Shown here: piece after piece, positions 1-64,000 of the stretch
Layout of the letters: every line of letters begins with the position of its first letter
How positions within the stretch are numbered: position 1 is the first letter of the stretch
Assembly: GCA_026184775.1 (NCBI GenBank)
Contig: JANCYW010000005.1
Span: forward strand, 124,001 to 188,000
Reading direction: 5' to 3'
DNA length: 64,000 nt
Source of the DNA: Cyanidium caldarium
Taxonomy: Eukaryota > Rhodophyta > Bangiophyceae > Cyanidiales > Cyanidiaceae
Notes under the pieces: generated by a model
Told to the model about the DNA's origin: nothing
The model's database searches: none
What the model saw: the letters and a program-made list of their open reading frames with translations, nothing else
Translations under genes and position numbers: made by a program

Positions 1-2470
1 TCAGCAGCGCTCGCAGATCCGTGTCCGGTGTCGATGTCGACGCTATCGCCGAGGGCGTCGGCGTAGCCGCGTTCGGCAACAGCGCGCGGATGTGCGCCTC
101 GGATGCCTCCAATCCATTGCCGACGTGCTGCAAATAGGGATGCCGCTCAGCATCCAGAATGGAACACCGCGCTGCCTCCAGCAGCGACCCGACCTCCGCC
201 TCCATCGAGTGCGCCTCCGCGCCTTGCGCATCATCATGCGCTCGACGCGCCAGAGCGCTGAATACCGCCTCTCGCCAGGTCGCATCGGCGTGCAAGCGCT
301 CCAGCGTTAGCCACTCCGACGGTGTCACCGTCCCATCCATAACGAGATCGGCTCCCGCAGGCCGGTGCGCCCAGGCACACAGCAACCACCGCAGCGCCGC
401 CCATGTTTTCTCCAGCGGCACTCCAGGGCGCTGCATGCAGCAGCATCGTAGCGCAGTGCGTACCGGACCGACGAGGTGCGCATTCCATTCTGACGCAGTG
501 ATTCGCATCGATAAATGCGCCGCCACAGCACTGGCAGCCACTTCCACGTCCGCTGACGCTCCAGTATGCAAATCATCGTTGGCCACGCCATCTCCCATTC
601 TGGCCAAAACTGGCGGCACTGCCCGCAGCGCCACCGACGTCATGGCGGTCATCGGGTCTCGCGCGGTGGCAGATGCGCTCCTATCCGCCCCCCACGCCAG
701 CATCCGCGCCAACGCCCACAATCCGTCCACCGAATGCGGCGCAGCACGTACCGCGTTCCAACGCACTTTCCACACCAGCACTCCATACTCTTCGTACAGC
801 AGCGCGCGAGCGCCACGGGGCACCCGCACACCCGTCGGCACCGCCGACAGTGCCAGTTCCGCCTCCGCCTCCACCAGCTGCACCAGATAGCCGTCGGCGT
901 CGTGGCCGCACCCTCCGATCGGCCGCAGGTGTTCGCAGAATTCCACCGGCTCGGCATACGTGAGGCAGTCGTCCTGCAACCAGCGAGCAGCCGCCCCCGC
1001 ATCCTTCGTGTTGTTCACCGCCGCCTCGACGAGCGTCCAGAAAGCCCACGCCGAATGCGGTAATGCTTGCGCCGCCACCTGCCGCAGCCCATCAAGGCCG
1101 TGCGGCGACTTGTGCGCCATGCGCCGGTCACGTTGCTCTTGCGTGTCCCAAACCGCTCGCCAGAATATCTCAGAAAGTACCGTATTGTCGCGCAACAAAG
1201 CCGCTGTTGCCCGGACGACCTGCTCCCAGGCAGCGCGCACCGGCGAATCGGTTACGGCACTCATCACCGGAAAGCGATACGCCTCCAGAATGACATCCAT
1301 AGCGCTGCCCAGCGTGGTGCGCAGGCGCTCCGAGCGCAACTCGATGCTCGATGCCTGCACTGCCAGGGTGTCAGCGAGCGCCTCTGTCGCCAGCCATTGC
1401 AATGCCCGCATGGCCGCCAGAAACGTGGCCGGAGTGAACGAGAGGTGCTCCGACGCCGGGTCACGCTCGCCATCGCGACGGCTGCACTTCACCGTCGCCA
1501 ACAGCGCCACCAAATAGAGTACATCTTGCAGCGCATCGCTTCTGCTGCCGTCATCGTCGATCAGCGTGGCGCTCTCGCCGGCCTGGCGATAGAGTCGGTG
1601 CGCCAGCGCCTGCAGCTCTGCGTCTTGCCACCGCCGCCACGGCGGTGCTTGATTCGCCTGGGCCCCATTCTGAGCAGAAGTCATCACGCTCTGACCGATG
1701 CCCAGCGTCTCGATGAACAAGCACACACTCACGGCGCTGGCGCGCACGTCACCCTCCACCATCCACGGCGATGGCCATTGACGGAGGTAGTACTCGAGGA
1801 GGTCGCTCCAACACTGGCGCTCCTCGGCACCCAATTCGTGGCCACACCTTCCGATACACCGGCAGTACAAGTAGCTAACCTCCAGCAGCCACAACCGCTC
1901 GCAGCGGGACACGGCAGCATCCGTCAACGCCTGCAAAGTCCGACGCACCAGTTGCTCCGGCACGCCCGCTCGACGCAGTTGCCGCAGCGCCTCGCAGGCC
2001 GGCCGGTGCCACTGGCCGGCGGCATCTCCAGCGACCCTGCACAGCGCCCCGAACAGGCCGTGCGCTCCGCGGCGCTCCCGAAAGTAGTGTTCGACGACCG
2101 CCCGCGCCGCCCGCTGCCTGCCACCCAGCGGTTGTACAGCCCGCTCCACGAAAGCGGCGATTCCGTCAGAATACGTCGAACTGCTCAACGCCGTCCATTC
2201 GCGAACCATATCGTTCGCCTCGCCCTCCGACACCGCCACCAACCGCCGTACGTGCGGCAACAGCTTCCCGGACGCACCTGTCGGTATAGCACCACCACCA
2301 CCACCACCGCCCTTGCTCTCCGCATCGGCGCGCAGTCCCGATCGCCGCAACGCCTTTGTGCAATCTTCCAGCCACCGCGGCAACTCTTCCATATTCCCAC
2401 CGTCCACCTCTAGCTGCAGCCAGACATCGTACAGCGAGCGAGGCTGCTGGCGCCGAGGCAGTCTCTCCAT
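1..2470 (-). CDS. Large helical protein, 5' part only; possible Nup188/Nup205-family nucleoporin
   Basis: An uninterrupted minus-strand frame of 823 codons starts at the ATG at 2470-2468 and runs off the left edge, so the C-terminal part lies outside the window. It is rich in Leu, Ala, Trp and Arg with helical periodicity, has no membrane segment or catalytic motif, and carries a short glycine tract near residue 55 encoded by a GGT repeat. The spacing of hydrophobic blocks in the first 250 residues recalls the N-terminal solenoid of Nup205/Nup188 scaffold nucleoporins, but I see no decisive signature. An importin-like or other HEAT-type protein remains possible. Plus-strand frames over this stretch are composition shadows. 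Confidence 0.7.
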   Translation of the reverse strand, partial: MERLPRRQQPRSLYDVWLQLEVDGGNMEELPRWLEDCTKALRRSGLRADAESKGGGGGGGAIPTGASGKLLPHVRRLVAVSEGEANDMVREWTALSSSTYSDGIAAFVERAVQPLGGRQRAARAVVEHYFRERRGAHGLFGALCRVAGDAAGQWHRPACEALRQLRRAGVPEQLVRRTLQALTDAAVSRCERLWLLEVSYLYCRCIGRCGHELGAEERQCWSDLLEYYLRQWPSPWMVEGDVRASAVSVCLFIETLGIGQSVMTSAQNGAQANQAPPWRRWQDAELQALAHRLYRQAGESATLIDDDGSRSDALQDVLYLVALLATVKCSRRDGERDPASEHLSFTPATFLAAMRALQWLATEALADTLAVQASSIELRSERLRTTLGSAMDVILEAYRFPVMSAVTDSPVRAAWEQVVRATAALLRDNTVLSEIFWRAVWDTQEQRDRRMAHKSPHGLDGLRQVAAQALPHSAWAFWTLVEAAVNNTKDAGAAARWLQDDCLTYAEPVEFCEHLRPIGGCGHDADGYLVQLVEAEAELALSAVPTGVRVPRGARALLYEEYGVLVWKVRWNAVRAAPHSVDGLWALARMLAWGADRSASATARDPMTAMTSVALRAVPPVLARMGDGVANDDLHTGASADVEVAASAVAAHLSMRITASEWNAHLVGPVRTALRCCCMQRPGVPLEKTWAALRWLLCAWAHRPAGADLVMDGTVTPSEWLTLERLHADATWREAVFSALARRAHDDAQGAEAHSMEAEVGSLLEAARCSILDAERHPYLQHVGNGLEASEAHIRALLPNAATPTPSAIASTSTPDTDLRALL

Positions 2471-2555
2471 GACACGGCCGCCGGATCGATCGGTGCACCT
2501 GCAGCCGCCTTCCCTCGTGCACCGTTGTCTCCGTCCGCGTCTTGCGTGTGTTGGT

Positions 2556-2572
2556 GCGCGCGCGCGCGCGCG
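2556..2572. repeat. Alternating GC dinucleotide tract
   Basis: A 17-bp uninterrupted (GC)n tract lies between the divergent gene starts at 2470 and 2640. Such tracts can adopt Z-DNA; any role here is inference. Confidence 0.85.
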
Positions 2573-2639
2573 ATCGGTCGTTGCGGGATTTTCGGTGTCT
2601 CGTGCGGAGATATCCCTCGCGCGTCGGGCTGAAAACGTC

Positions 2640-2912
2640 ATGAACGGGGTCACGCTACAGTTGCGACAGCGGGGAAACAAGTCAGGTCGAGAGGATGACG
2701 CAGAGCCATCCTGGGTGCAGCAGCGGGACGAGAGCGCGCGGGGTGTGTTGACGCCTGGCGTGCCGTTGTCGCCGCGGCAGAAGGGCCTGCAGGCGTATTG
2801 CCAGTGCACCGACCGGGCGAGCGTGCTCTACTTGGGGTTCATTGTGGGGTTGGGGCTGGTGGTGTTGCCGTTGCTCTTGTCGTTTCTGATGGAAAAGTGG
2901 TGGATGGGTTGA
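2640..2912 (+). CDS. Small single-pass membrane protein, unknown
   Basis: A 90-residue frame opens with an ATG at 2640. The first 60 residues are polar and charged. Residues about 62-84 form one strong hydrophobic segment (LGFIVGLGLVVLPLLLSFL) followed by a short EKWWMG tail, which suggests a tail-anchored or C-terminally anchored protein. It is divergent from the large gene at 2470, sharing a 169-bp spacer, and convergent with the methyltransferase ending at 2949. I recognise no family. Upstream in-frame codons exist but do not improve the prediction. The frame is short, so the call is moderate. Confidence 0.5.
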   Translation: MNGVTLQLRQRGNKSGREDDAEPSWVQQRDESARGVLTPGVPLSPRQKGLQAYCQCTDRASVLYLGFIVGLGLVVLPLLLSFLMEKWWMG

Positions 2913-2948
2913 TTGTAGTGGAGGGCGTCTGGTCGTCGGTGCGGCAGA

Positions 2949-3908
2949 CTAGACTGGCGGCTCCGGCGGCCGCTCGATGAGGACAAACTCCTCCCGCTGC
3001 AGCGCGAGTCGAGCAGTTTGGGAGAGCGGCTGCTTCATGACCAGCACTGCCACGAGATTGTATGGTCGTTGTCCTGTTCTGCCTTTCTCGTCCAAACGGT
3101 GGACGCGCTCTTGAAATGCCTCCCAGGTCATGCGGGGCACAAAGTGATCGTTCAGGCCGCGCGTCGCCACCAGCGGGAGGCGCAATGCCCAGGCCGCTTT
3201 GAGTAACTCGCGCACACTCACCTGGTACTTGTAGTTGCCGACGCCTTCGTAGAAATCCCGGAAACCGGTGAGCAACAGCGAGTCTTTGGTGGTGTTGTGC
3301 AGGCGCTGCGTGCAGTCGACCACATCGTGCGGCTCGATGAGCAACACTCCCAATCGGGACACCCGTAACATCTCGTAAAAGGCCACAAACGGCCGCGGGA
3401 AATGATGAAACGCCTCTTTGCAGAGCACCAAGTCGAAGGTGTTGTCGGCGAAGCTCAGGCGCTCGGCGTTCTCCACGGCGTACCGCTGCAGAAAGCCCAA
3501 CCGCTGGGCGTGCGCCAGGCGCGTGCCATCGATATCGCTGGCGGTGGCCACGGCACCGTGTCGTTCCAGGAAGAGCGCGTCACTGCCAAAGCGCAAATCG
3601 CCCACGGTGAGCCACGACGAGCTCGGGTAGGCCAGCAGGACGACCCGCGCAGCCGACAGCATGTACGCGTGCCGTTGTTGATCGACGCCATCGGCTTGCA
3701 AGAACGCCGCCAGCCCCGCCCGCGTCTGCAGCGCCGGCGGAATGCGTTGCACGTGCGTCGAGTGCTTCCGGTAACTAACATCGTAAGCCTCTGAGGATGG
3801 AGGGACCGCGGTCGTCGTCCAGCACGGCGATAACCACGAACCGCACACGAGCCCCACCGCAAACACCAGCAGTAGCGGCCAGGAGGAGCTACTCAGAAGC
3901 ATAGGCAT
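2949..3908 (-). CDS. Membrane-anchored or secreted class I SAM methyltransferase (methyltransf_11 type)
   Basis: This 319-residue protein has an N-terminal hydrophobic segment (residues about 9-27, LLLVFAVGLVCGSWL) that is a signal anchor or signal peptide. A class I methyltransferase core follows. The segment near residue 98 (LTVGDLRFGSDALFLERHG) occupies motif I, ASDID follows as the acidic motif, and ENAERLSFADNTFDLVLCKE is the typical post-II region. The family methylates small molecules or proteins using S-adenosylmethionine; the substrate cannot be read from sequence. Motif I is glycine-poor compared with the usual GDGR-type loop. The gene is convergent with the small membrane protein, 36 bp away. 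Confidence 0.85.
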   Translation of the reverse strand: MPMLLSSSSWPLLLVFAVGLVCGSWLSPCWTTTAVPPSSEAYDVSYRKHSTHVQRIPPALQTRAGLAAFLQADGVDQQRHAYMLSAARVVLLAYPSSSWLTVGDLRFGSDALFLERHGAVATASDIDGTRLAHAQRLGFLQRYAVENAERLSFADNTFDLVLCKEAFHHFPRPFVAFYEMLRVSRLGVLLIEPHDVVDCTQRLHNTTKDSLLLTGFRDFYEGVGNYKYQVSVRELLKAAWALRLPLVATRGLNDHFVPRMTWEAFQERVHRLDEKGRTGQRPYNLVAVLVMKQPLSQTARLALQREEFVLIERPPEPPV

Positions 3909-4176
3909 GACGAAGAGATCTGCGCGACCGAAGAATGGAGCGAGTACTTATATCTGGTGTGGTGGACGAGGCGAGTGCGGGCGTGCAGCGGCCACAGGAG
4001 CCGCACGGTCCGCCTTTCACGACGAGCGAACCGCGGAACCCGAACGCGACCTCACACGCTCCCGAAACCGTCATTTCGGCTGCGCGATTTTCTGGCGCGA
4101 GCGTGTCGTCCTTTTTTCGTTTTACGCTTCCGTTCCGGCCGCTCCCTTTCGCCTCGCACTTCACGGCGTTTTCGTC

Positions 4177-5658
4177 ATGAAAAGGGCACGCACTCGACCA
4201 CGACGTGGAACCCGCAAGGGGAGCTTGGTTTGGACACACCCACGCTTGGCGTTCCTTGTTTGGATCACCTGTACAGCGGCTTTCCTGGCGGTGGGAATAT
4301 GGACGCAGCGCCGCACGCACCGCACTCGGCCAGCGCCGCACCTGCTCGACACCCTCGACCCGCTGCTCGGTCTGGAAGTTCTGCGGGACACTGCGCCGTT
4401 GGCGGAGACTTCGCACTTCGAGTTGTGCCAGGTGGTGCCCGGTCCGTGTTCCGGCCACGGTCGCTGCGTGTTGCAGACGCGACTGCCGACACCTTACCCG
4501 CCGCTGCCCACGCCGCTAGAGGCGAGTTCGCCACAACCGCCACCCAACACGGTGGCACTCTGTGAATGTGACGCTGGGTACGCACCGCCTGCGTGCGATC
4601 GCAGGGCGTGTCCGGGCGGCGACTTGTGTTCCGGCAACGGCATTTGTGTCGGTGGCCGCTGCGCCTGTTTCGCCGGCTGGCACGGTCGCGCCTGTGACGT
4701 TTTCCGCGGCAGCAACGACACTGCCCCGTCTTGTGCGCGCAACCCACAGACCGGGGTGGCATGCAGTGGCGGGCTGCAGGGCGTCTGTAAGCACAACGGC
4801 ACGTGCGCGTGTCGGGACGGCTGGGGCGGCGTTGCTTGCGACCACGCCACGGCGCCTTCCGTTTACGCTCTGGCGGCGCAGGGTGCCGGCACTTTGGAGA
4901 GGTGCCCCATGTCACCGCCGCCGCGGCCATCGCAACGTGCGGTGCCGGTGTTGCCAGCGCCCGAGCCCGGCCGCCAGTGGTTATCCCTGAGCGGCACGGT
5001 GCTGCAGCCCAACGCCAGCGACCATTCGATCGGCGCTGCGCTGCCGTGGCTGTGCATTGCCATGGACGCCGCCGCCCGCCTGGGATTGGCATCGGTGGCC
5101 GCTCCGGATCTCGTGTTGCAGCAGTGGATTCAACTGCCGCCAGCCGCGGCCAACGCTTGGTACATGGCGGCGGCGGTGTCCGCCCCGGTCACCGTCAACC
5201 TGTCCGACGCCCTGACCGCCTACATGACGCAGACGCTGCCCTATAAGTTGGGCGACAGCGTTCGAGTGGTCAATGTGAGCGCCGGCCACGTGCTGCCGGT
5301 CAACAACTCCAGCAGCGCCGAGTGGGAAGCGGTGTTGAGCCCGCACACCAGCGACGACAGCAGCAGCAACAGCCTGTCCGCCCTGGAGATCGCCGGCATC
5401 GTCGCCATCGGTGTGCTCGCCCTGCTGCTGCTCATCGCGATCGGCGTCGGCATTTTGTGGCGCCTCCGCGGTCGCCGCAAAACCACCGACGAAGACAGTT
5501 GCGCGGACGAGTCCCCCACACTGGCCCGCAACAGCCCCTCGGCGCCGTCACCGCACTGGATGACCGCCGCGGAGGGCGTGCCGTTCGGCGGCATGAACTT
5601 GGAAGAGCTGGTCACCGTGCCCATGGCCACACCGCCCCATCGAACGCACCAAGCGTGA
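4177..5658 (+). CDS. EGF-like repeat transmembrane glycoprotein
   Basis: The 493-residue protein starts at the ATG at 4177. A basic N-terminus precedes a hydrophobic segment at about residues 22-42, which is a signal peptide or signal anchor. Cys-rich EGF-like modules follow at about residues 80-235, with recurring CSGHGRC, CSGNGIC and GWHGRACD-type spacing. A Ser/Pro-rich region with N-X-S/T sequons comes next. A second hydrophobic segment (about residues 405-430, IAGIVAIGVLALLLLIAIGV) precedes a basic stop-transfer RLRGRRK and a cytoplasmic tail of about 60 residues. The architecture suggests a surface adhesion or receptor-like protein. EGF-like modules are sparse in unicellular algae and the ligand is unknown. 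It ends 51 bp from the convergent hydrolase gene. Confidence 0.8.
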   Translation: MKRARTRPRRGTRKGSLVWTHPRLAFLVWITCTAAFLAVGIWTQRRTHRTRPAPHLLDTLDPLLGLEVLRDTAPLAETSHFELCQVVPGPCSGHGRCVLQTRLPTPYPPLPTPLEASSPQPPPNTVALCECDAGYAPPACDRRACPGGDLCSGNGICVGGRCACFAGWHGRACDVFRGSNDTAPSCARNPQTGVACSGGLQGVCKHNGTCACRDGWGGVACDHATAPSVYALAAQGAGTLERCPMSPPPRPSQRAVPVLPAPEPGRQWLSLSGTVLQPNASDHSIGAALPWLCIAMDAAARLGLASVAAPDLVLQQWIQLPPAAANAWYMAAAVSAPVTVNLSDALTAYMTQTLPYKLGDSVRVVNVSAGHVLPVNNSSSAEWEAVLSPHTSDDSSSNSLSALEIAGIVAIGVLALLLLIAIGVGILWRLRGRRKTTDEDSCADESPTLARNSPSAPSPHWMTAAEGVPFGGMNLEELVTVPMATPPHRTHQA

Positions 5659-5709
5659 CCAACGTCGCCTGCATTGCAAGGGACAGCCGTTGCGCCCCAA
5701 CACTCCGTT

Positions 5710-6615
5710 TCATTGCGCGTGCAAACGTTTGGCATGAAATGCAATATGGGCGTCCACAAATGTCTGGATGAAAAAGTAACTGTGATCGTACCCCGGCTGG
5801 TATCGCAACGTCACCGACTGGCCAGCCGACTCGGCCGCTTGCACGAAATCCTCCGGTCGCAACTGTCCCGCGTGCAGAAAGTTATCCTCGGCACCCTGAT
5901 CGATCAGAATGGTGTCCCAGCCGCACTGCCGCACCCGTTGCGCATCCCGCACCAACTCGGTGGCATCGTATTCCGCACGTCCCGCCTCCACACTGCCCAG
6001 GTAACCCTGGAAGGCTTTCTGGCCCCACGGGCAGGCGCTCGGATGGGCGATGGGCGCAAACGCCGACACCGAGCGGTACACACCGGGATTCCGCAGCGCG
6101 CACACCAGCGCGCCGTGTCCGCCCATAGAGTGGCCGAAGATGGAGCTGGGACGTTTCGGGCTGCTCGCAGCAGCAGCAGCAGCAGCAGCCGGCACCGGGA
6201 ACATCTCGTGCACCACTTGCGGCAACTCCCGAGTCACATAGTCATACATACGGTAGTGCTTGCGATACGCTTCGGCGGTGGCGTTCACGTAGAACCCCGC
6301 ACCCGTCCCAAAGTCGTACGCGTCGTCCTCGCCGGGCACCCCCGCACCACGCGGACTCGTGTCCGGCGCCACGATGAGCACGCCATGCTGTGCTGCCGCC
6401 CGGCACGCACCTGCCTTTTGGATAAAGTTCTGATCGGTGCACGTCAGCCCGCTGAGATAGTAGAGCAGCGGCGTGATCGTCTCGCCCTCGCTGCGCAGAC
6501 ACGGCGGCACGATCACCGAGAACACCGCTTTCAGTCCGCCGAGCGCTGCACTCTCATGCTCCACCTGTTGCACCTCACACCCGAAACACAACGTTTTGGA
6601 TAACACGCTGACCAT
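5710..6615 (-). CDS. S-formylglutathione hydrolase (esterase D)
   Basis: A 301-residue alpha/beta hydrolase close to the family's usual 280-300 residues. It hydrolyses S-formylglutathione to glutathione and formate, the last step of glutathione-dependent formaldehyde detoxification, in the cytosol. The start (KTLCFGCEVQQVEHES) and the LSGLTCTDQNF oxyanion region match the family. The catalytic triad is visible: Ser163 in GHSMGGHGAL, Asp244 in DQGAEDNFL and His278 in GYDHSYFF. An alanine run at residues 143-150, encoded by a GCT-type repeat (complement about 6168-6190), sits in a surface loop just before the nucleophile strand. That insertion is not typical of the family. Confidence 0.96.
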   Translation of the reverse strand: MVSVLSKTLCFGCEVQQVEHESAALGGLKAVFSVIVPPCLRSEGETITPLLYYLSGLTCTDQNFIQKAGACRAAAQHGVLIVAPDTSPRGAGVPGEDDAYDFGTGAGFYVNATAEAYRKHYRMYDYVTRELPQVVHEMFPVPAAAAAAAASSPKRPSSIFGHSMGGHGALVCALRNPGVYRSVSAFAPIAHPSACPWGQKAFQGYLGSVEAGRAEYDATELVRDAQRVRQCGWDTILIDQGAEDNFLHAGQLRPEDFVQAAESAGQSVTLRYQPGYDHSYFFIQTFVDAHIAFHAKRLHAQ

Positions 6616-6732
6616 GAGGCGATCGTGGCCACCGGACGGACGAGGCCGAGCGTCGGCACGCTTGGCATGCGCCGATGGCGGGCGATCGATCTGCCCGTCT
6701 CAGCCGGACGCGCTGCTCATGACGTGGTCATT

Positions 6733-7383
6733 ATGGAGGGGACGACACGATTCTATTTATTATGCAAGGCACTGGCGCTAGGAGTGGGAGTGCAAGTGTA
6801 CAGCGTGGCGGTATGTTATGGGGCGGCGGGGTTGCTGGGCGTGCCGTGGCCGCTGCTGCCGTTGGCGGGGTTCGGGCTGCGGGATCTGTCGCAGCTGTAC
6901 GCGCTGTGCGGCTTTACGCACTGTGACGAGTTGCGGCACTTGCTGTTGGGATGGATAGCTTGTGCGTTGGTGACGGTGCCGTTGCTGCTGATGGGGGAGT
7001 GGCTGTTGCGCAGCTTGGGCGATCGAGGGGTGAAAGGAGGACGAATCCCGTTGAACGCGGAATCGCCAGCACGCGCCAGAGCGGACGCGCTCTACTCGAG
7101 TCGCGTCCTCACACGACGGGGATCGGTACACCTCAAGATGCACCGCATCCTTCTCCTGTGGTTGGTGAGTATGGACTTGCGCGTGGCGCTCCACTCGATA
7201 TCCTTCTTCGTGCGCGACGAGCAGCTGCGGCTGATAGAGACTTTGGGCGAGCGGCCGGTGCCGCAGCATGTCATCCGGCCGCAGGGATTCGGGCGGCGTC
7301 TGCGGTCGCCCGAAATGCTGTTCGAATGCGCCACTGCCCTGGTGTGGGGCCTGCCGTGGTCGCCGCGGCGCTGGAGCGCATGA
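6733..7383 (+). CDS. Multi-pass membrane protein, unknown
   Basis: A 216-residue frame starts at the ATG at 6733 (MEGTTRFYLLCKALALG). Two to three hydrophobic segments occupy residues about 8-40 and 70-95. A hydrophilic stretch and another hydrophobic helix near residues 137-155 (HRILLLWLVSMDLRVALHS) follow. I recognise no family. It starts 117 bp from the divergent hydrolase start at 6615 and ends 25 bp from the convergent Rpn9 gene. The regular alternation of hydrophobic segments supports a real gene; function is open. Confidence 0.6.
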   Translation: MEGTTRFYLLCKALALGVGVQVYSVAVCYGAAGLLGVPWPLLPLAGFGLRDLSQLYALCGFTHCDELRHLLLGWIACALVTVPLLLMGEWLLRSLGDRGVKGGRIPLNAESPARARADALYSSRVLTRRGSVHLKMHRILLLWLVSMDLRVALHSISFFVRDEQLRLIETLGERPVPQHVIRPQGFGRRLRSPEMLFECATALVWGLPWSPRRWSA

Positions 7384-7408
7384 AAATGCCCGCGCCTCGT
7401 CGGTTCCC

Positions 7409-8596
7409 TCAAGATGCCGTTGCCAGCAATTCACCGGCGGCCGTCTCCACGTACTGCAGCACCCGGTCGGCGCTCTGTTCCCATGCGGCCAGTCGGCGGG
7501 CCATCTCCGCCGCGCCCGCCTGATCCATCACCTGCGGCTGCAGCCGGGTGATGGTGATGGTGCGGCCGACCTGGTCGATCCAGCCGTGTGCCAGCCCCTT
7601 GGAGAAGGCCGCCATGGCCACATGCTCCATCTCTTCTTCCGACACCAGACACTCGCGCGCGGCCGTCTCGAAAAAAATCTGGTGCTGCTGCTGCGCGTCG
7701 CCTTGCATGGCCAGCCGCGTCAGCCGCAGCAGGGTGATCTTGTGCGTCAGCAGCTCTGCATTCGACGCCAGGGCGGGGTATTGTTGCATGCGGGCGGCGT
7801 GTTCGCGGCACAGGCGCTGATAGCCCCGGATGTCGCCCTCGTAAAATGCCTGCAGCATCCGATACAGCCACTGATGCTCGGCGAGGTGCGTCAGCGAGCG
7901 CACCACCTCGTGTTGCAGCACCTCGCCGAAATTGAAAATGTCCTTGCCGAGCAGCGCCGCCAGACCCACATCCAACGCCCACTGCACCTGCTCCTCGGGT
8001 GCCAGCGCGTCAAACGGCGTGCACGACAGAAACGCCAGCGCCGACCGGTAAAACGCCGACGCCGGCCCGGCGCGCTTGTAGTATTCGCTGGCCGAACGAT
8101 AATACGCCGAGCTCACCGACAGATCCACACTGCCGGCCGCGTCCAGCCACTCGCCCGCCCGCTGCAGTCGCTCCTTGGCCTCGGTCACGCCCTCCGCGGT
8201 GCCCGCTCGCAACAACAAACACACCACCTCCGACTGGAACATGATGCGCGCGGCCGCGCTCGACTCCACCTGCGCCTTGCCCTCCAGCGCCGACCGCAGA
8301 AACCCCACCGCCCCCACAGCGTCCTCCCCGAACGCCAACCGACATATCGCAACCACGATCTGTGTCAGCGACAACGCGTTCAGCCGCGTCTCGAAATCGC
8401 GCACGAAACACTCGTACAACTCCAGCGGCGCCGTGGGCGATCCGCCCGGCGCCGACCGCCACGCCTCCAACCAACTCACCAACTGCTGCGTCAACTGGTG
8501 CCACAACCGCTTCTCATACAATTCGGCCAGCACCGAGTACCGTTGGGGATCTTCTTGCGCCCTGGACTGTATATACTCCCTGGCAGGTCGATTCAT
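7409..8596 (-). CDS. RPN9: 26S proteasome regulatory subunit Rpn9/PSMD13
   Basis: This 395-residue protein starts at MNRPAREYIQSRAQ; the longer upstream frame is arginine/proline noise. It is a helical TPR/PCI-domain lid subunit of the 19S particle. The N-terminal LAELYEKRLWHQLTQQL, the central Y-rich repeats and the C-terminal PCI region all match PSMD13. That PCI region includes LRLTRLAMQ, a winged-helix segment with HGWIDQVGRTITITRLQPQV, and a final dimerising helix. Length agrees with human PSMD13 (376). It helps assemble and stabilise the proteasome lid and has no catalytic residues. The start lies 223 bp from the divergent lipase gene. Confidence 0.92.
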   Translation of the reverse strand: MNRPAREYIQSRAQEDPQRYSVLAELYEKRLWHQLTQQLVSWLEAWRSAPGGSPTAPLELYECFVRDFETRLNALSLTQIVVAICRLAFGEDAVGAVGFLRSALEGKAQVESSAAARIMFQSEVVCLLLRAGTAEGVTEAKERLQRAGEWLDAAGSVDLSVSSAYYRSASEYYKRAGPASAFYRSALAFLSCTPFDALAPEEQVQWALDVGLAALLGKDIFNFGEVLQHEVVRSLTHLAEHQWLYRMLQAFYEGDIRGYQRLCREHAARMQQYPALASNAELLTHKITLLRLTRLAMQGDAQQQHQIFFETAARECLVSEEEMEHVAMAAFSKGLAHGWIDQVGRTITITRLQPQVMDQAGAAEMARRLAAWEQSADRVLQYVETAAGELLATAS

Positions 8597-8819
8597 CGTT
8601 GAGGGAGGATGGTCGGAAACACCGGACACGACCGCCATCGACATGCCGCGTCGTCTCCCGGGCGAACGCAACGGAACCGAATGAAACCAAATAGAATCGA
8701 ATGGAACCGAACGGATCGCCGCATCGATTTCGCGCACGCGCCGAATGCGCTGGCCGGCAGGCTGTCGGGAGCGTGGCATCGGCAGACGATCGCTGGTGTG
8801 AACGGTTAAGCGCGGACTG

Positions 8820-9983
8820 ATGCCGCAACTGCCCAGCTTGGAGACGATCTTGGGAAGATCAGTGCCGACAGTGGGTGTGGCCATACGTAGACTGCCCGGT
8901 GGCCCGCTGGTGTGGGTGTGGTATGCGGCCGAGGTGGACAGCGGCAGTCGTGCCGAGGTGCCGAAATGGATATCGCGGCCGCAAGAGGTTTACCTGCGTG
9001 GATATTTGGGTTTTATGGGACAGGACAATGCGGTGATGCGCTGGGCGATGCGCTGGGCGTTTGGGAGCACGCGCTTGCCTGCGGTGTGGGAGGCGCGGCC
9101 GTTAACGGATGATGTGCGGGGCGTGGTGGTGTTCTCGCACGGGCTGGGCGGGAACGGCACCACGTATTCCCTGCTGTGCGCTGCGCTGGCAGCGCACGGA
9201 TATCTGGTGGTGAGTGTGGAGCACGGCGACGGAAGCGCCTCGGTCACCATCGATGCGCACGGGTGCATCGTGCCGCATCGAGTCCCGACGGCCGCTGACA
9301 GCTGGGAGCAGAAACGCGCCTTTCGCCTGGCGCAACTGCGACAGCGATGCGACGAGATCGGCGCTACGCTTGACTGGATCCGCGAGGTGGCCGCCGGTCG
9401 ACAACGCGCCGGCGAGTTGCAGCCACTGTTCGGTGCGGCCGTCGCTGCGGATTCGGTGACGCTGTGTGGTCACTCGTTCGGCGGCGCCACTGCGGCGCTG
9501 TTCGTCCGCTCGGATGCCGCATCCGCAGCACGCATCCATCGGGTGGTGATGCTGGATCCGTGGCTGTGGCCGTTGCTGCCCACGCTGCGGAACCAGAACG
9601 CCTGCCCTGGCGAGTTGCTAGCTACGCCGCCGTCCCTCATCATCAGCAATGAGCACTTTCTCCACGCGCTGACGGAAGCCGAGCGCGAGGCCCTGACCGC
9701 GTGGGACACGCCCACCAAATACTACCTGGTGGGTGCGGCGCACATGCTGCAATCGGATGTGGAGCAACTGTTGCCGCGCTGGCTCGGGCGCTGCCTGCGA
9801 TTGCCCGTCAGCACCCATTCGCGCATCGCTTTACGGGTGCAACTAGAGGTGGTGGCGGCATTTCTATCGGACGACACTGCCAGCGTGCAGCGTATCGTCC
9901 GCCGCCACCCCACCCTCATCCGCTCGCTTGCATCGGCCAAGTGGGATGCCGCCGCCGCCGCCGGAGTGAATCACGCGGCCTGA
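8820..9983 (+). CDS. Platelet-activating factor acetylhydrolase-type phospholipase (group VII)
   Basis: This 387-residue alpha/beta hydrolase resembles PAF-AH isoform II/plasma type. SHGLGGNGTTYSLL forms the oxyanion region, GHSFGG carries nucleophile Ser219, MLDPWLWPL provides Asp246 and GAAHMLQSD provides His308. The family cleaves short or oxidised sn-2 acyl chains from phospholipids, which suggests repair or turnover of oxidised membrane lipid. There is no obvious signal peptide, so a cytosolic or membrane-associated enzyme is more likely than a secreted one. The gene ends 21 bp from the convergent SecA gene. Confidence 0.88.
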   Translation: MPQLPSLETILGRSVPTVGVAIRRLPGGPLVWVWYAAEVDSGSRAEVPKWISRPQEVYLRGYLGFMGQDNAVMRWAMRWAFGSTRLPAVWEARPLTDDVRGVVVFSHGLGGNGTTYSLLCAALAAHGYLVVSVEHGDGSASVTIDAHGCIVPHRVPTAADSWEQKRAFRLAQLRQRCDEIGATLDWIREVAAGRQRAGELQPLFGAAVAADSVTLCGHSFGGATAALFVRSDAASAARIHRVVMLDPWLWPLLPTLRNQNACPGELLATPPSLIISNEHFLHALTEAEREALTAWDTPTKYYLVGAAHMLQSDVEQLLPRWLGRCLRLPVSTHSRIALRVQLEVVAAFLSDDTASVQRIVRRHPTLIRSLASAKWDAAAAAGVNHAA

Positions 9984-10004
9984 CGCCCGCCTCCCGGGCG
10001 CTCC

Positions 10005-13000
10005 TCACCGGGCGGCCTGCTCGGGATCGTACTGGAAGAACGAGTACACCGTGTCGCGGCGCATGGTGTCCTGCATGCGCTGGAAGAGCGCATAGCCTTG
10101 GCGTTGAAACTCCTGCACCGGATCCACCTGTTTCAGACTCTGCAGGCTGGCAAAGTCGCGCGTGAAACCGAGCTCCTTCAGGTGGCGCGCCCACGCCCGA
10201 TCATACTGCACCAGCGCCAGATACCGAAACGCGGCAGTGTCCTGAGTGGGCGCGCGCTGCCGCAACGCCGCGCATTTGTCCTGCAACACCCGCAGTGCCG
10301 CCTGGGCGGCCGGCTCGAAATCGGCCGCGGTGAATGAATCACCCGCGCCCAGCGCGATGCCCGGGAAGAACTGCTCCAGTTTGCGCAGTGCGCCCGCCCG
10401 GTCGTTCACGAAATTCGGCACAATGTCCATCACCGTCTGGCGCACCCACTCCGCCATCACGCCGCGCACGGATGCACCATCGCGACCGTCGTCCTCCACC
10501 TGCAACAAGTCAGCAGCGTCGGCACGCAACATGCGGTTGCGCTGCGTGTACAGCACCTGTCGCTGCGTGGCCAACACCTCATCGTACGCGAACAGCGTCT
10601 GCCGCATGTCCGCATAATACTGCTCCACCCGCATCTGCACCGCATTCAGTGCCTCGGTGACGCGCTCGCTCTCGATCGGCGTCGTCTCCGAGATGCGAAA
10701 GGCGTCGACGATATTGCGCACGCGGTCGCCGCCAAATACCCGGAACAGGTCGTCGTCCAGCGCCAGGAAGAAACGCGAGGTGCCCGGATCGCCTTGGCGG
10801 CCGGCGCGCCCGCGCAACTGATTGTCCACCCGACGCGACTCGTGGCGCTCGGTGCCGATCACCTGCAAGCCGCCAGCGTCCAGGACAGCCTTGCGCTCCC
10901 GCTCCATCACCGGTGTGAAGGTTTCGGCGCACTGCTCGACGGCCTGCCGCAGCCGTCGTTCCAGCGACGGCTCGTCGGTAGCTGCCCGACCGAAATCCAT
11001 AGCGGTGGCGATGACGGTGCGCAGCGTGTCCCGCGGCTGCTCCTGGAAGCGACGCCGCCACTCGGCGTCTAATTCCAGCAGCAGCAGCTGCTCCTCCACA
11101 TACGTCGCCAGCTGCTCGATGGCCTCGGTGAGCGATGCCTCCTGTCCCGCCTCCAGCGCCGGGAACATGCGCTCCGCAAACCACTCTACCACCTGGACGT
11201 GCCCGCGGCGCGCCAGCTCTCGCAGCAATCGCTCGCGCACGTACACCTGCGCGATAAAGTCCGCATTGCCACCCAGCAGTATGTCGGTGCCGCGGCCGGC
11301 CATGTTGGTGGCCACGGTGACCGCGCCGCGACGTCCCGCCTGCGCCACGATCTCGCTCTCGCGCTCGGCGCTCTCCGGTCGCGCGTTCAACACGTCATGC
11401 GGAACCGGTTCCGCCGCCGTCGCCGCGGTGGCGTCCCCGTCGCACTCCTCCCCGTTCAAGTACCGGCTGAGCTGCTCGCTGGCCTCGATGCTGGTGGTGC
11501 CCACCAGCACCGGCGCGCCGAGCCGGTGTAACCGCCGCACTTCCCGCATCACCGCCCGCAACTTGCCGCGCTGCGTCTTGAACACCACATCCGGATAGTC
11601 CTTGCGGGCCACTGGTAGCGCCGTGGGCACGCGCGCCACCCACAGTCCGTACAGCTTCTGCACCTCGGCGGCATCGGTGGCAATGGTGCCGGTCATGCCG
11701 CACAGCGCCGGGAACAGCCGGAAAAATGACTGATACGATATCGACGCCGCCGTCTGCGTCTCCTTCAGCACCGGAATGCGTTCCTTGGCCTCGACCGCCT
11801 GATGCAGCCCGTCCGACCAGCGCCGCCCCTCCAGCACCCGTCCGGTGTTCTCGTCAACGATCAGCACCTGCGCGTCGCGCACCACGTACTCGACGTCTCT
11901 GCGGAACAGCTCCTTGGCCTTCAAAGCATTCAAAACCAGCTGCGCCCACGACTCCGACGCATCGTACAAGCTGGGCACCTTCAGCGCCTGTTCACAGGTG
12001 GACTCGCCCTCCTCGGTGAGCGTCACGGTGCGCTCCCTCTCCAGCACCTCGTAATGGTGGCCGCGCCGCAGATACTGCACCAATTTGGCCGCGGCCTCGT
12101 ATTTGGCGCTGGGCGCGGCCACGCTCTGCGAGATGATCAGGGGCGTGCGCGCCTCGTCAATCATAATCGAGTCCGCCTCGTCCAGAAGACAAAAGTAGAA
12201 CGGCTTGTCGCCGACAAGCACTTGCGCCTCGACGCTCAGCGCCAGGTGGTCGCGCAGGTAGTCGAAACCCAGCTCTGAGTTGGTCACGTAGCTGATGTCG
12301 CAGGCGTACGCGCGACGTCGCTCCTCCGGCGTGCTGCCGCTGTGCACCAGCCCTACCGACAGGCCCAGAAAGCGGAACACCTGCCCCATGGTCTCGTAGT
12401 CGCGTCGCGCCAGGTAGTCGTTCACCGTGACCACGAACGAGGTGCCGCGACCGGTCAGAGCGGCCACGTACGCCGGCAGCACCGCCACCAGCGTCTTGCC
12501 CTCGCCGGTGGCGATCTCGGCCACGCACCCGTCCAGCAACGCCAGGCCGCCCAGCACTTGCACGTCGTAGTGCCGCAAGCCGAGCACCCGGAAGGCGGCC
12601 TCGCGCGCCACCGCGAACGCCTCCTCGACGGGCACGTCGCCGCCGCCCGCCTGCGCTCGGCGTCGGAATTCCGCGGTTTTCGCGGCCAGATCCTCGTCAC
12701 TCAGTTGCTCTATGGCGTCCTCCAGCTCGTTGACGCGCTTCACCCGCGGCTCGTACCGTTGCAGCGCCCGGTCGTCTTGCACGAGGATCGTCTGCGGCGA
12801 GCGCGCCGGCTTGCGCTCGTCGCCGAGGCCTTTTCGCACCGCTTTTCGCAAACCGTCCAGTAGATTCATCTGCCAGCCTCGATGGGCCCGACCGCGTCCG
12901 AGAGCGGAGTCCGAGGGTGGCCGAACCGTCCCGTGCCCGACGGGATGCAGCGGCAGGAGCGCCCGACCTCGCCTCAGAGGTGCCGGACCACGGTGGCGCT

Positions 13001-13055
13001 GTGCCCGCGCGCCTGCATGGGCAGTGACAAAAGCAAACCAGTAGCGGCACGCCAT
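10005..13055 (-). CDS. SecA2-type protein translocase ATPase, probably plastid-targeted
   Basis: About 1016 residues from the ATG at 13055. The first 62 residues (MACRYWFAFVTAHAG onward) are Arg/Ala-rich with few acids, like an organelle leader; the SecA core begins at MNLLDGLRKAVRKG (12869). Visible motifs include ATGEGKTL (Walker A), LLDEADSIMIDEARTPLI (Walker B), the preprotein cross-linking region and NMAGRGTDILLGGN. GRAGRQGDPG is motif VI. The stretch WAQLVLNALKAKELFRRDV and RRWSDGLHQAVEAKE resembles plant SECA2 more than SECA1. There is no C-terminal Cys-rich zinc tail. SecA2 works with SCY2 at the inner envelope. An outlying SecA1 cannot be fully excluded. Confidence 0.93.
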   Translation of the reverse strand: MACRYWFAFVTAHAGARAQRHRGPAPLRRGRALLPLHPVGHGTVRPPSDSALGRGRAHRGWQMNLLDGLRKAVRKGLGDERKPARSPQTILVQDDRALQRYEPRVKRVNELEDAIEQLSDEDLAAKTAEFRRRAQAGGGDVPVEEAFAVAREAAFRVLGLRHYDVQVLGGLALLDGCVAEIATGEGKTLVAVLPAYVAALTGRGTSFVVTVNDYLARRDYETMGQVFRFLGLSVGLVHSGSTPEERRRAYACDISYVTNSELGFDYLRDHLALSVEAQVLVGDKPFYFCLLDEADSIMIDEARTPLIISQSVAAPSAKYEAAAKLVQYLRRGHHYEVLERERTVTLTEEGESTCEQALKVPSLYDASESWAQLVLNALKAKELFRRDVEYVVRDAQVLIVDENTGRVLEGRRWSDGLHQAVEAKERIPVLKETQTAASISYQSFFRLFPALCGMTGTIATDAAEVQKLYGLWVARVPTALPVARKDYPDVVFKTQRGKLRAVMREVRRLHRLGAPVLVGTTSIEASEQLSRYLNGEECDGDATAATAAEPVPHDVLNARPESAERESEIVAQAGRRGAVTVATNMAGRGTDILLGGNADFIAQVYVRERLLRELARRGHVQVVEWFAERMFPALEAGQEASLTEAIEQLATYVEEQLLLLELDAEWRRRFQEQPRDTLRTVIATAMDFGRAATDEPSLERRLRQAVEQCAETFTPVMERERKAVLDAGGLQVIGTERHESRRVDNQLRGRAGRQGDPGTSRFFLALDDDLFRVFGGDRVRNIVDAFRISETTPIESERVTEALNAVQMRVEQYYADMRQTLFAYDEVLATQRQVLYTQRNRMLRADAADLLQVEDDGRDGASVRGVMAEWVRQTVMDIVPNFVNDRAGALRKLEQFFPGIALGAGDSFTAADFEPAAQAALRVLQDKCAALRQRAPTQDTAAFRYLALVQYDRAWARHLKELGFTRDFASLQSLKQVDPVQEFQRQGYALFQRMQDTMRRDTVYSFFQYDPEQAAR

Positions 13056-13282
13056 CTCTCCAACACTCGAGAGGCCACCGGCTGGGGTGTGCAACCGCCC
13101 TCCAAACCGCCAACGTCGCTGCACCGAACGCGCATCCCGTCCGCTGAGCGATTCGGGCATTGCCGACCGCACACACGCACACACACAAATCGACGTGCAT
13201 GCGTGTCGATGAGACGGGTCGTGAGGCACACCCTGTTCCTGCTCGCCGCGCTCTCCACAGCCTTCAGTCTAGGCACGTGCTA

Positions 13283-13298
13283 TCTCTCTCTCTCTCTC
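13283..13298. repeat. CT dinucleotide tract
   Basis: Sixteen bases of uninterrupted (TC)n in the spacer between the SecA2 start and the 3' end of the next minus-strand gene. It may be a polypyrimidine element in the SecA2 promoter region; no function is shown. Confidence 0.85.
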
Positions 13299-13311
13299 AT
13301 CTCTGTCTCGT

Positions 13312-14508
13312 TCACTTTTTACCCTTCGGAGCGGGTCTCTCGCCCTTGCGCTCTCTATCCAACGAATGCAACCATTGGTCCACACCGTCGATGCGCTTCT
13401 GCGCCTTGCCGGTGAAACCTTTCAGCTTCTCGGCCTGATCCGGCGGCAGCGTTGCGCTGTCGATCGCCTTGCCAGCCTGTCGCAGTGCGTCGGTCATCTG
13501 TTTCAGGCGTTGTTGGCCGCGCGCGCGCAACTCCTCAGTGCTCTTGCTCAGCACCGAGCGCGCATACGTCTCCAGATGCTGCCGTGTCTCTTGCGACAGC
13601 TCCGCCGTGCCCACCGTCGCCAGCAGCCGCTTGGCGGCGAGGCGCTCCAGCTCCGCACAGGCCGACTCCGGCGATCGTATCAGCTCCAGAAAGCGCACCT
13701 CGCCACCCGACAGCTCCACATCTGGCACCAGCACCTGATCGACCGCCCGCGACTGCACCCGCACATGCGCATTGCCCACGATGGACAGCTTGTCTAGCAT
13801 ATACGGCGAGGCGCCCAGTTTGCGTGCCGCCGGTTGCGGTTGCTGCAGACGTCGGCGGCGGCGGGCCGCGGCCATCTCCCGCGCAATCGCCCGCCAGTTG
13901 GATTCGGTCAGCTCGTAATTGTCAAACTCCACCGTCAGGCGCGGCTCGTGCACGGCCACATCCATTTGCACGGGTCCGCGCTGCGCTGTCCGCTGCTGGT
14001 TCCACGGCAACAGCCGCGCCAGCAACTCGCCTACGTCCACGTCCGCCTCGATGTCCGCCACCCGCGACGCCTCTCGTTCCTCGCGCGTGCCCGGCGCCGG
14101 CGGTGCCAGGACCCGCACCGCGTGCGCCCGATACGTCGACCGGCCCGTGCGCTGCAAGGCAGTGAAGCGCAGACGCAGGCCTTGCGTCTTCCATACATAG
14201 TATTCGATCAGTCGCACCCGCAGCACGTACAGCGACAGCAGCGCCGTGCCAGTCACTGCCGCGGCGCCCGCAGCCACTCGCTTCCAGAGATTCCATCCCA
14301 GCGGATGGATCGGTGGTGGTGGCGGTGGTGCCGCCGTGGCTATCACACCCTGAGCGGAACCTCGCGGCGAACGCCCGCGTCGCATCGTCGCCCCCGGGTG
14401 GTCGACCCCGGAGGCGCTGCTCGACGCAACCGCCGCACACACCAACGGGTCTCTTCTCCTCCTGCTCCCGCTCATTCCATCCCGCGGCACGACTCTATGC
14501 GCACGCAT
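13312..14508 (-). CDS. N-terminally anchored AsmA-like protein, unknown
   Basis: About 398 residues from the ATG at 14508; ATGs at 14475 and 14385 are alternatives. An Arg/Ser/Pro-rich leader is followed by one hydrophobic segment (WKRVAAGAAAVTGTALLSLYVLRVRLI). A beta-rich region with VQMDVAVHEPRLTVEFDN and LDKLSIVGNAHVRVQSRAV recalls AsmA/TamB-like lipid-transfer or membrane-organising proteins. The last third is helical and charged and ends in a Lys-rich tail (ERPAPKGKK). The leader suggests organelle import, with inner-envelope or mitochondrial inner-membrane placement as inference. It is divergent from the ACT gene at 14694. Family assignment is weak. Confidence 0.7.
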   Translation of the reverse strand: MRAHRVVPRDGMSGSRRRRDPLVCAAVASSSASGVDHPGATMRRGRSPRGSAQGVIATAAPPPPPPIHPLGWNLWKRVAAGAAAVTGTALLSLYVLRVRLIEYYVWKTQGLRLRFTALQRTGRSTYRAHAVRVLAPPAPGTREEREASRVADIEADVDVGELLARLLPWNQQRTAQRGPVQMDVAVHEPRLTVEFDNYELTESNWRAIAREMAAARRRRRLQQPQPAARKLGASPYMLDKLSIVGNAHVRVQSRAVDQVLVPDVELSGGEVRFLELIRSPESACAELERLAAKRLLATVGTAELSQETRQHLETYARSVLSKSTEELRARGQQRLKQMTDALRQAGKAIDSATLPPDQAEKLKGFTGKAQKRIDGVDQWLHSLDRERKGERPAPKGKK

Positions 14509-14693
14509 AACACCCGCTATACTCCTCACCTCCAACGCATCGACGACTCCCCGCTGTTCCCGCCGCTTCCGCCAGACCGTCCGCGCGGCATTCCCCATCG
14601 ACGCCGCCGCTCGCACGAATGGGTCGCAGCGCTGCCGGAGCGCGGTCGCTGGTCCATCCCTTGACGAGCCTCTCGGGGAGTGAATTCACACCT

Positions 14694-15482
14694 ATGCGTT
14701 TCCTACTGGGTTTGTCGCGGACATTCTACGGCGCGCTACACAAGCAAATAGTGGCCGGCGGTACCATCGCCCCCCGAGGAGCTACGACCGCCATTCCGCC
14801 CGCTCGGTCTGCGTTCCCGGCGGCGCCTCCGCTGCGGTGGGCCTCGGTGGCGGCGGCTTCCGCTTGCGCCGGTCCGACGGCACCCGGGCTGGACAAGGAA
14901 TACGTGCTGACGCTGGTGGGCAAGGATCGCATCGGGGCGGTGCATGATTTCACGGTGGAGGTGAACAAGCACGGCGGCAACTTTGAAGAGTCGCGCATGG
15001 TGCGGCTGGGCGGTGAGTTCGCCATCATGTCGTTGCTGACAGTGGCCGACGCCCGCATTCAAGAACTGGAACAGTCGGTGCAGAAGGCGTTCCCGGACTA
15101 TACGGTGGCGTGTCGCTTGACGCGAGACACCGGCGAGCACTCTGTCGAGGCGTACCGCATGCTGCAGTTGTCGGTGGAGGGGCCCGACCAGAAGGGCATC
15201 GTGCGGGCGGTCACCGAGAGCCTGCTGCCGTTCCAGGCACACGTCGAGTCGATGGAGACCGAGACGGTGCCAGCGCCGTTTGCCGGATGGCCGCTGTTTC
15301 GCATGAACGCGCTGGTGGCGGTGCCGAAGCAGGTGTCCATGGAAGACGTGGATCAGGCGCTGTATCGGAACGTGGAGGACCGCTTTGACCTGATGCTGGA
15401 CTTGACACCGGTGCGCGGCAAGCAGGCGCGGCGAGCGTTTAAGAGGCCGACCGATGCCGCCGCCGCCGCGACGCATTCGTAG
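14694..15482 (+). CDS. Organelle-targeted protein with two ACT domains (GcvR-like)
   Basis: The 262-residue protein starts at the ATG at 14694 (MRFLLGLSRTFYG). Residues 1-62 are Ala/Pro/Arg-rich and nearly acid-free, a likely transit peptide. Two ACT folds follow. The first, about residues 68-140, begins YVLTLVGKDRIGAVHDF. The second, about 155-240, contains LQLSVEGPDQKGIVRAVTE. The pattern matches bacterial GcvR and eukaryotic organellar ACT-repeat proteins, which bind amino acids and have no catalytic domain. A regulatory role in plastid or mitochondrial amino-acid metabolism is inference. The tail is basic (KQARRAFKR). Confidence 0.87.
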   Translation: MRFLLGLSRTFYGALHKQIVAGGTIAPRGATTAIPPARSAFPAAPPLRWASVAAASACAGPTAPGLDKEYVLTLVGKDRIGAVHDFTVEVNKHGGNFEESRMVRLGGEFAIMSLLTVADARIQELEQSVQKAFPDYTVACRLTRDTGEHSVEAYRMLQLSVEGPDQKGIVRAVTESLLPFQAHVESMETETVPAPFAGWPLFRMNALVAVPKQVSMEDVDQALYRNVEDRFDLMLDLTPVRGKQARRAFKRPTDAAAAATHS

Positions 15483-16018
15483 GCGCGAGGACAAACGAGA
15501 GGGCGGGGAGCGCCGGAGGAGAGCGCGTCGATGAACCGTGCAGGTGTCGAGGCGCCGCGGCGCGGTTCAGAATTAGCATGGAAAACGCGTGAGCCACTCT
15601 CACGGGCGGCACCGATGCGCCGCCTCGACAGGTGTCCCAAGATGATTGGTTGTGAGGGCGTAAATCATCATCACCGGTTCGCGGTGCCTCGCAGTGACTC
15701 TCTGGCGCAAGTGTGGACCGTTCATCCGGTCGACATGGCTCTGACTTTGTATCGAGTGCAGTTAGTCTCTGTGGTATCGCCGCCCGGGTTCGCCTTTCTC
15801 GTCGAGCGTCGGCCACCTCTCTCTGGTCCCCGAAAGCGCATGCGTCTGGTCTCAGCATGGTGGTGCATGGAACGAGTACAGCAATTGTCTCGCACGAGGC
15901 AGGCACGACTGGCGCCCTGCATCTAGCTCCTCGCTCTCCCTCAAGATCTGCATCGTATCATCATCGACAACGCATGCGCCTACCGCCACGGCTCTCAGCG
16001 TGTTCTTCCAACTTACAC
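15483..16018. other. Convergent intergenic gap
   Basis: 536 bp between the 3' ends of the ACT gene and the MED18-like gene. I see no supported gene. Frames here have poor composition. It holds an ATTGG (inverted CCAAT) at about 15642 and a small GTTCG-loop hairpin near 15668. It is far longer than most other convergent gaps in the window (5-74 bp). Confidence 0.6.
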
Positions 16019-16708
16019 CTACTCCATGACGTCGTCTCCCCCGCCGGCCTCCTGGCGCAGCGACAGCCACCCGTCCTTGGGCGCATCCAATGAGCGCGGC
16101 AGCGGCATCACCGCCGGTGCCCATTGTTGCAGGCGCTGACGCACTCGCTGGGCCACTTCGGCGGCAGCCGCCTGCATGCCCCCGCCGGACACCACCGCCT
16201 GCACGCTCACCACCCAGTGCGATTGCGCGACGCGGTGTGCACCGCACCACGGCTTGCCCGCCTCGCGCAGCCGCTCCAGCGAGAATATCTCCGCCAACTC
16301 GCCGGTGCGGTACCGGAAGCGATACCCGCGCCGTCGACGCTCGTAAAACGGCTGCGGTCGACCGAGCAGCTGCTGCACCAGCGGCAACGCATCCGCGACG
16401 CACACACTGGCGCTGTGCATCGTGCCGCCTTCCAATGGAGCGTTCAGCTGTCGATCATACTGCGACAGAAACTCCACCTCTGCCTGATCGTCCAGCGCGC
16501 GTCCTTGCGGATCGCACTCCACCCGCACCCACAGGTTGGGCAGCGCTGCCGGTCGCGTCGAGTCCGCCAGACCGTACGCCCTCTCGTACACACAAAACGC
16601 CCCCAGTTGGCCCGATGGCGGGCACGTGGCCACCGCCACCGCCAGCACCCAGGGCAGGTCGGCATCCGCCAACACCGCCCCGCGGATGGAGACCACGCGG
16701 CGAGCCAT
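16019..16708 (-). CDS. Mediator subunit 18-like protein
   Basis: A 229-residue frame starting at MARRVVSIRGAVLADA (16708); an 81-codon upstream in-frame extension is low-complexity and probably not translated. The layout fits MED18: an N-terminal beta-rich half with LPNLWVRVECD, then a central aromatic strand pair (PFYERRRRGYRFRYRTGEL) and the segment HWVVSVQAVVSGGG near the end. MED18 forms a beta-barrel with MED20 in the Mediator head and helps regulate RNA polymerase II initiation. Sequence conservation in this family is low everywhere, so this is a fold-level resemblance rather than a firm identification. Confidence 0.5.
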   Translation of the reverse strand: MARRVVSIRGAVLADADLPWVLAVAVATCPPSGQLGAFCVYERAYGLADSTRPAALPNLWVRVECDPQGRALDDQAEVEFLSQYDRQLNAPLEGGTMHSASVCVADALPLVQQLLGRPQPFYERRRRGYRFRYRTGELAEIFSLERLREAGKPWCGAHRVAQSHWVVSVQAVVSGGGMQAAAAEVAQRVRQRLQQWAPAVMPLPRSLDAPKDGWLSLRQEAGGGDDVME

Positions 16709-17062
16709 GAAGTTGAGTGGAACGTGGGCGTGGTGGGAGATGCGGGCAAGTGCCGCACATGGACGCTGCCAGTTTGCCGAGTTGCCTGAGGCAGCGTGGT
16801 TTGCGTTTTCCAAGTGGCGGAGCGAGGCGGCCACGACCAGCACCAACGTCACCGCCGCCTCCGGCAATCGTCGGCAGCGTGCACGCGGCGCACGACCAGC
16901 CCGCAGAGCGGTAACGAGCGTCAGGCACGACGAACGTTGCCAACGCATCATAGCAGGTAGGCTTTATAGGTCGTTGGGGTGGAGGACCAGCCCAGTGCGT
17001 CCATCCACTCCACTTTCAACTGGGGACAGTTTCTCACTCCTCCTCCCCTCTTGCTCCGTCCT
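16709..17062. other. Intergenic, upstream of the MED18-like gene
   Basis: 354 bp. The part next to the gene is open in frame with it up to an ATG at 16951 and could be an N-terminal extension, but the composition does not support one. I see nothing else of note. Confidence 0.5.
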
Positions 17063-17479
17063 TCACCCCGTCTTCGGCATCAGCTCTTTCATCTGGTACC
17101 GATCCTTCATATGAATATTCTCTCGGAGCCACTCTTCCGTGATATCGGTGTAGCCGGCTCGCTGGGCCGTCGCCAGCATGTCCTGCAGCACGGCCTCCTT
17201 GTCGGCGGCGCTCAGCTCCACCACCGACTCCGGGTTGCCCAGATAGTCGGCCAGCTGCCGCGTGTACCGCCGCATCACGTAGCGATACGACAGTGACGAT
17301 AGTGCCACCGCGTGCGTCTTGGAGGTGTCCTGCGGCGTCGGGCAGGTGGCCTTCACGACCAGGTGGCGCCGAGGAGTGGTACGCGAATAGCAGAGAGCCG
17401 GATCCACCACTGCAGCCCGAGAGGCGTTCGGGCTGTGCAGGGCCTGCCGCACCAGCCGTGCCCACCGCGCCAGAGCCAT
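17063..17479 (-). CDS. Small protein with organelle-type leader, unknown
   Basis: 138 residues from MALARWARLVRQALHS (17479). Residues 1-50 are basic, Ala/Ser-rich and acid-free, as expected for a mitochondrial or plastid leader. The mature part is helical and charged: YVMRRYTRQLADYLGNPESV, then ELSAADKEAVLQDMLATAQ and TEEWLRENIHMKDRYQM. There is no membrane segment or known motif. Size and style resemble small accessory subunits of organellar complexes, but no specific homologue is recognised. It lies 238 bp downstream of the next minus-strand gene's stop. Confidence 0.6.
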   Translation of the reverse strand: MALARWARLVRQALHSPNASRAAVVDPALCYSRTTPRRHLVVKATCPTPQDTSKTHAVALSSLSYRYVMRRYTRQLADYLGNPESVVELSAADKEAVLQDMLATAQRAGYTDITEEWLRENIHMKDRYQMKELMPKTG

Positions 17480-17717
17480 AGTGATGGCGGCACTGATCGA
17501 TGCCGCCCGGCTTCGAGTCGGTGGAACGGCGACGCGCCCCTCCGAACCGACGATCGACCGCCCGCGGGGAATCGGACGGCCGGCACCGAGAATGCGGTCG
17601 GGAAGTGGGCGGATGCTCCTAAACGCTATGCAGGGTTTACACATAAGCGACGTGGTGCCAGCTGCACCAGACGTGAGAAGGATGGATGCGCTGCTGCCTC
17701 CATCGTCTTCCCAAACG

Positions 17718-18152
17718 CTACCAGATCCATAGCACCGGTTCATCGAGTCGCGCTGCGGCTTGCAGCAGCTCTTGCAGCTCGGCGATATCGTCGTCGTCGA
17801 CAGCCAGATGGCAGTACGGCCAACGGTAGGGATGCGTGGTGGCCGGTTGCTGGGGCGCCGACCGGGCCTGCTTCAGGGCCCGCAAGTACGTCAGCGCCTC
17901 TTCGGCCCAAGTACCTTCCTCGGTCAACGCGGCGTCTCCTACAGTCCCCGGTTCCTCATCTCCTGCATCCCTCCGTTTCATGGTCGGTGCGAGTGCCTCT
18001 TCCCGCCACAGGCGGTTGGAAACATCGGCCAGAGGCGCTCGCGAACGCTGTTCATTCAGCGCTGCCCGCTTCACAGCGTTCTCGTCGACGACATTCTCCA
18101 CGCCCATGCCGCGCTCTCCATGTCCATTCCACACACCCTCCAACCGGTTCAT
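17718..18152 (-). CDS. Small D-box-containing protein, unknown
   Basis: 144 residues from MNRLEGVWNGHGERG (18152). Residues 18-50 look like the N-terminal leader of a mitotic cyclin or securin. VENVVDENAVKRAALNEQR is followed by RAPLADVSN (R38 to N46), a perfect RxxLxxxxN destruction box. The rest is polar and acidic, with an aromatic patch (HPYRWPYCHL), a DDDD run and a C-terminal WIW. There is no cyclin box, and no downstream exon is evident before the next gene. It is divergent from the KEN-box gene at 18607. A role as a cell-cycle regulator degraded by APC/C is inference from the motif alone. Confidence 0.55.
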   Translation of the reverse strand: MNRLEGVWNGHGERGMGVENVVDENAVKRAALNEQRSRAPLADVSNRLWREEALAPTMKRRDAGDEEPGTVGDAALTEEGTWAEEALTYLRALKQARSAPQQPATTHPYRWPYCHLAVDDDDIAELQELLQAAARLDEPVLWIW

Positions 18153-18606
18153 TCTACAGCGGGTCTCTCGAGTTGCCGCGACGTCCGCAGCGACTGGAAC
18201 GAAGACCGACACCCGAGCCGCACCGATCCCCCGCCGCGGGAACGCCCGCTGGCCGTGTCGCGCACTTGAATTCCCCGTCGCGCTCGGTGGATGTCACGTC
18301 ACGCGCAGTGGGGGTCGAAGGCGCGCATCGGCCGAGATAGACGTTGCCGTTGGCGCAGGACGCGAGCGTGCGAAGGAGGCGTCGCGGCTGTGCGGAGCAT
18401 TCATTGCGCGGCAGTCACAGCGGCGTGCAGCGTGCCGCTTGGACGGGTGAGGACTGAACGGACAGGCGTTTGCCGTTTGGGAAGTGTGGTCGCGAGCATC
18501 GGCGGGAAGACTGCACCAGCGAATGCCGGGCGCCTCAGAGGCGGCAACGGCGGCTGCCACCGCACCCCATCAACGAAGCGGCCACCACCAGAGCACTGCG
18601 AGCGCC
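18153..18606. other. Divergent intergenic region
   Basis: 454 bp between the starts of the D-box and KEN-box genes, likely a shared promoter region. In-frame upstream ATGs at 18212 (minus) and 18484 (plus) exist but would add low-complexity sequence. I see no other element. Confidence 0.5.
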
Positions 18607-18969
18607 ATGGATGAGGCGATGCACTGGGCCGAGTACGCGCAGCGTCGGGTGGAGCGCGAGGTGGCCACGGAGGCGCACTTGCTGCGTGGGTCGGAGGCAG
18701 GTGCGTCGTCGCCGACGAGCAGGGCATCGGAGGGCTTGGAGCGCCAGCCGAGCCAGTGCGGCAAGAAGCGCGGACTGGACGCCGACCACGGGATCGCCGC
18801 GTTGCCGGATACCACGTTGAACAAGGAAAACTGCCAGGACGAAGCGACACTGCAGTCGCCGGGCGAGATCGAACGGATGCGTCTTCCTGTGGTGGTCGGT
18901 CGGGAGCGATTCCAACTGTGCTGGTTGCAGCCGCGAAAGATCCTGAAGCGCATCTTGCACAGGACCTAG
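18607..18969 (+). CDS. Small KEN-box-containing protein, unknown
   Basis: 120 residues from MDEAMHWAEYAQRRVE (18607). An N-terminal amphipathic helix with EREVATEAHLL precedes a polar Ser/Gly-rich middle. LNKENCQDEA at residues 71-80 holds a KEN motif, an APC/C-Cdh1 degron, followed by a SP site. The C-terminus is hydrophobic then basic (RERFQLCWLQPRKILKRIL). No family is recognised. The ORF is short and composition alone is only moderately convincing; the divergent pairing with a D-box protein makes it more interesting. Confidence 0.45.
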   Translation: MDEAMHWAEYAQRRVEREVATEAHLLRGSEAGASSPTSRASEGLERQPSQCGKKRGLDADHGIAALPDTTLNKENCQDEATLQSPGEIERMRLPVVVGRERFQLCWLQPRKILKRILHRT

Positions 18970-19040
18970 GACACTCCCATGGCGGATGTTACGGCACGTG
19001 CACCGCCGCCCAACCTCCTTTACACCTCTCGCAAACCGGT

Positions 19041-19937
19041 TCACCGCCAACTGCCCCAGTCGAGCCAGCGCAACACTTTGGGCAAGCGAATACCGCCCCG
19101 CTGAGGAGGCGCCGCCGCCGCCGCCGCTTTCTTCGGCAACGCATCCGCCTCCGTGCCCCAAGCGCCGTAGTAGGTGTAGCATGCGAGCAGCAGCAGCACT
19201 TGGGCCGCCCACAGCCCGGTCGGATCCTTCCACACCGCCGGCAGCAACAGGTTGCACAACGGCGCTATGAGAAAGGCGGCATTCAGAGCGCGCTTCTCAG
19301 CGTTGCGCGGTTTGCGGGCCCGCAACGACGGTATGGTCAATAGCCACACCATCCAGAACCCCAGCGCTCGCAAATACAACGGAAACGTCGCGTTCAGCGC
19401 CAGCCAACCACCCGCCGCCGCTGACGCCACTCCTTGCACCAGGAACACCCGCTTCAGGCCGCGCTGCATGACCAGGCGCTTCTCCCGCTCCAACTCCACG
19501 TCTAATTTGTGCATCTTCTGTTGCAACTTGGCCGCAGCTGCTGATGTCGACGACGACACGTCACCATTCAGTCGTGCCAGCTGCTCGCGGCACTCGTCTC
19601 GCTGGCGCTCCAGCTTCACCACCCGTGCTGGATTCAGCAGCTGATCCAGCTCGATGCCCTCGGCGAGCAGTTCGGCACGCACGCGATCCTCCACCGGGTC
19701 CACTGTGGAAGCGGCTGTGTCAGCGATGTGGGAGGAGGATGTGGCAGGGTTGCGGTCGTCGGTGGCAGAGACGCGCAGCCGCCGTTCACCGGTCGGTCGC
19801 CGGGAGGGGAGGTAAAGAGGGGAGCGACAACGGAAGAGGCGCCTTCGGTGGAGAGAGGTTGCAGCGCGTGTAGGAGAAGACTTGATGACTACCACGTTGA
19901 TCCAACCTATCTGAAAGTGTTTTCGGAGTCGCGGCAT
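19041..19937 (-). CDS. Predicted organellar coiled-coil membrane protein
   Basis: 298 residues from MPRLRKHFQIGWINVVV (19937). Residues 1-60 are strongly basic and acid-free (transit-like). A coiled coil follows at about residues 100-165 (LNPARVVKLERQRDECREQL through KLDVELEREKRLV). Four hydrophobic segments then lie between residues about 170 and 270, including LNATFPLYLRALGFWMVWLL and AAQVLLLLACYTYYGAWG. The protein ends in a Pro/Ala stretch and a Trp-rich tail. The plan suits an inner-envelope or thylakoid/inner-mitochondrial protein with a stromal or matrix coiled coil. No family name can be given. Confidence 0.7.
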   Translation of the reverse strand: MPRLRKHFQIGWINVVVIKSSPTRAATSLHRRRLFRCRSPLYLPSRRPTGERRLRVSATDDRNPATSSSHIADTAASTVDPVEDRVRAELLAEGIELDQLLNPARVVKLERQRDECREQLARLNGDVSSSTSAAAAKLQQKMHKLDVELEREKRLVMQRGLKRVFLVQGVASAAAGGWLALNATFPLYLRALGFWMVWLLTIPSLRARKPRNAEKRALNAAFLIAPLCNLLLPAVWKDPTGLWAAQVLLLLACYTYYGAWGTEADALPKKAAAAAAPPQRGGIRLPKVLRWLDWGSWR

Positions 19938-20083
19938 GGGTGAAAATGAGGTGCGGGACTGCGGTGACGGCCCGTGCCGAACCAACAACACCCAGCGAGC
20001 ACGGCGTACCGGCCGATCTGACGGCGCAGCGACGCGGAGCTCCTCGTCGCACACGGTCGCGACGGTACGAACTGTATCCCCTG

Positions 20084-20815
20084 TCAACGGAGGTTGCGTA
20101 TGGACAAATCGTACTGAATGCCGTCTAGCCGCTGCACCGCGTACTTGAGGCCGTCATAGCTCCTTCTCAAAGCGTCATTCCGAAAGTTCAGCAGCCGAAA
20201 GCCGGCATGCACTTCATTGGCAAACACCGCCATATTCTTCGGAGTGACAAAGTCGCCGAGCACCACCCGGTTGGCTGCCAGACGCGACATCTCCTGGATA
20301 GCGCTGCAGACGCCCAGCAAGTACTCGTCGGTCTCGATACGGACCGCCGGGATCTCCGCGTTGTCGGCGACGTCGGAGCCTCGCAACCGCCGCTGCACGT
20401 CCTGCCGGGCAGCCAGTCGGCCGCACGGCGCAGCGCTGTCGGCGGTATCGATGGACCGATCGGCGTCTGCCAGTGTCTGACACCCGCCCGTCTCCAAGAA
20501 ATGCAACAAGACCGCCTGCTGCACGACACGCACCACACTCTGTCGCCACAGATCGTTGTACTTGTAAAAACAGCCCTCCGGCACGGCTGACTGCAGCGCG
20601 CCCAACCGCTCGCACACTGTCGGCAGCAGCGATTGCGCCTGCTGCAGCAGCGGCGCCACGTCCGCTTTGACGTGCAGCAGCCCGAGCGCGGTGTCCACCG
20701 GCCGCAGCGCCGCCTCCAGCGCGTCCCGCAACTCGCGCAACTTGTCCCGCAGCGCGCCCTCCTCTTCGATCTGTTGCGCCAGCTGCTCGAATTCCGGTAA
20801 GCCGCTCTGGGCCAT
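20084..20815 (-). CDS. Translin
   Basis: 243 residues from MAQSGLPEFEQLAQQ (20815), close to the usual 228. All-helical; it binds single-stranded RNA/DNA and pairs with TRAX as the C3PO endoribonuclease. Family hallmarks are YKYNDLWRQSVVRVV, an ETDEYLLGVCSAIQEMSRLA block, and the C-terminal run GFRLLNFRNDALRRSYDGLK followed by YDLSIRNLR, which matches human translin almost residue for residue. A hydrophilic insert at about residues 118-145 (SIDTADSAAPCGRL) is longer than in animals. Translin itself lacks the catalytic residues, which are in TRAX; no TRAX is present in this window. Confidence 0.94.
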   Translation of the reverse strand: MAQSGLPEFEQLAQQIEEEGALRDKLRELRDALEAALRPVDTALGLLHVKADVAPLLQQAQSLLPTVCERLGALQSAVPEGCFYKYNDLWRQSVVRVVQQAVLLHFLETGGCQTLADADRSIDTADSAAPCGRLAARQDVQRRLRGSDVADNAEIPAVRIETDEYLLGVCSAIQEMSRLAANRVVLGDFVTPKNMAVFANEVHAGFRLLNFRNDALRRSYDGLKYAVQRLDGIQYDLSIRNLR

Positions 20816-21003
20816 GAGGAACGTGAGGAATCTGTGACTCGAGAGGGAAGTGTGGGCGCAACGGACGCGGTGCGTCAAAGCGACCGGAACGGGTTTCGGC
20901 TACGCGCCGTCTTGGCCAGCAGCGATGCGCTTGCTTTACACGGAGGACATGCCGCCTCTATCAAGAGGAAATCGTGAACGCACATACCCACCTCCCTCCT
21001 CTG

Positions 21004-22443
21004 CTATGTTCGCAGGGCGGACCACTGGGAGGTGAGGAGGATCTGCAGGCAGTGCAGGGCACGCTTCTTGACGTCCGCCTCGGGGTGCGCGATCAGCTCC
21101 AGCAGTCGCGGCTTGATGTGCAGCCGCTCCACGATCACCTTGCCGCGCGGGTGCGCTCTCATGAACTGGCTCAGGTCGTGCAGCGCGATGCCCAAAACGG
21201 TGGCGTCGGACGGCTTGCGCACGATGTCGGCGAGACGTCGCAGCACTAGCGCGTCATTCGCCTCCATCTGGGCAGCGTGTTGTTTCCAGAACAGCACGTC
21301 TTGATGCGGCGGCGTCCAGCTCAGCGCGCTGCTCATCACCTCCTCCACGTACACTTCGTAAGTGCTCATGGTGCGCAGCTGCACCGACAGGCGCTCCTGC
21401 AGGCGCTGCAGGTCGTGGCGCAGTTCCTCGTCGGGAAACCGCCGCAAGGTGGACTCGTTGGCCGCCAGCGCCGCCACCAGACCGGCGCCGACCATCTCAC
21501 GGCACAAGGTGACATCGGCGGCCGCCAGGTTGGCCAACGTGGCCACGCTGATGCGCACCAGCTTCTCGGCTTTGACGCCCGACAACGTGCGCACCAACCG
21601 AGCCGGCACTTGCGCCCGCTCGAATGGCGTGGCAGTGAGCGTGCTAACCGAGAACGACAGCATCCACAGACACAGGATAATCTGGTAAGTGATCTGCACC
21701 GAGAGCGTCGGCAGCGCGTCCAAATGCGCGCTCAGCACCGTCAGTCCATCCATTTCGTGCACGTCACGGCGCTTGGAGGCGCGATCGCGTGAGTGCAGGG
21801 GCGCCGCGACGACCGCATCATGCGCATCGCTAAAGCGCTGCGGATTCACATATGCCAACCGCATGTATTCGGCGCGCAACAAACTCGCCACCGACACCAA
21901 GGCGTCGGTGAGCGTGCCCTCGGCGATCTTGCCCGTCTGCAGCACCTCCAGACTCTCCGCCAGGCGATCCTGTAACGCCAGGATGTACTGAACGATAGAG
22001 CCGGCGTACACGTCCGTCGGCACGCGGTCGCCGAGGCGGCCCAACAGCAGGCCGGCCGATCGCGTCATGTTCGCGTACACCCCCAGCAAAATATACGGCC
22101 GCAGATCGCGGGCACTAAACCAGTCCAGACGGTGTCGCGCCAGTTCACCGTGGGGGTCGCGCGACAGCGGCTCCAGCGCTGACTGCAGCATATCGTCCAC
22201 CGCGACGATCGTGGCCGCGGGGACGGTGGATCGCGTCCGCTCCGACACCGCGCCGCGTTGCAGCTGCTCGGCCAGCCCCTCGACCGCCGCCTGCAACGCC
22301 GTCAGTACGTCGTCCCACTCGCGAGCCGACAGCGCCGCTCGCTGTGCACCGCCGAGGGAGAGGAATCGCAGCAGTGTCGACGTCTGCCGCGAGGGCAAGC
22401 GCAGCGCGTCGAGCGGTGAGGCCGCCTCCCCTCCGATATCCAT
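21004..22443 (-). CDS. VMA13: Vacuolar-type ATPase subunit H (Vma13)
   Basis: 479 residues from MDIGGEAASPLDALRL (22443); human subunit H has 483. It is the HEAT-repeat regulatory subunit of the peripheral V1 sector, needed to couple and silence ATP hydrolysis during proton pumping into acidic compartments. The C-terminal third is most diagnostic: VLFWKQHAAQMEANDALVL, then ALHDLSQFMRAHPRGKVIVE and ALHCLQILLTSQW match the family in order. The N-terminal half is more divergent. The upstream 58 in-frame codons are noise. The gene is divergent from the DEAH helicase, with 380 bp between starts. Confidence 0.92.
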   Translation of the reverse strand: MDIGGEAASPLDALRLPSRQTSTLLRFLSLGGAQRAALSAREWDDVLTALQAAVEGLAEQLQRGAVSERTRSTVPAATIVAVDDMLQSALEPLSRDPHGELARHRLDWFSARDLRPYILLGVYANMTRSAGLLLGRLGDRVPTDVYAGSIVQYILALQDRLAESLEVLQTGKIAEGTLTDALVSVASLLRAEYMRLAYVNPQRFSDAHDAVVAAPLHSRDRASKRRDVHEMDGLTVLSAHLDALPTLSVQITYQIILCLWMLSFSVSTLTATPFERAQVPARLVRTLSGVKAEKLVRISVATLANLAAADVTLCREMVGAGLVAALAANESTLRRFPDEELRHDLQRLQERLSVQLRTMSTYEVYVEEVMSSALSWTPPHQDVLFWKQHAAQMEANDALVLRRLADIVRKPSDATVLGIALHDLSQFMRAHPRGKVIVERLHIKPRLLELIAHPEADVKKRALHCLQILLTSQWSALRT

Positions 22444-22823
22444 GGCCGCAGAGACGGAACAAGTGGGGGCGGCAGCTTGGCCGAGGTGATGCAGTGACAG
22501 TGTCCGCGCTAGAGGAGAGCCGGAGCAGCGTGTGTAGAAGGAGCGTTCGGCATCGGATCGTCGAAGCGTGACCTCGCGACGACCGCCGGGTTGCGGAACG
22601 AAAACCCGCGGCCACACCGACCCACCCGATGTTCCGGTGGCGAGTTGCAGGCACCATCCACCGTGGGGTGTAGCACCTGCGTCAACTCGGTGGAAAGCGT
22701 CACTCGGAGACGCGCTATGCGTTTGCAGTCTACGTCACGTCAGTTGGATCCTTTCTGCTCTGGACGAAGTAGGTCGGTGCTGTGTATGGCGTTGGTCACC
22801 TCGACTGCTCAGACGCTACTCCG
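22444..22823. other. Divergent intergenic region
   Basis: 380 bp between the V-ATPase subunit H and DEAH-helicase starts. It contains a TACGTCACGTCA stretch at about 22731 that resembles a bZIP/CRE-type site. Its function is not shown. I see no gene. Confidence 0.5.
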
Positions 22824-24935
22824 ATGAACGACTCGAACGCACCCGTCCACTCGCCTCCATCCTCTCGAGTCGGCACCACCGAATTGGCAGTGGACGCGGT
22901 CAAGCAAGAGCTGCTAGACTGCATCCACCGCCATCCGGTGGTGGTGATGGTGGGCAGCACCGGTTCCGGCAAGACCACCGGGGTGCCGGCGTATTTGCTG
23001 GAGAGCGGCCTGTATGGGCGCATCGCCTGCACGCAGCCGCGTCGAGTGGCCGCGATTTCGGTGGCTTTGCGGGTAGCTGCCCAGCTGGGTGTCACTGTCG
23101 GCGGCGAAGTGGGCTATGCGGTGCGCTTCGAGGAGCGCGCGCACCCGGAGCGCACGCGACTCAAGTACCTGACCGACGGGATGTTGCTGCGGGAGGCGGT
23201 GCGCGACCCGCTGCTCACGGCGTACGGTGTGGTGATGGTGGATGAGGTGCACGAGCGATCGATATCCACCGACGTGTTGATGGGATTGCTGAAGCGGGCC
23301 ATCGACGTGCGATGGAGGGCGCCGCGGCGACCGCTGCGGGTGCTGATATCTTCGGCGACGCTGGATGCGCGGCGCTTGGCGGACTTTTACGGCAATGCGC
23401 CGGTGTTTGAAATACCCGGCCGGCAGTACCCGGTGAGCGTATGGTACACGCGACAGATGCCCACCGATCACGTCAAGGCGGCGGTGGCCATGACGTTGCA
23501 GATTCTGTCGCGAGATACCGATGAGAGGCAGAGCAGAGTAGAGGTTGTGGACGGCCGCCGCAACCGTCCCATTGTGCGTGGGGATATTCTGGTGTTTTTG
23601 ACGGGTGTGGAAGAGATTGAGCGGGCGTCCGAAATGCTGCTGGAGCACCTCCAACGCGGTGCGGTGCTGGGTGCCGTCGGCCAGACAGCGCTACAAGCCG
23701 ACAACCTCCTCACCGTCCCGTTGCATGCGTCGCTGCCGCCCGAGCAGCAGATGCGCGTGTTCCAGCCGACGCCGCCCGGCAAGTGCAAGGTCGTGTTGGC
23801 CACCAACGTCGCCGAGACCTCCATCACCGTGCCCGGTATCGTGTACGTGGTGGACAGCGGGCTGGTCAAACAGCGTTTCGGCGACCGACTGCAAGTGGTG
23901 TGCATCTCGCGCGCGTCGGCCACGCAGCGCAGCGGGCGCGCCGGCCGCACCGGCCCGGGCCACTGCTACCGGTTGTATCCGCGGAAGCATTGGGAGTCGG
24001 AGATGGCGGAAGAGACCGTGCCCGAGATGCTGCGCACCGACTTGGCGCAAGTGGTGCTATTTCTGAAGAGCGTCGGCGTGGACGATCTGGCGTCGTTTCC
24101 ATTTTTGGACGCCCCGGTGCCGTCCGAATGGCAGCGCAGCGTGGCAATGCTGCGGCGTCTGGGCGCCCTGACCGGCGATGCCGACGCCCTGTCGGATCCG
24201 ATCGGTAAGCGCATGGCAGCCATACCGCTGGAACCGCGCATGGCCCGCGCGCTGCTGGCCGCCGACGAGCTCGGCGCCGCCGCAGACCTGTTGAGCGTGT
24301 TTGCGCTGCTGGCCACCGACATGGAGGTGTTCGACCGGCGCGGCCGCCGCGAGGCGATGTCCCACTTTCGGGAACGTTTTGTCTCCGACACTCGCGCATA
24401 CAGCGATCACCACCTGCTGGCCCAGGTGTATGCCGAGTGGACGCGCGCCGACTACGCTCCCTGGTGGTGTCGCGATCACCACCTGCAGTTGCGCACGCTG
24501 CGACGAGCGCGCGACATTCGCGATCAGCTGGAGGCGTACCTGCGCCGACCGCATGCCCATCGCGCCGACGCCATGATGTCGGCACTGCTGGCCGGCTTTG
24601 CAGACCACCGAGCGACCCTGGCGCGCAACGGGCTGTATCGAGTGCAGACGTCAGGAGAGAATGGAGGTGTTGCTGCGGCCCACTGGCACATCCATTCATC
24701 CAGCTGCGTGTATCTACGGGAGCGGGCGCCGTCTTGCCTGCTGTTTCACGAGATGCTCTGCACCCGCAAGCAGTTTCTGCGTTGCGTCAGCGAAGTAGAC
24801 GAGAAGACGGTGTCTCTTCCCCGCCAACTCGAACCAGAGGTGAGCGGAGAGCAACAGGATAGCGTGTCGGGTGATAAGAAGAGGCGCCGACGTCGTCAAC
24901 GCTGGGATGTGGCCTCTTCAAAGGGAGAAGCGTAG
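22824..24935 (+). CDS. DEAH-box RNA helicase, DHX33/DHX35 type
   Basis: 703 residues from MNDSNAPVHSPPSS, the same size as human DHX35/DHX33. Helicase motifs in order are GSTGSGKTT (I), QPRRVAAISVA (Ia), DEVHER (II, a DEVH variant), SAT (III), ILVFLTGVEEIE (IV), TNVAETSITVPGIVYVVDSG (V) and QRSGRAGRTGPG (VI). A winged-helix/ratchet region and an OB-fold with VYLRERAPSCLLFHEML follow. The tail is Lys/Arg-rich (KKRRRRRQRW), probably nuclear or nucleolar. The family remodels RNA-protein complexes in ribosome biogenesis and splicing. Which ortholog group it belongs to needs a tree. Confidence 0.93.
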   Translation: MNDSNAPVHSPPSSRVGTTELAVDAVKQELLDCIHRHPVVVMVGSTGSGKTTGVPAYLLESGLYGRIACTQPRRVAAISVALRVAAQLGVTVGGEVGYAVRFEERAHPERTRLKYLTDGMLLREAVRDPLLTAYGVVMVDEVHERSISTDVLMGLLKRAIDVRWRAPRRPLRVLISSATLDARRLADFYGNAPVFEIPGRQYPVSVWYTRQMPTDHVKAAVAMTLQILSRDTDERQSRVEVVDGRRNRPIVRGDILVFLTGVEEIERASEMLLEHLQRGAVLGAVGQTALQADNLLTVPLHASLPPEQQMRVFQPTPPGKCKVVLATNVAETSITVPGIVYVVDSGLVKQRFGDRLQVVCISRASATQRSGRAGRTGPGHCYRLYPRKHWESEMAEETVPEMLRTDLAQVVLFLKSVGVDDLASFPFLDAPVPSEWQRSVAMLRRLGALTGDADALSDPIGKRMAAIPLEPRMARALLAADELGAAADLLSVFALLATDMEVFDRRGRREAMSHFRERFVSDTRAYSDHHLLAQVYAEWTRADYAPWWCRDHHLQLRTLRRARDIRDQLEAYLRRPHAHRADAMMSALLAGFADHRATLARNGLYRVQTSGENGGVAAAHWHIHSSSCVYLRERAPSCLLFHEMLCTRKQFLRCVSEVDEKTVSLPRQLEPEVSGEQQDSVSGDKKRRRRRQRWDVASSKGEA

Positions 24936-25152
24936 CGTGCTGGAATGGTCCGTCCCAGCGCCTATGAGCAAGAGCATCACCGACCGCAACGGGCATGCCC
25001 GATGCGGTATAGCACGCAGCGCAGCCTGTCGAGCAAGTTCCCGTTCGCCGTTCTCCCGCGCTTTCCGTCGTCGTCCGACGAGCACCCTGTTACGCTTCTG
25101 CGTGTCCAGTTGTTCAGCGAGTGGGTGGACCTCGCACAACCACTCTTAGGTC

Positions 25153-25692
25153 ATGAACTGCTTCACTCCGCGGCCGTTAGGGTTCACCGGCACCGGGCTG
25201 CTGGTGCACTCTCCCGTCGCCAGAAAAGCGGTCTGTCGTCTGGCGGCTGCTCATCGACCACCTCAGCGTTGGCGACTGTGTCAGAGTGCACCGCGGCCTG
25301 CAGCAGTGGCCCTCGATCGAATCCGCTTCGATGCGCAGGGCCTGGTGCCAGTCGTCACGCAGGACGTCGACAGCGACCAGGTGTTGATGTTGGCGTACAT
25401 GTCGCGGGCGTCCTTGGAGGAGACGCTGCGCTCCGGTCGCGCGGTGTACTACTCGCGATCGCGCGGCGAGCTGTGGCGCAAAGGAGACACCTCGGGCCAG
25501 GTGCAGCACGTGCAGGACATTGTGTTGGATTGCGACGGCGACGCGGTGTTGCTGCGCGTGCGACAAGTGGGCGTGGCCTGTCACACTGGTCGCAAGTCGT
25601 GCTTCTATCGACGATTGTCCGCCGACGGGCAGTGGCAGGAGACCGCGCCGGTGTTGATCGATCCGGCGACTCTGTATGGCCGCAGCCGGTAG
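25153..25692 (+). CDS. Phosphoribosyl-AMP cyclohydrolase (HisI), monofunctional, probably organelle-targeted
   Basis: 179 residues. The third step of histidine biosynthesis: it opens the purine ring of phosphoribosyl-AMP. Residues 1-52 form a basic, acid-free leader (MNCFTPRPLGFTG), compatible with plastid import. The core carries the full signature: YYSRSRGELWRKGDTSG, DCDGD with Cys127, and VACHTGRKSCFYR with Cys143 and Cys150, the zinc/metal ligands. There is no HisE pyrophosphohydrolase domain, unlike the fused plant enzyme, so that activity must be elsewhere. The gene ends 43 bp from the convergent UTP15 gene. Confidence 0.95.
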   Translation: MNCFTPRPLGFTGTGLLVHSPVARKAVCRLAAAHRPPQRWRLCQSAPRPAAVALDRIRFDAQGLVPVVTQDVDSDQVLMLAYMSRASLEETLRSGRAVYYSRSRGELWRKGDTSGQVQHVQDIVLDCDGDAVLLRVRQVGVACHTGRKSCFYRRLSADGQWQETAPVLIDPATLYGRSR

Positions 25693-25735
25693 CCAGCGTT
25701 TACTTTGAAGGGCACAACGCCGTACGGTTGGTGGG

Positions 25736-27658
25736 TCAGGCGATCATCTCCAGCACCGAGTGCAGTTTGCGCAGCTCGGCGTTGGCGCGCACTTGTCGCT
25801 GCACCGCATGCTGTAGCCGCCGGAACGCCGCATCCACCTGCGCGTCTTGACCGAACGCCTCGGCGTAGCCGTCCAGCAGGCGGTGCGCCACCAGCAACAG
25901 CAGCGGTGCGTATCGCGCATCGGCCAAGTGCGAGGTGAGCAGTCGCAGCAGCGGCAGGAGCTCGGTGGGCGTGCGCCGACCCAACGCGATATCCAGCCCG
26001 TTACGCCGCCGCAGCTCCTCCAGCACGCTGACCGCCACCGCCGCATGCTCGCTCTCCAAGGCGGCGTCGAGCGCTTTGCGGTATTCGAACTTGCGCAGAT
26101 GCCGATCGTGTCGCTGCAGCTTGCGGCGATGTCGCGGCCGTCCATCGCGCGTCCGCTCGCCGAAGACTTGGTCATCTTGTGTGGCGTCGGGCGGCTGCCA
26201 CATGCCCCGCAGAAAGTAGCGCTTGGTGCCCGGTCGATACGGCCGCGTCGGGTCGTCGCGATCGAGGTGGCCTTGGGCGACGCGGGCGAACAGCGCGTCG
26301 ACCTCGGCCTCGGGTGATGCCGTGATCGCCGCCGCGCCGCGCGTCTGTCGCCGCAGATCCACCGTGCCGTCCACCAAGGCAGCCGCCAAGGAAGTGCCAT
26401 CAGGCGATATCGCCACCGACCGAATGCCGCTGGGCAACGTCAACGTGTGTAGCCAGCTCAGTTGCGCCCAGTCATACACTTGGATGGTGCAATCGAGTGA
26501 GCCCGACAACAGCCGCTGCTTGCTCTCGTCCACGCACAGACTCATCACCGCCTTGCTGTGACTCGAAAGCGAGGCCACCACGCCCGCATCCGCCGCCTCG
26601 TCGCCGCGACCGCCGCGTACCACATCCCAGATGCGCACCAGCGGACCACCAGCCGATGCCGCCAGCGCACCGTCGCCGCCCGGCAGGAAACACACGTCGT
26701 CCACCTGGTCGGCCGTCGAGTGCTCCAGTTGGCGCACTGGCGTGCCGGATCCCGCCCGCAGGTCAAACAGCCGCACCCGACGGTCGTAACAACCGGTGAG
26801 CCATAAATGGGGCGCTGTGGCACACGACGCCTGCGCCCGCACATACTCCGGATGCGGTATTCGCAGCAGACACTTTTCGGCGGGCAGATCCCACACCCGT
26901 ACGCTCCGGTCATCCGACGCGGACACCACTCGCAGCTTGTCCACGGTGAAGCGCACATTTCGCACGGCGCTATCAGGCAGGGCGCTCGGTGAGGCCACTC
27001 GGCCTCCAGCGCTCCCCGACGGTTAGTTCGCGTTCGTCCGTCCGTCCGTCCGTTCGTCTCTCCATCTGCCGTCTGCCAAGAGTACGACGTCGCCAGGGCG
27101 TGCGCATCGGCGCTGGTCGCTCAGTTAGGAGCGAAAGACATTTGGCTTGGAAAAGAACGGTATCGTCATACAATCACCGTGCGTCGGCCTCGATATGAAG
27201 GAAATCTCCTCTCATCCTATCGTGACCCGCGCGCGACGCCACTCGCCCTGGCCTCGTATTCCCCTCTCGCTCATCAACATCAGCACTTACCCCGTATGCC
27301 CCTCCAGCACGCGCAGCAACGATCGCCCGACGGCGTCGTGTACCTGCACCGCGCCGCCGTCGGTGCCCAGCACCAACAGTCGGCCGTCGCCGCGGTATCG
27401 CCCACTGTACGCAGTACCCCGCACGCGAGAAATGACACTTCCCCATTGTCCGGTACGTGCACTCCATAGCGCCACTCGCGCGGCACACGTCACTGCCAGG
27501 TCGTGCGGCGGCAGCGGTGCAAACTCCACCGTGTTCGGCGCCGTGCCCACCGGTGTCACCCGCACCGGACGGTACGCCAACCAACGTCGCGCCTCTGCCG
27601 TCGTCCGCAGCGGCAGCGGTGCATACTGCTCTATTCGAGTCGGCCGAAAGTCCTCCAT
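25736..27658 (-). CDS. UTP15: UTP15, t-UTP subunit of the SSU processome (two exons)
   Basis: A 547-residue protein in two exons: 27658-27291 and 27011-25736. Exon 1 begins MEDFRPTRIEQYAPLP and reaches LRVLEGHTG. Joining across the 279-bp intron keeps frame through a split Gly codon, then AGGRVASPSALPDS, and continues the WD40 propeller: RFTVDKLRVVSASDDRSVRV, then SGSLDCTIQVYDW. The UTP15-specific C-terminal helical domain ends ANAELRKLHSVLEMIA. The protein acts in the nucleolus on pre-18S rRNA processing and rDNA transcription. Exon 2 alone has only a GTG at 26998 as apparent start, which confirms that it is not a separate gene. Confidence 0.93.
27012..27290 (-). other. Spliceosomal intron in UTP15
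   Basis: The donor GG|GTAAGTGCTG begins at 27290. A perfect ACTAAC branch site lies at 27027-27022, followed by acceptor GGGGAG ending at 27012, 9 nt after the branch motif. The length is 279 nt. Exon frame is preserved exactly and splits a Gly codon 2+1. Confidence 0.9.
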
Positions 27659-27945
27659 GGATGGGAGGAGGAGGGTGAGACGCGCGGTGACGAGTTTGGC
27701 GGAAGGGGAGCGCGTCGCCCGAATGGGGCGGCGATGGAAATGCGGAGGATGGACCCGTGTGGCTGAACACGCACGACAGAGAACGGGAGGAATGCAACCG
27801 AGACAACAAGGGCAGTGTTGGGAGCGTCAAGCCAGACAGTCGCAGCAGGTACAGCGGTCGGTTTATGGGCGATTCGAGAACAACTCCTTGTGCCTGTCTA
27901 GCGTCACCCGAGCACGTTGCTACCCTCTCCTCTCTTCATGGCTCA

Positions 27946-28656
27946 TCAGGGCACGGCACCGGGGTGCCGCAGCAGCAATCGCCTCGGCGCGGTCGCCATG
28001 GACGAGCGCGCGCTGCCGGGCGTGCCATTCGCATGGGCCATCGTTGCCTCTCCGGTGTGACGATCCGCGCTCGCATTCACCACGCCCTCATCTCCCACTT
28101 CCTCTTCCTCTTCCTCTAGAGCATGTAGCCCCTCGAGCACGTTCTTCAGCACCGGTCGCAACGTGGCCAACTCCATCGCCCCGATGCCGTTCAACTTGAT
28201 CATATCGCTGTGCTGAATATCCTGCAGACCGCGCCGTAGCTTGCCCTGCCGCATCCCCAACAAGTTCTCCAGACACGCCCGCACGCGCGCCGCATCCGCC
28301 ACATCGTCCGCAGCGCCCTCCAGGAGCAGCGTGGCCACCTCCTCGAAGCGGAACGGCATCGCCGTCAACACCCGCGACTCCCGCTCCGCCTCAAACTGCC
28401 GCTCCAACCACTCCACCGTCAACCAAACCGGTGCCCGCACCCGACAATATCCCGACCGTCGCAGCGCCAGCGCCACCCACAGCGGTACCAGCGCCGTCTC
28501 CGGAGGCAGCAGCGGCCCAAAGTCGCCCGCGATCAGATGCAACACCGGAACCGACACCCGCGGCTCGATCCATATCAACACGTCCTCCGCACTATACTCC
28601 AACTCGGACAGCGTCGGTCCTCGTGTCAACATACGCTCCCCCACCAACTCGCTCAT
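27946..28656 (-). CDS. PSF2: GINS complex subunit Psf2
   Basis: 236 residues. GINS joins Cdc45 and Mcm2-7 to form the replicative CMG helicase in the nucleus. The Psf2 signature is clear: LVPLWVALALRRSGYCRVRA, APVWLTVEWLERQFEAERES, PFRFEEVATLLLEGAADDV, then LRRGLQDIQ and IKLNGIGAMELATLRPVL. The family's usual length is 185-210. The excess is a C-terminal tail with an EEEEEE run and a low-complexity Ser/Arg end. It is divergent from SEC24 across 192 bp, likely sharing a promoter. Confidence 0.95.
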   Translation of the reverse strand: MSELVGERMLTRGPTLSELEYSAEDVLIWIEPRVSVPVLHLIAGDFGPLLPPETALVPLWVALALRRSGYCRVRAPVWLTVEWLERQFEAERESRVLTAMPFRFEEVATLLLEGAADDVADAARVRACLENLLGMRQGKLRRGLQDIQHSDMIKLNGIGAMELATLRPVLKNVLEGLHALEEEEEEVGDEGVVNASADRHTGEATMAHANGTPGSARSSMATAPRRLLLRHPGAVP

Positions 28657-28848
28657 CTTTCACGAGGCACTCGATCTCATGGAGCGCTCCCCGCGGCGAG
28701 TCCCACGCGACCCGCACACATCGCGGCGCGCGCGCCTTTTCGCGCCGCGCATTCCATCGCGCCGGGCCACTTTCGACGCTGCACGACAGCGTACGAGAGC
28801 AACCACACCCGAGTCGAGTGCCGCGTCGGGTGCCGCGTCGGGTGCGCT

Positions 28849-31836
28849 ATGGAGCGGGCACCGCCGGGACACTGGGGACAGCCGCATAGGGCACCGGCGC
28901 CGCCCCAGCCGCCACCGCCGTACCGAGGTAATCTGAACGGCATGGCGTCGTACGGAGCGCCGGGGCACGCGGCGCCCGCGGGAACCGCTGCCGGGCCGGT
29001 GGGGGCGTGGTCGGGAGCGCCGCCGCCTCCCCCAGAGGCGTATCAGGCGCCACCGCAGTACAGAGGGTATCCGGCGCCTACGGATGCTTGGGGTGGGGCG
29101 CCGACGACACCGGTGGCCGTGTCCACGGCCGCATCGGCGATGCCGTCGTCCGGCTCCGGCCGCCTCAGCTCCAGCGACGTGCCGCGGCCGGCGGCGTTGG
29201 AGGAGGAGAACGCCGGCAAGCCGCGCACGGTCATCGCTAGCCGGTTCGCGTGCGGCGGCCGGACGCTGCCGGATCCGGTCAGCCTGCCGCTGTCCACCGC
29301 CGAGGTGGTTGAGTCGTATCAAGTGGATATGGGCAACGCGCGACCGCGATACCTCCGCCTCACCGTCGGCAGCATACCGCACACACCCGATCTGCTGCGT
29401 ACTTGCGGCGTGCCGTTGGCGCTGGTCACGGCGCCTTTTGCGGACCGCCCCGACGAACCGCCGGTGCCGGTGGTGTCTGCCGAGGAGCGCGGCCCGCAGC
29501 GCTGCGGCCGCTGCAAGGCGTACCTGAACCCGGGCGTGCTGTTCGTGGACGCTGGCCGCTCCTTTGTGTGCAACCTGTGCCACCACTGGAATGCGGTGGA
29601 TGTGGAGAGGTACGTGCCGCTGGATGCGGCCACCGGTTTGCCGGTGGATTATCAGCAGCGCCTGGAGCTGCAGTACGGCTCGGTGGAGTATGTGGTGCCC
29701 GCCACCGACTATTGCGAGAACGAGCGCACCGCCACGCCGGCGTTGGTGTTGGTGCTGGATGCGCGCTGCATCGAAGTGCTCACCGACTCGCAGTGGCTGT
29801 CGGCCGAGTGGCTGGCGGCGGTGGCCGAACAGCGCCTCCGTCTGGGGTTCGTGTTGTGCGGGGGGAGTGCGTTGCGTTTCTACCAGGTGACCGCGCCGGG
29901 ACGCATTGAGGAGCGGCTGGTGCCCGATTTGAACGACGCCTTCGCCCCGATGGGTGCGGACACCTTGCTACAGGGCGAGCAGCTGTCGCAGCTGCAGGCG
30001 GCGGTGGCGTACGCTGCCGGTCAGACGTGGATGCACGCCGAGGGCAACGCCGCCGGCTCGAGCTGTGTGGCCGGCATTTTGGCGGCGGCCGATATGTTGC
30101 GGGGCGTGGGCGGCGGCAAAGTGTTGGCAGTGTGCGCGGCGCTGCCCGGTCACCCGAGCGAGGCGTACGCGCTGCGGGATCGTTGGCAGGGCGGCATGGA
30201 CGCAGGTGCTGCAGCATCGGGCAAGCCCAAGAGCGAGGTGGAACGCGAACGCGCGCTGCTGCAGGCGGCCGCACCGGCATATCGGCAGCTGGGCACGCAG
30301 CTGGCGGATGCACAGGTGAGCGTGGATCTGTTCCTGTTCGCGGCGGATGCCCCGGGCGCCCCGCCGATGGCCACCCCGCCGCCGTACTTTGATGTGGCCA
30401 CGGTGTCGCAGTTGCCGCTGGCCTGTGGCGGTCGCGTCCGCTACTATCCGCACAGCGGCGATGTGGCGGCGGTGCGACGCGATCTGGTGCAGGCGGTGTG
30501 TTCAGTGCGCGCGTTCGAGGCGGTGCTGCGGGTGCGCAGCTCGCCGGGGATCTCCCCCGAGGAGCATCTGGGCAGTTTCCGCCCGATGACCACCGGCCGC
30601 AAGGACGTACGTCTGCCGGTGATGCACACCGACTCGACGCTGGCGGTGGCCATCGCTTACGACAGCGGCTCCGGCATTGCGGAGCACCCGGTGTGGGGGG
30701 CGTCGGCGACAAGCGGAAGTGGTGGTGCCTGGCGCCGGTCCGGGTTGTTGGGCGGCAACAACAACAACAGTGGTGAGCAGGCCTCGCCGGCCATTGCCTA
30801 CGTGCAGGTGGCGGTGCTGTTCACCTGTCCCACCGATGGCACCCGGCGCGTGCGCGTACACACGCTGGCGGTGCCCAGCACGCGCCTGCTGAACCAGGTG
30901 TTTCGCACCATCGACGCGTCCAGCGTGTTGTGTTGGGTGGCGCGCCATGCGGCCCGGAGCCTGCTGCAGGGCGCGGTGTGGTCCAATGTGCGCGACAGCG
31001 TCGTGGAGCGGTGTGTGGAGATGCTGTACGTTTATCGGCGATACTGTGCGTCGCGGTCGTCCAGCGGACAGCTGATCCTGCCCGAGGCGCTCAAGTTTTT
31101 TCCGCTGTACGTGTTGGGGCTGCTGAAATCGGCGGCGTTGCGGGCGGCGGCCACGGCGCCGGACGAGCGCGCCTACCGCCTCGCCGCCGTGCTGAGCGGT
31201 AGTGTGGAGACGGTGCTGGCGACGGCGCATCCGCGCATGATGGCAGTGCCGGGCGCGGCGGAGGGGAATGCGGCGGTGCCGCTCTCCCGCGCACCAGGCG
31301 GCGAGCTGCCGCTGGGCCGTCCCGAGGAGCCCGACCCCGCCGACACGTACGGGATGGCGACGAATACCACGGCGGCGCAACGTATCACCGTGCCCGACGG
31401 CGATGTGCGCCTGCCGCCGACGCAACCGCTGAGCAGCGAGCGCCTGCGACCCGAGACGGTGTGGCTGATCGAGGACGGCTGGCGGTGTCTGGTGTGGGTC
31501 GGCGAACAGGCTGCCGCCGGCGCCTCGCCGATGAATGGCGCCGCGACCCCCTATGACGGCAGTTTTGGTCATGCATCCGTCCCACTGCCTCCCGTCATGA
31601 TGGAGCGGCTGTTCCGCGAACGCCCCGGCCTCTTATCGCCCCTACAAGTACACCGCCACGCACCACTGGAACCGCTGTTCCACGCGCTGCTGATCGAAGA
31701 CCGCGGCGGCAACGCACCCAGCTACGTCGAGTTTCTGGTCAGCGTGCACAAAATGGTGCAGAAGAAGATCGCCTCCAGCGAGGCCGAGCGCCAACATCGC
31801 ACGATGGCCGAATGGGACTGGGCGCACACCTATTAG
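28849..31836 (+). CDS. SEC24: COPII coat subunit Sec24
   Basis: 995 residues from MERAPPGHWGQPHRAP (28849). Sec24 forms the inner COPII coat with Sec23 and captures cargo at ER exit sites. The Pro/Gly/Ala-rich N-terminus (residues 1-100) is typical. The zinc ribbon at about residue 217 is CGRCKAYLNP to CNLC; then YGSVEYVVP opens the trunk domain (VLVLDARCIEV), followed by beta-sandwich, helical and gelsolin-like domains, ending YVEFLVSVHKMVQKKI. Two low-complexity inserts (GGNNNNSGEQ near residue 640; Pro/Gly-rich near 800) are lineage-specific. A 12-bp direct repeat lies just before the ATG (about 28820-28843). Confidence 0.95.
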   Translation: MERAPPGHWGQPHRAPAPPQPPPPYRGNLNGMASYGAPGHAAPAGTAAGPVGAWSGAPPPPPEAYQAPPQYRGYPAPTDAWGGAPTTPVAVSTAASAMPSSGSGRLSSSDVPRPAALEEENAGKPRTVIASRFACGGRTLPDPVSLPLSTAEVVESYQVDMGNARPRYLRLTVGSIPHTPDLLRTCGVPLALVTAPFADRPDEPPVPVVSAEERGPQRCGRCKAYLNPGVLFVDAGRSFVCNLCHHWNAVDVERYVPLDAATGLPVDYQQRLELQYGSVEYVVPATDYCENERTATPALVLVLDARCIEVLTDSQWLSAEWLAAVAEQRLRLGFVLCGGSALRFYQVTAPGRIEERLVPDLNDAFAPMGADTLLQGEQLSQLQAAVAYAAGQTWMHAEGNAAGSSCVAGILAAADMLRGVGGGKVLAVCAALPGHPSEAYALRDRWQGGMDAGAAASGKPKSEVERERALLQAAAPAYRQLGTQLADAQVSVDLFLFAADAPGAPPMATPPPYFDVATVSQLPLACGGRVRYYPHSGDVAAVRRDLVQAVCSVRAFEAVLRVRSSPGISPEEHLGSFRPMTTGRKDVRLPVMHTDSTLAVAIAYDSGSGIAEHPVWGASATSGSGGAWRRSGLLGGNNNNSGEQASPAIAYVQVAVLFTCPTDGTRRVRVHTLAVPSTRLLNQVFRTIDASSVLCWVARHAARSLLQGAVWSNVRDSVVERCVEMLYVYRRYCASRSSSGQLILPEALKFFPLYVLGLLKSAALRAAATAPDERAYRLAAVLSGSVETVLATAHPRMMAVPGAAEGNAAVPLSRAPGGELPLGRPEEPDPADTYGMATNTTAAQRITVPDGDVRLPPTQPLSSERLRPETVWLIEDGWRCLVWVGEQAAAGASPMNGAATPYDGSFGHASVPLPPVMMERLFRERPGLLSPLQVHRHAPLEPLFHALLIEDRGGNAPSYVEFLVSVHKMVQKKIASSEAERQHRTMAEWDWAHTY

Positions 31837-32114
31837 ATGAGGATGAGTAGTGAGTGGGAAGTGTGTCGATATGCGTAAACCGTGGTGGAGCATAGGAGTA
31901 CGCCTCTCGATAAGCACGGTGGACCCCACGGAGGCATACAATACGAGGGCGGTGTATGGCACGCCGCGTGCGCACCTCTCTTCCGCTCGCTGGCTGTCCC
32001 GCAGACGGGCGCGCATCGGATCGGCGGCGGGACGCGTCGATTCGCTCACGCGCCCTCCCAGGACGGCTTCTCGGCGGTCGGCGACGCCCTTCATGCGGTC
32101 GTGGGAATAGCACA

Positions 32115-35100
32115 ATGCGTCCCGTTTACGGACCCCAACGTCCAGTGTCGATCGACGTGGAGCGCGGTGTATCCCCGCTAATATCTCCGCTCTTCGGAGT
32201 GGATGCCGACCGTCTGGCGGCCGCCATCCGCGAGCGCGACCACCGGGCTCTCGTCGGATGGGGCGGTGTGGACGGTCTGTCCAAACGACTGCACACCGAC
32301 GGCTGTGCCGGGCTGTGCACGCGCTCCGATAACAGCACCGCGTTGTGGGATGCTTCTCGTCGGGAACACTTTGGCGAGAACCGCTTTCGGTACCCGGCGC
32401 CGAAGCCGTTCTGGCGCCTGTGCTGGGAGGCGTGGAATGACCTCATCCTCATGGTGCTGACTGCGGCCGCGGTGCTCAGTTTGGTGCTGGGCTTCAGCTT
32501 GCCCAGCGAGCGGGAGCAGTATGGGTATTTGGAGGGGTGCGCGATACTGGCGGTGGTGGTGTTTATCGTGGTGCTGCAGGCGAGCATCCACGCGCAGAAG
32601 GAGCGGCGGTTCCGCTCGCTCAGCGCCGTCCGAGACGCCTACGCAGTGACGGTGGTGCGCGACGGTCAGCCGCTGGCGGTGCCTGCCGATCAGCTGCTGG
32701 TGGGCGATGTGGTGAAAGTGAGCGCCGGGGAGCGCGTTCCGGCGGATGGCGTGCTGTTGCACGGTTGCGACGTGCGCTGCGACGAGTCGGCCATGACCGG
32801 CGAGTCGGAGGAAATGCCCAAGACGCCGCTGTCGGAGGGAACCTTCGGTAACACCGACCAATCATCTCCGGCGAGCGACGCGTTCCTGCTGTCTGGCACC
32901 GTGGTCACAGGCGGCGTCGGATACGTGCTGGTGTTGGCGGTAGGCGCGCGCTCACAGTGGGGTCAGATTCTGTCCACCCTCATCACCGCGCCGGAAGACA
33001 CCGCGCTACAGGTGCGACTGGACCGGTTGGCGCGACATATCGGTTACGTCGGATTGGTGTTTGCCGGGCTGGTGCTGATAGTGCTGCTGCTGCGCTGGAT
33101 CGTATCGTCGGCGCGGAGCGGTCACTGGGATGGTATACAAGTGCTGAACATGGTCGTCGCGGCGCTGGCCATCCTGGTGGTGGCCATTCCCGAGGGACTG
33201 CCGCTGGCGGTGACACTGAGCTTGGCGTTTGCCATGCGGCAGATGATGAAGGATCACAATCTTGTGCGGCGGTTGGAGGCGTGCGAGATCATGGGATCGG
33301 CCACACAGCTGAATGTGGACAAGACCGGCACCATGACCGCCAACCGCATGACCGTCATGGAGGCCTATTTAGCGGGTGCATCGTTGGAGTCGTCGTCGTC
33401 GTCGTCGTCGTCGGAGGCGGTGAGCGCGGCGTACCGGGAGCGCCTAGCGGTGTCGGTGGCGGTCAACTCGCAGGCGGAGCTGCATTGGCGGGCAGACGGC
33501 GTGGTGGAGTATCTCGGCAACCGCACCGAGTGTGCCCTGCTGCAGTGGCTGCAGCAACGATTCGGTGCGGATTATCGGGCGCTGCGCGAGCAGCATGTCG
33601 CGGGCACGGTGCACGGATTCGACAGCACCCGCAAATGCATGAGCAGTGTGGAGCGTGTGGAGGAGCGTGAACACCATCCCAAGATATGTCGGGTGTACTG
33701 CAAAGGCGCCCCGGAGGTGTTGTTGTCGCAATGCGTGTCTGAGATGGAGGCGGCGTCGGGGACGGTGCGCCCGCTCTCGGCCGCGTCCCGCGATGTTTAT
33801 CGACAGGCCGTCGCGACGTATGGCGAGCGCGGATGGCGCACGCTGCTGCTGGCGTACCGGGAAGTGCCTGCGGATGCCGACGGCTGGACGGCGGCGGCGC
33901 TGGAGACGCAGCTGACGGTGTTGGCGGTGGTGGGCATCGAGGACCCGTTGCGGCCGGAGACGGCTGCGGCCGTGCAGCTCTTGCGGCAGGCGGGCGTGAC
34001 GGTGCGGATGGTGACCGGCGATCATGTGGACACTGCGCGCCGGATCGCCCGGGAGAGTGGCCTGTTGGAGGGCGTGGCGGCGGAAGGCGAGGCCGCGGCG
34101 GTGATGGAGGGCGCGGCGCTGCGCCAGCTGCCGCCATCGGAGTTGCTGCAGGTGGTGAACCGCTTGCGGGTAGTCGCGCGGGCCACGCCCCAGGATAAGC
34201 TGTTGTTGGTGCAGGCGCAGCGGCAGTTGGGCGAGGTAGTGGCGGTGACCGGCGACGGCACCAACGACGCGCCCGCGCTCAAAGCGGCCGACGTCGGGTT
34301 CGGTATGGGCATCTGCGGTACCGAGGTGGCCAAGGAGGCCAGCGATATCATCATCCTAGACGATCGGTTGAGCTCGATGGCGGCGGCGGTGCTGTGGGGC
34401 CGCAACGTGTACGACAGCGTGCGCAAGTTCCTCCAATTCCAACTGAGTGTGAATGTGGTGGCGGTGGCGCTGGATTTTGTGGGTGCGTGCGCCGGTGAGG
34501 CGCAGCTGCCGCTGTCGGCAGTGCCGCTGCTCTGGGTGAACATGATTATGGACTCGCTGGGGGCGCTGGCGCTGGCCACCGAACCGCCGCGGCCAGAGCT
34601 GATGCATCGGCGGCCGTTCGGACGGTATGCGCCGCTGGTGAACCGAGCCATGTGGCGCAATGTGATCGGGGTGTCGGCGTATCAGTTGGCAGTGTCGTTG
34701 GTGCTGTTGTTTGCGGGTGTCGCCCTATTCGACATCCCGTGTTCGGGGCGTAGTGACGTCGCCTCCGATGCGCCGTGCAGCGGGCAGGCGCTGCAACGCA
34801 ACGGCATCATCTTCAACGTGTTCGTGTTCATGCAGTGGTTTGCCGAGGTGAACAGCCGGCGCGTGGAGGAGCGCGATGTGTTCTCGCGGCTGCACCGCTC
34901 GCCGATATTCGTGGCGGTGTTGGCGTTCACCGCCGCCATGCAGGTGGTGCTGGTGGAGGGTGTCGGGCGCACCGCCGTTGGCCAATCCATCGGCATTGTG
35001 CCTTTGAACTGGGTGCAGTGGCTGGCGAGCGTGGCGCTGGGCGCGTTGGTGTTGCCGGTGGGATGGGCGGTGCGCTGGTGGCCCCTGCGCTGGACGCCGG

Positions 35101-35537
35101 GCCGCAACGACTACCAGGAGAGCACCGAGGAGCGCCCGCTGGTGGAGGACATCTACCGGGTGCCGAAGAGTGAGCGCCACTTTGTGAAGGCGAGCGCTGG
35201 ACACATTCGGCCGCGGCCACCGCGGCCGTTCGAGGCGTATGCGGCGTTGTCGTCGCCCTCGGTGCAGCGGTTGCGCCGGCTGCGGGTATTTGTGCACGCC
35301 ACCGTCGCGCTGCAGCGTATGCAGCGCGCCAGCCGAGGGCGTTCGGCGAGGTCGCCCCAGCAGGAGAAAGCGGCAGCAGCGCGGTATCGGGCGCGGCGCC
35401 GGATGCGCAGCCGCCTCTGGGCGTTGATCGGCGTGTTGCGTCTGGAGCGCAGCGTGTCCTATCGGGCGGTAACCGTCACCGACGAGGTGGAGGAGATCGT
35501 CGAGCGGCACAGCGGCTCGCACGGCAAGCACGTCTGA
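32115..35537 (+). CDS. Plasma-membrane-type Ca2+ ATPase (P-type IIB)
   Basis: 1140 residues from MRPVYGPQRPVSIDVE (32115). It exports Ca2+ using ATP. P-type landmarks are TGESEE (actuator), AIPEGLPLAVTLSLAF (M4 ion site), catalytic Asp402 in DKTGTMTANRMTV, KGAPEVLL (nucleotide domain) and TGDGTNDAPALKAADVG. Ten membrane helices follow the usual order. An 8-Ser run lies in the nucleotide-binding domain. The C-terminal 120 residues are cytosolic and strongly basic with amphipathic helices (VQRLRRLRVFVHATVALQRM), as in calmodulin-regulated PMCAs. The start is also supported by the lack of motifs upstream. It ends 5 bp from TFB5. Confidence 0.95.
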   Translation: MRPVYGPQRPVSIDVERGVSPLISPLFGVDADRLAAAIRERDHRALVGWGGVDGLSKRLHTDGCAGLCTRSDNSTALWDASRREHFGENRFRYPAPKPFWRLCWEAWNDLILMVLTAAAVLSLVLGFSLPSEREQYGYLEGCAILAVVVFIVVLQASIHAQKERRFRSLSAVRDAYAVTVVRDGQPLAVPADQLLVGDVVKVSAGERVPADGVLLHGCDVRCDESAMTGESEEMPKTPLSEGTFGNTDQSSPASDAFLLSGTVVTGGVGYVLVLAVGARSQWGQILSTLITAPEDTALQVRLDRLARHIGYVGLVFAGLVLIVLLLRWIVSSARSGHWDGIQVLNMVVAALAILVVAIPEGLPLAVTLSLAFAMRQMMKDHNLVRRLEACEIMGSATQLNVDKTGTMTANRMTVMEAYLAGASLESSSSSSSSEAVSAAYRERLAVSVAVNSQAELHWRADGVVEYLGNRTECALLQWLQQRFGADYRALREQHVAGTVHGFDSTRKCMSSVERVEEREHHPKICRVYCKGAPEVLLSQCVSEMEAASGTVRPLSAASRDVYRQAVATYGERGWRTLLLAYREVPADADGWTAAALETQLTVLAVVGIEDPLRPETAAAVQLLRQAGVTVRMVTGDHVDTARRIARESGLLEGVAAEGEAAAVMEGAALRQLPPSELLQVVNRLRVVARATPQDKLLLVQAQRQLGEVVAVTGDGTNDAPALKAADVGFGMGICGTEVAKEASDIIILDDRLSSMAAAVLWGRNVYDSVRKFLQFQLSVNVVAVALDFVGACAGEAQLPLSAVPLLWVNMIMDSLGALALATEPPRPELMHRRPFGRYAPLVNRAMWRNVIGVSAYQLAVSLVLLFAGVALFDIPCSGRSDVASDAPCSGQALQRNGIIFNVFVFMQWFAEVNSRRVEERDVFSRLHRSPIFVAVLAFTAAMQVVLVEGVGRTAVGQSIGIVPLNWVQWLASVALGALVLPVGWAVRWWPLRWTPGRNDYQESTEERPLVEDIYRVPKSERHFVKASAGHIRPRPPRPFEAYAALSSPSVQRLRRLRVFVHATVALQRMQRASRGRSARSPQQEKAAAARYRARRRMRSRLWALIGVLRLERSVSYRAVTVTDEVEEIVERHSGSHGKHV
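33390..33413 (+). repeat. TCG trinucleotide repeat inside the Ca-ATPase
   Basis: Eight tandem TCG codons encode eight Ser residues in the nucleotide-binding domain. It is frame-neutral and likely length-polymorphic. Confidence 0.9.
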
Positions 35538-35542
35538 GCGAC

Positions 35543-35797
35543 CTACCGAATCCGTCGCCGCTTCCCCGAGCGTCGAGATGCGTTCCCCGCTGTGCCCTCC
35601 TCCAGCGGCTCGTAGTAAATTTCCTCGTAGAGCGCCTGCACGCTGGCGTGAATGCGCTCCTCGGCGTCCTGCTTGGCGAAGAGGTGATTCTCGTCGAGGT
35701 CGTTGATGATGAACCGCTCCTCGCGCTCGATCCACAGCAAGTACTGCCTCATCGGCACGTCGCACTGCACCAACAGGCCGCGCGTCGCGTTGACCAT
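35543..35797 (-). CDS. TFB5: TFIIH core subunit Tfb5 (TTDA/GTF2H5)
   Basis: 84 residues from MVNATRGLLVQCDVPM (35797). Tfb5 is the smallest TFIIH subunit; it stabilises p52 and stimulates XPB in transcription and nucleotide excision repair. VNATRGLLVQCDVPMRQYLL, then RFIINDLDENHLF and VQALYEEIYY align along the whole of human GTF2H5 (71 aa). A basic C-terminal tail (SRRSGKRRRIR) is extra. Thirteen in-frame upstream codons are dispensable. Its stop is 5 bp from the Ca-ATPase stop, so the two 3' UTRs must overlap. Confidence 0.93.
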   Translation of the reverse strand: MVNATRGLLVQCDVPMRQYLLWIEREERFIINDLDENHLFAKQDAEERIHASVQALYEEIYYEPLEEGTAGNASRRSGKRRRIR

Positions 35798-36000
35798 GCG
35801 CAGTGCCGTGATGCGCAGCGCGGTGGTGCTGCGCAAACACAGAAGGGCGTCAAGCGACGCGTGACACGCACTCCAACCATTTCGTCACGCCGACGTGCCT
35901 CCTGCCGGGAGGCGGGCGTTCCCGGTGCTGTCCGGCAATGTCCTTCAGCTCTCGTTCTACCTGCCACTTGGTTTCCGTCGTGCCCACCCTGTGCGAGCTC

Positions 36001-36660
36001 ATGGGAAATGCGCTGATGGCTTCGGGGCGCATTCCCGACGACCGTTTATTCCAGCTGCGGCTGACGTCGAAACATCTGGCGAAACAGGCGAAGAGGTGTG
36101 AGCGGGAGCGGGAGCGTTACTTGGCCAAACTCAAGTCCGCGTTGAAATCCGGCCAGACCGACCTCACCATGGTGTGCGCCGAGAGCGCTGTGCGCAAGGC
36201 GCGCGAGCGCACCATGTACCTGCGGTTGTCGGCGCGGTTGGATGCGGTGGTCACCCGGTTGCACTCGGCGAACGAGATGGGCAAGGTGGGCACGCTGTTC
36301 CAGGGCGTGGCCGCGGACGTGCAGGGCGCGCTGCGCTCGCTGGACGTGGATCGCATCGACGCCACGTTGACGCGGTTGGAAGGACACCTGGATGAGATTC
36401 ACGTGCGCGACGGGTTGCTGAGCAGCGGTATGGACCGCATCGGGCTGATGCCCAACGCGCCGATGAACGACGAGGACGAGATCACGGCGCTGATCCGCCA
36501 GACGGCCGACGAGAACAATTTGGAGCTGAGCGAGGAGCTGCATGGCGTGCCGCAGCTGAGATGGCTGAAGCAGGAAAAGTCCCGAAAAGAGGCGGAACGG
36601 CAGGCGCACGAAGAGGAGGACGAGTTGCACGCGCGCCTGCGGGCGTTACAACTGCCATGA
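36001..36660 (+). CDS. ESCRT-III subunit CHMP1/Did2
   Basis: 219 residues from MGNALMASGRIPDDRL (36001). CHMP1 recruits Vps4/LIP5 to disassemble ESCRT-III during multivesicular-body sorting and membrane scission. LFQLRLTSKHLAKQAKRCER, then YAKL-type helices with VCAESAVRKARER and LDAVVTRLHSANEM fit the family. The C-terminal MIM1 helix is DELHARLRALQLP. Length is slightly above human CHMP1 (196-199). The N-terminal MGNA could be myristoylated, which is not usual for CHMP1. An alternative start is the ATG at 35938. The MIM1-coding end is part of the tandem duplication described below. Confidence 0.93.
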   Translation: MGNALMASGRIPDDRLFQLRLTSKHLAKQAKRCERERERYLAKLKSALKSGQTDLTMVCAESAVRKARERTMYLRLSARLDAVVTRLHSANEMGKVGTLFQGVAADVQGALRSLDVDRIDATLTRLEGHLDEIHVRDGLLSSGMDRIGLMPNAPMNDEDEITALIRQTADENNLELSEELHGVPQLRWLKQEKSRKEAERQAHEEEDELHARLRALQLP

Positions 36661-36825
36661 GTGCGACCGGACATCGAAGCGGGAGCCTTCCCGCTATGGC
36701 GACAGAGTGTGCGGCCCGGCCAGGAGTTTCGTGTGCGTCTGCGGGCGTTACAACTGCCGTGAGCGCGACCGCATGTCGAGCGCGAATTCCCTTCCTAGTG
36801 CAACAAAATGTACAGCCCGACCAGA
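36620..36825. repeat. Degenerate 102-bp tandem duplication spanning the CHMP1/syntaxin 3' junction
   Basis: Copy 1 (about 36620-36723) holds the CHMP1 C-terminus and stop. Copy 2 (about 36722-36825) repeats it 102 bp later. CTGCGGGCGTTACAACTGCC is identical in both copies. Downstream, copy 1 also contains a decayed counterpart of the syntaxin 3' end found intact in copy 2. Because 102 is divisible by three, copy 2's RLRALQLP-stop lies in the CHMP1 frame with no other stop between. Confidence 0.88.
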
Positions 36826-37787
36826 GCGATCAGCGTGACCCACACCGCCAACCAGGTGCAGCAGCGGCGGCGGCGGCGGCGTCGACGGGCGGCCACCTCT
36901 AACTCGTCCGCGGCGCGCTGCTGCTCGGAGGCCGTGCCCGCAGTGCCCGCCTCTACCTCCTCCAAACTGGCCTGCTGATCGCTCACCATCAGAGAGAGGC
37001 TCTTAAAGATCGATTGCACCTCGTGCATGCCCGTCTGCAATCGCTGCAAAATCGTATGTCGTTCGCGTTGGTCTTCCTCGGCGTACACCGCATCCAGCAG
37101 CGCCTGGCGATGCTGCAGGCTCTGTTCGGCAGCGGCGGCGGTGGTGGTATCGCCTGCCACCGCCATCATCTGCTTGCCGGAGACATCCGCCCCGAAGGTG
37201 CCGTAGGCGTGCAGCGGGCGAGGTACGTCCGTCGCAGTGCCGTTGCCGCGCAAGGCCGCCATTGCAGGAAGTGGAGCGCTCGACGGAGCGCCCGGCGGCA
37301 GCGGCGACCGGGACGCTTCGGCCGCGGGCGTCCAAGTCGACTCCGCCGACGCCGGCTGCTGCGGTTGCGGGTGTTGCTGCCCACGGCATTCCGCCGCCTC
37401 GCTCTCCACCTCAGCCACCAGTTCGCGCACGTTGCGGTGCTCGCGCGCCACCTGCTCCAAGTCTCGCCGCAGCTTGCGCAACCGCAGCGTGTCGCCGAGC
37501 TTGTCGCTGTGTTCGGCGTGCTGGCCCCAGCGCGTCGTCAGCTCGCGCAACTGCCCCTCGGCGGTGTGCAAGCGGGCGGCACACGATTCCTGTGCTGCGA
37601 CCACTTGCGGGTGCAGCGCGTCAAAATCGGCCTCCAGGCGGGCGCACAGCCGCCGGACGTGGTTGTTCTCCCGGGAGACCTGTTCGATGTTTTGCGCCAA
37701 CTCGCGCATAAGTGCGTCCATGTCCGCCGATGAACAAGTGCCTGTGGACCTGGAGCTGCCCGCACGTGCGGTTTCTGGTGTCTCCAT
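36795..37787 (-). CDS. Syntaxin (Qa-SNARE)
   Basis: 330 residues from METPETARAGSSRSTG (37787). It mediates membrane fusion as the Qa partner of SNARE complexes. The N-terminal region is helical (Habc-like): MRELAQNIEQVSRENNHVRR, DKLGDTLRLRKLRRDLEQVA. A Pro/Ser linker is followed by the SNARE motif at about residues 225-290: LQRLQTGMHEVQSIFKSLSL then MVSDQQ, where the zero-layer Gln is expected. A basic run (RRRRRRRCC) precedes the C-terminal anchor WLAVWVTLIALVGLYILLH. The residue after the zero-layer Gln is Gln rather than the common Gly. Which compartment it serves is not evident. Confidence 0.9.
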   Translation of the reverse strand: METPETARAGSSRSTGTCSSADMDALMRELAQNIEQVSRENNHVRRLCARLEADFDALHPQVVAAQESCAARLHTAEGQLRELTTRWGQHAEHSDKLGDTLRLRKLRRDLEQVAREHRNVRELVAEVESEAAECRGQQHPQPQQPASAESTWTPAAEASRSPLPPGAPSSAPLPAMAALRGNGTATDVPRPLHAYGTFGADVSGKQMMAVAGDTTTAAAAEQSLQHRQALLDAVYAEEDQRERHTILQRLQTGMHEVQSIFKSLSLMVSDQQASLEEVEAGTAGTASEQQRAADELEVAARRRRRRRRCCTWLAVWVTLIALVGLYILLH

Positions 37788-38420
37788 CGCCGGCAGGAGG
37801 TGCAAAAGTCGGGAGGAAGGTGCCGGCCGCGCGGAGATGCAGCGACAGACGCATCGATGGGCGCGATGTCCGATGCCTGCGAGGCGAGCGCCGTGGGAAT
37901 GCGAGTCGGAGAGGACACCATAGTGCCAGACAGTAGCTGTGGCGAGCGTGCGGGTCGTTGTGAGTGCCAGAGTAGGCACGGGATCATCGCAAGCGTCGCC
38001 CCTATCACGATCGCGGACGCACTCCCAAGTTTTATCGTCTACAATGTCTGGTGCAACAACGCCCTCCACCTCCCGATCGACCTTTCACTCGCCACTCACG
38101 ACACTTGCCTGCGCAACTTGGCCCTCACTCGCAACAGTTCGTCCTCACACCTCCGTGTCCATCGCTCACCTCCCGTTCTGCACGCGCGCTCCTCCTCTTC
38201 GCGCCTCTCGATGGATTGGGGAACGGGCGCGGTCGTCCACGTGGGTGGGCGCGCGCGCGCGCGCACTTCTCTCACGTATCCGCGAGGAGGCGCTGCCTCG
38301 AGCAGACCGCGGCACGCTTGTGTTGGGCCATCCCATCTTGACGTTGGGGAAGCGGTGGTCCGTTCTATCACCTCGTTCCCGCCGCCGGAATCCGTCTTGG
38401 GGTCTGCCCGTCGCGTCCCT
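37788..38420. other. Divergent intergenic region (syntaxin / J-protein)
   Basis: 633 bp, the second-longest gap, likely holding both promoters. It contains a CACGTG palindrome at 38238-38243 and an alternating GC tract at about 38249-38262. ATG-containing frames here extend both genes without family support. No other gene is seen. Confidence 0.55.
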
Positions 38421-39032
38421 ATGGCCGACGGCAAGGATGCCGCGGACGACTGGCGACCAGCGGACGCGTCCACCGAGATCCGACGCGTGCTCGACGAAAG
38501 TCAAAACTACTACATGGTGCTGCACGTGACGCCCGTTGCGGACAATGCGGAGATCAAGCGAAACTACCGGCGGCTGTCGCTGGTGCTGCACCCGGATCGC
38601 TGCAACCTGCCGCGCGCCAAGGAGGCTTTCCAGGAGATCAACCTCGCGCACACCACATTGACCACCCCGGTGAAGCGGAAAATGTACGATTTATATCTAG
38701 GGGATCGACTGCGCGGCGCGGCCGGTACCGAGAGCTACAACGAGTGGGAGGCGCGCATGGCCACGGGTCCGCCGGTGCGTGTGCCCGCCTGGCTGGCGTT
38801 CATCTTGCGCATGCCGGTCATCGGCATGATCGTGGCGGTACTGCTGGTACTGTTGCTGATCCCGCTGGTGTTGGTGATGCTGGTGTTGATGGTGCTGCTG
38901 GCACTGCTGTGCCTGCCGTGCGCCATGATCGGCACCAACCGTCCGCAAGAGGAGGGCGGCGACGAGGCCGGCGCCGTTGGCCATGCGAACGCTGAAACCG
39001 GAGGCCAAAACCGGTTCTCAGACAATGCGTGA
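38421..39032 (+). CDS. Membrane-anchored J-domain protein
   Basis: 203 residues from MADGKDAADDWRPADA (38421). The J domain spans about residues 30-100: NYYMVLHVTPVADNAEIKRN, then YRRLSLVLHPDRCN with the HPD motif and DLYLGDRLRG. A hydrophilic linker precedes a long hydrophobic region at about residues 120-170 (LAFILRMPVIGMIVAVLLVL, LLIPLVLVMLVLMVL), probably two closely spaced membrane helices. The C-terminus is acidic. It should recruit an Hsp70 to a membrane, ER or organelle. There is no zinc-finger or client-binding CTD, so it is a type III J-protein. Confidence 0.87.
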   Translation: MADGKDAADDWRPADASTEIRRVLDESQNYYMVLHVTPVADNAEIKRNYRRLSLVLHPDRCNLPRAKEAFQEINLAHTTLTTPVKRKMYDLYLGDRLRGAAGTESYNEWEARMATGPPVRVPAWLAFILRMPVIGMIVAVLLVLLLIPLVLVMLVLMVLLALLCLPCAMIGTNRPQEEGGDEAGAVGHANAETGGQNRFSDNA

Positions 39033-39041
39033 TCGTCGACA

Positions 39042-39055
39042 GAGAGAGAGAGAGC
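39042..39055. repeat. AG dinucleotide tract
   Basis: Fourteen bases of (AG)n just after the J-protein stop codon; likely in its 3' UTR. Confidence 0.85.
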
Positions 39056-39169
39056 AGGGGAGGCGGAAGAGGTGCCGGCGGGCATCGCCTGGCCACCGAC
39101 CGTACCCGACCGTTTCCGCCCGGTCGGCCATCGGTAGAACCTATCATCAACAGCTGCGTCCACCACCAC

Positions 39170-40129
39170 CTAGTCCAACAGCGCGGCGGCCATGGCGATG
39201 GCGGCAGTTTCGGTGCGTAAACGCGTGCGACCGAGGGAGACCGCCACGGCGCCGGCGTCTCGCAGGGCGTTCTCCTCAGCGCGGGTGAAACCGCCCTCTG
39301 GACCGACCATCAGTGCCACGTCCCGCCATGGCCACCGCTCCGGCTGCCGCGTACGCCACTGAAACAAGCTGAGCGGGGCATCCGGCGCCGCCAGCAGGTA
39401 AACCGTATGCGACGATCGCTGCTGCACGCGAGAGACCACCTCGTCCACCGACAACACCGCCGAAGCGAACCACAGCGCATCGGACGCCGGAGCGGCAGCG
39501 CCGCCGGCCACGTCCATCAGTCGGTCGCGCAAGCACTGCTTGGCGGCGGCAATGCACAGGTGCTGCCAGCGCGTCAGACTGCGTTTGCGGATGTGCGCCG
39601 CATCCACCTCCGCGCGCGCACAGTCGATGTGGCGCAGCTGGTGCACGCTCAGCTCGGACAGCTTCTCCACCATCCAGTCCGCCCGTTGCGCTGACTTGGG
39701 CGTGGACACCAGCGCGGTCAGTCGCGGCGCCGTCCCAACGTCTGCCGCCGCCTCGGCGCGCACCGCGTCGTCCTCCGACTCCGGCAGCGACACCACGCCC
39801 AAACACTCCACCTCGCGCCCGCGGTTGCGCAGGCGACCGCGCACCACCCAGCCGCTGCCGTCAAACAGTTGCACCCGGTCGCCGTCGACGTACCGCCGGC
39901 TGCGCACGTGCCGCTGCTCCGACTCGGGCAGCGCCACCCGCTGACCGGCCGTAACGTCTCCGCGTGGCAAATCCGGCACGAACAACCGCTCGGCGATGTC
40001 GCGCCCGGGGCGCGTGGACGCCGCACCCAGTGCCCGCCAGAGCGTGCAGGTCGGTCGTGGCCGTCGCGAGCGCGTTGTTGACCACCGGGTACGCCATGAC
40101 GCCCAGCGACCGAGCTTTACAAACGCCAT
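39170..40129 (-). CDS. 16S rRNA m3U1498 methyltransferase, RsmE family, organelle-type
   Basis: 319 residues from MAFVKLGRWASWRTRW (40129). The RsmE family uses SAM to methylate a uridine in the bacterial-type decoding centre, so plastid or mitochondrial rRNA is the likely target. Residues 1-45 are a basic, Ser/Thr/Arg-rich leader. The PUA-like N-domain (HVRSRRYVDGDRVQLFDGSG) is followed by the SPOUT knot: MVGPEGGFTRAEENAL then VSLGRTRLRTETAAIAM. Both knot motifs are intact. The mature domain is about 270 residues, slightly longer than bacterial RsmE (about 243). Confidence 0.93.
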   Translation of the reverse strand: MAFVKLGRWASWRTRWSTTRSRRPRPTCTLWRALGAASTRPGRDIAERLFVPDLPRGDVTAGQRVALPESEQRHVRSRRYVDGDRVQLFDGSGWVVRGRLRNRGREVECLGVVSLPESEDDAVRAEAAADVGTAPRLTALVSTPKSAQRADWMVEKLSELSVHQLRHIDCARAEVDAAHIRKRSLTRWQHLCIAAAKQCLRDRLMDVAGGAAAPASDALWFASAVLSVDEVVSRVQQRSSHTVYLLAAPDAPLSLFQWRTRQPERWPWRDVALMVGPEGGFTRAEENALRDAGAVAVSLGRTRLRTETAAIAMAAALLD

Positions 40130-40372
40130 GCCCCTCGCGGCAAGTCGTTGCGGCGGGCAACCGAGGACGAGCCACTTGCACCGAACGCCGAGCAGCCCAC
40201 CGCGACATGCACACCAAGAGGACGCCGCCTCGTCCAACCGACCGACGGAGGCTTTGTCCAGAACATACCCATACACTACACCACACTCGTTTATACAGTT
40301 CACGAGACGTATGCCCTGAGTGCTACACCCGCAGAGGACCACACAGGGAATCTTCGGCTCCTGTTCCCCTCC

Positions 40373-41962
40373 TCACTCCGGCTGCGGCTCGGCACTGTCC
40401 AGTCGCCTCCGCTCAGTGGCATGATCATTGCTGCCGCTGTGCGAGCTGTCCACGGACAAGTGCGACGAGCGGCGGCGTCGGAGGCGGTTGCGCGGCTCCG
40501 CTAGACGCATCGAGCCGCCAAACGGCAGCGGCGAGCCGACATACACCGCCGGGCTGATACCGCCGTGGCGCATGAAGAACGCCGGCGACGTGCCGTAACT
40601 GTGGGGCGTCGCGGTAACGGGCATCACCGGGCGGGCGTTCTCGTATGCCGGTGCCGCCTCCTCGTCAATCGGCTCCGGCGTCTGCGGCGGTGGTGCGGCT
40701 GCTGCTGCTGCTGCTCGCGGAGCCACGGCGCCGTAATTGGGCGGCGCCAATTTCGCCTCGGTATCGCGTTCTGCCTCTGCTTCCTCCTCCTCCTTCACCG
40801 CCGCGACCTCCTCCGCCACCGGCCCGATGTCCACCGGCTGCTTGCCGTACGTAAAAGTGCCGGCCACGATGGCCACAAACCCCGCCACCTGCAGCCACGA
40901 ATACCGCGTCCACGCCTCACCGAATCGACCGCCCGTCCAGCCGTAATACAGCCACAAATCCACCACCCACACCAACAACGTGCGCATCGTCTCCAGAATG
41001 GTGCGGAACATGGCCGAACTCAACTGGGTCACGTTCAAACTGAACAGGTTGAAGAAGAGCATCGAGCCCGCGTCCACCACCAGGATCGCCGCCAGCGCGC
41101 CCGAGTGCGCAATCATCACCACCGAATCCACCTCGTCCTCCCAACGCCCGCCCAGGTCGTAACCGGGCAGCAGGTACGCCAGCGGAAAGAGCACCAACAC
41201 GCACAGCGCCATGCCGTACAAGCCCTCGTACGACACCACCCGCATCGCCGGCAATCGCAGGTTCTGTAGCAGGTGCTCCTCGGCCACCACTTGCAGTGCC
41301 TGTGCTGCCTGTCCGGCGACCATCAGCACCATACCCAGCGCCAGCTCCGCTTGGGCGGTGGCGTCCGGCTCGCTCAGAATCGACGCCAACCCCACCAGAC
41401 TGATGCCCGCCAGCGCCATCGACACCCCGAGATAGTTGTAGTAGTGCAGGCGGCGGTGCAGCAGCGTCACCGAGAACACCGCACAGAACACTAACATACT
41501 GCCGCGCAGCATCTGATACACCGAAACCGGCGCGAACAGCAGGCCGGTGCACATGAGCGCGGTCGCCGCCAGGTCCAGCAACGCCGGCAGGATGATGATG
41601 CGCGGCGAGGTGCTCGGCGGCGACGACTTTGCAAACCACGCCTTGATTCTCCACGTAGATGACCCGCGCTCGGTCGTCGGTGACCGGACGCTACCGTCCA
41701 CTGCTTCAGCCGCCGCTGCTGCCTCCTGATACTGTCGCCACTCCAGCTCCAGTGCTGCATCGCGCGTCCACCAGTCCAGCACCACACACAGCGCCATACC
41801 CAGAAACATGGAGAACACCTCAAACAGCGGCTTGCGAAACGGCCGCACCCTACCGTCCCGACCAACGCTCTCCACACCGTAGATGATCTTCGCCAACAGC
41901 GACGCCACCGTGCCCAGCGCCAACATGCCCCCGACCGCCAGCGTCGACGAGATGCGCCGCAT
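40373..41962 (-). CDS. SLC35F6 (TANGO9)-type drug/metabolite-superfamily transporter
   Basis: 529 residues from MRRISSTLAVGGMLALG. About ten membrane helices. Family hallmarks are VYQMLRGSMLVFCAVFSVTL, LLHRRLHYYNYLGVSMALAG, the VAEEHLLQNL loop and the C-terminal half with ATTRMV-equivalent SSAMFRTILETMRTLLVWVV. SLC35F6 relatives lie in lysosomal/vacuolar or endosomal membranes; the substrate is unsettled. The last 130 residues are cytoplasmic and low-complexity: an acidic run (VKEEEEAEAERDTEAK), an Ala run, then Arg/Ser-rich sequence. It is divergent from PurL with 331 bp between starts. Confidence 0.9.
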   Translation of the reverse strand: MRRISSTLAVGGMLALGTVASLLAKIIYGVESVGRDGRVRPFRKPLFEVFSMFLGMALCVVLDWWTRDAALELEWRQYQEAAAAAEAVDGSVRSPTTERGSSTWRIKAWFAKSSPPSTSPRIIILPALLDLAATALMCTGLLFAPVSVYQMLRGSMLVFCAVFSVTLLHRRLHYYNYLGVSMALAGISLVGLASILSEPDATAQAELALGMVLMVAGQAAQALQVVAEEHLLQNLRLPAMRVVSYEGLYGMALCVLVLFPLAYLLPGYDLGGRWEDEVDSVVMIAHSGALAAILVVDAGSMLFFNLFSLNVTQLSSAMFRTILETMRTLLVWVVDLWLYYGWTGGRFGEAWTRYSWLQVAGFVAIVAGTFTYGKQPVDIGPVAEEVAAVKEEEEAEAERDTEAKLAPPNYGAVAPRAAAAAAAPPPQTPEPIDEEAAPAYENARPVMPVTATPHSYGTSPAFFMRHGGISPAVYVGSPLPFGGSMRLAEPRNRLRRRRSSHLSVDSSHSGSNDHATERRRLDSAEPQPE

Positions 41963-42293
41963 GACTCACACAATATACGTTTTTCGAGGTGAATGATCCT
42001 AGAGACCCTATTGAAGAGGTGCCTGTCGGTACTATTTCCCTATGGGGATGTTGGCAGCCAGGAGTCGCACTCGATGAGGGCGTCGTCCGTTGGAGTCGAG
42101 GGCGTCGTGCGCGCCCGATCCACCTGCGCAACACACGCGTGGGGTGCGGCGTGGCGCGATTCCCGCAGCGATCGCGCGAAATCGGCGATGGGCGCGCGCG
42201 CGGCGGAACCCCGCGCTGTGGACGCACCCGAGTGGGACAGCGGTCGTCGTGGCGCTGCTGGTCGTTGAAGAGGGCGATCTGTTGGACGATGAC
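41963..42293. other. Divergent intergenic region (SLC35F6-like / PurL)
   Basis: 331 bp. It is open in the PurL frame back to an ATG at 42090, which would add 68 residues of Arg/Ala-rich leader. No other gene is seen. Confidence 0.55.
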
Positions 42294-45200
42294 ATGCGAG
42301 CGCTATTCGTGACAACTTCGTTCGAGTCGTGGAGGAGTCAGAAGAGATGGAGAGGGAGGGCGAGGGAGTGCAGGTGGTGGTCACGGCCGGGGCTGCGCTG
42401 GAGGCGGCTGCCGCAACACCAGCGAGCAGCAGTGCACCTCGAGGACGCCGCCGCTCTTGGCGGGTATGCAGGTGTTCGGGCCAGTGTGGCCGGCAGTAGT
42501 AGTAGTAGTAGTAGCAGTAGTGAGAGTCCAGAGCGGTTGGCGCGGCGGCGATCGGGTGAATCTGCCGGGACCGTGCGGCGATTCTATCGGTATCTGGGCA
42601 GCGACGCGCTGGCGGTGCAGGCGGCGCGTGAGGCACTGTCGCAGCTGTTGGCCGAGCTGGGTCACGGTGGCGAGGCGTTGCCGGCGTTTTCGGTGGAGCG
42701 TGAGGACTGTTATTATGTGCTGGTGGCGGCGGAGGCGGGTGCTGGAACCCTCAGTCAGGGCGAGGAAGACATTTTGTGGTGGCTGTTGTCGGAGACATTC
42801 GAGCCGGAGCGTTTCAGCGAGTCGATTCCCTTCATACCGGATGCGCTGGTGGAGATCGGGCCGCGGCTCAACTTTCAGACGGCGTGGTGTTCCAACGCGA
42901 TGAACATCTTCCGGGCGTGCGGGCTGCAGCAGGTGCGCCGGGTGGAGCGCAGTCGGCGGTACGCCGTGGAGTTTCATTCGGTGGCCGGCGTGGCGGAAGA
43001 GCCGGCGTCGTCGCTGGCGACGTTGGTGTTGGCGCACCGAGAGGCCTTTTTGCAAAAGTTCACTGCGCGCATCCACGACCGCATGACCGAGCAGACGTAT
43101 CAGCGGCCGCTGCAGTCGTTTGAGACAGGCATCGTACCCGAACCGGTGTACCGGGTGCCGTTGCTACGCGACGGCAAGGCGGCGCTGCAGCAGCTCAACC
43201 AGCGCATGGGACTCGGCCTGGATGCCTGGGACATCGACTACTACTACAACATGTTTCGGGGGATGAACCGCGACCCGACCAACGTAGAGCTGTTCGATAT
43301 TGCCCAGTCCAACTCGGAGCACTCCCGCCACTGGCTGTTTCGCGGGCGCGTGGTGATCGACGGCGAGGAGCAGCCGCACTCGCTGCTGGATCTGGTGCGC
43401 GAGCCGCTGCGGCGCAACCCGACCAACTCGGTGCTGGCTTTTGTGGACAACTCGTCGAGCATCCGTGGGCCGCGTCCGTTCCGCACCCTGCAACCGCTGT
43501 TCCCGGACGTGCCGTCGGAATGGGCGGAGCACCAAGCCGACAACGACATCCTCATGACCGCCGAGACGCACAACTTCCCGTCGGGCGTGGCGCCGTTCCC
43601 GGGCGCCGAGACCGGCACCGGCGGCCGCATCCGGGATACGGCGGCCACTGGCACCGGCTCCTTGGTGGGCGTGGCCACCGCCGGGTACAGCGTGGGCAAT
43701 TTGCGCATTCCCGGCTATTCGCTGCCGTGGGAGGACCCGTCGTTTCAGTATCCGAACCACCTGGAGTCGCCGCTCACCATCTGCATCCAGGCCAGCAACG
43801 GTGCCAGCGATTACGGCAACAAGTTCGGCGAGCCGGTGGTGCAGGGCTTCTGTCGCTCGTTCGGGTTGCGCCTGGCGGTTGACGGCGGTGGCGACCGCCG
43901 CGTCGAATACGTCAAGCCGATCATGTTCAGCGGCGGTCTCGGTCAGATGGACCACCGACACGCCCACAAGGGTGCACCGCAGCCAGGCATGTGTGTGGTG
44001 AAAGTGGGCGGGCCGGCATATCGTATTGGGATGGGCGGCGGTGCGGCGTCGTCGATGGTGCAGGGCGACAACCGTGCCGAGCTCGATTTCGATGCGGTGC
44101 AGCGCGGCGATGCCGAGATGGAGCAGCGCGCGTACCGCGTCATCCGGGCGTGTGTGGAGATGGGCGAGCGCAACCCGATCGTCAGCATTCACGATCAGGG
44201 CGCCGGCGGCAACTGCAACGTGGTGAAAGAGCTGATCCACCCGGCCGGGGCGCGCATCGATGTGCGTCAGATTATCGTCGGCGACGAGACGCTGTCGGTG
44301 CTGGAGATCTGGGGCGCCGAATACCAGGAGCAGTTCGGGCTGCTGTTGCGCCCCGAGTCGATGCCGCTGTTTCGGCAGCTGTGTGAGCGGGAGAATGTGC
44401 CGCTGGCGGTGCTGGGCCAAGTGGACGGCAGCGGCAAGGTGGTACTGTTTGACAGCCGCTCGGGCGAGGTGGTGGAGGAGCTGGAGCTGGAGCGAGTGCT
44501 GGGCCAGTTGCCGCGCAAACGCTTCGAGGACTCGCGGGTGCACCGCCCCCGACCGACCGCGCTATCGTTGCCGATGACGACCGGCGCGAGCATGATCACC
44601 AAGAGCGACCACGATCTGGTGAGCGTGTTGAACCGGGTGTTGCGGCTGCTGTCGGTGGGCAGCAAGCGCTTTCTGACCACCAAGGTGGATCGGTCGGTGA
44701 CCGGGCTGGTGGCGCGCCAACAGACCGTCGGGCCGGTGCAGCTGCCGCTGGCGGACGTGGCGGTGGCGGCGCTCAGCCATGTGGATGAGGTGGGCGCGGC
44801 GACGGCCATCGGCGAGCAGTGCCTCAAGTCGCTGGTGTGGCCGGCGGCCATGGCGCGTATGGCGGTAGCGGAGATGCTCACCAATTTGGCGGCGGCGCGC
44901 ATCACTCGCATCGAGGACATCAAGTGCGAGGCAAACTGGATGGCGGCCGGCAAGCTGAGCGGCGAGCTGGCGAGCATGTACGAGGCGGCCGAGGCGCTGT
45001 CGGCGATGATGACGACGCTGGGCATCGCCATCGACGGCGGCAAGGACAGCGTCAGCATGGCAGCGCGCTGTCCGGGCGAGGCGGACACGGTGCGAGCGCC
45101 GCTCACGCTGGTGGTAAGCGGTTACGCGCCGGTGCTGGATGTGATGCGGGTGTTGACGCCGGCGATTCAGCGCAGCGGCGCGTCGGAGGTGTTGCTGCTG

Positions 45201-46658
45201 GATCCGAGCGACGGACGGGCACGCCTGGGCGCCAGTGCGTTGGCGCAAGTGTACGGGCAGGTGGGCGACTCGTGTCCGGATGTGGAGAGCGTGGGTTCGC
45301 TGCGGGCGGCGTTCGAGCTGGTGCAGCAGCTGATCGATGAGGAGCTGGCGCTGTCGTATCACGACCGCTCCGATGGCGGTCTGATGGTGGCGCTGCTGGA
45401 GATGGCGTTTGCAGGCAACTGCGGTCTGGATATGTATGTGGATCCGCGGCGGTTGGACGTGCTGTTTTCCGAGGAGGTGGGTATGCTGGTGGAGGTGCCG
45501 GCGGAGGCGGCAGCGGCGGTGATGGAGCGGGCAGCAACGACGGTTGTCAGGGACGCCGGCGGCGTCGACCGCGCTCACTTGTCATGCAGGCGGGTGGCTC
45601 GCACCCGCCGGGACAAGATCATACAGTTTTTTCAGCACGAGCGTGCCACCGCGCCGGCGCTGTCGATGGACATGCGCGACCTGCGGGCACTCTGGGAGGA
45701 GACCTCTTTCCAACTGGAGGCGCTGCAGGCGAATCCGATCTGCGTGGCCGCCGAGAAAAAGGCCTGCTACGAGCGACACGGCCTGGCGTATCGGGTGCCG
45801 TTCGAGGTGCAGCGGACGCCACCGCACGTGCTGGCGTCGCCGCGAGCGCCTCGGGTGGCCATTCTGCGTGAGGAGGGCTCCAACGGCGACCGAGAAATGG
45901 CGGCGGCGTTCCATCTGGCCGGCTTCCGGGCGGTGGATGTGTCGATGCGCGACCTGAGCAGCGGCCGCGTGCGCCTGGATGACTTTCGCGGGGTGGCGTT
46001 CGTGGGCGGGTTCAGTTTTGCGGATGTGTTGGATTCGGCCAAGGGCTGGGCCGGCGTCATCCGGTACCGCGCGGAGATCGCCGAGCAGTTTGAGCGCTTC
46101 CGCCAACGTCCCGACACCTTTTCTTTGGGTGTGTGCAACGGGTGTCAGCTGATGGCGCTGCTGGGCTGGGTGCCGGGCCGGTTTGTGCGCAACGAGTCCG
46201 ACCGCTTCGAGTCGCGCTTCGGCCTGGTGCGCATCAACGCCGGCACGCCGGCGATCATGCTGCGCGGCATGGAGGAGGCGGTGCTGGGGGTGTGGGTGTC
46301 GCACGGCGAGGGCCGCGCCATCTTCCCGCTCGACGACCGACCGCGCGTAGCCCCGATGCAGTACGCGGACGACAGTGGCGAGGTGGTGTCGGTGACGGAC
46401 ACCTCGCGCGGCTACCCGTTCTGCCCGAACGGCAGTGTCGACGCCATCGCTGCCGTCTGCAGCGCCGACGGACGACACCTGGCCATGATGCCGCACCCGG
46501 AACGCACCATCCACCTGTTCAATTGGGCGTACCTGCCCGAAGAGGCGCGACAGCAGTGGAGCGTCTCGCCGTGGCTGAAGATGTTTCAAAACGCCCGCGA
46601 GTGGTGTGAGCAAACCGCAGAAGCACGCGATACCCAACGCGACGCTGCCGCCGCCTGA
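42294..46658 (+). CDS. Phosphoribosylformylglycinamidine synthase (PurL, FGAM synthase)
   Basis: 1454 residues from MRALFVTTSFESWRSQ (42294); human PFAS has 1338. Fourth step of purine synthesis, using glutamine and ATP. The N-terminal PurS-like domain includes EIGPRLNFQTAWCSNA. The synthetase core has FDIAQSNSEHSRHWLF, AETHNFPSGVAPFPGAETG, HDQGAGGNCNVVKELIHPAG and TTKVDRSVTGLVARQQTVGP. The C-terminal amidotransferase has Cys1281 in LGVCNGCQLMALLGW and the His/Glu pair in MMPHPERTIH. About 100 leading residues are Arg/Trp/Ser-rich with a 9-Ser run and look like an organelle leader, as in dual-targeted plant PurL. Confidence 0.95.
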   Translation: MRALFVTTSFESWRSQKRWRGRARECRWWSRPGLRWRRLPQHQRAAVHLEDAAALGGYAGVRASVAGSSSSSSSSSESPERLARRRSGESAGTVRRFYRYLGSDALAVQAAREALSQLLAELGHGGEALPAFSVEREDCYYVLVAAEAGAGTLSQGEEDILWWLLSETFEPERFSESIPFIPDALVEIGPRLNFQTAWCSNAMNIFRACGLQQVRRVERSRRYAVEFHSVAGVAEEPASSLATLVLAHREAFLQKFTARIHDRMTEQTYQRPLQSFETGIVPEPVYRVPLLRDGKAALQQLNQRMGLGLDAWDIDYYYNMFRGMNRDPTNVELFDIAQSNSEHSRHWLFRGRVVIDGEEQPHSLLDLVREPLRRNPTNSVLAFVDNSSSIRGPRPFRTLQPLFPDVPSEWAEHQADNDILMTAETHNFPSGVAPFPGAETGTGGRIRDTAATGTGSLVGVATAGYSVGNLRIPGYSLPWEDPSFQYPNHLESPLTICIQASNGASDYGNKFGEPVVQGFCRSFGLRLAVDGGGDRRVEYVKPIMFSGGLGQMDHRHAHKGAPQPGMCVVKVGGPAYRIGMGGGAASSMVQGDNRAELDFDAVQRGDAEMEQRAYRVIRACVEMGERNPIVSIHDQGAGGNCNVVKELIHPAGARIDVRQIIVGDETLSVLEIWGAEYQEQFGLLLRPESMPLFRQLCERENVPLAVLGQVDGSGKVVLFDSRSGEVVEELELERVLGQLPRKRFEDSRVHRPRPTALSLPMTTGASMITKSDHDLVSVLNRVLRLLSVGSKRFLTTKVDRSVTGLVARQQTVGPVQLPLADVAVAALSHVDEVGAATAIGEQCLKSLVWPAAMARMAVAEMLTNLAAARITRIEDIKCEANWMAAGKLSGELASMYEAAEALSAMMTTLGIAIDGGKDSVSMAARCPGEADTVRAPLTLVVSGYAPVLDVMRVLTPAIQRSGASEVLLLDPSDGRARLGASALAQVYGQVGDSCPDVESVGSLRAAFELVQQLIDEELALSYHDRSDGGLMVALLEMAFAGNCGLDMYVDPRRLDVLFSEEVGMLVEVPAEAAAAVMERAATTVVRDAGGVDRAHLSCRRVARTRRDKIIQFFQHERATAPALSMDMRDLRALWEETSFQLEALQANPICVAAEKKACYERHGLAYRVPFEVQRTPPHVLASPRAPRVAILREEGSNGDREMAAAFHLAGFRAVDVSMRDLSSGRVRLDDFRGVAFVGGFSFADVLDSAKGWAGVIRYRAEIAEQFERFRQRPDTFSLGVCNGCQLMALLGWVPGRFVRNESDRFESRFGLVRINAGTPAIMLRGMEEAVLGVWVSHGEGRAIFPLDDRPRVAPMQYADDSGEVVSVTDTSRGYPFCPNGSVDAIAAVCSADGRHLAMMPHPERTIHLFNWAYLPEEARQQWSVSPWLKMFQNAREWCEQTAEARDTQRDAAAA
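42495..42521 (+). repeat. AGT-type trinucleotide repeat inside PurL
   Basis: Nine Ser codons (AGT, one AGC) in the leader region of PurL, adjacent to the start of the conserved protein. Confidence 0.9.
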
Positions 46659-47040
46659 ACCAGGGGGGACGGTGCCGGAAGGAAAGGGAGGGAGAGGGCG
46701 TCTCTCGTCGCGAAGTGGATGCCTGCCGAGTCGCGGCAGCTTCTGCTCTTGTAACTGGAACCGTGTCCGCCATCAAATACCTTGTTCAGATCTTTGTCCT
46801 CTTTTCGGTCTCCTCTCCATCCGTGACGGATCCCTCTACCACCTCCTGACAGGGCGCGCCTCTGCAGCACGGAATGACCGAAAAATCGCACACGCATTTT
46901 GAGTTCTACTTTGCGCCGTCCGCGACGACCTTGACGCGGGCGCGGGCTCTGCGCGCGCGCTGCCGTGCACACGTGCGATAGGCGTGGCCATCAGGGGGGG
47001 GAGAGGCGGATCGTAGCGTCGTGTTCGGTCGGTCGGGCGT
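46659..47040. other. Tandem intergenic region (PurL to MSI4-like)
   Basis: 382 bp holding the PurL 3' end and the promoter of the WD protein. It contains purine-rich runs (including a seven-G run near 46995) and a GCGCGCGC stretch near 46951. I see no gene. Confidence 0.55.
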
Positions 47041-49839
47041 ATGACGGACGCGCTGTCGAGGGCAACGGGTGCGGCGGCAACATACGGTGGGGTGAACCGG
47101 TCGGAAGCAGTGGCAGCGGCTCATGGCGACGGCGATGGGTCGGGACGGGAACTGGCGTCTGGGGCACCGGTGGTGTTTGCCGACCGGCGCGACATCGCTG
47201 CCAACAGCTCGATGGGTGCAAATGAGTGGGAGGACGGTCTGGGCGCGGAGGTGGCGGTGCGCACGGGAGCGCCGCAACTGTCGCCGGACGAGGTGGCCGC
47301 CGCGACGCACCTGGGCTGGCGCACGTCGTTATCGGCAGAGGCGCGCCATAACCACTGGCGACGGGAGACACTGCCGTTTCTGTACGATTGGATGTTGTGT
47401 CGGCCACAGGTGTGGGTGCTGGGCGGGGCGCAATGGGGTCCGCCGCTGCAGGTGCTCAGTGCGGTGGCGTCGACGGCTGCTTCTATCGGCGACGTGGCTT
47501 CTTTGGGCGCTGGTGACGGACGCCTTGGATCGGACGGCGGGCGGCGACAACACTCGGCGCAAACGTGTGGCATCGCGTTGCAACCGGTGACGGCCACCGA
47601 CAAGTTGGTGTTCAGCCGCCAGGAGCTCTATTTCAGCGAGCGCACCGGGGCGACCGTGGAGGATGCGCCCACCGAGCCCAACACCCTCCTGGTGGCCGAG
47701 TGCTGCATTGCCCGCGAGAACATTTGGCGTCCGAACGAGGTGGCCAGTGCCTGGCACACCGAGCTGTACTCCAGTTGCGGCGTCAGTAGCGGCGGTGGCG
47801 GCGCGGATGTCTCCCTGAGCGCGCGAGCGGCAGCGGCACGTCGAGCGCAGGAGCTGCGCCAGGCGACGTCGCGCAACACGTTGGCGCAACTGCGTACAGA
47901 CGCCTTGCGCGCCAGTGCGGCGCTTGCCGAGGCCACCGACAAGCCGGCGGCGCTGTCGGCGGCGCTCGAGGCGGTCAGCGCCTACGCCACCGAACTGTCC
48001 AGCGAGCTGGGCACGGCCGTGGCCGACACCTCGAACACCGAGGCGTACACTCAACTGATGTCGACGCTGGCGACGCTCGCACCCGAGTTTGTGGCGGCGC
48101 ATCGGGATCTGGAAAAACTGCGGCGCCGCGGGCAAGGTGGTCCGGCCGACCCGCAACTGCCCGTCCATGTGCGCACGCCGTATGGCATTTGTCTGATGGT
48201 GAGCGGCGGCGCGTGCAAGCGATCTGACGAGCGCCGCCCCGAACCCGACGCCGGCAGTGCTGCGGACAACCGCACCGAGACCGAGAGTTCGGACAGCCGC
48301 GCCGAGACCGCCCCGCGCAGCGCGCCGCATCCGGAACGGGACGAACTGCAAGCCGACGTGTTGGAGCTGACGCCGGAGGAGTTCGACGACGCCAACGTGC
48401 CGCTGCACGCTCGACGCGGCGGCATCGCCGGGAACTGTGCCCTGTACGTGGTGAACGACGACGGCACTTCGGGATGCTGGGCGCGCGACTCGTCCGAGTT
48501 CACCGGCGGTTTGGTGGTGCGCCGCCGGCGTCGCACTGCCAGCAGCAACAGCAACAACCATCAGCACGCCGCCGCCGGGGACGAGTCGCGACACGGCAAC
48601 GCGCTGAGCTTCAAAGAGGGCAAGCGGCGCGCGCGCATCTTCTACGACGAGTTTCGCGTGCGCAAACGCATTCTGCACCCGGGCGAGGTGAATCGAGTAC
48701 GCTACGTGGGCATGACGTACGATGCGAGCGTCGACAGCGCTGGCGGCGACGAGACCCTGCCGGCGCATTCGACAGCGACCACCGCCCGCCCCGACCGGTG
48801 TGCGCGCTGGATTGTCACCCATTCCGACGCCAAAGAGCTGCTGGTGTGGAATGTGAATGCGCAAGTGCACCGCGCTGACAATGACAAGCTGCGGCCGAGC
48901 GTGCCCGAGCTGGTGCTGCGCGGCCACAGTGTGCAGGCACCGTACGCGCTGGACACCGCCTATGCGGCCGGCGACTCGCACCCGAACGGCTTCCGAGTGG
49001 CGTCCGGCGGCGAGGACTGCCAAGTGCTGCTGTGGTACCTGACCACCGAGTTGTTGCTGCGGGCGCGCCAGAGCAAGCGCAGCACCGTGGCCGACATTTT
49101 GACCGACGTGAGCGGGGCGGTGCATCCGGCAGCGCACGTGTCGCAATTCTGTCTGAATGTGGAGCCGGCCGTGCGACTGAGCGGCCACCGCGCCACCGTG
49201 GAGGACGTGCGCTTTCACCCGCGAGATCCGTCGATCCTGGCCTCTGGCGGCGACGACGGCTACCTGCTGGTGTGGGATACGCGCAGCGGCACCCGGCCGG
49301 TGAGCGGGGTGCGCAACGCCCACAGCGGCGACGTGAACTGTCTGGATTGGTCGCGCGACCGCGACGCGCGCTACCTGCTCACTGGTGGCACCGACAGCGT
49401 GGTGAGACTGTGGGATGTGCGTGCGCTGAGCAGCTGGGCCGCGCAAGGCCCGCGCGCCGGCGCGCCATCGACGGCCACGCCGGCGTTCGAGTTTGGCGGC
49501 GCCGGCCAACACGCCGGCCAAGTCACCTCCGTGCAGTGGAACCCGCTGGATCCGCGCTACTTTCTGTCGGCGTCGGAGACCGAGGTGCTCGTGTGGGACA
49601 CCGAGAGCATGGACGTGGTGTTTCGGCACGCCGGCCACAAGACCCGCATCCAAGAGGCGTACTGGAACCCGTCATCGCCGTGGGTGCTGATGACCACCAG
49701 CGAGGCGGGCGAGGGCGAGGCTGACCCCACCGCCAGCACCATGCAGCTGTGGCGACCGATCGACCTCATGCACTTGCACGACGCGGTGGTGGCCGCCGAG
49801 TTCGACCTCTGGCAGAACGCCCTGTCGCAGTCGCAGTGA
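47041..49839 (+). CDS. Oversized MSI4/FVE-type RbAp46/48-family WD40 histone-binding protein
   Basis: 932 residues, twice the family's 400-510. The histone-binding N-terminal helix is HWRRETLPFLYDWM at about residues 105-118. The family's HPGEVNR, THSDAKELLVWNVNAQVHR, SGGEDCQVLLW, AHSGDVNCLDWSRDRDAR and GHKTRIQEAYWNPSSPWVL blocks all appear in order in residues 540-910. HPGEVNR and the IWDV-type wording favour the MSI4/FVE branch. About 370 extra residues separate helix and propeller, with a helical segment (residues 255-360) and a charged low-complexity one (390-440). These proteins serve CAF-1, PRC2, HDAC and ISWI complexes. An ISWI gene is also in this window. Confidence 0.9.
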   Translation: MTDALSRATGAAATYGGVNRSEAVAAAHGDGDGSGRELASGAPVVFADRRDIAANSSMGANEWEDGLGAEVAVRTGAPQLSPDEVAAATHLGWRTSLSAEARHNHWRRETLPFLYDWMLCRPQVWVLGGAQWGPPLQVLSAVASTAASIGDVASLGAGDGRLGSDGGRRQHSAQTCGIALQPVTATDKLVFSRQELYFSERTGATVEDAPTEPNTLLVAECCIARENIWRPNEVASAWHTELYSSCGVSSGGGGADVSLSARAAAARRAQELRQATSRNTLAQLRTDALRASAALAEATDKPAALSAALEAVSAYATELSSELGTAVADTSNTEAYTQLMSTLATLAPEFVAAHRDLEKLRRRGQGGPADPQLPVHVRTPYGICLMVSGGACKRSDERRPEPDAGSAADNRTETESSDSRAETAPRSAPHPERDELQADVLELTPEEFDDANVPLHARRGGIAGNCALYVVNDDGTSGCWARDSSEFTGGLVVRRRRRTASSNSNNHQHAAAGDESRHGNALSFKEGKRRARIFYDEFRVRKRILHPGEVNRVRYVGMTYDASVDSAGGDETLPAHSTATTARPDRCARWIVTHSDAKELLVWNVNAQVHRADNDKLRPSVPELVLRGHSVQAPYALDTAYAAGDSHPNGFRVASGGEDCQVLLWYLTTELLLRARQSKRSTVADILTDVSGAVHPAAHVSQFCLNVEPAVRLSGHRATVEDVRFHPRDPSILASGGDDGYLLVWDTRSGTRPVSGVRNAHSGDVNCLDWSRDRDARYLLTGGTDSVVRLWDVRALSSWAAQGPRAGAPSTATPAFEFGGAGQHAGQVTSVQWNPLDPRYFLSASETEVLVWDTESMDVVFRHAGHKTRIQEAYWNPSSPWVLMTTSEAGEGEADPTASTMQLWRPIDLMHLHDAVVAAEFDLWQNALSQSQ

Positions 49840-49872
49840 GGGCGAACAAGTCCGGCGGCATTCTTTAAACCT

Positions 49873-51855
49873 CTATGCACCCTCGATGAGCGCTTGGCGT
49901 CGCTTCCGATAGCGCACCTCCACCACCAGGAAGAACAGCGCGGTGGCCAGCAGTAGCGTGCCGAAAAAGGTGCCGAGCACGATGCCGGCTATGCCGCCGC
50001 CCGACAGACCCGACGAGGATGCCGACGGCGAGCCGCTCACATACGATTGCGAGCCGCGCGCTGCCACCGCCACCGTCACATTCTGCAAGTAACCGCCCTG
50101 GGCGCGCAGCGCTCGTTGTACTGTGGCGGCCGAGTCCGACAGCGCACTGGCGATGTCGGTGAAATTCGGCGAGTACACTTCCACCGCCAAGAGCACGGTG
50201 GGGCCGGCGAGTCCGGGGGCGCCGGCCGCCAGGCGCTGCACCGATGACGGTCCCGGCGGGGCCGGTGCGTTCGACGCTTGATTGCCCCGTGACGGAAAGT
50301 AGACGTACACGTCGGCTACAGACGTGCCCGTCAGCTGGGCCACTTCCCGCTGCACCACCCCGAGCGCGGCATCCAGCACCACCCGCACCACGTGCTGCAC
50401 TCCGTACACGAGCCTGGCGTGGGTGCCGCGACGGTGGCGTGACACGGCCGTCGCCAGCGGACACCGCGTCGCGTTGCCCTGCATACGTCGGTAGTAGTGG
50501 AAGGTGTAATTGGGCAGCAGATGCGGGTGAAAGATGCGAATGTGGTCTTTGAGCACCCAGTCGGGCCGCAGCACGCCCTGCTCGAAGATGGGGTTCGGGT
50601 CGCTGTGCTTGGTGTAGTCGTACAAATTATCGCACAGCACCGCAGCCCAGTCGGCAGCGTAGGAGTAGTTCTGCAGCACTTGCGCCACGGTGGTTTCGGG
50701 GGGCGTGGTCACCGAGAAACCCAGCCAGAAGCGCGAGGTGTTGGCGCCGGCCAGCGCCAACATGCGCCCGGCGTCCGCCGACGTCAACGACAGCGGATTG
50801 TCCTGCTGCACGTCCTCTTGCAACGCTTGCAGCGGCGACGGTAGCGGCTCGCCATGGTCACCGAACACGTAGTAGGCGTTGGCGTCTGTGATGAACGACG
50901 CCTGATAGGTGCTGCCGAAATAGAACGAATCGCCATACCCAGTGCCGTAGAACACCGACGGCTGCGTGCGTGCGGTGGCCGCCAACGCCGCCGCCTCCGC
51001 ATAACTCTCGGCAATGTCATTGAACTGGCGAATGGTGTACGGCGCCAGACCGTACAACAACCCGAACAACTTGACGTACTCGGCGCGACCGAGCGCGCTC
51101 TTCTCCTGCGCCTCGCCGATGCCCAGCACCGAGACGTTCAGAGCGGTAGTATTGAGGGTGCCGTTCACAACCAACCGCGTCCAGTTGTTCACGGTGTCGG
51201 TGACGATCAGCACGTCGATGGGCATCGAGCCGTTGAACAGCCGGAACAGCTGCGTGAGGTTGCCGTAATTGCCGCTGCAGGCATAGGCGCCCGGATGGGT
51301 GAATTCGCTGATGCTGGGCGCGCAACCGCGGGCGTATCGCGCATCGCACAGGTCGGACGGCACGCTGGCGTTGCACTGCCACCCGACAATGTAGGAGGCG
51401 TTCACCAACTGCACATACAGCTCGTCGGTGAGGTCTTCTGGCGTCAGCACCGCTCGCACCGAGTACGGCTGCACCACGCCGTACAGAATGTATCCGGCCT
51501 GCAGCGTATCGGTGAGCGCCACCCCGCGCGGCGGCACCGCATGCACCTGAAAGTAGTCGCGCTCGTGAAAGTCGGACACGTCGCTGGAGTTGAATCCGCA
51601 GCGCACAAAGGCGTGTCGGCGCGGCGTGCCACCAGACGAGTCCACCAGCGATAGCGCCGCCCAGGAGCCGTCCGCAGCGACCGTGTAGTTGCTCATAGTG
51701 CTCGTGTAGTTGAGCGGGAAACTCTGCGGAAAAGTGACCGGGTGCGACGAGTCACACTGGTCGTACACCCGCGCGTCCACCCAGGGGAACCGACAGAAAG
51801 TGACGAGTAGGAGGAGGAGCAGGAGTCCGAGCACCGAAACGCACTGGCGGTGCAT
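49873..51855 (-). CDS. Surface glycoprotein with a BtuF/TroA-type substrate-binding domain, CBA1-like
   Basis: 660 residues from MHRQCVSVLGLLLLLLLV (51855), a textbook signal peptide. Residues about 40-460 carry more than 15 N-X-S/T sequons. They also hold blocks of the bacterial metal/cobalamin substrate-binding family: SVLGIGEAQEKSALGRAEYV, PSVFYGTGYGDSFYFGSTY, and GVLRPDWVLKDHIRIFHPHL followed by LPNYTFHYYRRM. A second small domain (residues about 470-610, VADVYVYFPSRG and LQNVTVAVAARG) precedes one membrane helix (IAGIVLGTFFGTLLLATAL) and a short RYRKRR tail. The plan matches algal CBA1, which mediates B12 uptake. The ligand here could equally be iron or another metal complex. Confidence 0.85.
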   Translation of the reverse strand: MHRQCVSVLGLLLLLLLVTFCRFPWVDARVYDQCDSSHPVTFPQSFPLNYTSTMSNYTVAADGSWAALSLVDSSGGTPRRHAFVRCGFNSSDVSDFHERDYFQVHAVPPRGVALTDTLQAGYILYGVVQPYSVRAVLTPEDLTDELYVQLVNASYIVGWQCNASVPSDLCDARYARGCAPSISEFTHPGAYACSGNYGNLTQLFRLFNGSMPIDVLIVTDTVNNWTRLVVNGTLNTTALNVSVLGIGEAQEKSALGRAEYVKLFGLLYGLAPYTIRQFNDIAESYAEAAALAATARTQPSVFYGTGYGDSFYFGSTYQASFITDANAYYVFGDHGEPLPSPLQALQEDVQQDNPLSLTSADAGRMLALAGANTSRFWLGFSVTTPPETTVAQVLQNYSYAADWAAVLCDNLYDYTKHSDPNPIFEQGVLRPDWVLKDHIRIFHPHLLPNYTFHYYRRMQGNATRCPLATAVSRHRRGTHARLVYGVQHVVRVVLDAALGVVQREVAQLTGTSVADVYVYFPSRGNQASNAPAPPGPSSVQRLAAGAPGLAGPTVLLAVEVYSPNFTDIASALSDSAATVQRALRAQGGYLQNVTVAVAARGSQSYVSGSPSASSSGLSGGGIAGIVLGTFFGTLLLATALFFLVVEVRYRKRRQALIEGA

Positions 51856-52178
51856 CCTCCGAGGGTCGCCCGGACACCACCACCACCACCACCGACAACA
51901 ACAACCGCAACGCTCATTCGATGGCAACATGAACCCAATGAGTTCAAAGTCACTCCCGCCATCCCATGCCCAGACACACACGCGCTTGGTGTCAGCTCGC
52001 AGCGTACAACACCGCCGCAGTCCCGGCAGACAGCCACTGTCGCGTCGCGCACGACGCCGATGGAGCGACGGCGGGACACGCGCGCAGGGCGGCGTGTTTC
52101 GGATCCATCGAGCGATCGATCGGCGACGTGTGCGCGCTTGACACCCGCCGCTGCTCCACCAGTTCGAGGCGGTGTGTC

Positions 52179-52709
52179 ATGGGCGACCGAGCAACCGGCA
52201 GCCCGCGAGACACCTCAGCGGCAGCAGAATGTGTGGAACGGCTGCTGTTTCAGTCGGCAGTGCAGGAGCGGGGACGGAAGCGAGAACCGTTGACGCAGAC
52301 TGTAACGCCGAGTCCGTTGCTGCAGCAGGTGCGCGGTTTTCTGCCGCAGCTCCAACAGGCCAACACGGAGTTGCGGGAACGGCGGGAGCGGAATGAGCCG
52401 GTGGAGATGGAAATGGAGGAGGATGCTGTGGGGGATAGTCGGCGCGGGCGACGACGAAGAGGGCGGAGCGGGCGGAGCGGGGGACCACACTCCGGCGCCG
52501 TCGTCGAGTTGACGCTCATGTACGACCCGAGTTGGGGCGAGCTAGTGGCCGACCACGGCGACCAAGTAGGAGGAGTTACAGAAGGAGACGATTTCGAGGG
52601 GAGCGCACCGTCGCTGTTATTGCCGGAGGAGCGGGCGCCGGACCATACCGCCGCCATCCGGGAGGTGTCTCCCGTGCGAGCGGAGGACGCCACCCGACGG
52701 GCGCACTGA
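52179..52709 (+). CDS. NOPCHAP1-like box C/D snoRNP assembly factor
   Basis: 176 residues from MGDRATGSPRDTSAAA (52179). The diagnostic block is SPLLQQVRGFLPQLQQANTE followed by LRERRERNEPVEMEMEED, which parallels human NOPCHAP1 (C12orf45: PLLDQVQTFLPQMARANEKL). After a basic RRGRRRRGRSGR insert, VVELTLMYDPSWGEL corresponds to the family's hydrophobic strand. NOPCHAP1 bridges NOP58 to the R2TP chaperone during snoRNP biogenesis. The rest is acidic and disordered. It is convergent with the OST3/6 gene, 27 bp apart. Confidence 0.75.
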   Translation: MGDRATGSPRDTSAAAECVERLLFQSAVQERGRKREPLTQTVTPSPLLQQVRGFLPQLQQANTELRERRERNEPVEMEMEEDAVGDSRRGRRRRGRSGRSGGPHSGAVVELTLMYDPSWGELVADHGDQVGGVTEGDDFEGSAPSLLLPEERAPDHTAAIREVSPVRAEDATRRAH

Positions 52710-52736
52710 CGCGCTTTCTTCTCCTTCTCTACCAAC

Positions 52737-53825
52737 TCATTGCCGTACATCCACCAACACCGCCCGCAGTAGACTCGTCAACAGTGCTAGCATGGGTGCG
52801 GCCACGGCCACTTGCGACCAACCGCGCGGCGCCCGACGCGGCAGCTTGTCCAGTGCCACCATCAGTGCCGCGATAACGACGTACTTGGTGACTTCGAGGA
52901 AGCCCTCGGCTGCGAGCGCGTTCGGCCCGGACGGTCCTTTCATCCGCGATGTGCTGCCCATCGACCACACCAGCCGCTCGCCGTCCCACATGAATAGCGG
53001 CGTGCCGTTGATGATCCAACCGTGTCCGCCGCCCACCACAAACATGTACAGCAGCAGCACCAACGCCAACCAGGTGTATCGCCGACGATGCAGTCCGGAG
53101 TAGAGCGCCGCGGTCACCGCACTGGCCAGTGTCGCGGCGCACAGGCGCCAGTGTCGTCGCACCGCCGGGACCACGTACACCGGCCCGCCGATGGTGATGC
53201 GCAGCGGCGGCGCCCGTCGGTCCGTCGGCACTGCTTGATTGGCCAACCGCAGCAACCAGGCGGCCATGGCGCGCCCGTCCAACCCGTCTCCCTTGGGCGG
53301 CGCCTCGAAACGGAACGGCACGGTGCTGCTCACCGCCGAGTCGCCGCCATCGCCCGGCGGCACATATAGCAGCGTCGGCAACACGTTGACGCCCAGGCGC
53401 GACAGCGCCGCGATCATCTCGCGCTGATTCGCCGCGCCCACATCCGCCAACAGAAAGAACACCTGCAGCTGTCCGCGCCCTGCCAGTCGCTCGTTCTGTC
53501 GCTTCACCGCGCGCGCCACCGGCATCAGCTGGCGCACCACGTAGTCGCACAGCGGGCACGCGCCCGGCTGCGATGCCGTGCTCAGCAACAGCACCACAGC
53601 ATAGTCGCGCGGGCCGCTCAGCACGAACTTTTCCAAGCTGGACGCGTGTCGGACGGGAATGAGACCGCTCTCGCTGCGGCCGCGGTGCGCTGCCAGTGCG
53701 GATCGACGGTCCGCCGGTGGCCCAGGCACTTGCTGGCCGGTGACGGAGGCACGGCCGAACAAGCAGAGGCCGACGAAGAGGAGGAGAAGGAGTCGATGGG
53801 CAAAGGACACTTGGCGGTGTTGCAT
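52737..53825 (-). CDS. Oligosaccharyltransferase subunit OST3/OST6 (thioredoxin-domain)
   Basis: 362 residues from MQHRQVSFAHRLLLLLF (53825), giving a signal peptide ending near residue 30. A lumenal thioredoxin-like domain follows, with ACPLC (Cys90/Cys93) as its CxxC redox pair in VLLLSTASQPGACPLCDYV and VFFLLADVGAANQREMI downstream. Four membrane helices occupy residues about 215-360, including YTWLALVLLLYMFVVGGGHG and WIINGTPLF. This agrees with OST3/6 and MAGT1/TUSC3 topology. The subunit holds glycoprotein cysteines near the N-glycosylation site. A sequon-rich glycoprotein is its neighbour but that is probably coincidence. Confidence 0.88.
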   Translation of the reverse strand: MQHRQVSFAHRLLLLLFVGLCLFGRASVTGQQVPGPPADRRSALAAHRGRSESGLIPVRHASSLEKFVLSGPRDYAVVLLLSTASQPGACPLCDYVVRQLMPVARAVKRQNERLAGRGQLQVFFLLADVGAANQREMIAALSRLGVNVLPTLLYVPPGDGGDSAVSSTVPFRFEAPPKGDGLDGRAMAAWLLRLANQAVPTDRRAPPLRITIGGPVYVVPAVRRHWRLCAATLASAVTAALYSGLHRRRYTWLALVLLLYMFVVGGGHGWIINGTPLFMWDGERLVWSMGSTSRMKGPSGPNALAAEGFLEVTKYVVIAALMVALDKLPRRAPRGWSQVAVAAPMLALLTSLLRAVLVDVRQ

Positions 53826-54095
53826 GACGAGAGGCGTTAGGTTCTCAGTCGAACCAGACGAGCGCCACGCTGCCGACGCCGCGTTCCTGCTCTTCTGCAT
53901 CGTCCGGGCGAAGGTGCAGCGGACCAAAGTACGCCTCCTAGGTTAGGAGAAGACTGGACAGGTAGAGAGCGCCAAAGACAACGAGCGGCCGTTTACACTA
54001 GCAAAGCGTGCACACCTCGAGAGATCCCCGCCGTCCTGCTGCAGCTCGGTGCGGCTCGGGAGCGCTTTCCAAGCGGCGTGTCGATCCTGAGTACG

Positions 54096-54581
54096 CTACA
54101 TATGCACCCGTCGCGATACATTGCCCAAACTCTCTTCCAGCGCCGCCAACTGGGAGAGCGTGGCGTTGCTGCTGCTGCTGCTGCTGCTGTTGGCGCCGAC
54201 GCTGGGGATGGCGCTGGGGATGGCGTTGGCGGCATCGCTCATCGGTGGTGCGCTGACCTCCGGCACCGCCGATAGATCCGCCGCCAGTGACGGTATATCG
54301 CCGCTGAGGTTATGCAACGCTTGCACGATGTCGGCGAGGGCGCTGGCCACGGCGCTGCTGGAGGGACTGGTGATCGGCGCAGATCCCGAGGTGCTGGCGG
54401 CCGCGCGATGAACTTTCGGTGGTATCCACGGTTCGGCGCGGTGATTGCGTGCTGGTCGACCCCCTGGCTTCACTGCTATCCGCTGAGCACAGGCGGTGCA
54501 AGTTGCCAAAGACAGAAACACCAACACGCACACCACCAGTGCCGAGGTGATGGCACCGCGAGACCGACTCCTGACACGCAT
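54096..54581 (-). CDS. Small secreted or membrane-tethered protein, unknown
   Basis: 161 residues from MRVRSRSRGAITSALVV (54581). A basic start and VVCVLVFLSLATCTACA form a signal peptide. The rest is Ser/Ala/Pro-rich without Cys pairs and has sequons near the end (ANSSSSSSSNATL, GNVSRR). A 7-Ser run comes from an AGC repeat. No domain is recognised. Low complexity makes the call uncertain, but the signal peptide and in-frame repeat favour a real, fast-evolving surface or wall protein. Confidence 0.5.
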   Translation of the reverse strand: MRVRSRSRGAITSALVVCVLVFLSLATCTACAQRIAVKPGGRPARNHRAEPWIPPKVHRAAASTSGSAPITSPSSSAVASALADIVQALHNLSGDIPSLAADLSAVPEVSAPPMSDAANAIPSAIPSVGANSSSSSSSNATLSQLAALEESLGNVSRRVHM

Positions 54582-55297
54582 GTCGGCCAGCGGACCTGCG
54601 CAGCTCACCCTCGCGGTAGGTGCTCAGAGTGCTGCGCGCAGATAATGCATCCCACGGCGTCACGGCAAGGGTCGACGAGTACGGCGCGCAAGCGAGGCAC
54701 ACGAGCGGTCAATGCGCTGGACACGCGCGCGGTCGCATGACGACGTGGCGTGTCAGGGAAAACAATCTCTGGGCAAGTATGTGTATTATTGTCTCAAATA
54801 CTTGAATCGGGTCATGGATCGACGGAGCATCCGCGCATCGGGCAATGCGGGCACCCACTGCTCTCATCGACTGCCTTGAGGGTGTGCGAGCACGCCAAGA
54901 TGCGCAAGCAGCAGAGACTACCTGCGTCGCGTTTGTTATGGTAACTGCCTCCAACCCACACCTCTGCAACACCTCGGTTCGCTGACGATCTCTCGTGCGT
55001 TCCACCGTCTCCCTTGCTCTAGCCCACCGGAATCGCCGGATAAACGCAGTCCGAGCCGTTCGCCACCCCCTCCTTGCTCCGACCACCCTCATGAACTCTC
55101 GTTGCCCGCATTCTTCACTCCCCAATCTTCTTCTCCCCCGGGTTGAACCTCTCCGCATCCCCTCGGTGCCTCCACTGCATCGTCGAAGGCGCGCAAACCG
55201 CTCGAACCGGTTGCGGTTGTGTCGGGGAACATCCGTTCACGCCGCGCGCTATTCTGCGCTTCATCGGAGAGAATCTGCCTCACCCGGTGCGTGTTTC
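54582..55297. other. Divergent intergenic region upstream of ISWI
   Basis: 716 bp, the longest gap. It includes an AT-richer stretch at about 54768-54810 that contrasts with the surrounding GC. The 101 in-frame codons upstream of ISWI's start have no family support. I looked for tRNA T-loops and snRNA signatures on both strands and found none I would defend. Confidence 0.55.
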
Positions 55298-58200
55298 ATG
55301 GATCCTGCCACCCCAAGCACCTCCCCGACTCGGCAAGAAGGCGCCTCGGAGGGCGGCGCGACCCCGACGTTGTGTCATGACGATGCAGCGGGGCCAGCCA
55401 CGCCCGCGCCGACGCAGACCGCTGCCGAGTCAAAGAACGAGGCGCTCCTGGGCGCTCCGTCTCCGGAGACCGCCAAGCGCCTGCGGGTGCAGCTGGAGCG
55501 CCAGAACGCGGAAATCGAGCGCGACGTGCAGCGCACCGCACAGCAGCGGCTGCAGTACTTGGTGTCCAAGTTTGACATTTTCTCGCACTTTATGTCGGGC
55601 GCGTCGTCGCCCAAGAAACGGCAGCTCCAGGAGGCGGTGCGCGAGCTGGCGCGCAAGCAGAGCGCTTCCGCGTCGGAGCGGCCGTCGCCGGGAGCGCGCC
55701 GACGCATGACCGAAAAGGAGGAGGACGCGCTGCTGCTCGAGGCCGACGCCGAGGGCCACACCGAGTCCGTGCACCTGACGACGCAGCCGCCCAACATCCA
55801 GGGCACCATGCGGCATTACCAAATCGAGGGTCTGAACTGGTTGATCCGCCTGCACGAGCACGGCATCAACGGCATCCTGGCCGACGAGATGGGTCTGGGC
55901 AAAACGCTGCAGACCATCGCCCTGCTGGCGTTTCTGCGCCTGTACAAGGACATCAGCGGGCCGCATTTGGTGATTGCGCCCAAGTCCACCATCAGCAACT
56001 GGTTGGTGGAGTTTCGCAAGTTCCATCCCGAGGCGCGGGTGGTGCGCTTTCACGGCGACCAGGAGCAGCGCGCCGCCATTGCGGCCACACAGCTGGTCGT
56101 CGGGCGCTTCGACGTGTGCGTCACCAGCTACGAGATCGCCATTCGGGAGAAGAGTGCGCTGCGCAAGTTCCACTGGCGTTACCTGATCATTGACGAGGCG
56201 CACCGCATCAAGAACGAAAACTCGGTGCTGAGCCAGGTGGTGCGCATGTACACCTCGCAGCATCGGCTGCTGATCACCGGCACGCCGCTGCAGAACAACC
56301 TGCACGAGCTGTGGGCGCTGCTCAACTTTCTGCTGCCCGACGTGTTCAGCTCGTCGGAGGATTTTGACTCGTGGTTTGAACAGGTGGAGGGCGCCACCGA
56401 GGAGCAGGCCAAACTGGAGATGGTGCGGCAGCTGCACGCGGTACTGCGGCCGTTTTTGCTGCGGCGGCTCAAGTCGGAGGTGGCCACCGAGTTGCCGCCC
56501 AAGACGGAGAAGCTGCTGTTTGTGCGCCTGACCAAGATGCAGCACGAGTTGTACCGCGCGCTGCTGAAAAAGGATGTGGATGCCATCAGCGGGCCGGGCG
56601 GGGATCGGTCGCGCCTGCTCAACATCCTCATGCAGCTGCGCAAGTGCTGCAACCACCCGTACCTGTTCGAGGGCATGGAGGATCGCAGCCTGGATCCGTT
56701 TGGCGACCACGTGGTGCACAACTGCGCCAAGCTGGCGCTGCTGGACAAGCTTCTGCCGCGTTTGCGCGTCGAGGGCCACCGCGTGCTCATCTTCTGCCAG
56801 ATGACCCGCATGTTGGACATACTGGAGGATTACTGCTGCGAACAGATGCGCAACTTTTCCTACTGCCGTATCGACGGCAGCACGGACAGCGAGACGCGCG
56901 AGCGCATGATCGACGACTTCAACGCCGACGACAGCGACAAGTTCGTGTTTCTGCTGTCGACGCGCGCCGGCGGTCTGGGCATCAACCTGGCCACCGCCGA
57001 CACCGTGATCCTGTACGACACCGACTGGAATCCGCAGGTGGATCTGCAAGCGATGGACCGCGCGCACCGTATCGGCCAGCGGCGGCCGGTGAGCGTGCTG
57101 CGGCTGATCTGCGAGTCCACCGTGGAGGAACGCATCTTGCGCAAGGCGATCCTGAAGCTGAAGATCGACAATATCGTCATTCAGCAGGGTCGGCTGGTGG
57201 AGGGCCAAAAGGCGCTCGACAAGAGCGAGGTGTTGGACATGATCCGGCACGGGGCGGACACCTTCTTCCGGGCGGATGCCGAGGCGTTTCGCGACGAGGA
57301 CTTGGACGAGATACTGGCGCGCGGCGAGGCCAAGACGCGCGAAGTCAACGAGAGCATGGCGCGCGAGGTGGAGGCACGCGGCGGCGGTATGGGCCTGCTG
57401 GATTTCAAGCTGCACGACGCGCCCACTTCGGTGTATCAGTTCGAGGGCAAGGATTGGTCGGGAGAGACGGCTGCGTCGAATGCCGCCAACAAGTACTTTT
57501 TCTTGGATGTGGGCAAACGGGAACGTCGCAACGCAGTCAAGTCGTACGACGAGGCGGCCTACTTTCGAGAGGCGCTGCATCTGGGCGGCGGCGGCGGCGG
57601 CGGCGGGGCGGACGGTGCCGCAGCGGCCGGTCCCAAACAGCGCATGCGACTGCCGCCCGAGCCCAAAGTGTACGACTGGCAGTTTTTCGACGAGCAGCGC
57701 CTGATGCAGCTGTACCACCAGGAGCGCGCCGTGATTGACGCGTACAACCGCGAGTGCGACGGGTTGGCGCCCGACCAGCTGCCGCCGGAGCCGGCGCCGC
57801 TCACCGACGAGGAGGTGGCCGAGCGCGAGGCGTTATGGCAGCAGGGATTCGGCCACTGGCGCTACCGCGAGTACCAGCAGTTTCTGCGCGGATGCGAGCG
57901 GCACGGCCGCGACAACGTCGCCGCCATCGCCGCGGACATCGGCCCGAGCAAGACGCTGGACGAGGTGCGCGCGTACGCCGAGGCGTTTTGGCGACTCGGC
58001 CCGACGCGCATCCGCGACTGGGCGCGCACGCTGGAGCAGATCGAACAGGGCGAGGCGCGCATTGCCCGCCGCGAGGAGATGGAGCGGGCGCTGCGGTTGA
58101 AAGTGTCGCGTTATGCGGACCCGTGGAACGAGCTGGAGCTGCCGCCCAACATCCGCGGCCGGCTCTTCACCGAGGACGAGGACCGCTTCCTGATCGTCAT

Positions 58201-58570
58201 GGCGGACCGGCTGGGGTACGGTCGCTGGGAGGAGTTGAAGATGGAGATTCGGCGCAGTTGGCGCTTTCGGTTCGACTGGTGGATCAAGTCGCGCTCGGCT
58301 ATTGAGCTGAAGCGGCGGGTGGATGCGCTGGTGCGCGCTATCGAGCGCGAGCTGGCGGAGATCGAAAAGGTCGAGGCCGCCCGGCGCCGCCGCGAGGCGT
58401 CGAATGCGAGTAAGAAGGGCAAAACCGGCCGCGGGGCGAAGCGCGGCGAGAAGCGGAAGCCGTCGCAGGCAGGCGCCAGCACATCCTCCCAACGCAACAG
58501 CCGCAGCAAGCGGGGGGCTGACGGTTCCCTCGACTCGTACACCCGGAAACGCTCCAAAAAATCCCGCTAA
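55298..58570 (+). CDS. ISWI chromatin-remodelling ATPase
   Basis: 1090 residues from MDPATPSTSPTRQEGA (55298); animal and plant ISWI have about 1030-1060. It slides and spaces nucleosomes. The AutoN/N-terminal region precedes the SNF2 ATPase: ADEMGLGKTLQTI (about residue 195), IDEAHRIKNENS (about 297), TRAGGLGINLATADTVILYD, and MDRAHRIGQRRPVSVLRL. NegC follows, with EVLDMIRHGADTFFR, then HAND, SANT (GHWRYREYQQFLRGCERHGR near 850) and SLIDE (FTEDEDRFLIVMADRLGYGR near 965). A Gly run sits near residue 765 and the tail is Lys/Arg/Ser-rich. Probable partners include RbAp48-type proteins such as the one at 47041. Confidence 0.96.
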   Translation: MDPATPSTSPTRQEGASEGGATPTLCHDDAAGPATPAPTQTAAESKNEALLGAPSPETAKRLRVQLERQNAEIERDVQRTAQQRLQYLVSKFDIFSHFMSGASSPKKRQLQEAVRELARKQSASASERPSPGARRRMTEKEEDALLLEADAEGHTESVHLTTQPPNIQGTMRHYQIEGLNWLIRLHEHGINGILADEMGLGKTLQTIALLAFLRLYKDISGPHLVIAPKSTISNWLVEFRKFHPEARVVRFHGDQEQRAAIAATQLVVGRFDVCVTSYEIAIREKSALRKFHWRYLIIDEAHRIKNENSVLSQVVRMYTSQHRLLITGTPLQNNLHELWALLNFLLPDVFSSSEDFDSWFEQVEGATEEQAKLEMVRQLHAVLRPFLLRRLKSEVATELPPKTEKLLFVRLTKMQHELYRALLKKDVDAISGPGGDRSRLLNILMQLRKCCNHPYLFEGMEDRSLDPFGDHVVHNCAKLALLDKLLPRLRVEGHRVLIFCQMTRMLDILEDYCCEQMRNFSYCRIDGSTDSETRERMIDDFNADDSDKFVFLLSTRAGGLGINLATADTVILYDTDWNPQVDLQAMDRAHRIGQRRPVSVLRLICESTVEERILRKAILKLKIDNIVIQQGRLVEGQKALDKSEVLDMIRHGADTFFRADAEAFRDEDLDEILARGEAKTREVNESMAREVEARGGGMGLLDFKLHDAPTSVYQFEGKDWSGETAASNAANKYFFLDVGKRERRNAVKSYDEAAYFREALHLGGGGGGGGADGAAAAGPKQRMRLPPEPKVYDWQFFDEQRLMQLYHQERAVIDAYNRECDGLAPDQLPPEPAPLTDEEVAEREALWQQGFGHWRYREYQQFLRGCERHGRDNVAAIAADIGPSKTLDEVRAYAEAFWRLGPTRIRDWARTLEQIEQGEARIARREEMERALRLKVSRYADPWNELELPPNIRGRLFTEDEDRFLIVMADRLGYGRWEELKMEIRRSWRFRFDWWIKSRSAIELKRRVDALVRAIERELAEIEKVEAARRRREASNASKKGKTGRGAKRGEKRKPSQAGASTSSQRNSRSKRGADGSLDSYTRKRSKKSR

Positions 58571-58586
58571 AGCAGCGTCTTTCGCC

Positions 58587-59636
58587 TCACCATCCGCGAA
58601 TCACCGTGCCAGCCCACTGTTGCAAGGACGGATGCGCCGCATACGTCAGCGCCACGAACACCGCCACGCCGAGATAGGCCGGTCGCCGCATCTCCCGCAG
58701 CGCCGCGCGTAGCGACTGCCGCCGCTGCCACACGCTTCGGAACGGCCACAGGCTGGTGCGGTCGGCGTACGCCTTCCATGCCGCCGCGCCGTACCGTTCG
58801 CGCAGCCGCCGGTCGCCGTGCCAGGCGGCCACGAAATGGTGACCGATCAGCGCGCCGCCGATGCACAGCGCCATCGAGCTGCCGATCCAGGCGCAATGCG
58901 CCACGCACCACAGCACCTGACCCCACAGCTGCGGATGCCGCGTCAGGCGCACGATGCCGGTTTCGTACAGCCGCAGCGTCGGTCGCTGGATGGCGGCCAC
59001 CTCCAGCAGCCGGAAGGTGGCCGGGTAGAGGAACAGGAACGACAGGCCGCTGAGCGCGCCGACGGCGGTGTGGAAATGCGGCAGCTGTGCGCGCAGCGCG
59101 TGCAGCGTCGGGATGAGCAGGCCGTCGTAGCGGTGCGCGATAAAATAGGCGATGCACAGCACCGCACTGGGTAGCGAAGTGGCCGCGAAGCCGATGCGGT
59201 AGAGGCGCTCGCCGATAAGCGGCACCGCCCGCGACCGCAGCGCCGCCCCGCCGGAATGTAGCACGGCGAACAGGGTGTACAGTCCCAGCAGGCGATAATG
59301 GGTGGTGACGTCCAGGGAGGGAGAGGCGGCGTGGAGGGCGGCGGGCAGCAGCAGCGCGCTTCCGTAGCAGGCGATGCCGATCCACAACGCCGCCTCCGAC
59401 TCGCGTTCACCTTGGTTATAGGAAGGAGAGGAGGGTACGTCGGAAGAGGAGGAAGAGTGTAGATGCAGGAGGCGGTGAGGGAGAGTCGGTCGTCCGCGAC
59501 GAGTTTGATGGGAACGAGCAGCGCACGGCGAGGAGGTGATGCATGGTCGCGAGCTTGCCGGCCGTCGCGTTCGTGGACAAGCAAGTGCGGCAAACGCCGT
59601 CAGCACTACGTATCGCGGCACCGCGGCGCTTGTCAT
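58587..59636 (-). CDS. 15-cis-zeta-carotene isomerase (Z-ISO)
   Basis: 349 residues from MTSAAVPRYVVLTAFAA (59636); an in-frame ATG at 59696 is the alternative. Z-ISO isomerises 9,15,9'-tri-cis-zeta-carotene in plastid membranes using a haem cofactor, within carotenoid synthesis. Residues 1-70 are Ser/Arg/Pro-rich (transit-like). The NnrU-related membrane core follows, with LHSGGAALRSRAVPLIGERL, FIAHRYDGLL, LFLYPATFRLLEVAAI, ETGIVRLTRHPQLWGQVLWC and IGHHFVAAWHGDRRLRERYG; the conserved His residues in RHPQ and GHHF are present. It is strong evidence for a plastid. It ends 16 bp from the ISWI stop. Confidence 0.95.
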   Translation of the reverse strand: MTSAAVPRYVVLTAFAALACPRTRRPASSRPCITSSPCAARSHQTRRGRPTLPHRLLHLHSSSSSDVPSSPSYNQGERESEAALWIGIACYGSALLLPAALHAASPSLDVTTHYRLLGLYTLFAVLHSGGAALRSRAVPLIGERLYRIGFAATSLPSAVLCIAYFIAHRYDGLLIPTLHALRAQLPHFHTAVGALSGLSFLFLYPATFRLLEVAAIQRPTLRLYETGIVRLTRHPQLWGQVLWCVAHCAWIGSSMALCIGGALIGHHFVAAWHGDRRLRERYGAAAWKAYADRTSLWPFRSVWQRRQSLRAALREMRRPAYLGVAVFVALTYAAHPSLQQWAGTVIRGW

Positions 59637-59977
59637 GGGATCGTCTTGACTCGAAGACGAGAGAATCCAGGCAATCCGTCGGCTCTGGTTGCTCATCCAA
59701 CGCGGTGAGGCGCAGGAAATAGTCAACGCCCGGAGAGCAGAACGTGGTAGCGCCGACAGACCCCGACAGAAGCGCCCGCCACCCACACGCACTTCCGCAA
59801 GCGTTCCGGCACGTTCATTCGGGTCGCTTCCTCCCCTCGTCTCCTCGCCCTGATCAGCTACAATGCCCTCTGTTCATGCCCGGTCGACAGACCGGTGCTC
59901 ATAAGAAAGAGAAGTCGTTTTGTGTTGCTACATAGGCATGTTTCATCACATCAGGACACTCGGCTCTCCCATCCCCC
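59637..59977. other. Intergenic region upstream of Z-ISO
   Basis: 341 bp between the Z-ISO start and the acireductone dioxygenase stop, both on the minus strand. Presumed Z-ISO promoter. I see no recognisable element. Confidence 0.5.
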
Positions 59978-60562
59978 TCATGCTCGCACCGCCGCAGGCT
60001 CTCCATTCCGGGTGCGCAACTCATGCACGTAGCGCTGTCGTGCAGCGTGCCTCTCGGCGTCGGGCCGCGGTATCGGCACCCACTGCGGTGCCTCCCGGAA
60101 CAATCGTATCGCCCGAATGTAGTCGCCCGTGTCCAGGGTGAATCGGTGGTATATGCCGGCCGGTAGCACCAGCAGATCGCCCGGCGTGACGTGCATGCGC
60201 ACCCACTCGTCTCGCGCATCCCGCACGTCAAAGTACCCGCTGCCGTCCACGACGTACCGCACCTCCTCGTCGGCGTGGATGTGTTCCTCGAAAAACTCCC
60301 GCAGTTTCTGGCGGTAGTTGGGCAGCGTCGACGGACTCACCTCCAACACGTCCATGTGCACGTAGCCGTGCGCTTTCCGGTACGCCTCCAGCGCCTCGTC
60401 GTTTGCCGCGTTGCGGCCGGCGTTGTCGGCCCCCACCGGTAGGTAGGTCACGCGCACGCCCAGCGCCTCCAGCGCGCCCACCTCTACCTCTGCGTCTCCG
60501 GCGCGCTGGTTTGGCAGCCGCTGATCCTCCTCGATGGTGTTGGTCATCTCCCACGCTTTCAT
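59978..60562 (-). CDS. Acireductone dioxygenase (ARD/ADI1)
   Basis: 194 residues from MKAWEMTNTIEEDQRLP; human ADI1 has 179. Methionine salvage: the Fe(II) form converts acireductone to formate and the methionine ketoacid precursor. Metal ligands are His94, His96 and Glu100 in FFEEHIHADEEVRYVVDG, and His139 in LPAGIYHRF. YFDVRDARDEWVRM is also conserved. The first six residues match the eukaryotic start, so the start is secure. It is divergent from mannose-6-phosphate isomerase with 262 bp between starts. Confidence 0.96.
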   Translation of the reverse strand: MKAWEMTNTIEEDQRLPNQRAGDAEVEVGALEALGVRVTYLPVGADNAGRNAANDEALEAYRKAHGYVHMDVLEVSPSTLPNYRQKLREFFEEHIHADEEVRYVVDGSGYFDVRDARDEWVRMHVTPGDLLVLPAGIYHRFTLDTGDYIRAIRLFREAPQWVPIPRPDAERHAARQRYVHELRTRNGEPAAVRA

Positions 60563-60824
60563 TTTGAGGATGAAGGGTCAACGGCTGCGAGGAGCGTCTT
60601 TGATGTCTTGCAAAAGTCGGACGGCGTGCGCAGCGCTCCACCTGCGCCACGACCTGCGGCGCGGATGGGCGCGCGGCGAGGCGCAGACGAGTGCACACCC
60701 GACGCAGGCCAAGAAAACGGGAAACGGGCGCGAGATGCGTCGAGTACGAGAAAAGAGATGGGTCAGAATGTTCGGGTAGCCTAGAGCCCCTTCTTCTACA
60801 GTGGCGCTCACCAACCTCCCGTCG

Positions 60825-62081
60825 ATGACCCCGGAAAAACCGCCGCACCCGCCCATTCTCCCGCTCCAAGGGCACCTGCAGCACTACGCGTGGGGCAGGC
60901 ACGGCAGCGAGTCGCTGGTGGCGCGATACGCCAGCGCGCAGGGCGCTATACCCGGCGGCGTGCTTGTGAATGAATGTTACGCGGAGCTATGGCTGGGCGC
61001 ACACCCCAGCGGCGAGGCGCTGGCGGTGTTACCTGATGGACGGCGGGTAGGCTGTTCGCAGCTGGCGCCCGGCGCGCCGCTGCCGTTTCTGCTCAAGGTG
61101 TTGAGTGTGCGACAGGCGCTGTCGCTGCAGGTGCATCCGGATCGCGAGCGCGCTGCGGTGTTGCATGCGGCCCGTCCGGATGTGTACCGCGACGCCAACC
61201 ACAAACCGGAGATGGCGGTGTGCATCGGCGACGAGCCGTTCGAGGCGCTGTGCGGGTTCCGGTCGGCGGCGGACATTCGGCAGGCGCTGGCGGCGGTGCC
61301 AGAGCTGCGGGAATTGGCGGGCGCCGCCGCTGCCGAGGAGTTTATGCGCGCGCCATCGGGTGAGGAGTCGGCAGCGCTGCGACCGCTGTTTACCGGTCTG
61401 ATGCGCAACGAGGCGCTGGCGCCCGCGCTAGCAAAGTCACTGTTGCAGCGGCTGTCGTCCGAGGCGACCGCTGAGAAGCTCACAGTGGCCGATTCTCTAT
61501 TCATGCGGTTGCACACGCAGTTCCCCGGTGATGTGGGCGTGTTCGCGCCCTACCTCCTGCACTATGTGCAGCTGCAACCGGGCGAGGCGCTCTATATGGG
61601 CCCCAACGAACCGCATGCGTACCTGTCGGGCCACTGCGTGGAGGTGATGGCCTGCAGCGACAATGTGGTGCGCGCCGGTCTGACGCCCAAACCGAAGGAC
61701 ATCGACACGTTGTGCGATATGTTGCAGTATGTGTGTCGCGACGCCTTTCCGCGGGTGCTGAGGGATGCGCGGCAGGTGTATCGCACGCCAGCGGAGGAGT
61801 TTGCGTTGCAAGAGGTGCAGTTGGTGCGGGAACGGGATGGGGAGGGATACCAGGCGGTGGAGCGATGTGTCGGTGTGAGTATGTGGTTGTGTGTAGAGGG
61901 CGATGGGTGGTTGCAGGGGCGCGAGGGGAACGCGTGGGGCAACGAGTGGTTGCTGGCGCCGGGCATGACCTATTGGGTAGGGAAAGGGGTATGTCTGCGG
62001 TTGCGTGCCGTGTCGCCGCGATTTTTGGCGTACCGAGCGCATGCGAAGGGCGCGTTGAAAGAGGAGCAGCGTGTGTCGTGA
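60825..62081 (+). CDS. Mannose-6-phosphate isomerase, type I
   Basis: 418 residues from MTPEKPPHPPILPLQG (60825); the frame extends to a GTG at 60801, which is not a plausible start. Zinc enzyme interconverting fructose-6-P and mannose-6-P, feeding GDP-mannose for glycoprotein and wall sugars. Ligands are Gln102 and His104 in LSLQVHPD, Glu129 in NHKPEM and His264 in LYMGPNEPHAYLSG. The N-terminal LQHYAWGRHGSESLVARY is characteristic. Length matches eukaryotic PMI (420-430). It supplies the sugar upstream of the glycosylation pathway in which OST3/6 acts. Confidence 0.96.
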   Translation: MTPEKPPHPPILPLQGHLQHYAWGRHGSESLVARYASAQGAIPGGVLVNECYAELWLGAHPSGEALAVLPDGRRVGCSQLAPGAPLPFLLKVLSVRQALSLQVHPDRERAAVLHAARPDVYRDANHKPEMAVCIGDEPFEALCGFRSAADIRQALAAVPELRELAGAAAAEEFMRAPSGEESAALRPLFTGLMRNEALAPALAKSLLQRLSSEATAEKLTVADSLFMRLHTQFPGDVGVFAPYLLHYVQLQPGEALYMGPNEPHAYLSGHCVEVMACSDNVVRAGLTPKPKDIDTLCDMLQYVCRDAFPRVLRDARQVYRTPAEEFALQEVQLVRERDGEGYQAVERCVGVSMWLCVEGDGWLQGREGNAWGNEWLLAPGMTYWVGKGVCLRLRAVSPRFLAYRAHAKGALKEEQRVS

Positions 62082-62394
62082 GGTGGCGGCGCAGTCTGGG
62101 ATGGTCAGGTTGGGGATGCCGGCGATGTAACGTCGTGTTCGGAAGCATTTTGAGTAGCGTCCTCTCAGAGGCCCGCCAGAGCTGTTCTAAAAACAGTCCG
62201 AGGTGTCTCTCGTTTTGATGGCGAGGTTGCGTTTGGCCGACGGAATCCCACTCGCTGACGAGCAAACTCGTGGTCGGGCCACTTCGCAGCAGTGCAAACC
62301 AGTGAGCCGTTTCTCGCCCTCTCGCTCTCGCAAGCGCAGCAGCTGACGTGCAACCCCCATGCTGTCCCGCTGATGGTGATCCGTCCGCTCCGAG
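62082..62394. other. Convergent intergenic gap
   Basis: 313 bp between the mannose-6-phosphate isomerase and ING stop codons. It contains a small hairpin (CTGTT CTAAA AACAG, about 62180-62194). I see no gene. Confidence 0.55.
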
Positions 62395-63225
62395 CTACCG
62401 GACGCGGCCGGCGCGCGCACGGCAGTCTGGACAAAGCCACGTGCCATTCGGCGCCTCCGTGAGCCCAACACATTGGAAATGGAACCATTCGTATGGACAG
62501 TTGCCACTCTCGCAAGCTACCATCTCGCCGTAGCTCACGTCACCGCAGTAGCAGTACCGTGGCTCGTTGGGATCAACAGGCATATCTTCGATAAAGTTCC
62601 TTGGCGGCAGCGGCGCTCCGGCTACCCCAACAGCCCCAAAGCCGCCAACAACCGACGCCGACGACGACGGCGGCGCCGACGCCCCCGCAGCTCCGCCCGC
62701 GTCCACCCTCTCGGGCGTGACCCCCACGCGCCGCATGCCCTCATCCGGTCGCGGCGGCAGTGCCCGACCGGGCGAACTACCTGCTGACTCCCCCGCTGGC
62801 GTGCCCATACCGCGCACGCCCTCCGGCCACTGCCCCTCGCGGCGCAAGTATGCCTCGTACTCGCGCAACTTGGCGTCCAACTCGCGCACGTACCGATCCA
62901 CCACCGTGTAGGCGCTCTCGGCCAGGGCCACTTTCTCGCCTCCCTTTCGCATGCACTGCACCTGCAGCTGCTCCACCCGAGGCCATACTCGCCGCAATGC
63001 CGCCAAGTCGCGCTTCTTGTCCGATGAACTGCCGCCCGCCTGCGACCGTCGCGCTGCGTCCCGCAGCAGCACCTCCGCCTCGCGCTGCAGGCGCACCACC
63101 TCCGCGTCCATCTCACCAATTCTGTGGTACTTCTCGCGCAACTCATTAGGCAGTGCCGCCAAGCTGTTGACATAATCCTCCAAATAAGCCGGCTGCGCTA
63201 TCGACGCCAGCCCGCGGTACGCCAT
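62395..63225 (-). CDS. ING-family PHD-finger histone reader
   Basis: 276 residues from MAYRGLASIAQPAYLE (63225). ING proteins bring HAT or HDAC complexes to H3K4me3. The N-terminal ING helix-pair domain (YLEDYVNSLAALPNELREKY, MDAEVVRLQREAEVLLRDA) spans about residues 12-120. A Ser/Gly/Pro linker is followed by the C-terminal PHD finger: CYCGDVSYGEMVACES, CPYEWFHFQCVGL and GTWLCPDC, with all eight zinc ligands (C4HC3). The aromatic residues YG and W expected for the K4me3 cage are present. It starts 163 bp from the divergent unfinished gene at 63389. Confidence 0.95.
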   Translation of the reverse strand: MAYRGLASIAQPAYLEDYVNSLAALPNELREKYHRIGEMDAEVVRLQREAEVLLRDAARRSQAGGSSSDKKRDLAALRRVWPRVEQLQVQCMRKGGEKVALAESAYTVVDRYVRELDAKLREYEAYLRREGQWPEGVRGMGTPAGESAGSSPGRALPPRPDEGMRRVGVTPERVDAGGAAGASAPPSSSASVVGGFGAVGVAGAPLPPRNFIEDMPVDPNEPRYCYCGDVSYGEMVACESGNCPYEWFHFQCVGLTEAPNGTWLCPDCRARAGRVR

Positions 63226-63388
63226 GATGAGCGTGTGCGCAAGAGCGAGTGGGGCGGAAGGAGGCGGACCGCGCCCGCCTCGAGCGTGTCTCTGGTCACC
63301 GGCAAGTCAGGGACTCCGGACGAAGAGGAGACGTCGTCGCCGCTGAGCAACGCGGTCGATGGCGTGAGCCACCATCAAGGTAGAGATC

Positions 63389-64000
63389 ATGGACAGAGGG
63401 AGTGCCGCGCAGCATCGTCGTGTACGGCGGCGACCGCGAGTGGGTCGCCCACGCCACTTGGAGGAGGTGCGGCTGCGCAGCGCGCTGGTGGCGAACGCCG
63501 TAGGGGAATGGCGACAGGTGGCGCGGGCGTCTGTGGGTGACGCTTCGGTGGCCGCGTCACCCGGTCCATTGGACACTATTCTGGACGCGTTACACAAATC
63601 TGTGCGCCACGAGCCGGTGCCCGATGCACAGCGGTGGGAGCGGCGGTTGCGCAAACGCCGGGAGCGCGCCCGACAGTGGCGGGGCACCTCAGGCGCTTCC
63701 TCAGGTGTCAGCGGCAGCGTGCGTTGGTACGCCTCTCTGCAGCGGGCGCTGCTCATCAGCGCGGCAGTGAAGTTGTATAGGCACCTGACAGCCGAGCACG
63801 TTCTGGGCAGACAACTGGGCGAGGCAGCGGAGGCGGGTACCCTGCAGCACTGGGTTCGTCGCGGTATTCGGGTGAGCGACGAGGCATTCTCGCTGCCCCA
63901 CTTGCGGGTCGCCTCGGGCGATAGTGCCTTTCTGGTGGCGGTGGAGGCGCTGCTGCGAGTGCAGGAGCGATCGAAAGCACCCGAGACCACCCTCACCCCT
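63389..64000 (+). CDS. Unidentified protein, 5' part only
   Basis: An open frame of 204 codons runs from the ATG at 63389 to the right edge without a stop. The protein is basic and helical: LEEVRLRSALVANAVGEWRQ near residue 30, a run of RWERRLRKRRERARQW near 92, then RWYASLQRALLISAAVKLYR and LGEAAEAGTLQHWVRRGIRV. No membrane segment or family motif is visible in this part. The overlapping minus-strand frames are shadows of it. Function unknown. Confidence 0.65.
   Translation, partial: MDRGSAAQHRRVRRRPRVGRPRHLEEVRLRSALVANAVGEWRQVARASVGDASVAASPGPLDTILDALHKSVRHEPVPDAQRWERRLRKRRERARQWRGTSGASSGVSGSVRWYASLQRALLISAAVKLYRHLTAEHVLGRQLGEAAEAGTLQHWVRRGIRVSDEAFSLPHLRVASGDSAFLVAVEALLRVQERSKAPETTLTP

Follow-up and report, generated by a model that had tools for sequence, protein, structure and literature searches.

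A divergent class III substrate-binding domain in a predicted surface glycoprotein of Cyanidium caldarium, a candidate corrinoid receptor

The present study describes a gene of the red alga Cyanidium caldarium whose product, P0001, carries a divergent class III substrate-binding (Peripla_BP_2 / TroA-like) domain, an assignment supported by a structure model and by homology to bacterial proteins. The gene lies in the window, the 64,000-nucleotide stretch of DNA that was analysed. We give slightly better than even chances to the reading that this single-pass surface glycoprotein is a corrinoid (B12) receptor which works without an ABC importer. No description of the protein was found in titles or abstract openings of open-licence PubMed Central.

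Results

P0001 is a 660-amino-acid protein encoded by a minus-strand ORF (51855-49873) with its ATG at 51855, and an alternative upstream ATG at 51930 could give a 685-residue version. An earlier note on this DNA had placed an ORF at the same coordinates and left its strand unstated; the coordinates stand, and the strand is minus, the plus-strand reading having 7 stops. GC content of the window is about 65–66%, and a tRNA scan found no tRNA in it. Eight neighbouring genes were scanned and are unrelated to importer function. The gene for OST3/OST6, an oligosaccharyltransferase subunit, lies at 52737-53900 (minus), close to that of the heavily glycosylated P0001, which is probably a coincidence. 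A gene for an NnrU-domain protein (PF07298, 2.9e-31) is located at 58587-59696 (minus).

Table 1. Features of the P0001 gene and protein, in window positions
Feature	Position	Strand	Basis
Whole ORF, 660 codons + stop, intronless	49873..51855	minus	ORF list / translation
Signal-peptide-like N-terminus, residues 1-28	51772..51855	minus	hydropathy; helix 2-20 in model
Substrate-binding domain (class III, two-lobed), ~residues 40-460	50476..51738	minus	model, structural matches, profile comparison
Insert, ~residues 135-197, low model confidence, Cys 161, 170, 178, 193	51265..51453	minus	
Motif GTGYGDSFYFGSTY, residues 304-317, second lobe	50905..50946	minus	alignment
Motif LRPDWVLKDHIRIFHPHLLP, residues 429-448	50512..50571	minus	alignment
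Membrane-proximal small alpha/beta domain (predicted), ~residues 475-606	50038..50433	minus	model
Single C-terminal membrane helix (predicted), ~residues 619-642	49930..50001	minus	model + hydropathy
Short basic tail, residues 643-660, without YxxPhi motif	49876..49929	minus	

The layout proposed in the earlier note (signal peptide, more than 15 N-glycosylation sequons, a substrate-binding fold with two quoted family motifs, a second small domain and one C-terminal membrane helix) was recovered in full (Table 1). The signal-peptide-like character comes from a hydrophobic stretch at residues 5-23 with a mean Kyte-Doolittle value of 2.48, calculated by hydropathy rather than by a dedicated predictor. 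Sequons number 17, against a mean of 3.6 and a 97.5% point of 7 in composition shuffles; the relatives P0003-P0006 have 14-16, and bacterial relatives (best 80 of 590, see below) a mean of 2.3. LRPDWVLKDHIRIFHPHLLP lines up with a bacterial (R/N)PD.VLADLIKI.HPELLP block. The small domain is modelled with block pLDDT values of 75-93 outside a loop at about 521-550, where the prediction is poor.

The structure model shows two lobes joined by a long helix, as in class III substrate-binding proteins, and its best structural matches in the PDB are heme, siderophore and iron-complex binders. The input alignment of this model took in bacterial relatives; AlphaFold on the five red-algal sequences alone gave a pLDDT of 40. 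Homology was detected directly as well. In tblastn searches of plasmids the core of P0006 matched 24 records at E<=10 (best 1e-20) and P0001 matched 16 (best 1e-13); the matches listed (20 and 16) are mostly annotated as ABC transporter substrate-binding protein, and some are unannotated. A prokaryotic-genome scan with six bacterial relatives as queries confirmed 590 stretches, the best 80 of which were kept as loci. By blastp P0001 matches 79 of these 80 (top 96 bits) and P0003-P0006 match all 80. Comparison of the red-algal and bacterial profiles gave a probability of 99.8 and an E of 2.7e-29 across 355 columns, among them those of the N-terminal beta region. The second lobe of P0001 is about 30% identical to that of bacterial relatives, and its E259, E425, D437 and HP443-444 are invariant or nearly so in a 12-row alignment, E259 and D437 also across 64 rows. 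Neither a fold lacking two lobes nor a placement outside all substrate-binding families, the two outcomes named beforehand as telling against the note, was observed; bacterial Peripla_BP_2 relatives match.

General profile libraries were less responsive. P0001 against Pfam gave no family at E<=10. PF01497 is passed by the six bacterial relatives and by two of six long proteins described below; P0001 falls below its cut-off, and in a Pfam scan of five red-algal members two match this family, at best E 0.078. Since the fold and significant homology to accepted members are both present, the miss is best read as a limit of the model's reach. The best match of the five-member scan was PF07696 (E 0.0075, in two of the five sequences), a red-algal profile search of the PDB gave at best an E of 0.14, to a membrane helix, and a first contig scan with set A3 returned 28 pattern matches and no relative.

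A search of protein collections returned six entries: the window's own protein (P0002, therefore omitted from the sets), four Cyanidiophyceae-type relatives (P0003-P0006; 47-93% identity in the alignment), among which P0005 is named Cyanidiococcus yangmingshanensis, and P0007. A profile search found the same six again. Because orthologues exist in other Cyanidiophyceae-type sequences, transfer into this alga alone was rejected. A second-lobe query (P0004) reached further, with 188 matches at E<=1. Among the matches listed (120 of the 188), many are named iron-complex proteins, and six long proteins of 486-631 residues from outside the red algae were picked by length (P0012, P0023, an N-terminal fragment, P0033, P0035, P0041 and P0118). 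P0035 has a EukProt entry, and layout alone is the reason for calling the remaining five eukaryotic-type. Like P0001, the six have the binding domain, a helix near the end and Cys at C408 and C465 (6/6). The stretch after the binding domain measures 193-213 residues in all 11 red-algal and long rows and at most 19 in bacterial rows (best 80 of 590). Cys at C408 is found in 11/11 of these rows and in none of the 80 bacterial rows (best 80 of 590); Cys at C465 is also present in 11/11, the bacterial proteins having already ended there. A C408-C465 disulphide would be a guess. Unlike the red-algal proteins, the six long ones are without the red-algal insert (its span measures 72 residues in 5/5 red-algal rows, against 35-37 for the long ones and 33-37 for bacterial rows, best 80 of 590), have fewer sequons (4-11) and carry YxxPhi in the last 45 residues in 5/6 cases versus 0/5. 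The membrane-proximal domains of the two sets gave an hhalign probability of 2.9, too low to support homology between them. The C-termini of P0012, P0023 and P0033 have a common tail ending (KDxFWxEHGVRLAED) that is absent from the red-algal and the other long proteins.

Two unrooted trees were computed, a quick one of 63 rows (including 36 loci and 16 other bacterial proteins) and a careful one of 42 rows trimmed to the binding domain (including 25 loci and 7 other bacterial proteins); alignment A6 drew on 59 of the 80 loci (best 80 of 590). In both trees a single branch separates the bacteria from the red-algal and six long proteins (SH-aLRT 100; 100/100). The six long proteins come out as a group of their own in 12% of 200 bootstrap trees. 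With no root and with so long a red-algal branch (2.19 changes per column in the careful tree), the trees do not show descent from one bacterial lineage.

The note's leaning towards cobalamin was borne out for the bacterial relatives. In an Rfam scan of the flanks, the binding-protein gene was preceded by a cobalamin-type riboswitch on its own strand in 7/9 plasmid loci and in 22/33 genomic loci (9/11, 9/11 and 4/11), counts uncorrected for a random-locus background; 2/9 plasmid and 11/33 genomic loci were without one. The 33 were taken from the 80 (best 80 of 590), roughly every second locus with a long upstream flank. In 69 of the 80 loci (best 80 of 590) the next gene downstream encodes a BtuC-type permease; in 2 the permease stands elsewhere, and in the other 9 none was seen; 5 of the 80 have less than 1 kb of downstream sequence. 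Cobalamin-salvage genes are present in loci L007 and L012. The gene order of locus L011 (DUF1636 protein, TonB receptor, ferredoxin, binding protein, permease, ATPase) is that of the Anabaena btuB2-btuFCD cluster, as given in the excerpted text of PMC10878165. Two published btuF primers map into the L011 binding-protein gene with 0 and 2 mismatches, and a published alr4032 primer, one of three tried, has no site in L011. In the same excerpts, cobalamin uptake by the Anabaena btuF mutant resembled that of the wild type, while the btuD and btuB2 mutants showed no wild-type-like uptake (PMC10878165). An annotated ferredoxin-like/Fe-S gene lies between TonB receptor and binding protein in L005 (5461-6348), L006 (5636-6508) and L011 (5585-6457), and L009 has a hypothetical protein in its place. 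In NCBIfam all scores lie far short of the cut-offs: heme IsdE does better than BtuF in L006 (1.4e-12 vs 1.5e-8) and L009 (3.6e-10 vs 5.9e-7), L005 and L007 score BtuF above IsdE, and L008 scores for neither. Bacteroidota plasmid relatives in L010 (6401-7615) and L013 (6401-7627), the former among fimbrillin genes, lack a permease, an ATPase and an upstream cobalamin riboswitch within the stretch and are possibly solitary binding proteins.

The alga's own genome (8,787,356 bases in 20 contigs) was searched for B12-related functions. Queries with P0001 and with a cyanobacterial relative each match the P0001 gene only. The comparison of METE with METH suggested by the earlier note gave METE as present and METH with no match over cut-off, a 24-bit match being homocysteine S-methyltransferase. 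A B12-dependent methylmalonyl-CoA mutase with its B12-binding domain was found, its gene lying at C3:426987-427325 and around (L004), as were Cob_adeno_trans (CblB-type, 6e-47), MeaB (CblA-type, 5e-75) and an LMBR1-domain protein; MMACHC gave no match, and its control query also matched nowhere. With the mutase present, a need of the alga for B12 is plausible. In the excerpted text of PMC11439496, Galdieria is the red alga named with the mutase, and the relative C. merolae 10D is given as without B12 enzymes. No FecCD/BtuC-type permease matched anywhere in the genome, in line with the note's remark that no obvious ABC partner is nearby; an importer next door was rejected on the eight scanned neighbours. 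A divergent permease could be overlooked, because PF01497 has no match anywhere in the genome, the P0001 gene included.

Discussion

It was proposed in the earlier note that the protein is CBA1-like, and our data indicates a resemblance in outline. As described in the excerpted text of PMC10828217, CBA1 of Chlamydomonas and Phaeodactylum is, like P0001, eukaryotic, with a signal peptide, one C-terminal membrane helix, a BtuF-like fold and no transporter part of its own. The finer comparison rests on the residue numbers in that text, which gives 16 residues as conserved across CBA1; 12 were placed by spacing, leaving out K78, P118, L136 and G289. P0001 has equivalents of six (E206, P251, V253, F395, E396 and D408) and is without the other six, namely F214, F215, N216 and E218 (FFN.E), W255 and W394. 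The two tryptophans, placed round B12 in that text, are Y303 and I423 in P0001. F at position 215 is present in P0004-P0006, and FFN.E occurs in 25 of the 78 bacterial relatives with a readable site (from the best 80 of 590). In algae, CBA1 is found together with METH; this genome has METE and the mutase, with no METH found. The signal peptide, helix and fold of the CBA1 comparison stand; half of the placed residues and METH do not accompany them, and these data do not establish P0001 as a CBA1. A changed function has been suggested for CBA1-like proteins of B12-free streptophytes (PMC10828217, same excerpts).

The nearest bacterial counterpart is the cyanobacterial BtuF branch (Anabaena alr4031; L005, L006, L009 and L011), whose members sit under cobalamin riboswitches and have the N-terminal beta region and second-lobe blocks in common with P0001. 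Unlike them, P0001 stands alone without adjoining permease or ATPase. It also differs in its C-terminal extension of about 200 residues, which includes a membrane helix, in an insert that bears Cys and in being, by prediction, heavily glycosylated. The protein would sit at the cell surface or in the secretory/endosomal system with its binding domain lumenal or outward, held to the membrane by the small domain and the single helix; the earlier note saw in the small domain a possible coupling part. The two-lobed domain could capture extracellular cobalamin or another corrinoid. As no FecCD match was found, the bacterial-type hand-off looks closed; we infer that the loaded receptor may instead be internalised by membrane traffic, or its ligand handed to a different carrier. 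The corrinoid would then supply methylmalonyl-CoA mutase, the one B12-dependent enzyme found. Counting against this reading are the wild-type-like cobalamin uptake of the Anabaena btuF mutant, the loci with no upstream riboswitch and the listing of C. merolae 10D without B12 enzymes; the proposed ligand is drawn from relatives that are about 30% identical in the second lobe. YxxPhi is an endocytosis signal. Its presence in five of the six long-protein tails, together with three adaptor mu-type matches in the alga's genome, makes receptor-mediated uptake plausible for the wider group; the red-algal tails are without it (0/5). The algal B12 route past the binding step is called an open question in the excerpted text of PMC10828217.

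More tentatively, and with less than even confidence, these proteins could form a family of membrane-anchored corrinoid receptors separate from CBA1, the second of its kind in eukaryotes, present in acidophilic red algae and other protists. Such a family would have an ancestor in common with the BtuF-type bacterial proteins, would be marked by about 200 post-domain residues with a small domain and one helix and by two Cys unseen in bacteria, and would feed the mutase without an ABC importer.

A receptor of the same layout could bind a different ligand such as heme, a ferric or other metal chelate or another tetrapyrrole, which we regard as rather unlikely. The heme- and iron-type binders leading the PDB matches, the higher heme IsdE scores, below cut-off, in two of five bacterial relatives examined, the iron-complex names of many relatives among the matches listed and the replacement of the CBA1 tryptophans near B12 (as placed in the published excerpts) all point that way, but a common fold says nothing about the ligand. 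The cobalamin riboswitches upstream of many bacterial relatives and the B12-dependent mutase of the alga argue for a corrinoid. Moreover, acidic hot springs keep iron in solution, and scavenging of chelates is therefore less pressing there.

Less likely still, the fold could have been kept and ligand binding lost in favour of adhesion, sensing or a surface coat. The long red-algal branch, the loss at 267, 269 and 271 of residues conserved in many bacterial relatives and the heavy predicted glycosylation are consistent with a new job; however, the near-invariance of the second-lobe residues noted above, and the 47-50% identity retained by orthologues, speak for continued binding. That the long ORF is a reading-frame artefact of GC-rich DNA has a negligible probability: P0001 alone found no convincing match in Pfam, NCBIfam or PDB sequence searches and the opposite strand also carries long overlapping ORFs, but four Cyanidiophyceae-type orthologues align along its length, bacterial substrate-binding proteins match significantly (E 1e-13) and the binding-domain model is confident, for which reasons a chance ORF was rejected.

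On the corrinoid-receptor reading, the gene encodes a candidate receptor of an alga where METE and the mutase were found and METH was not; methionine supply should therefore be independent of P0001, and a deletion may be viable and its effect measurable. The differences among P0001, CBA1, bacterial BtuF and the six long proteins offer a natural comparison for which parts of the receptor matter. P0007, a public gene model of the same gene in EukProt, apparently follows another frame over much of its length, for which it was omitted from A2 and later sets, and this misframed model may hide the gene from proteome-based surveys.
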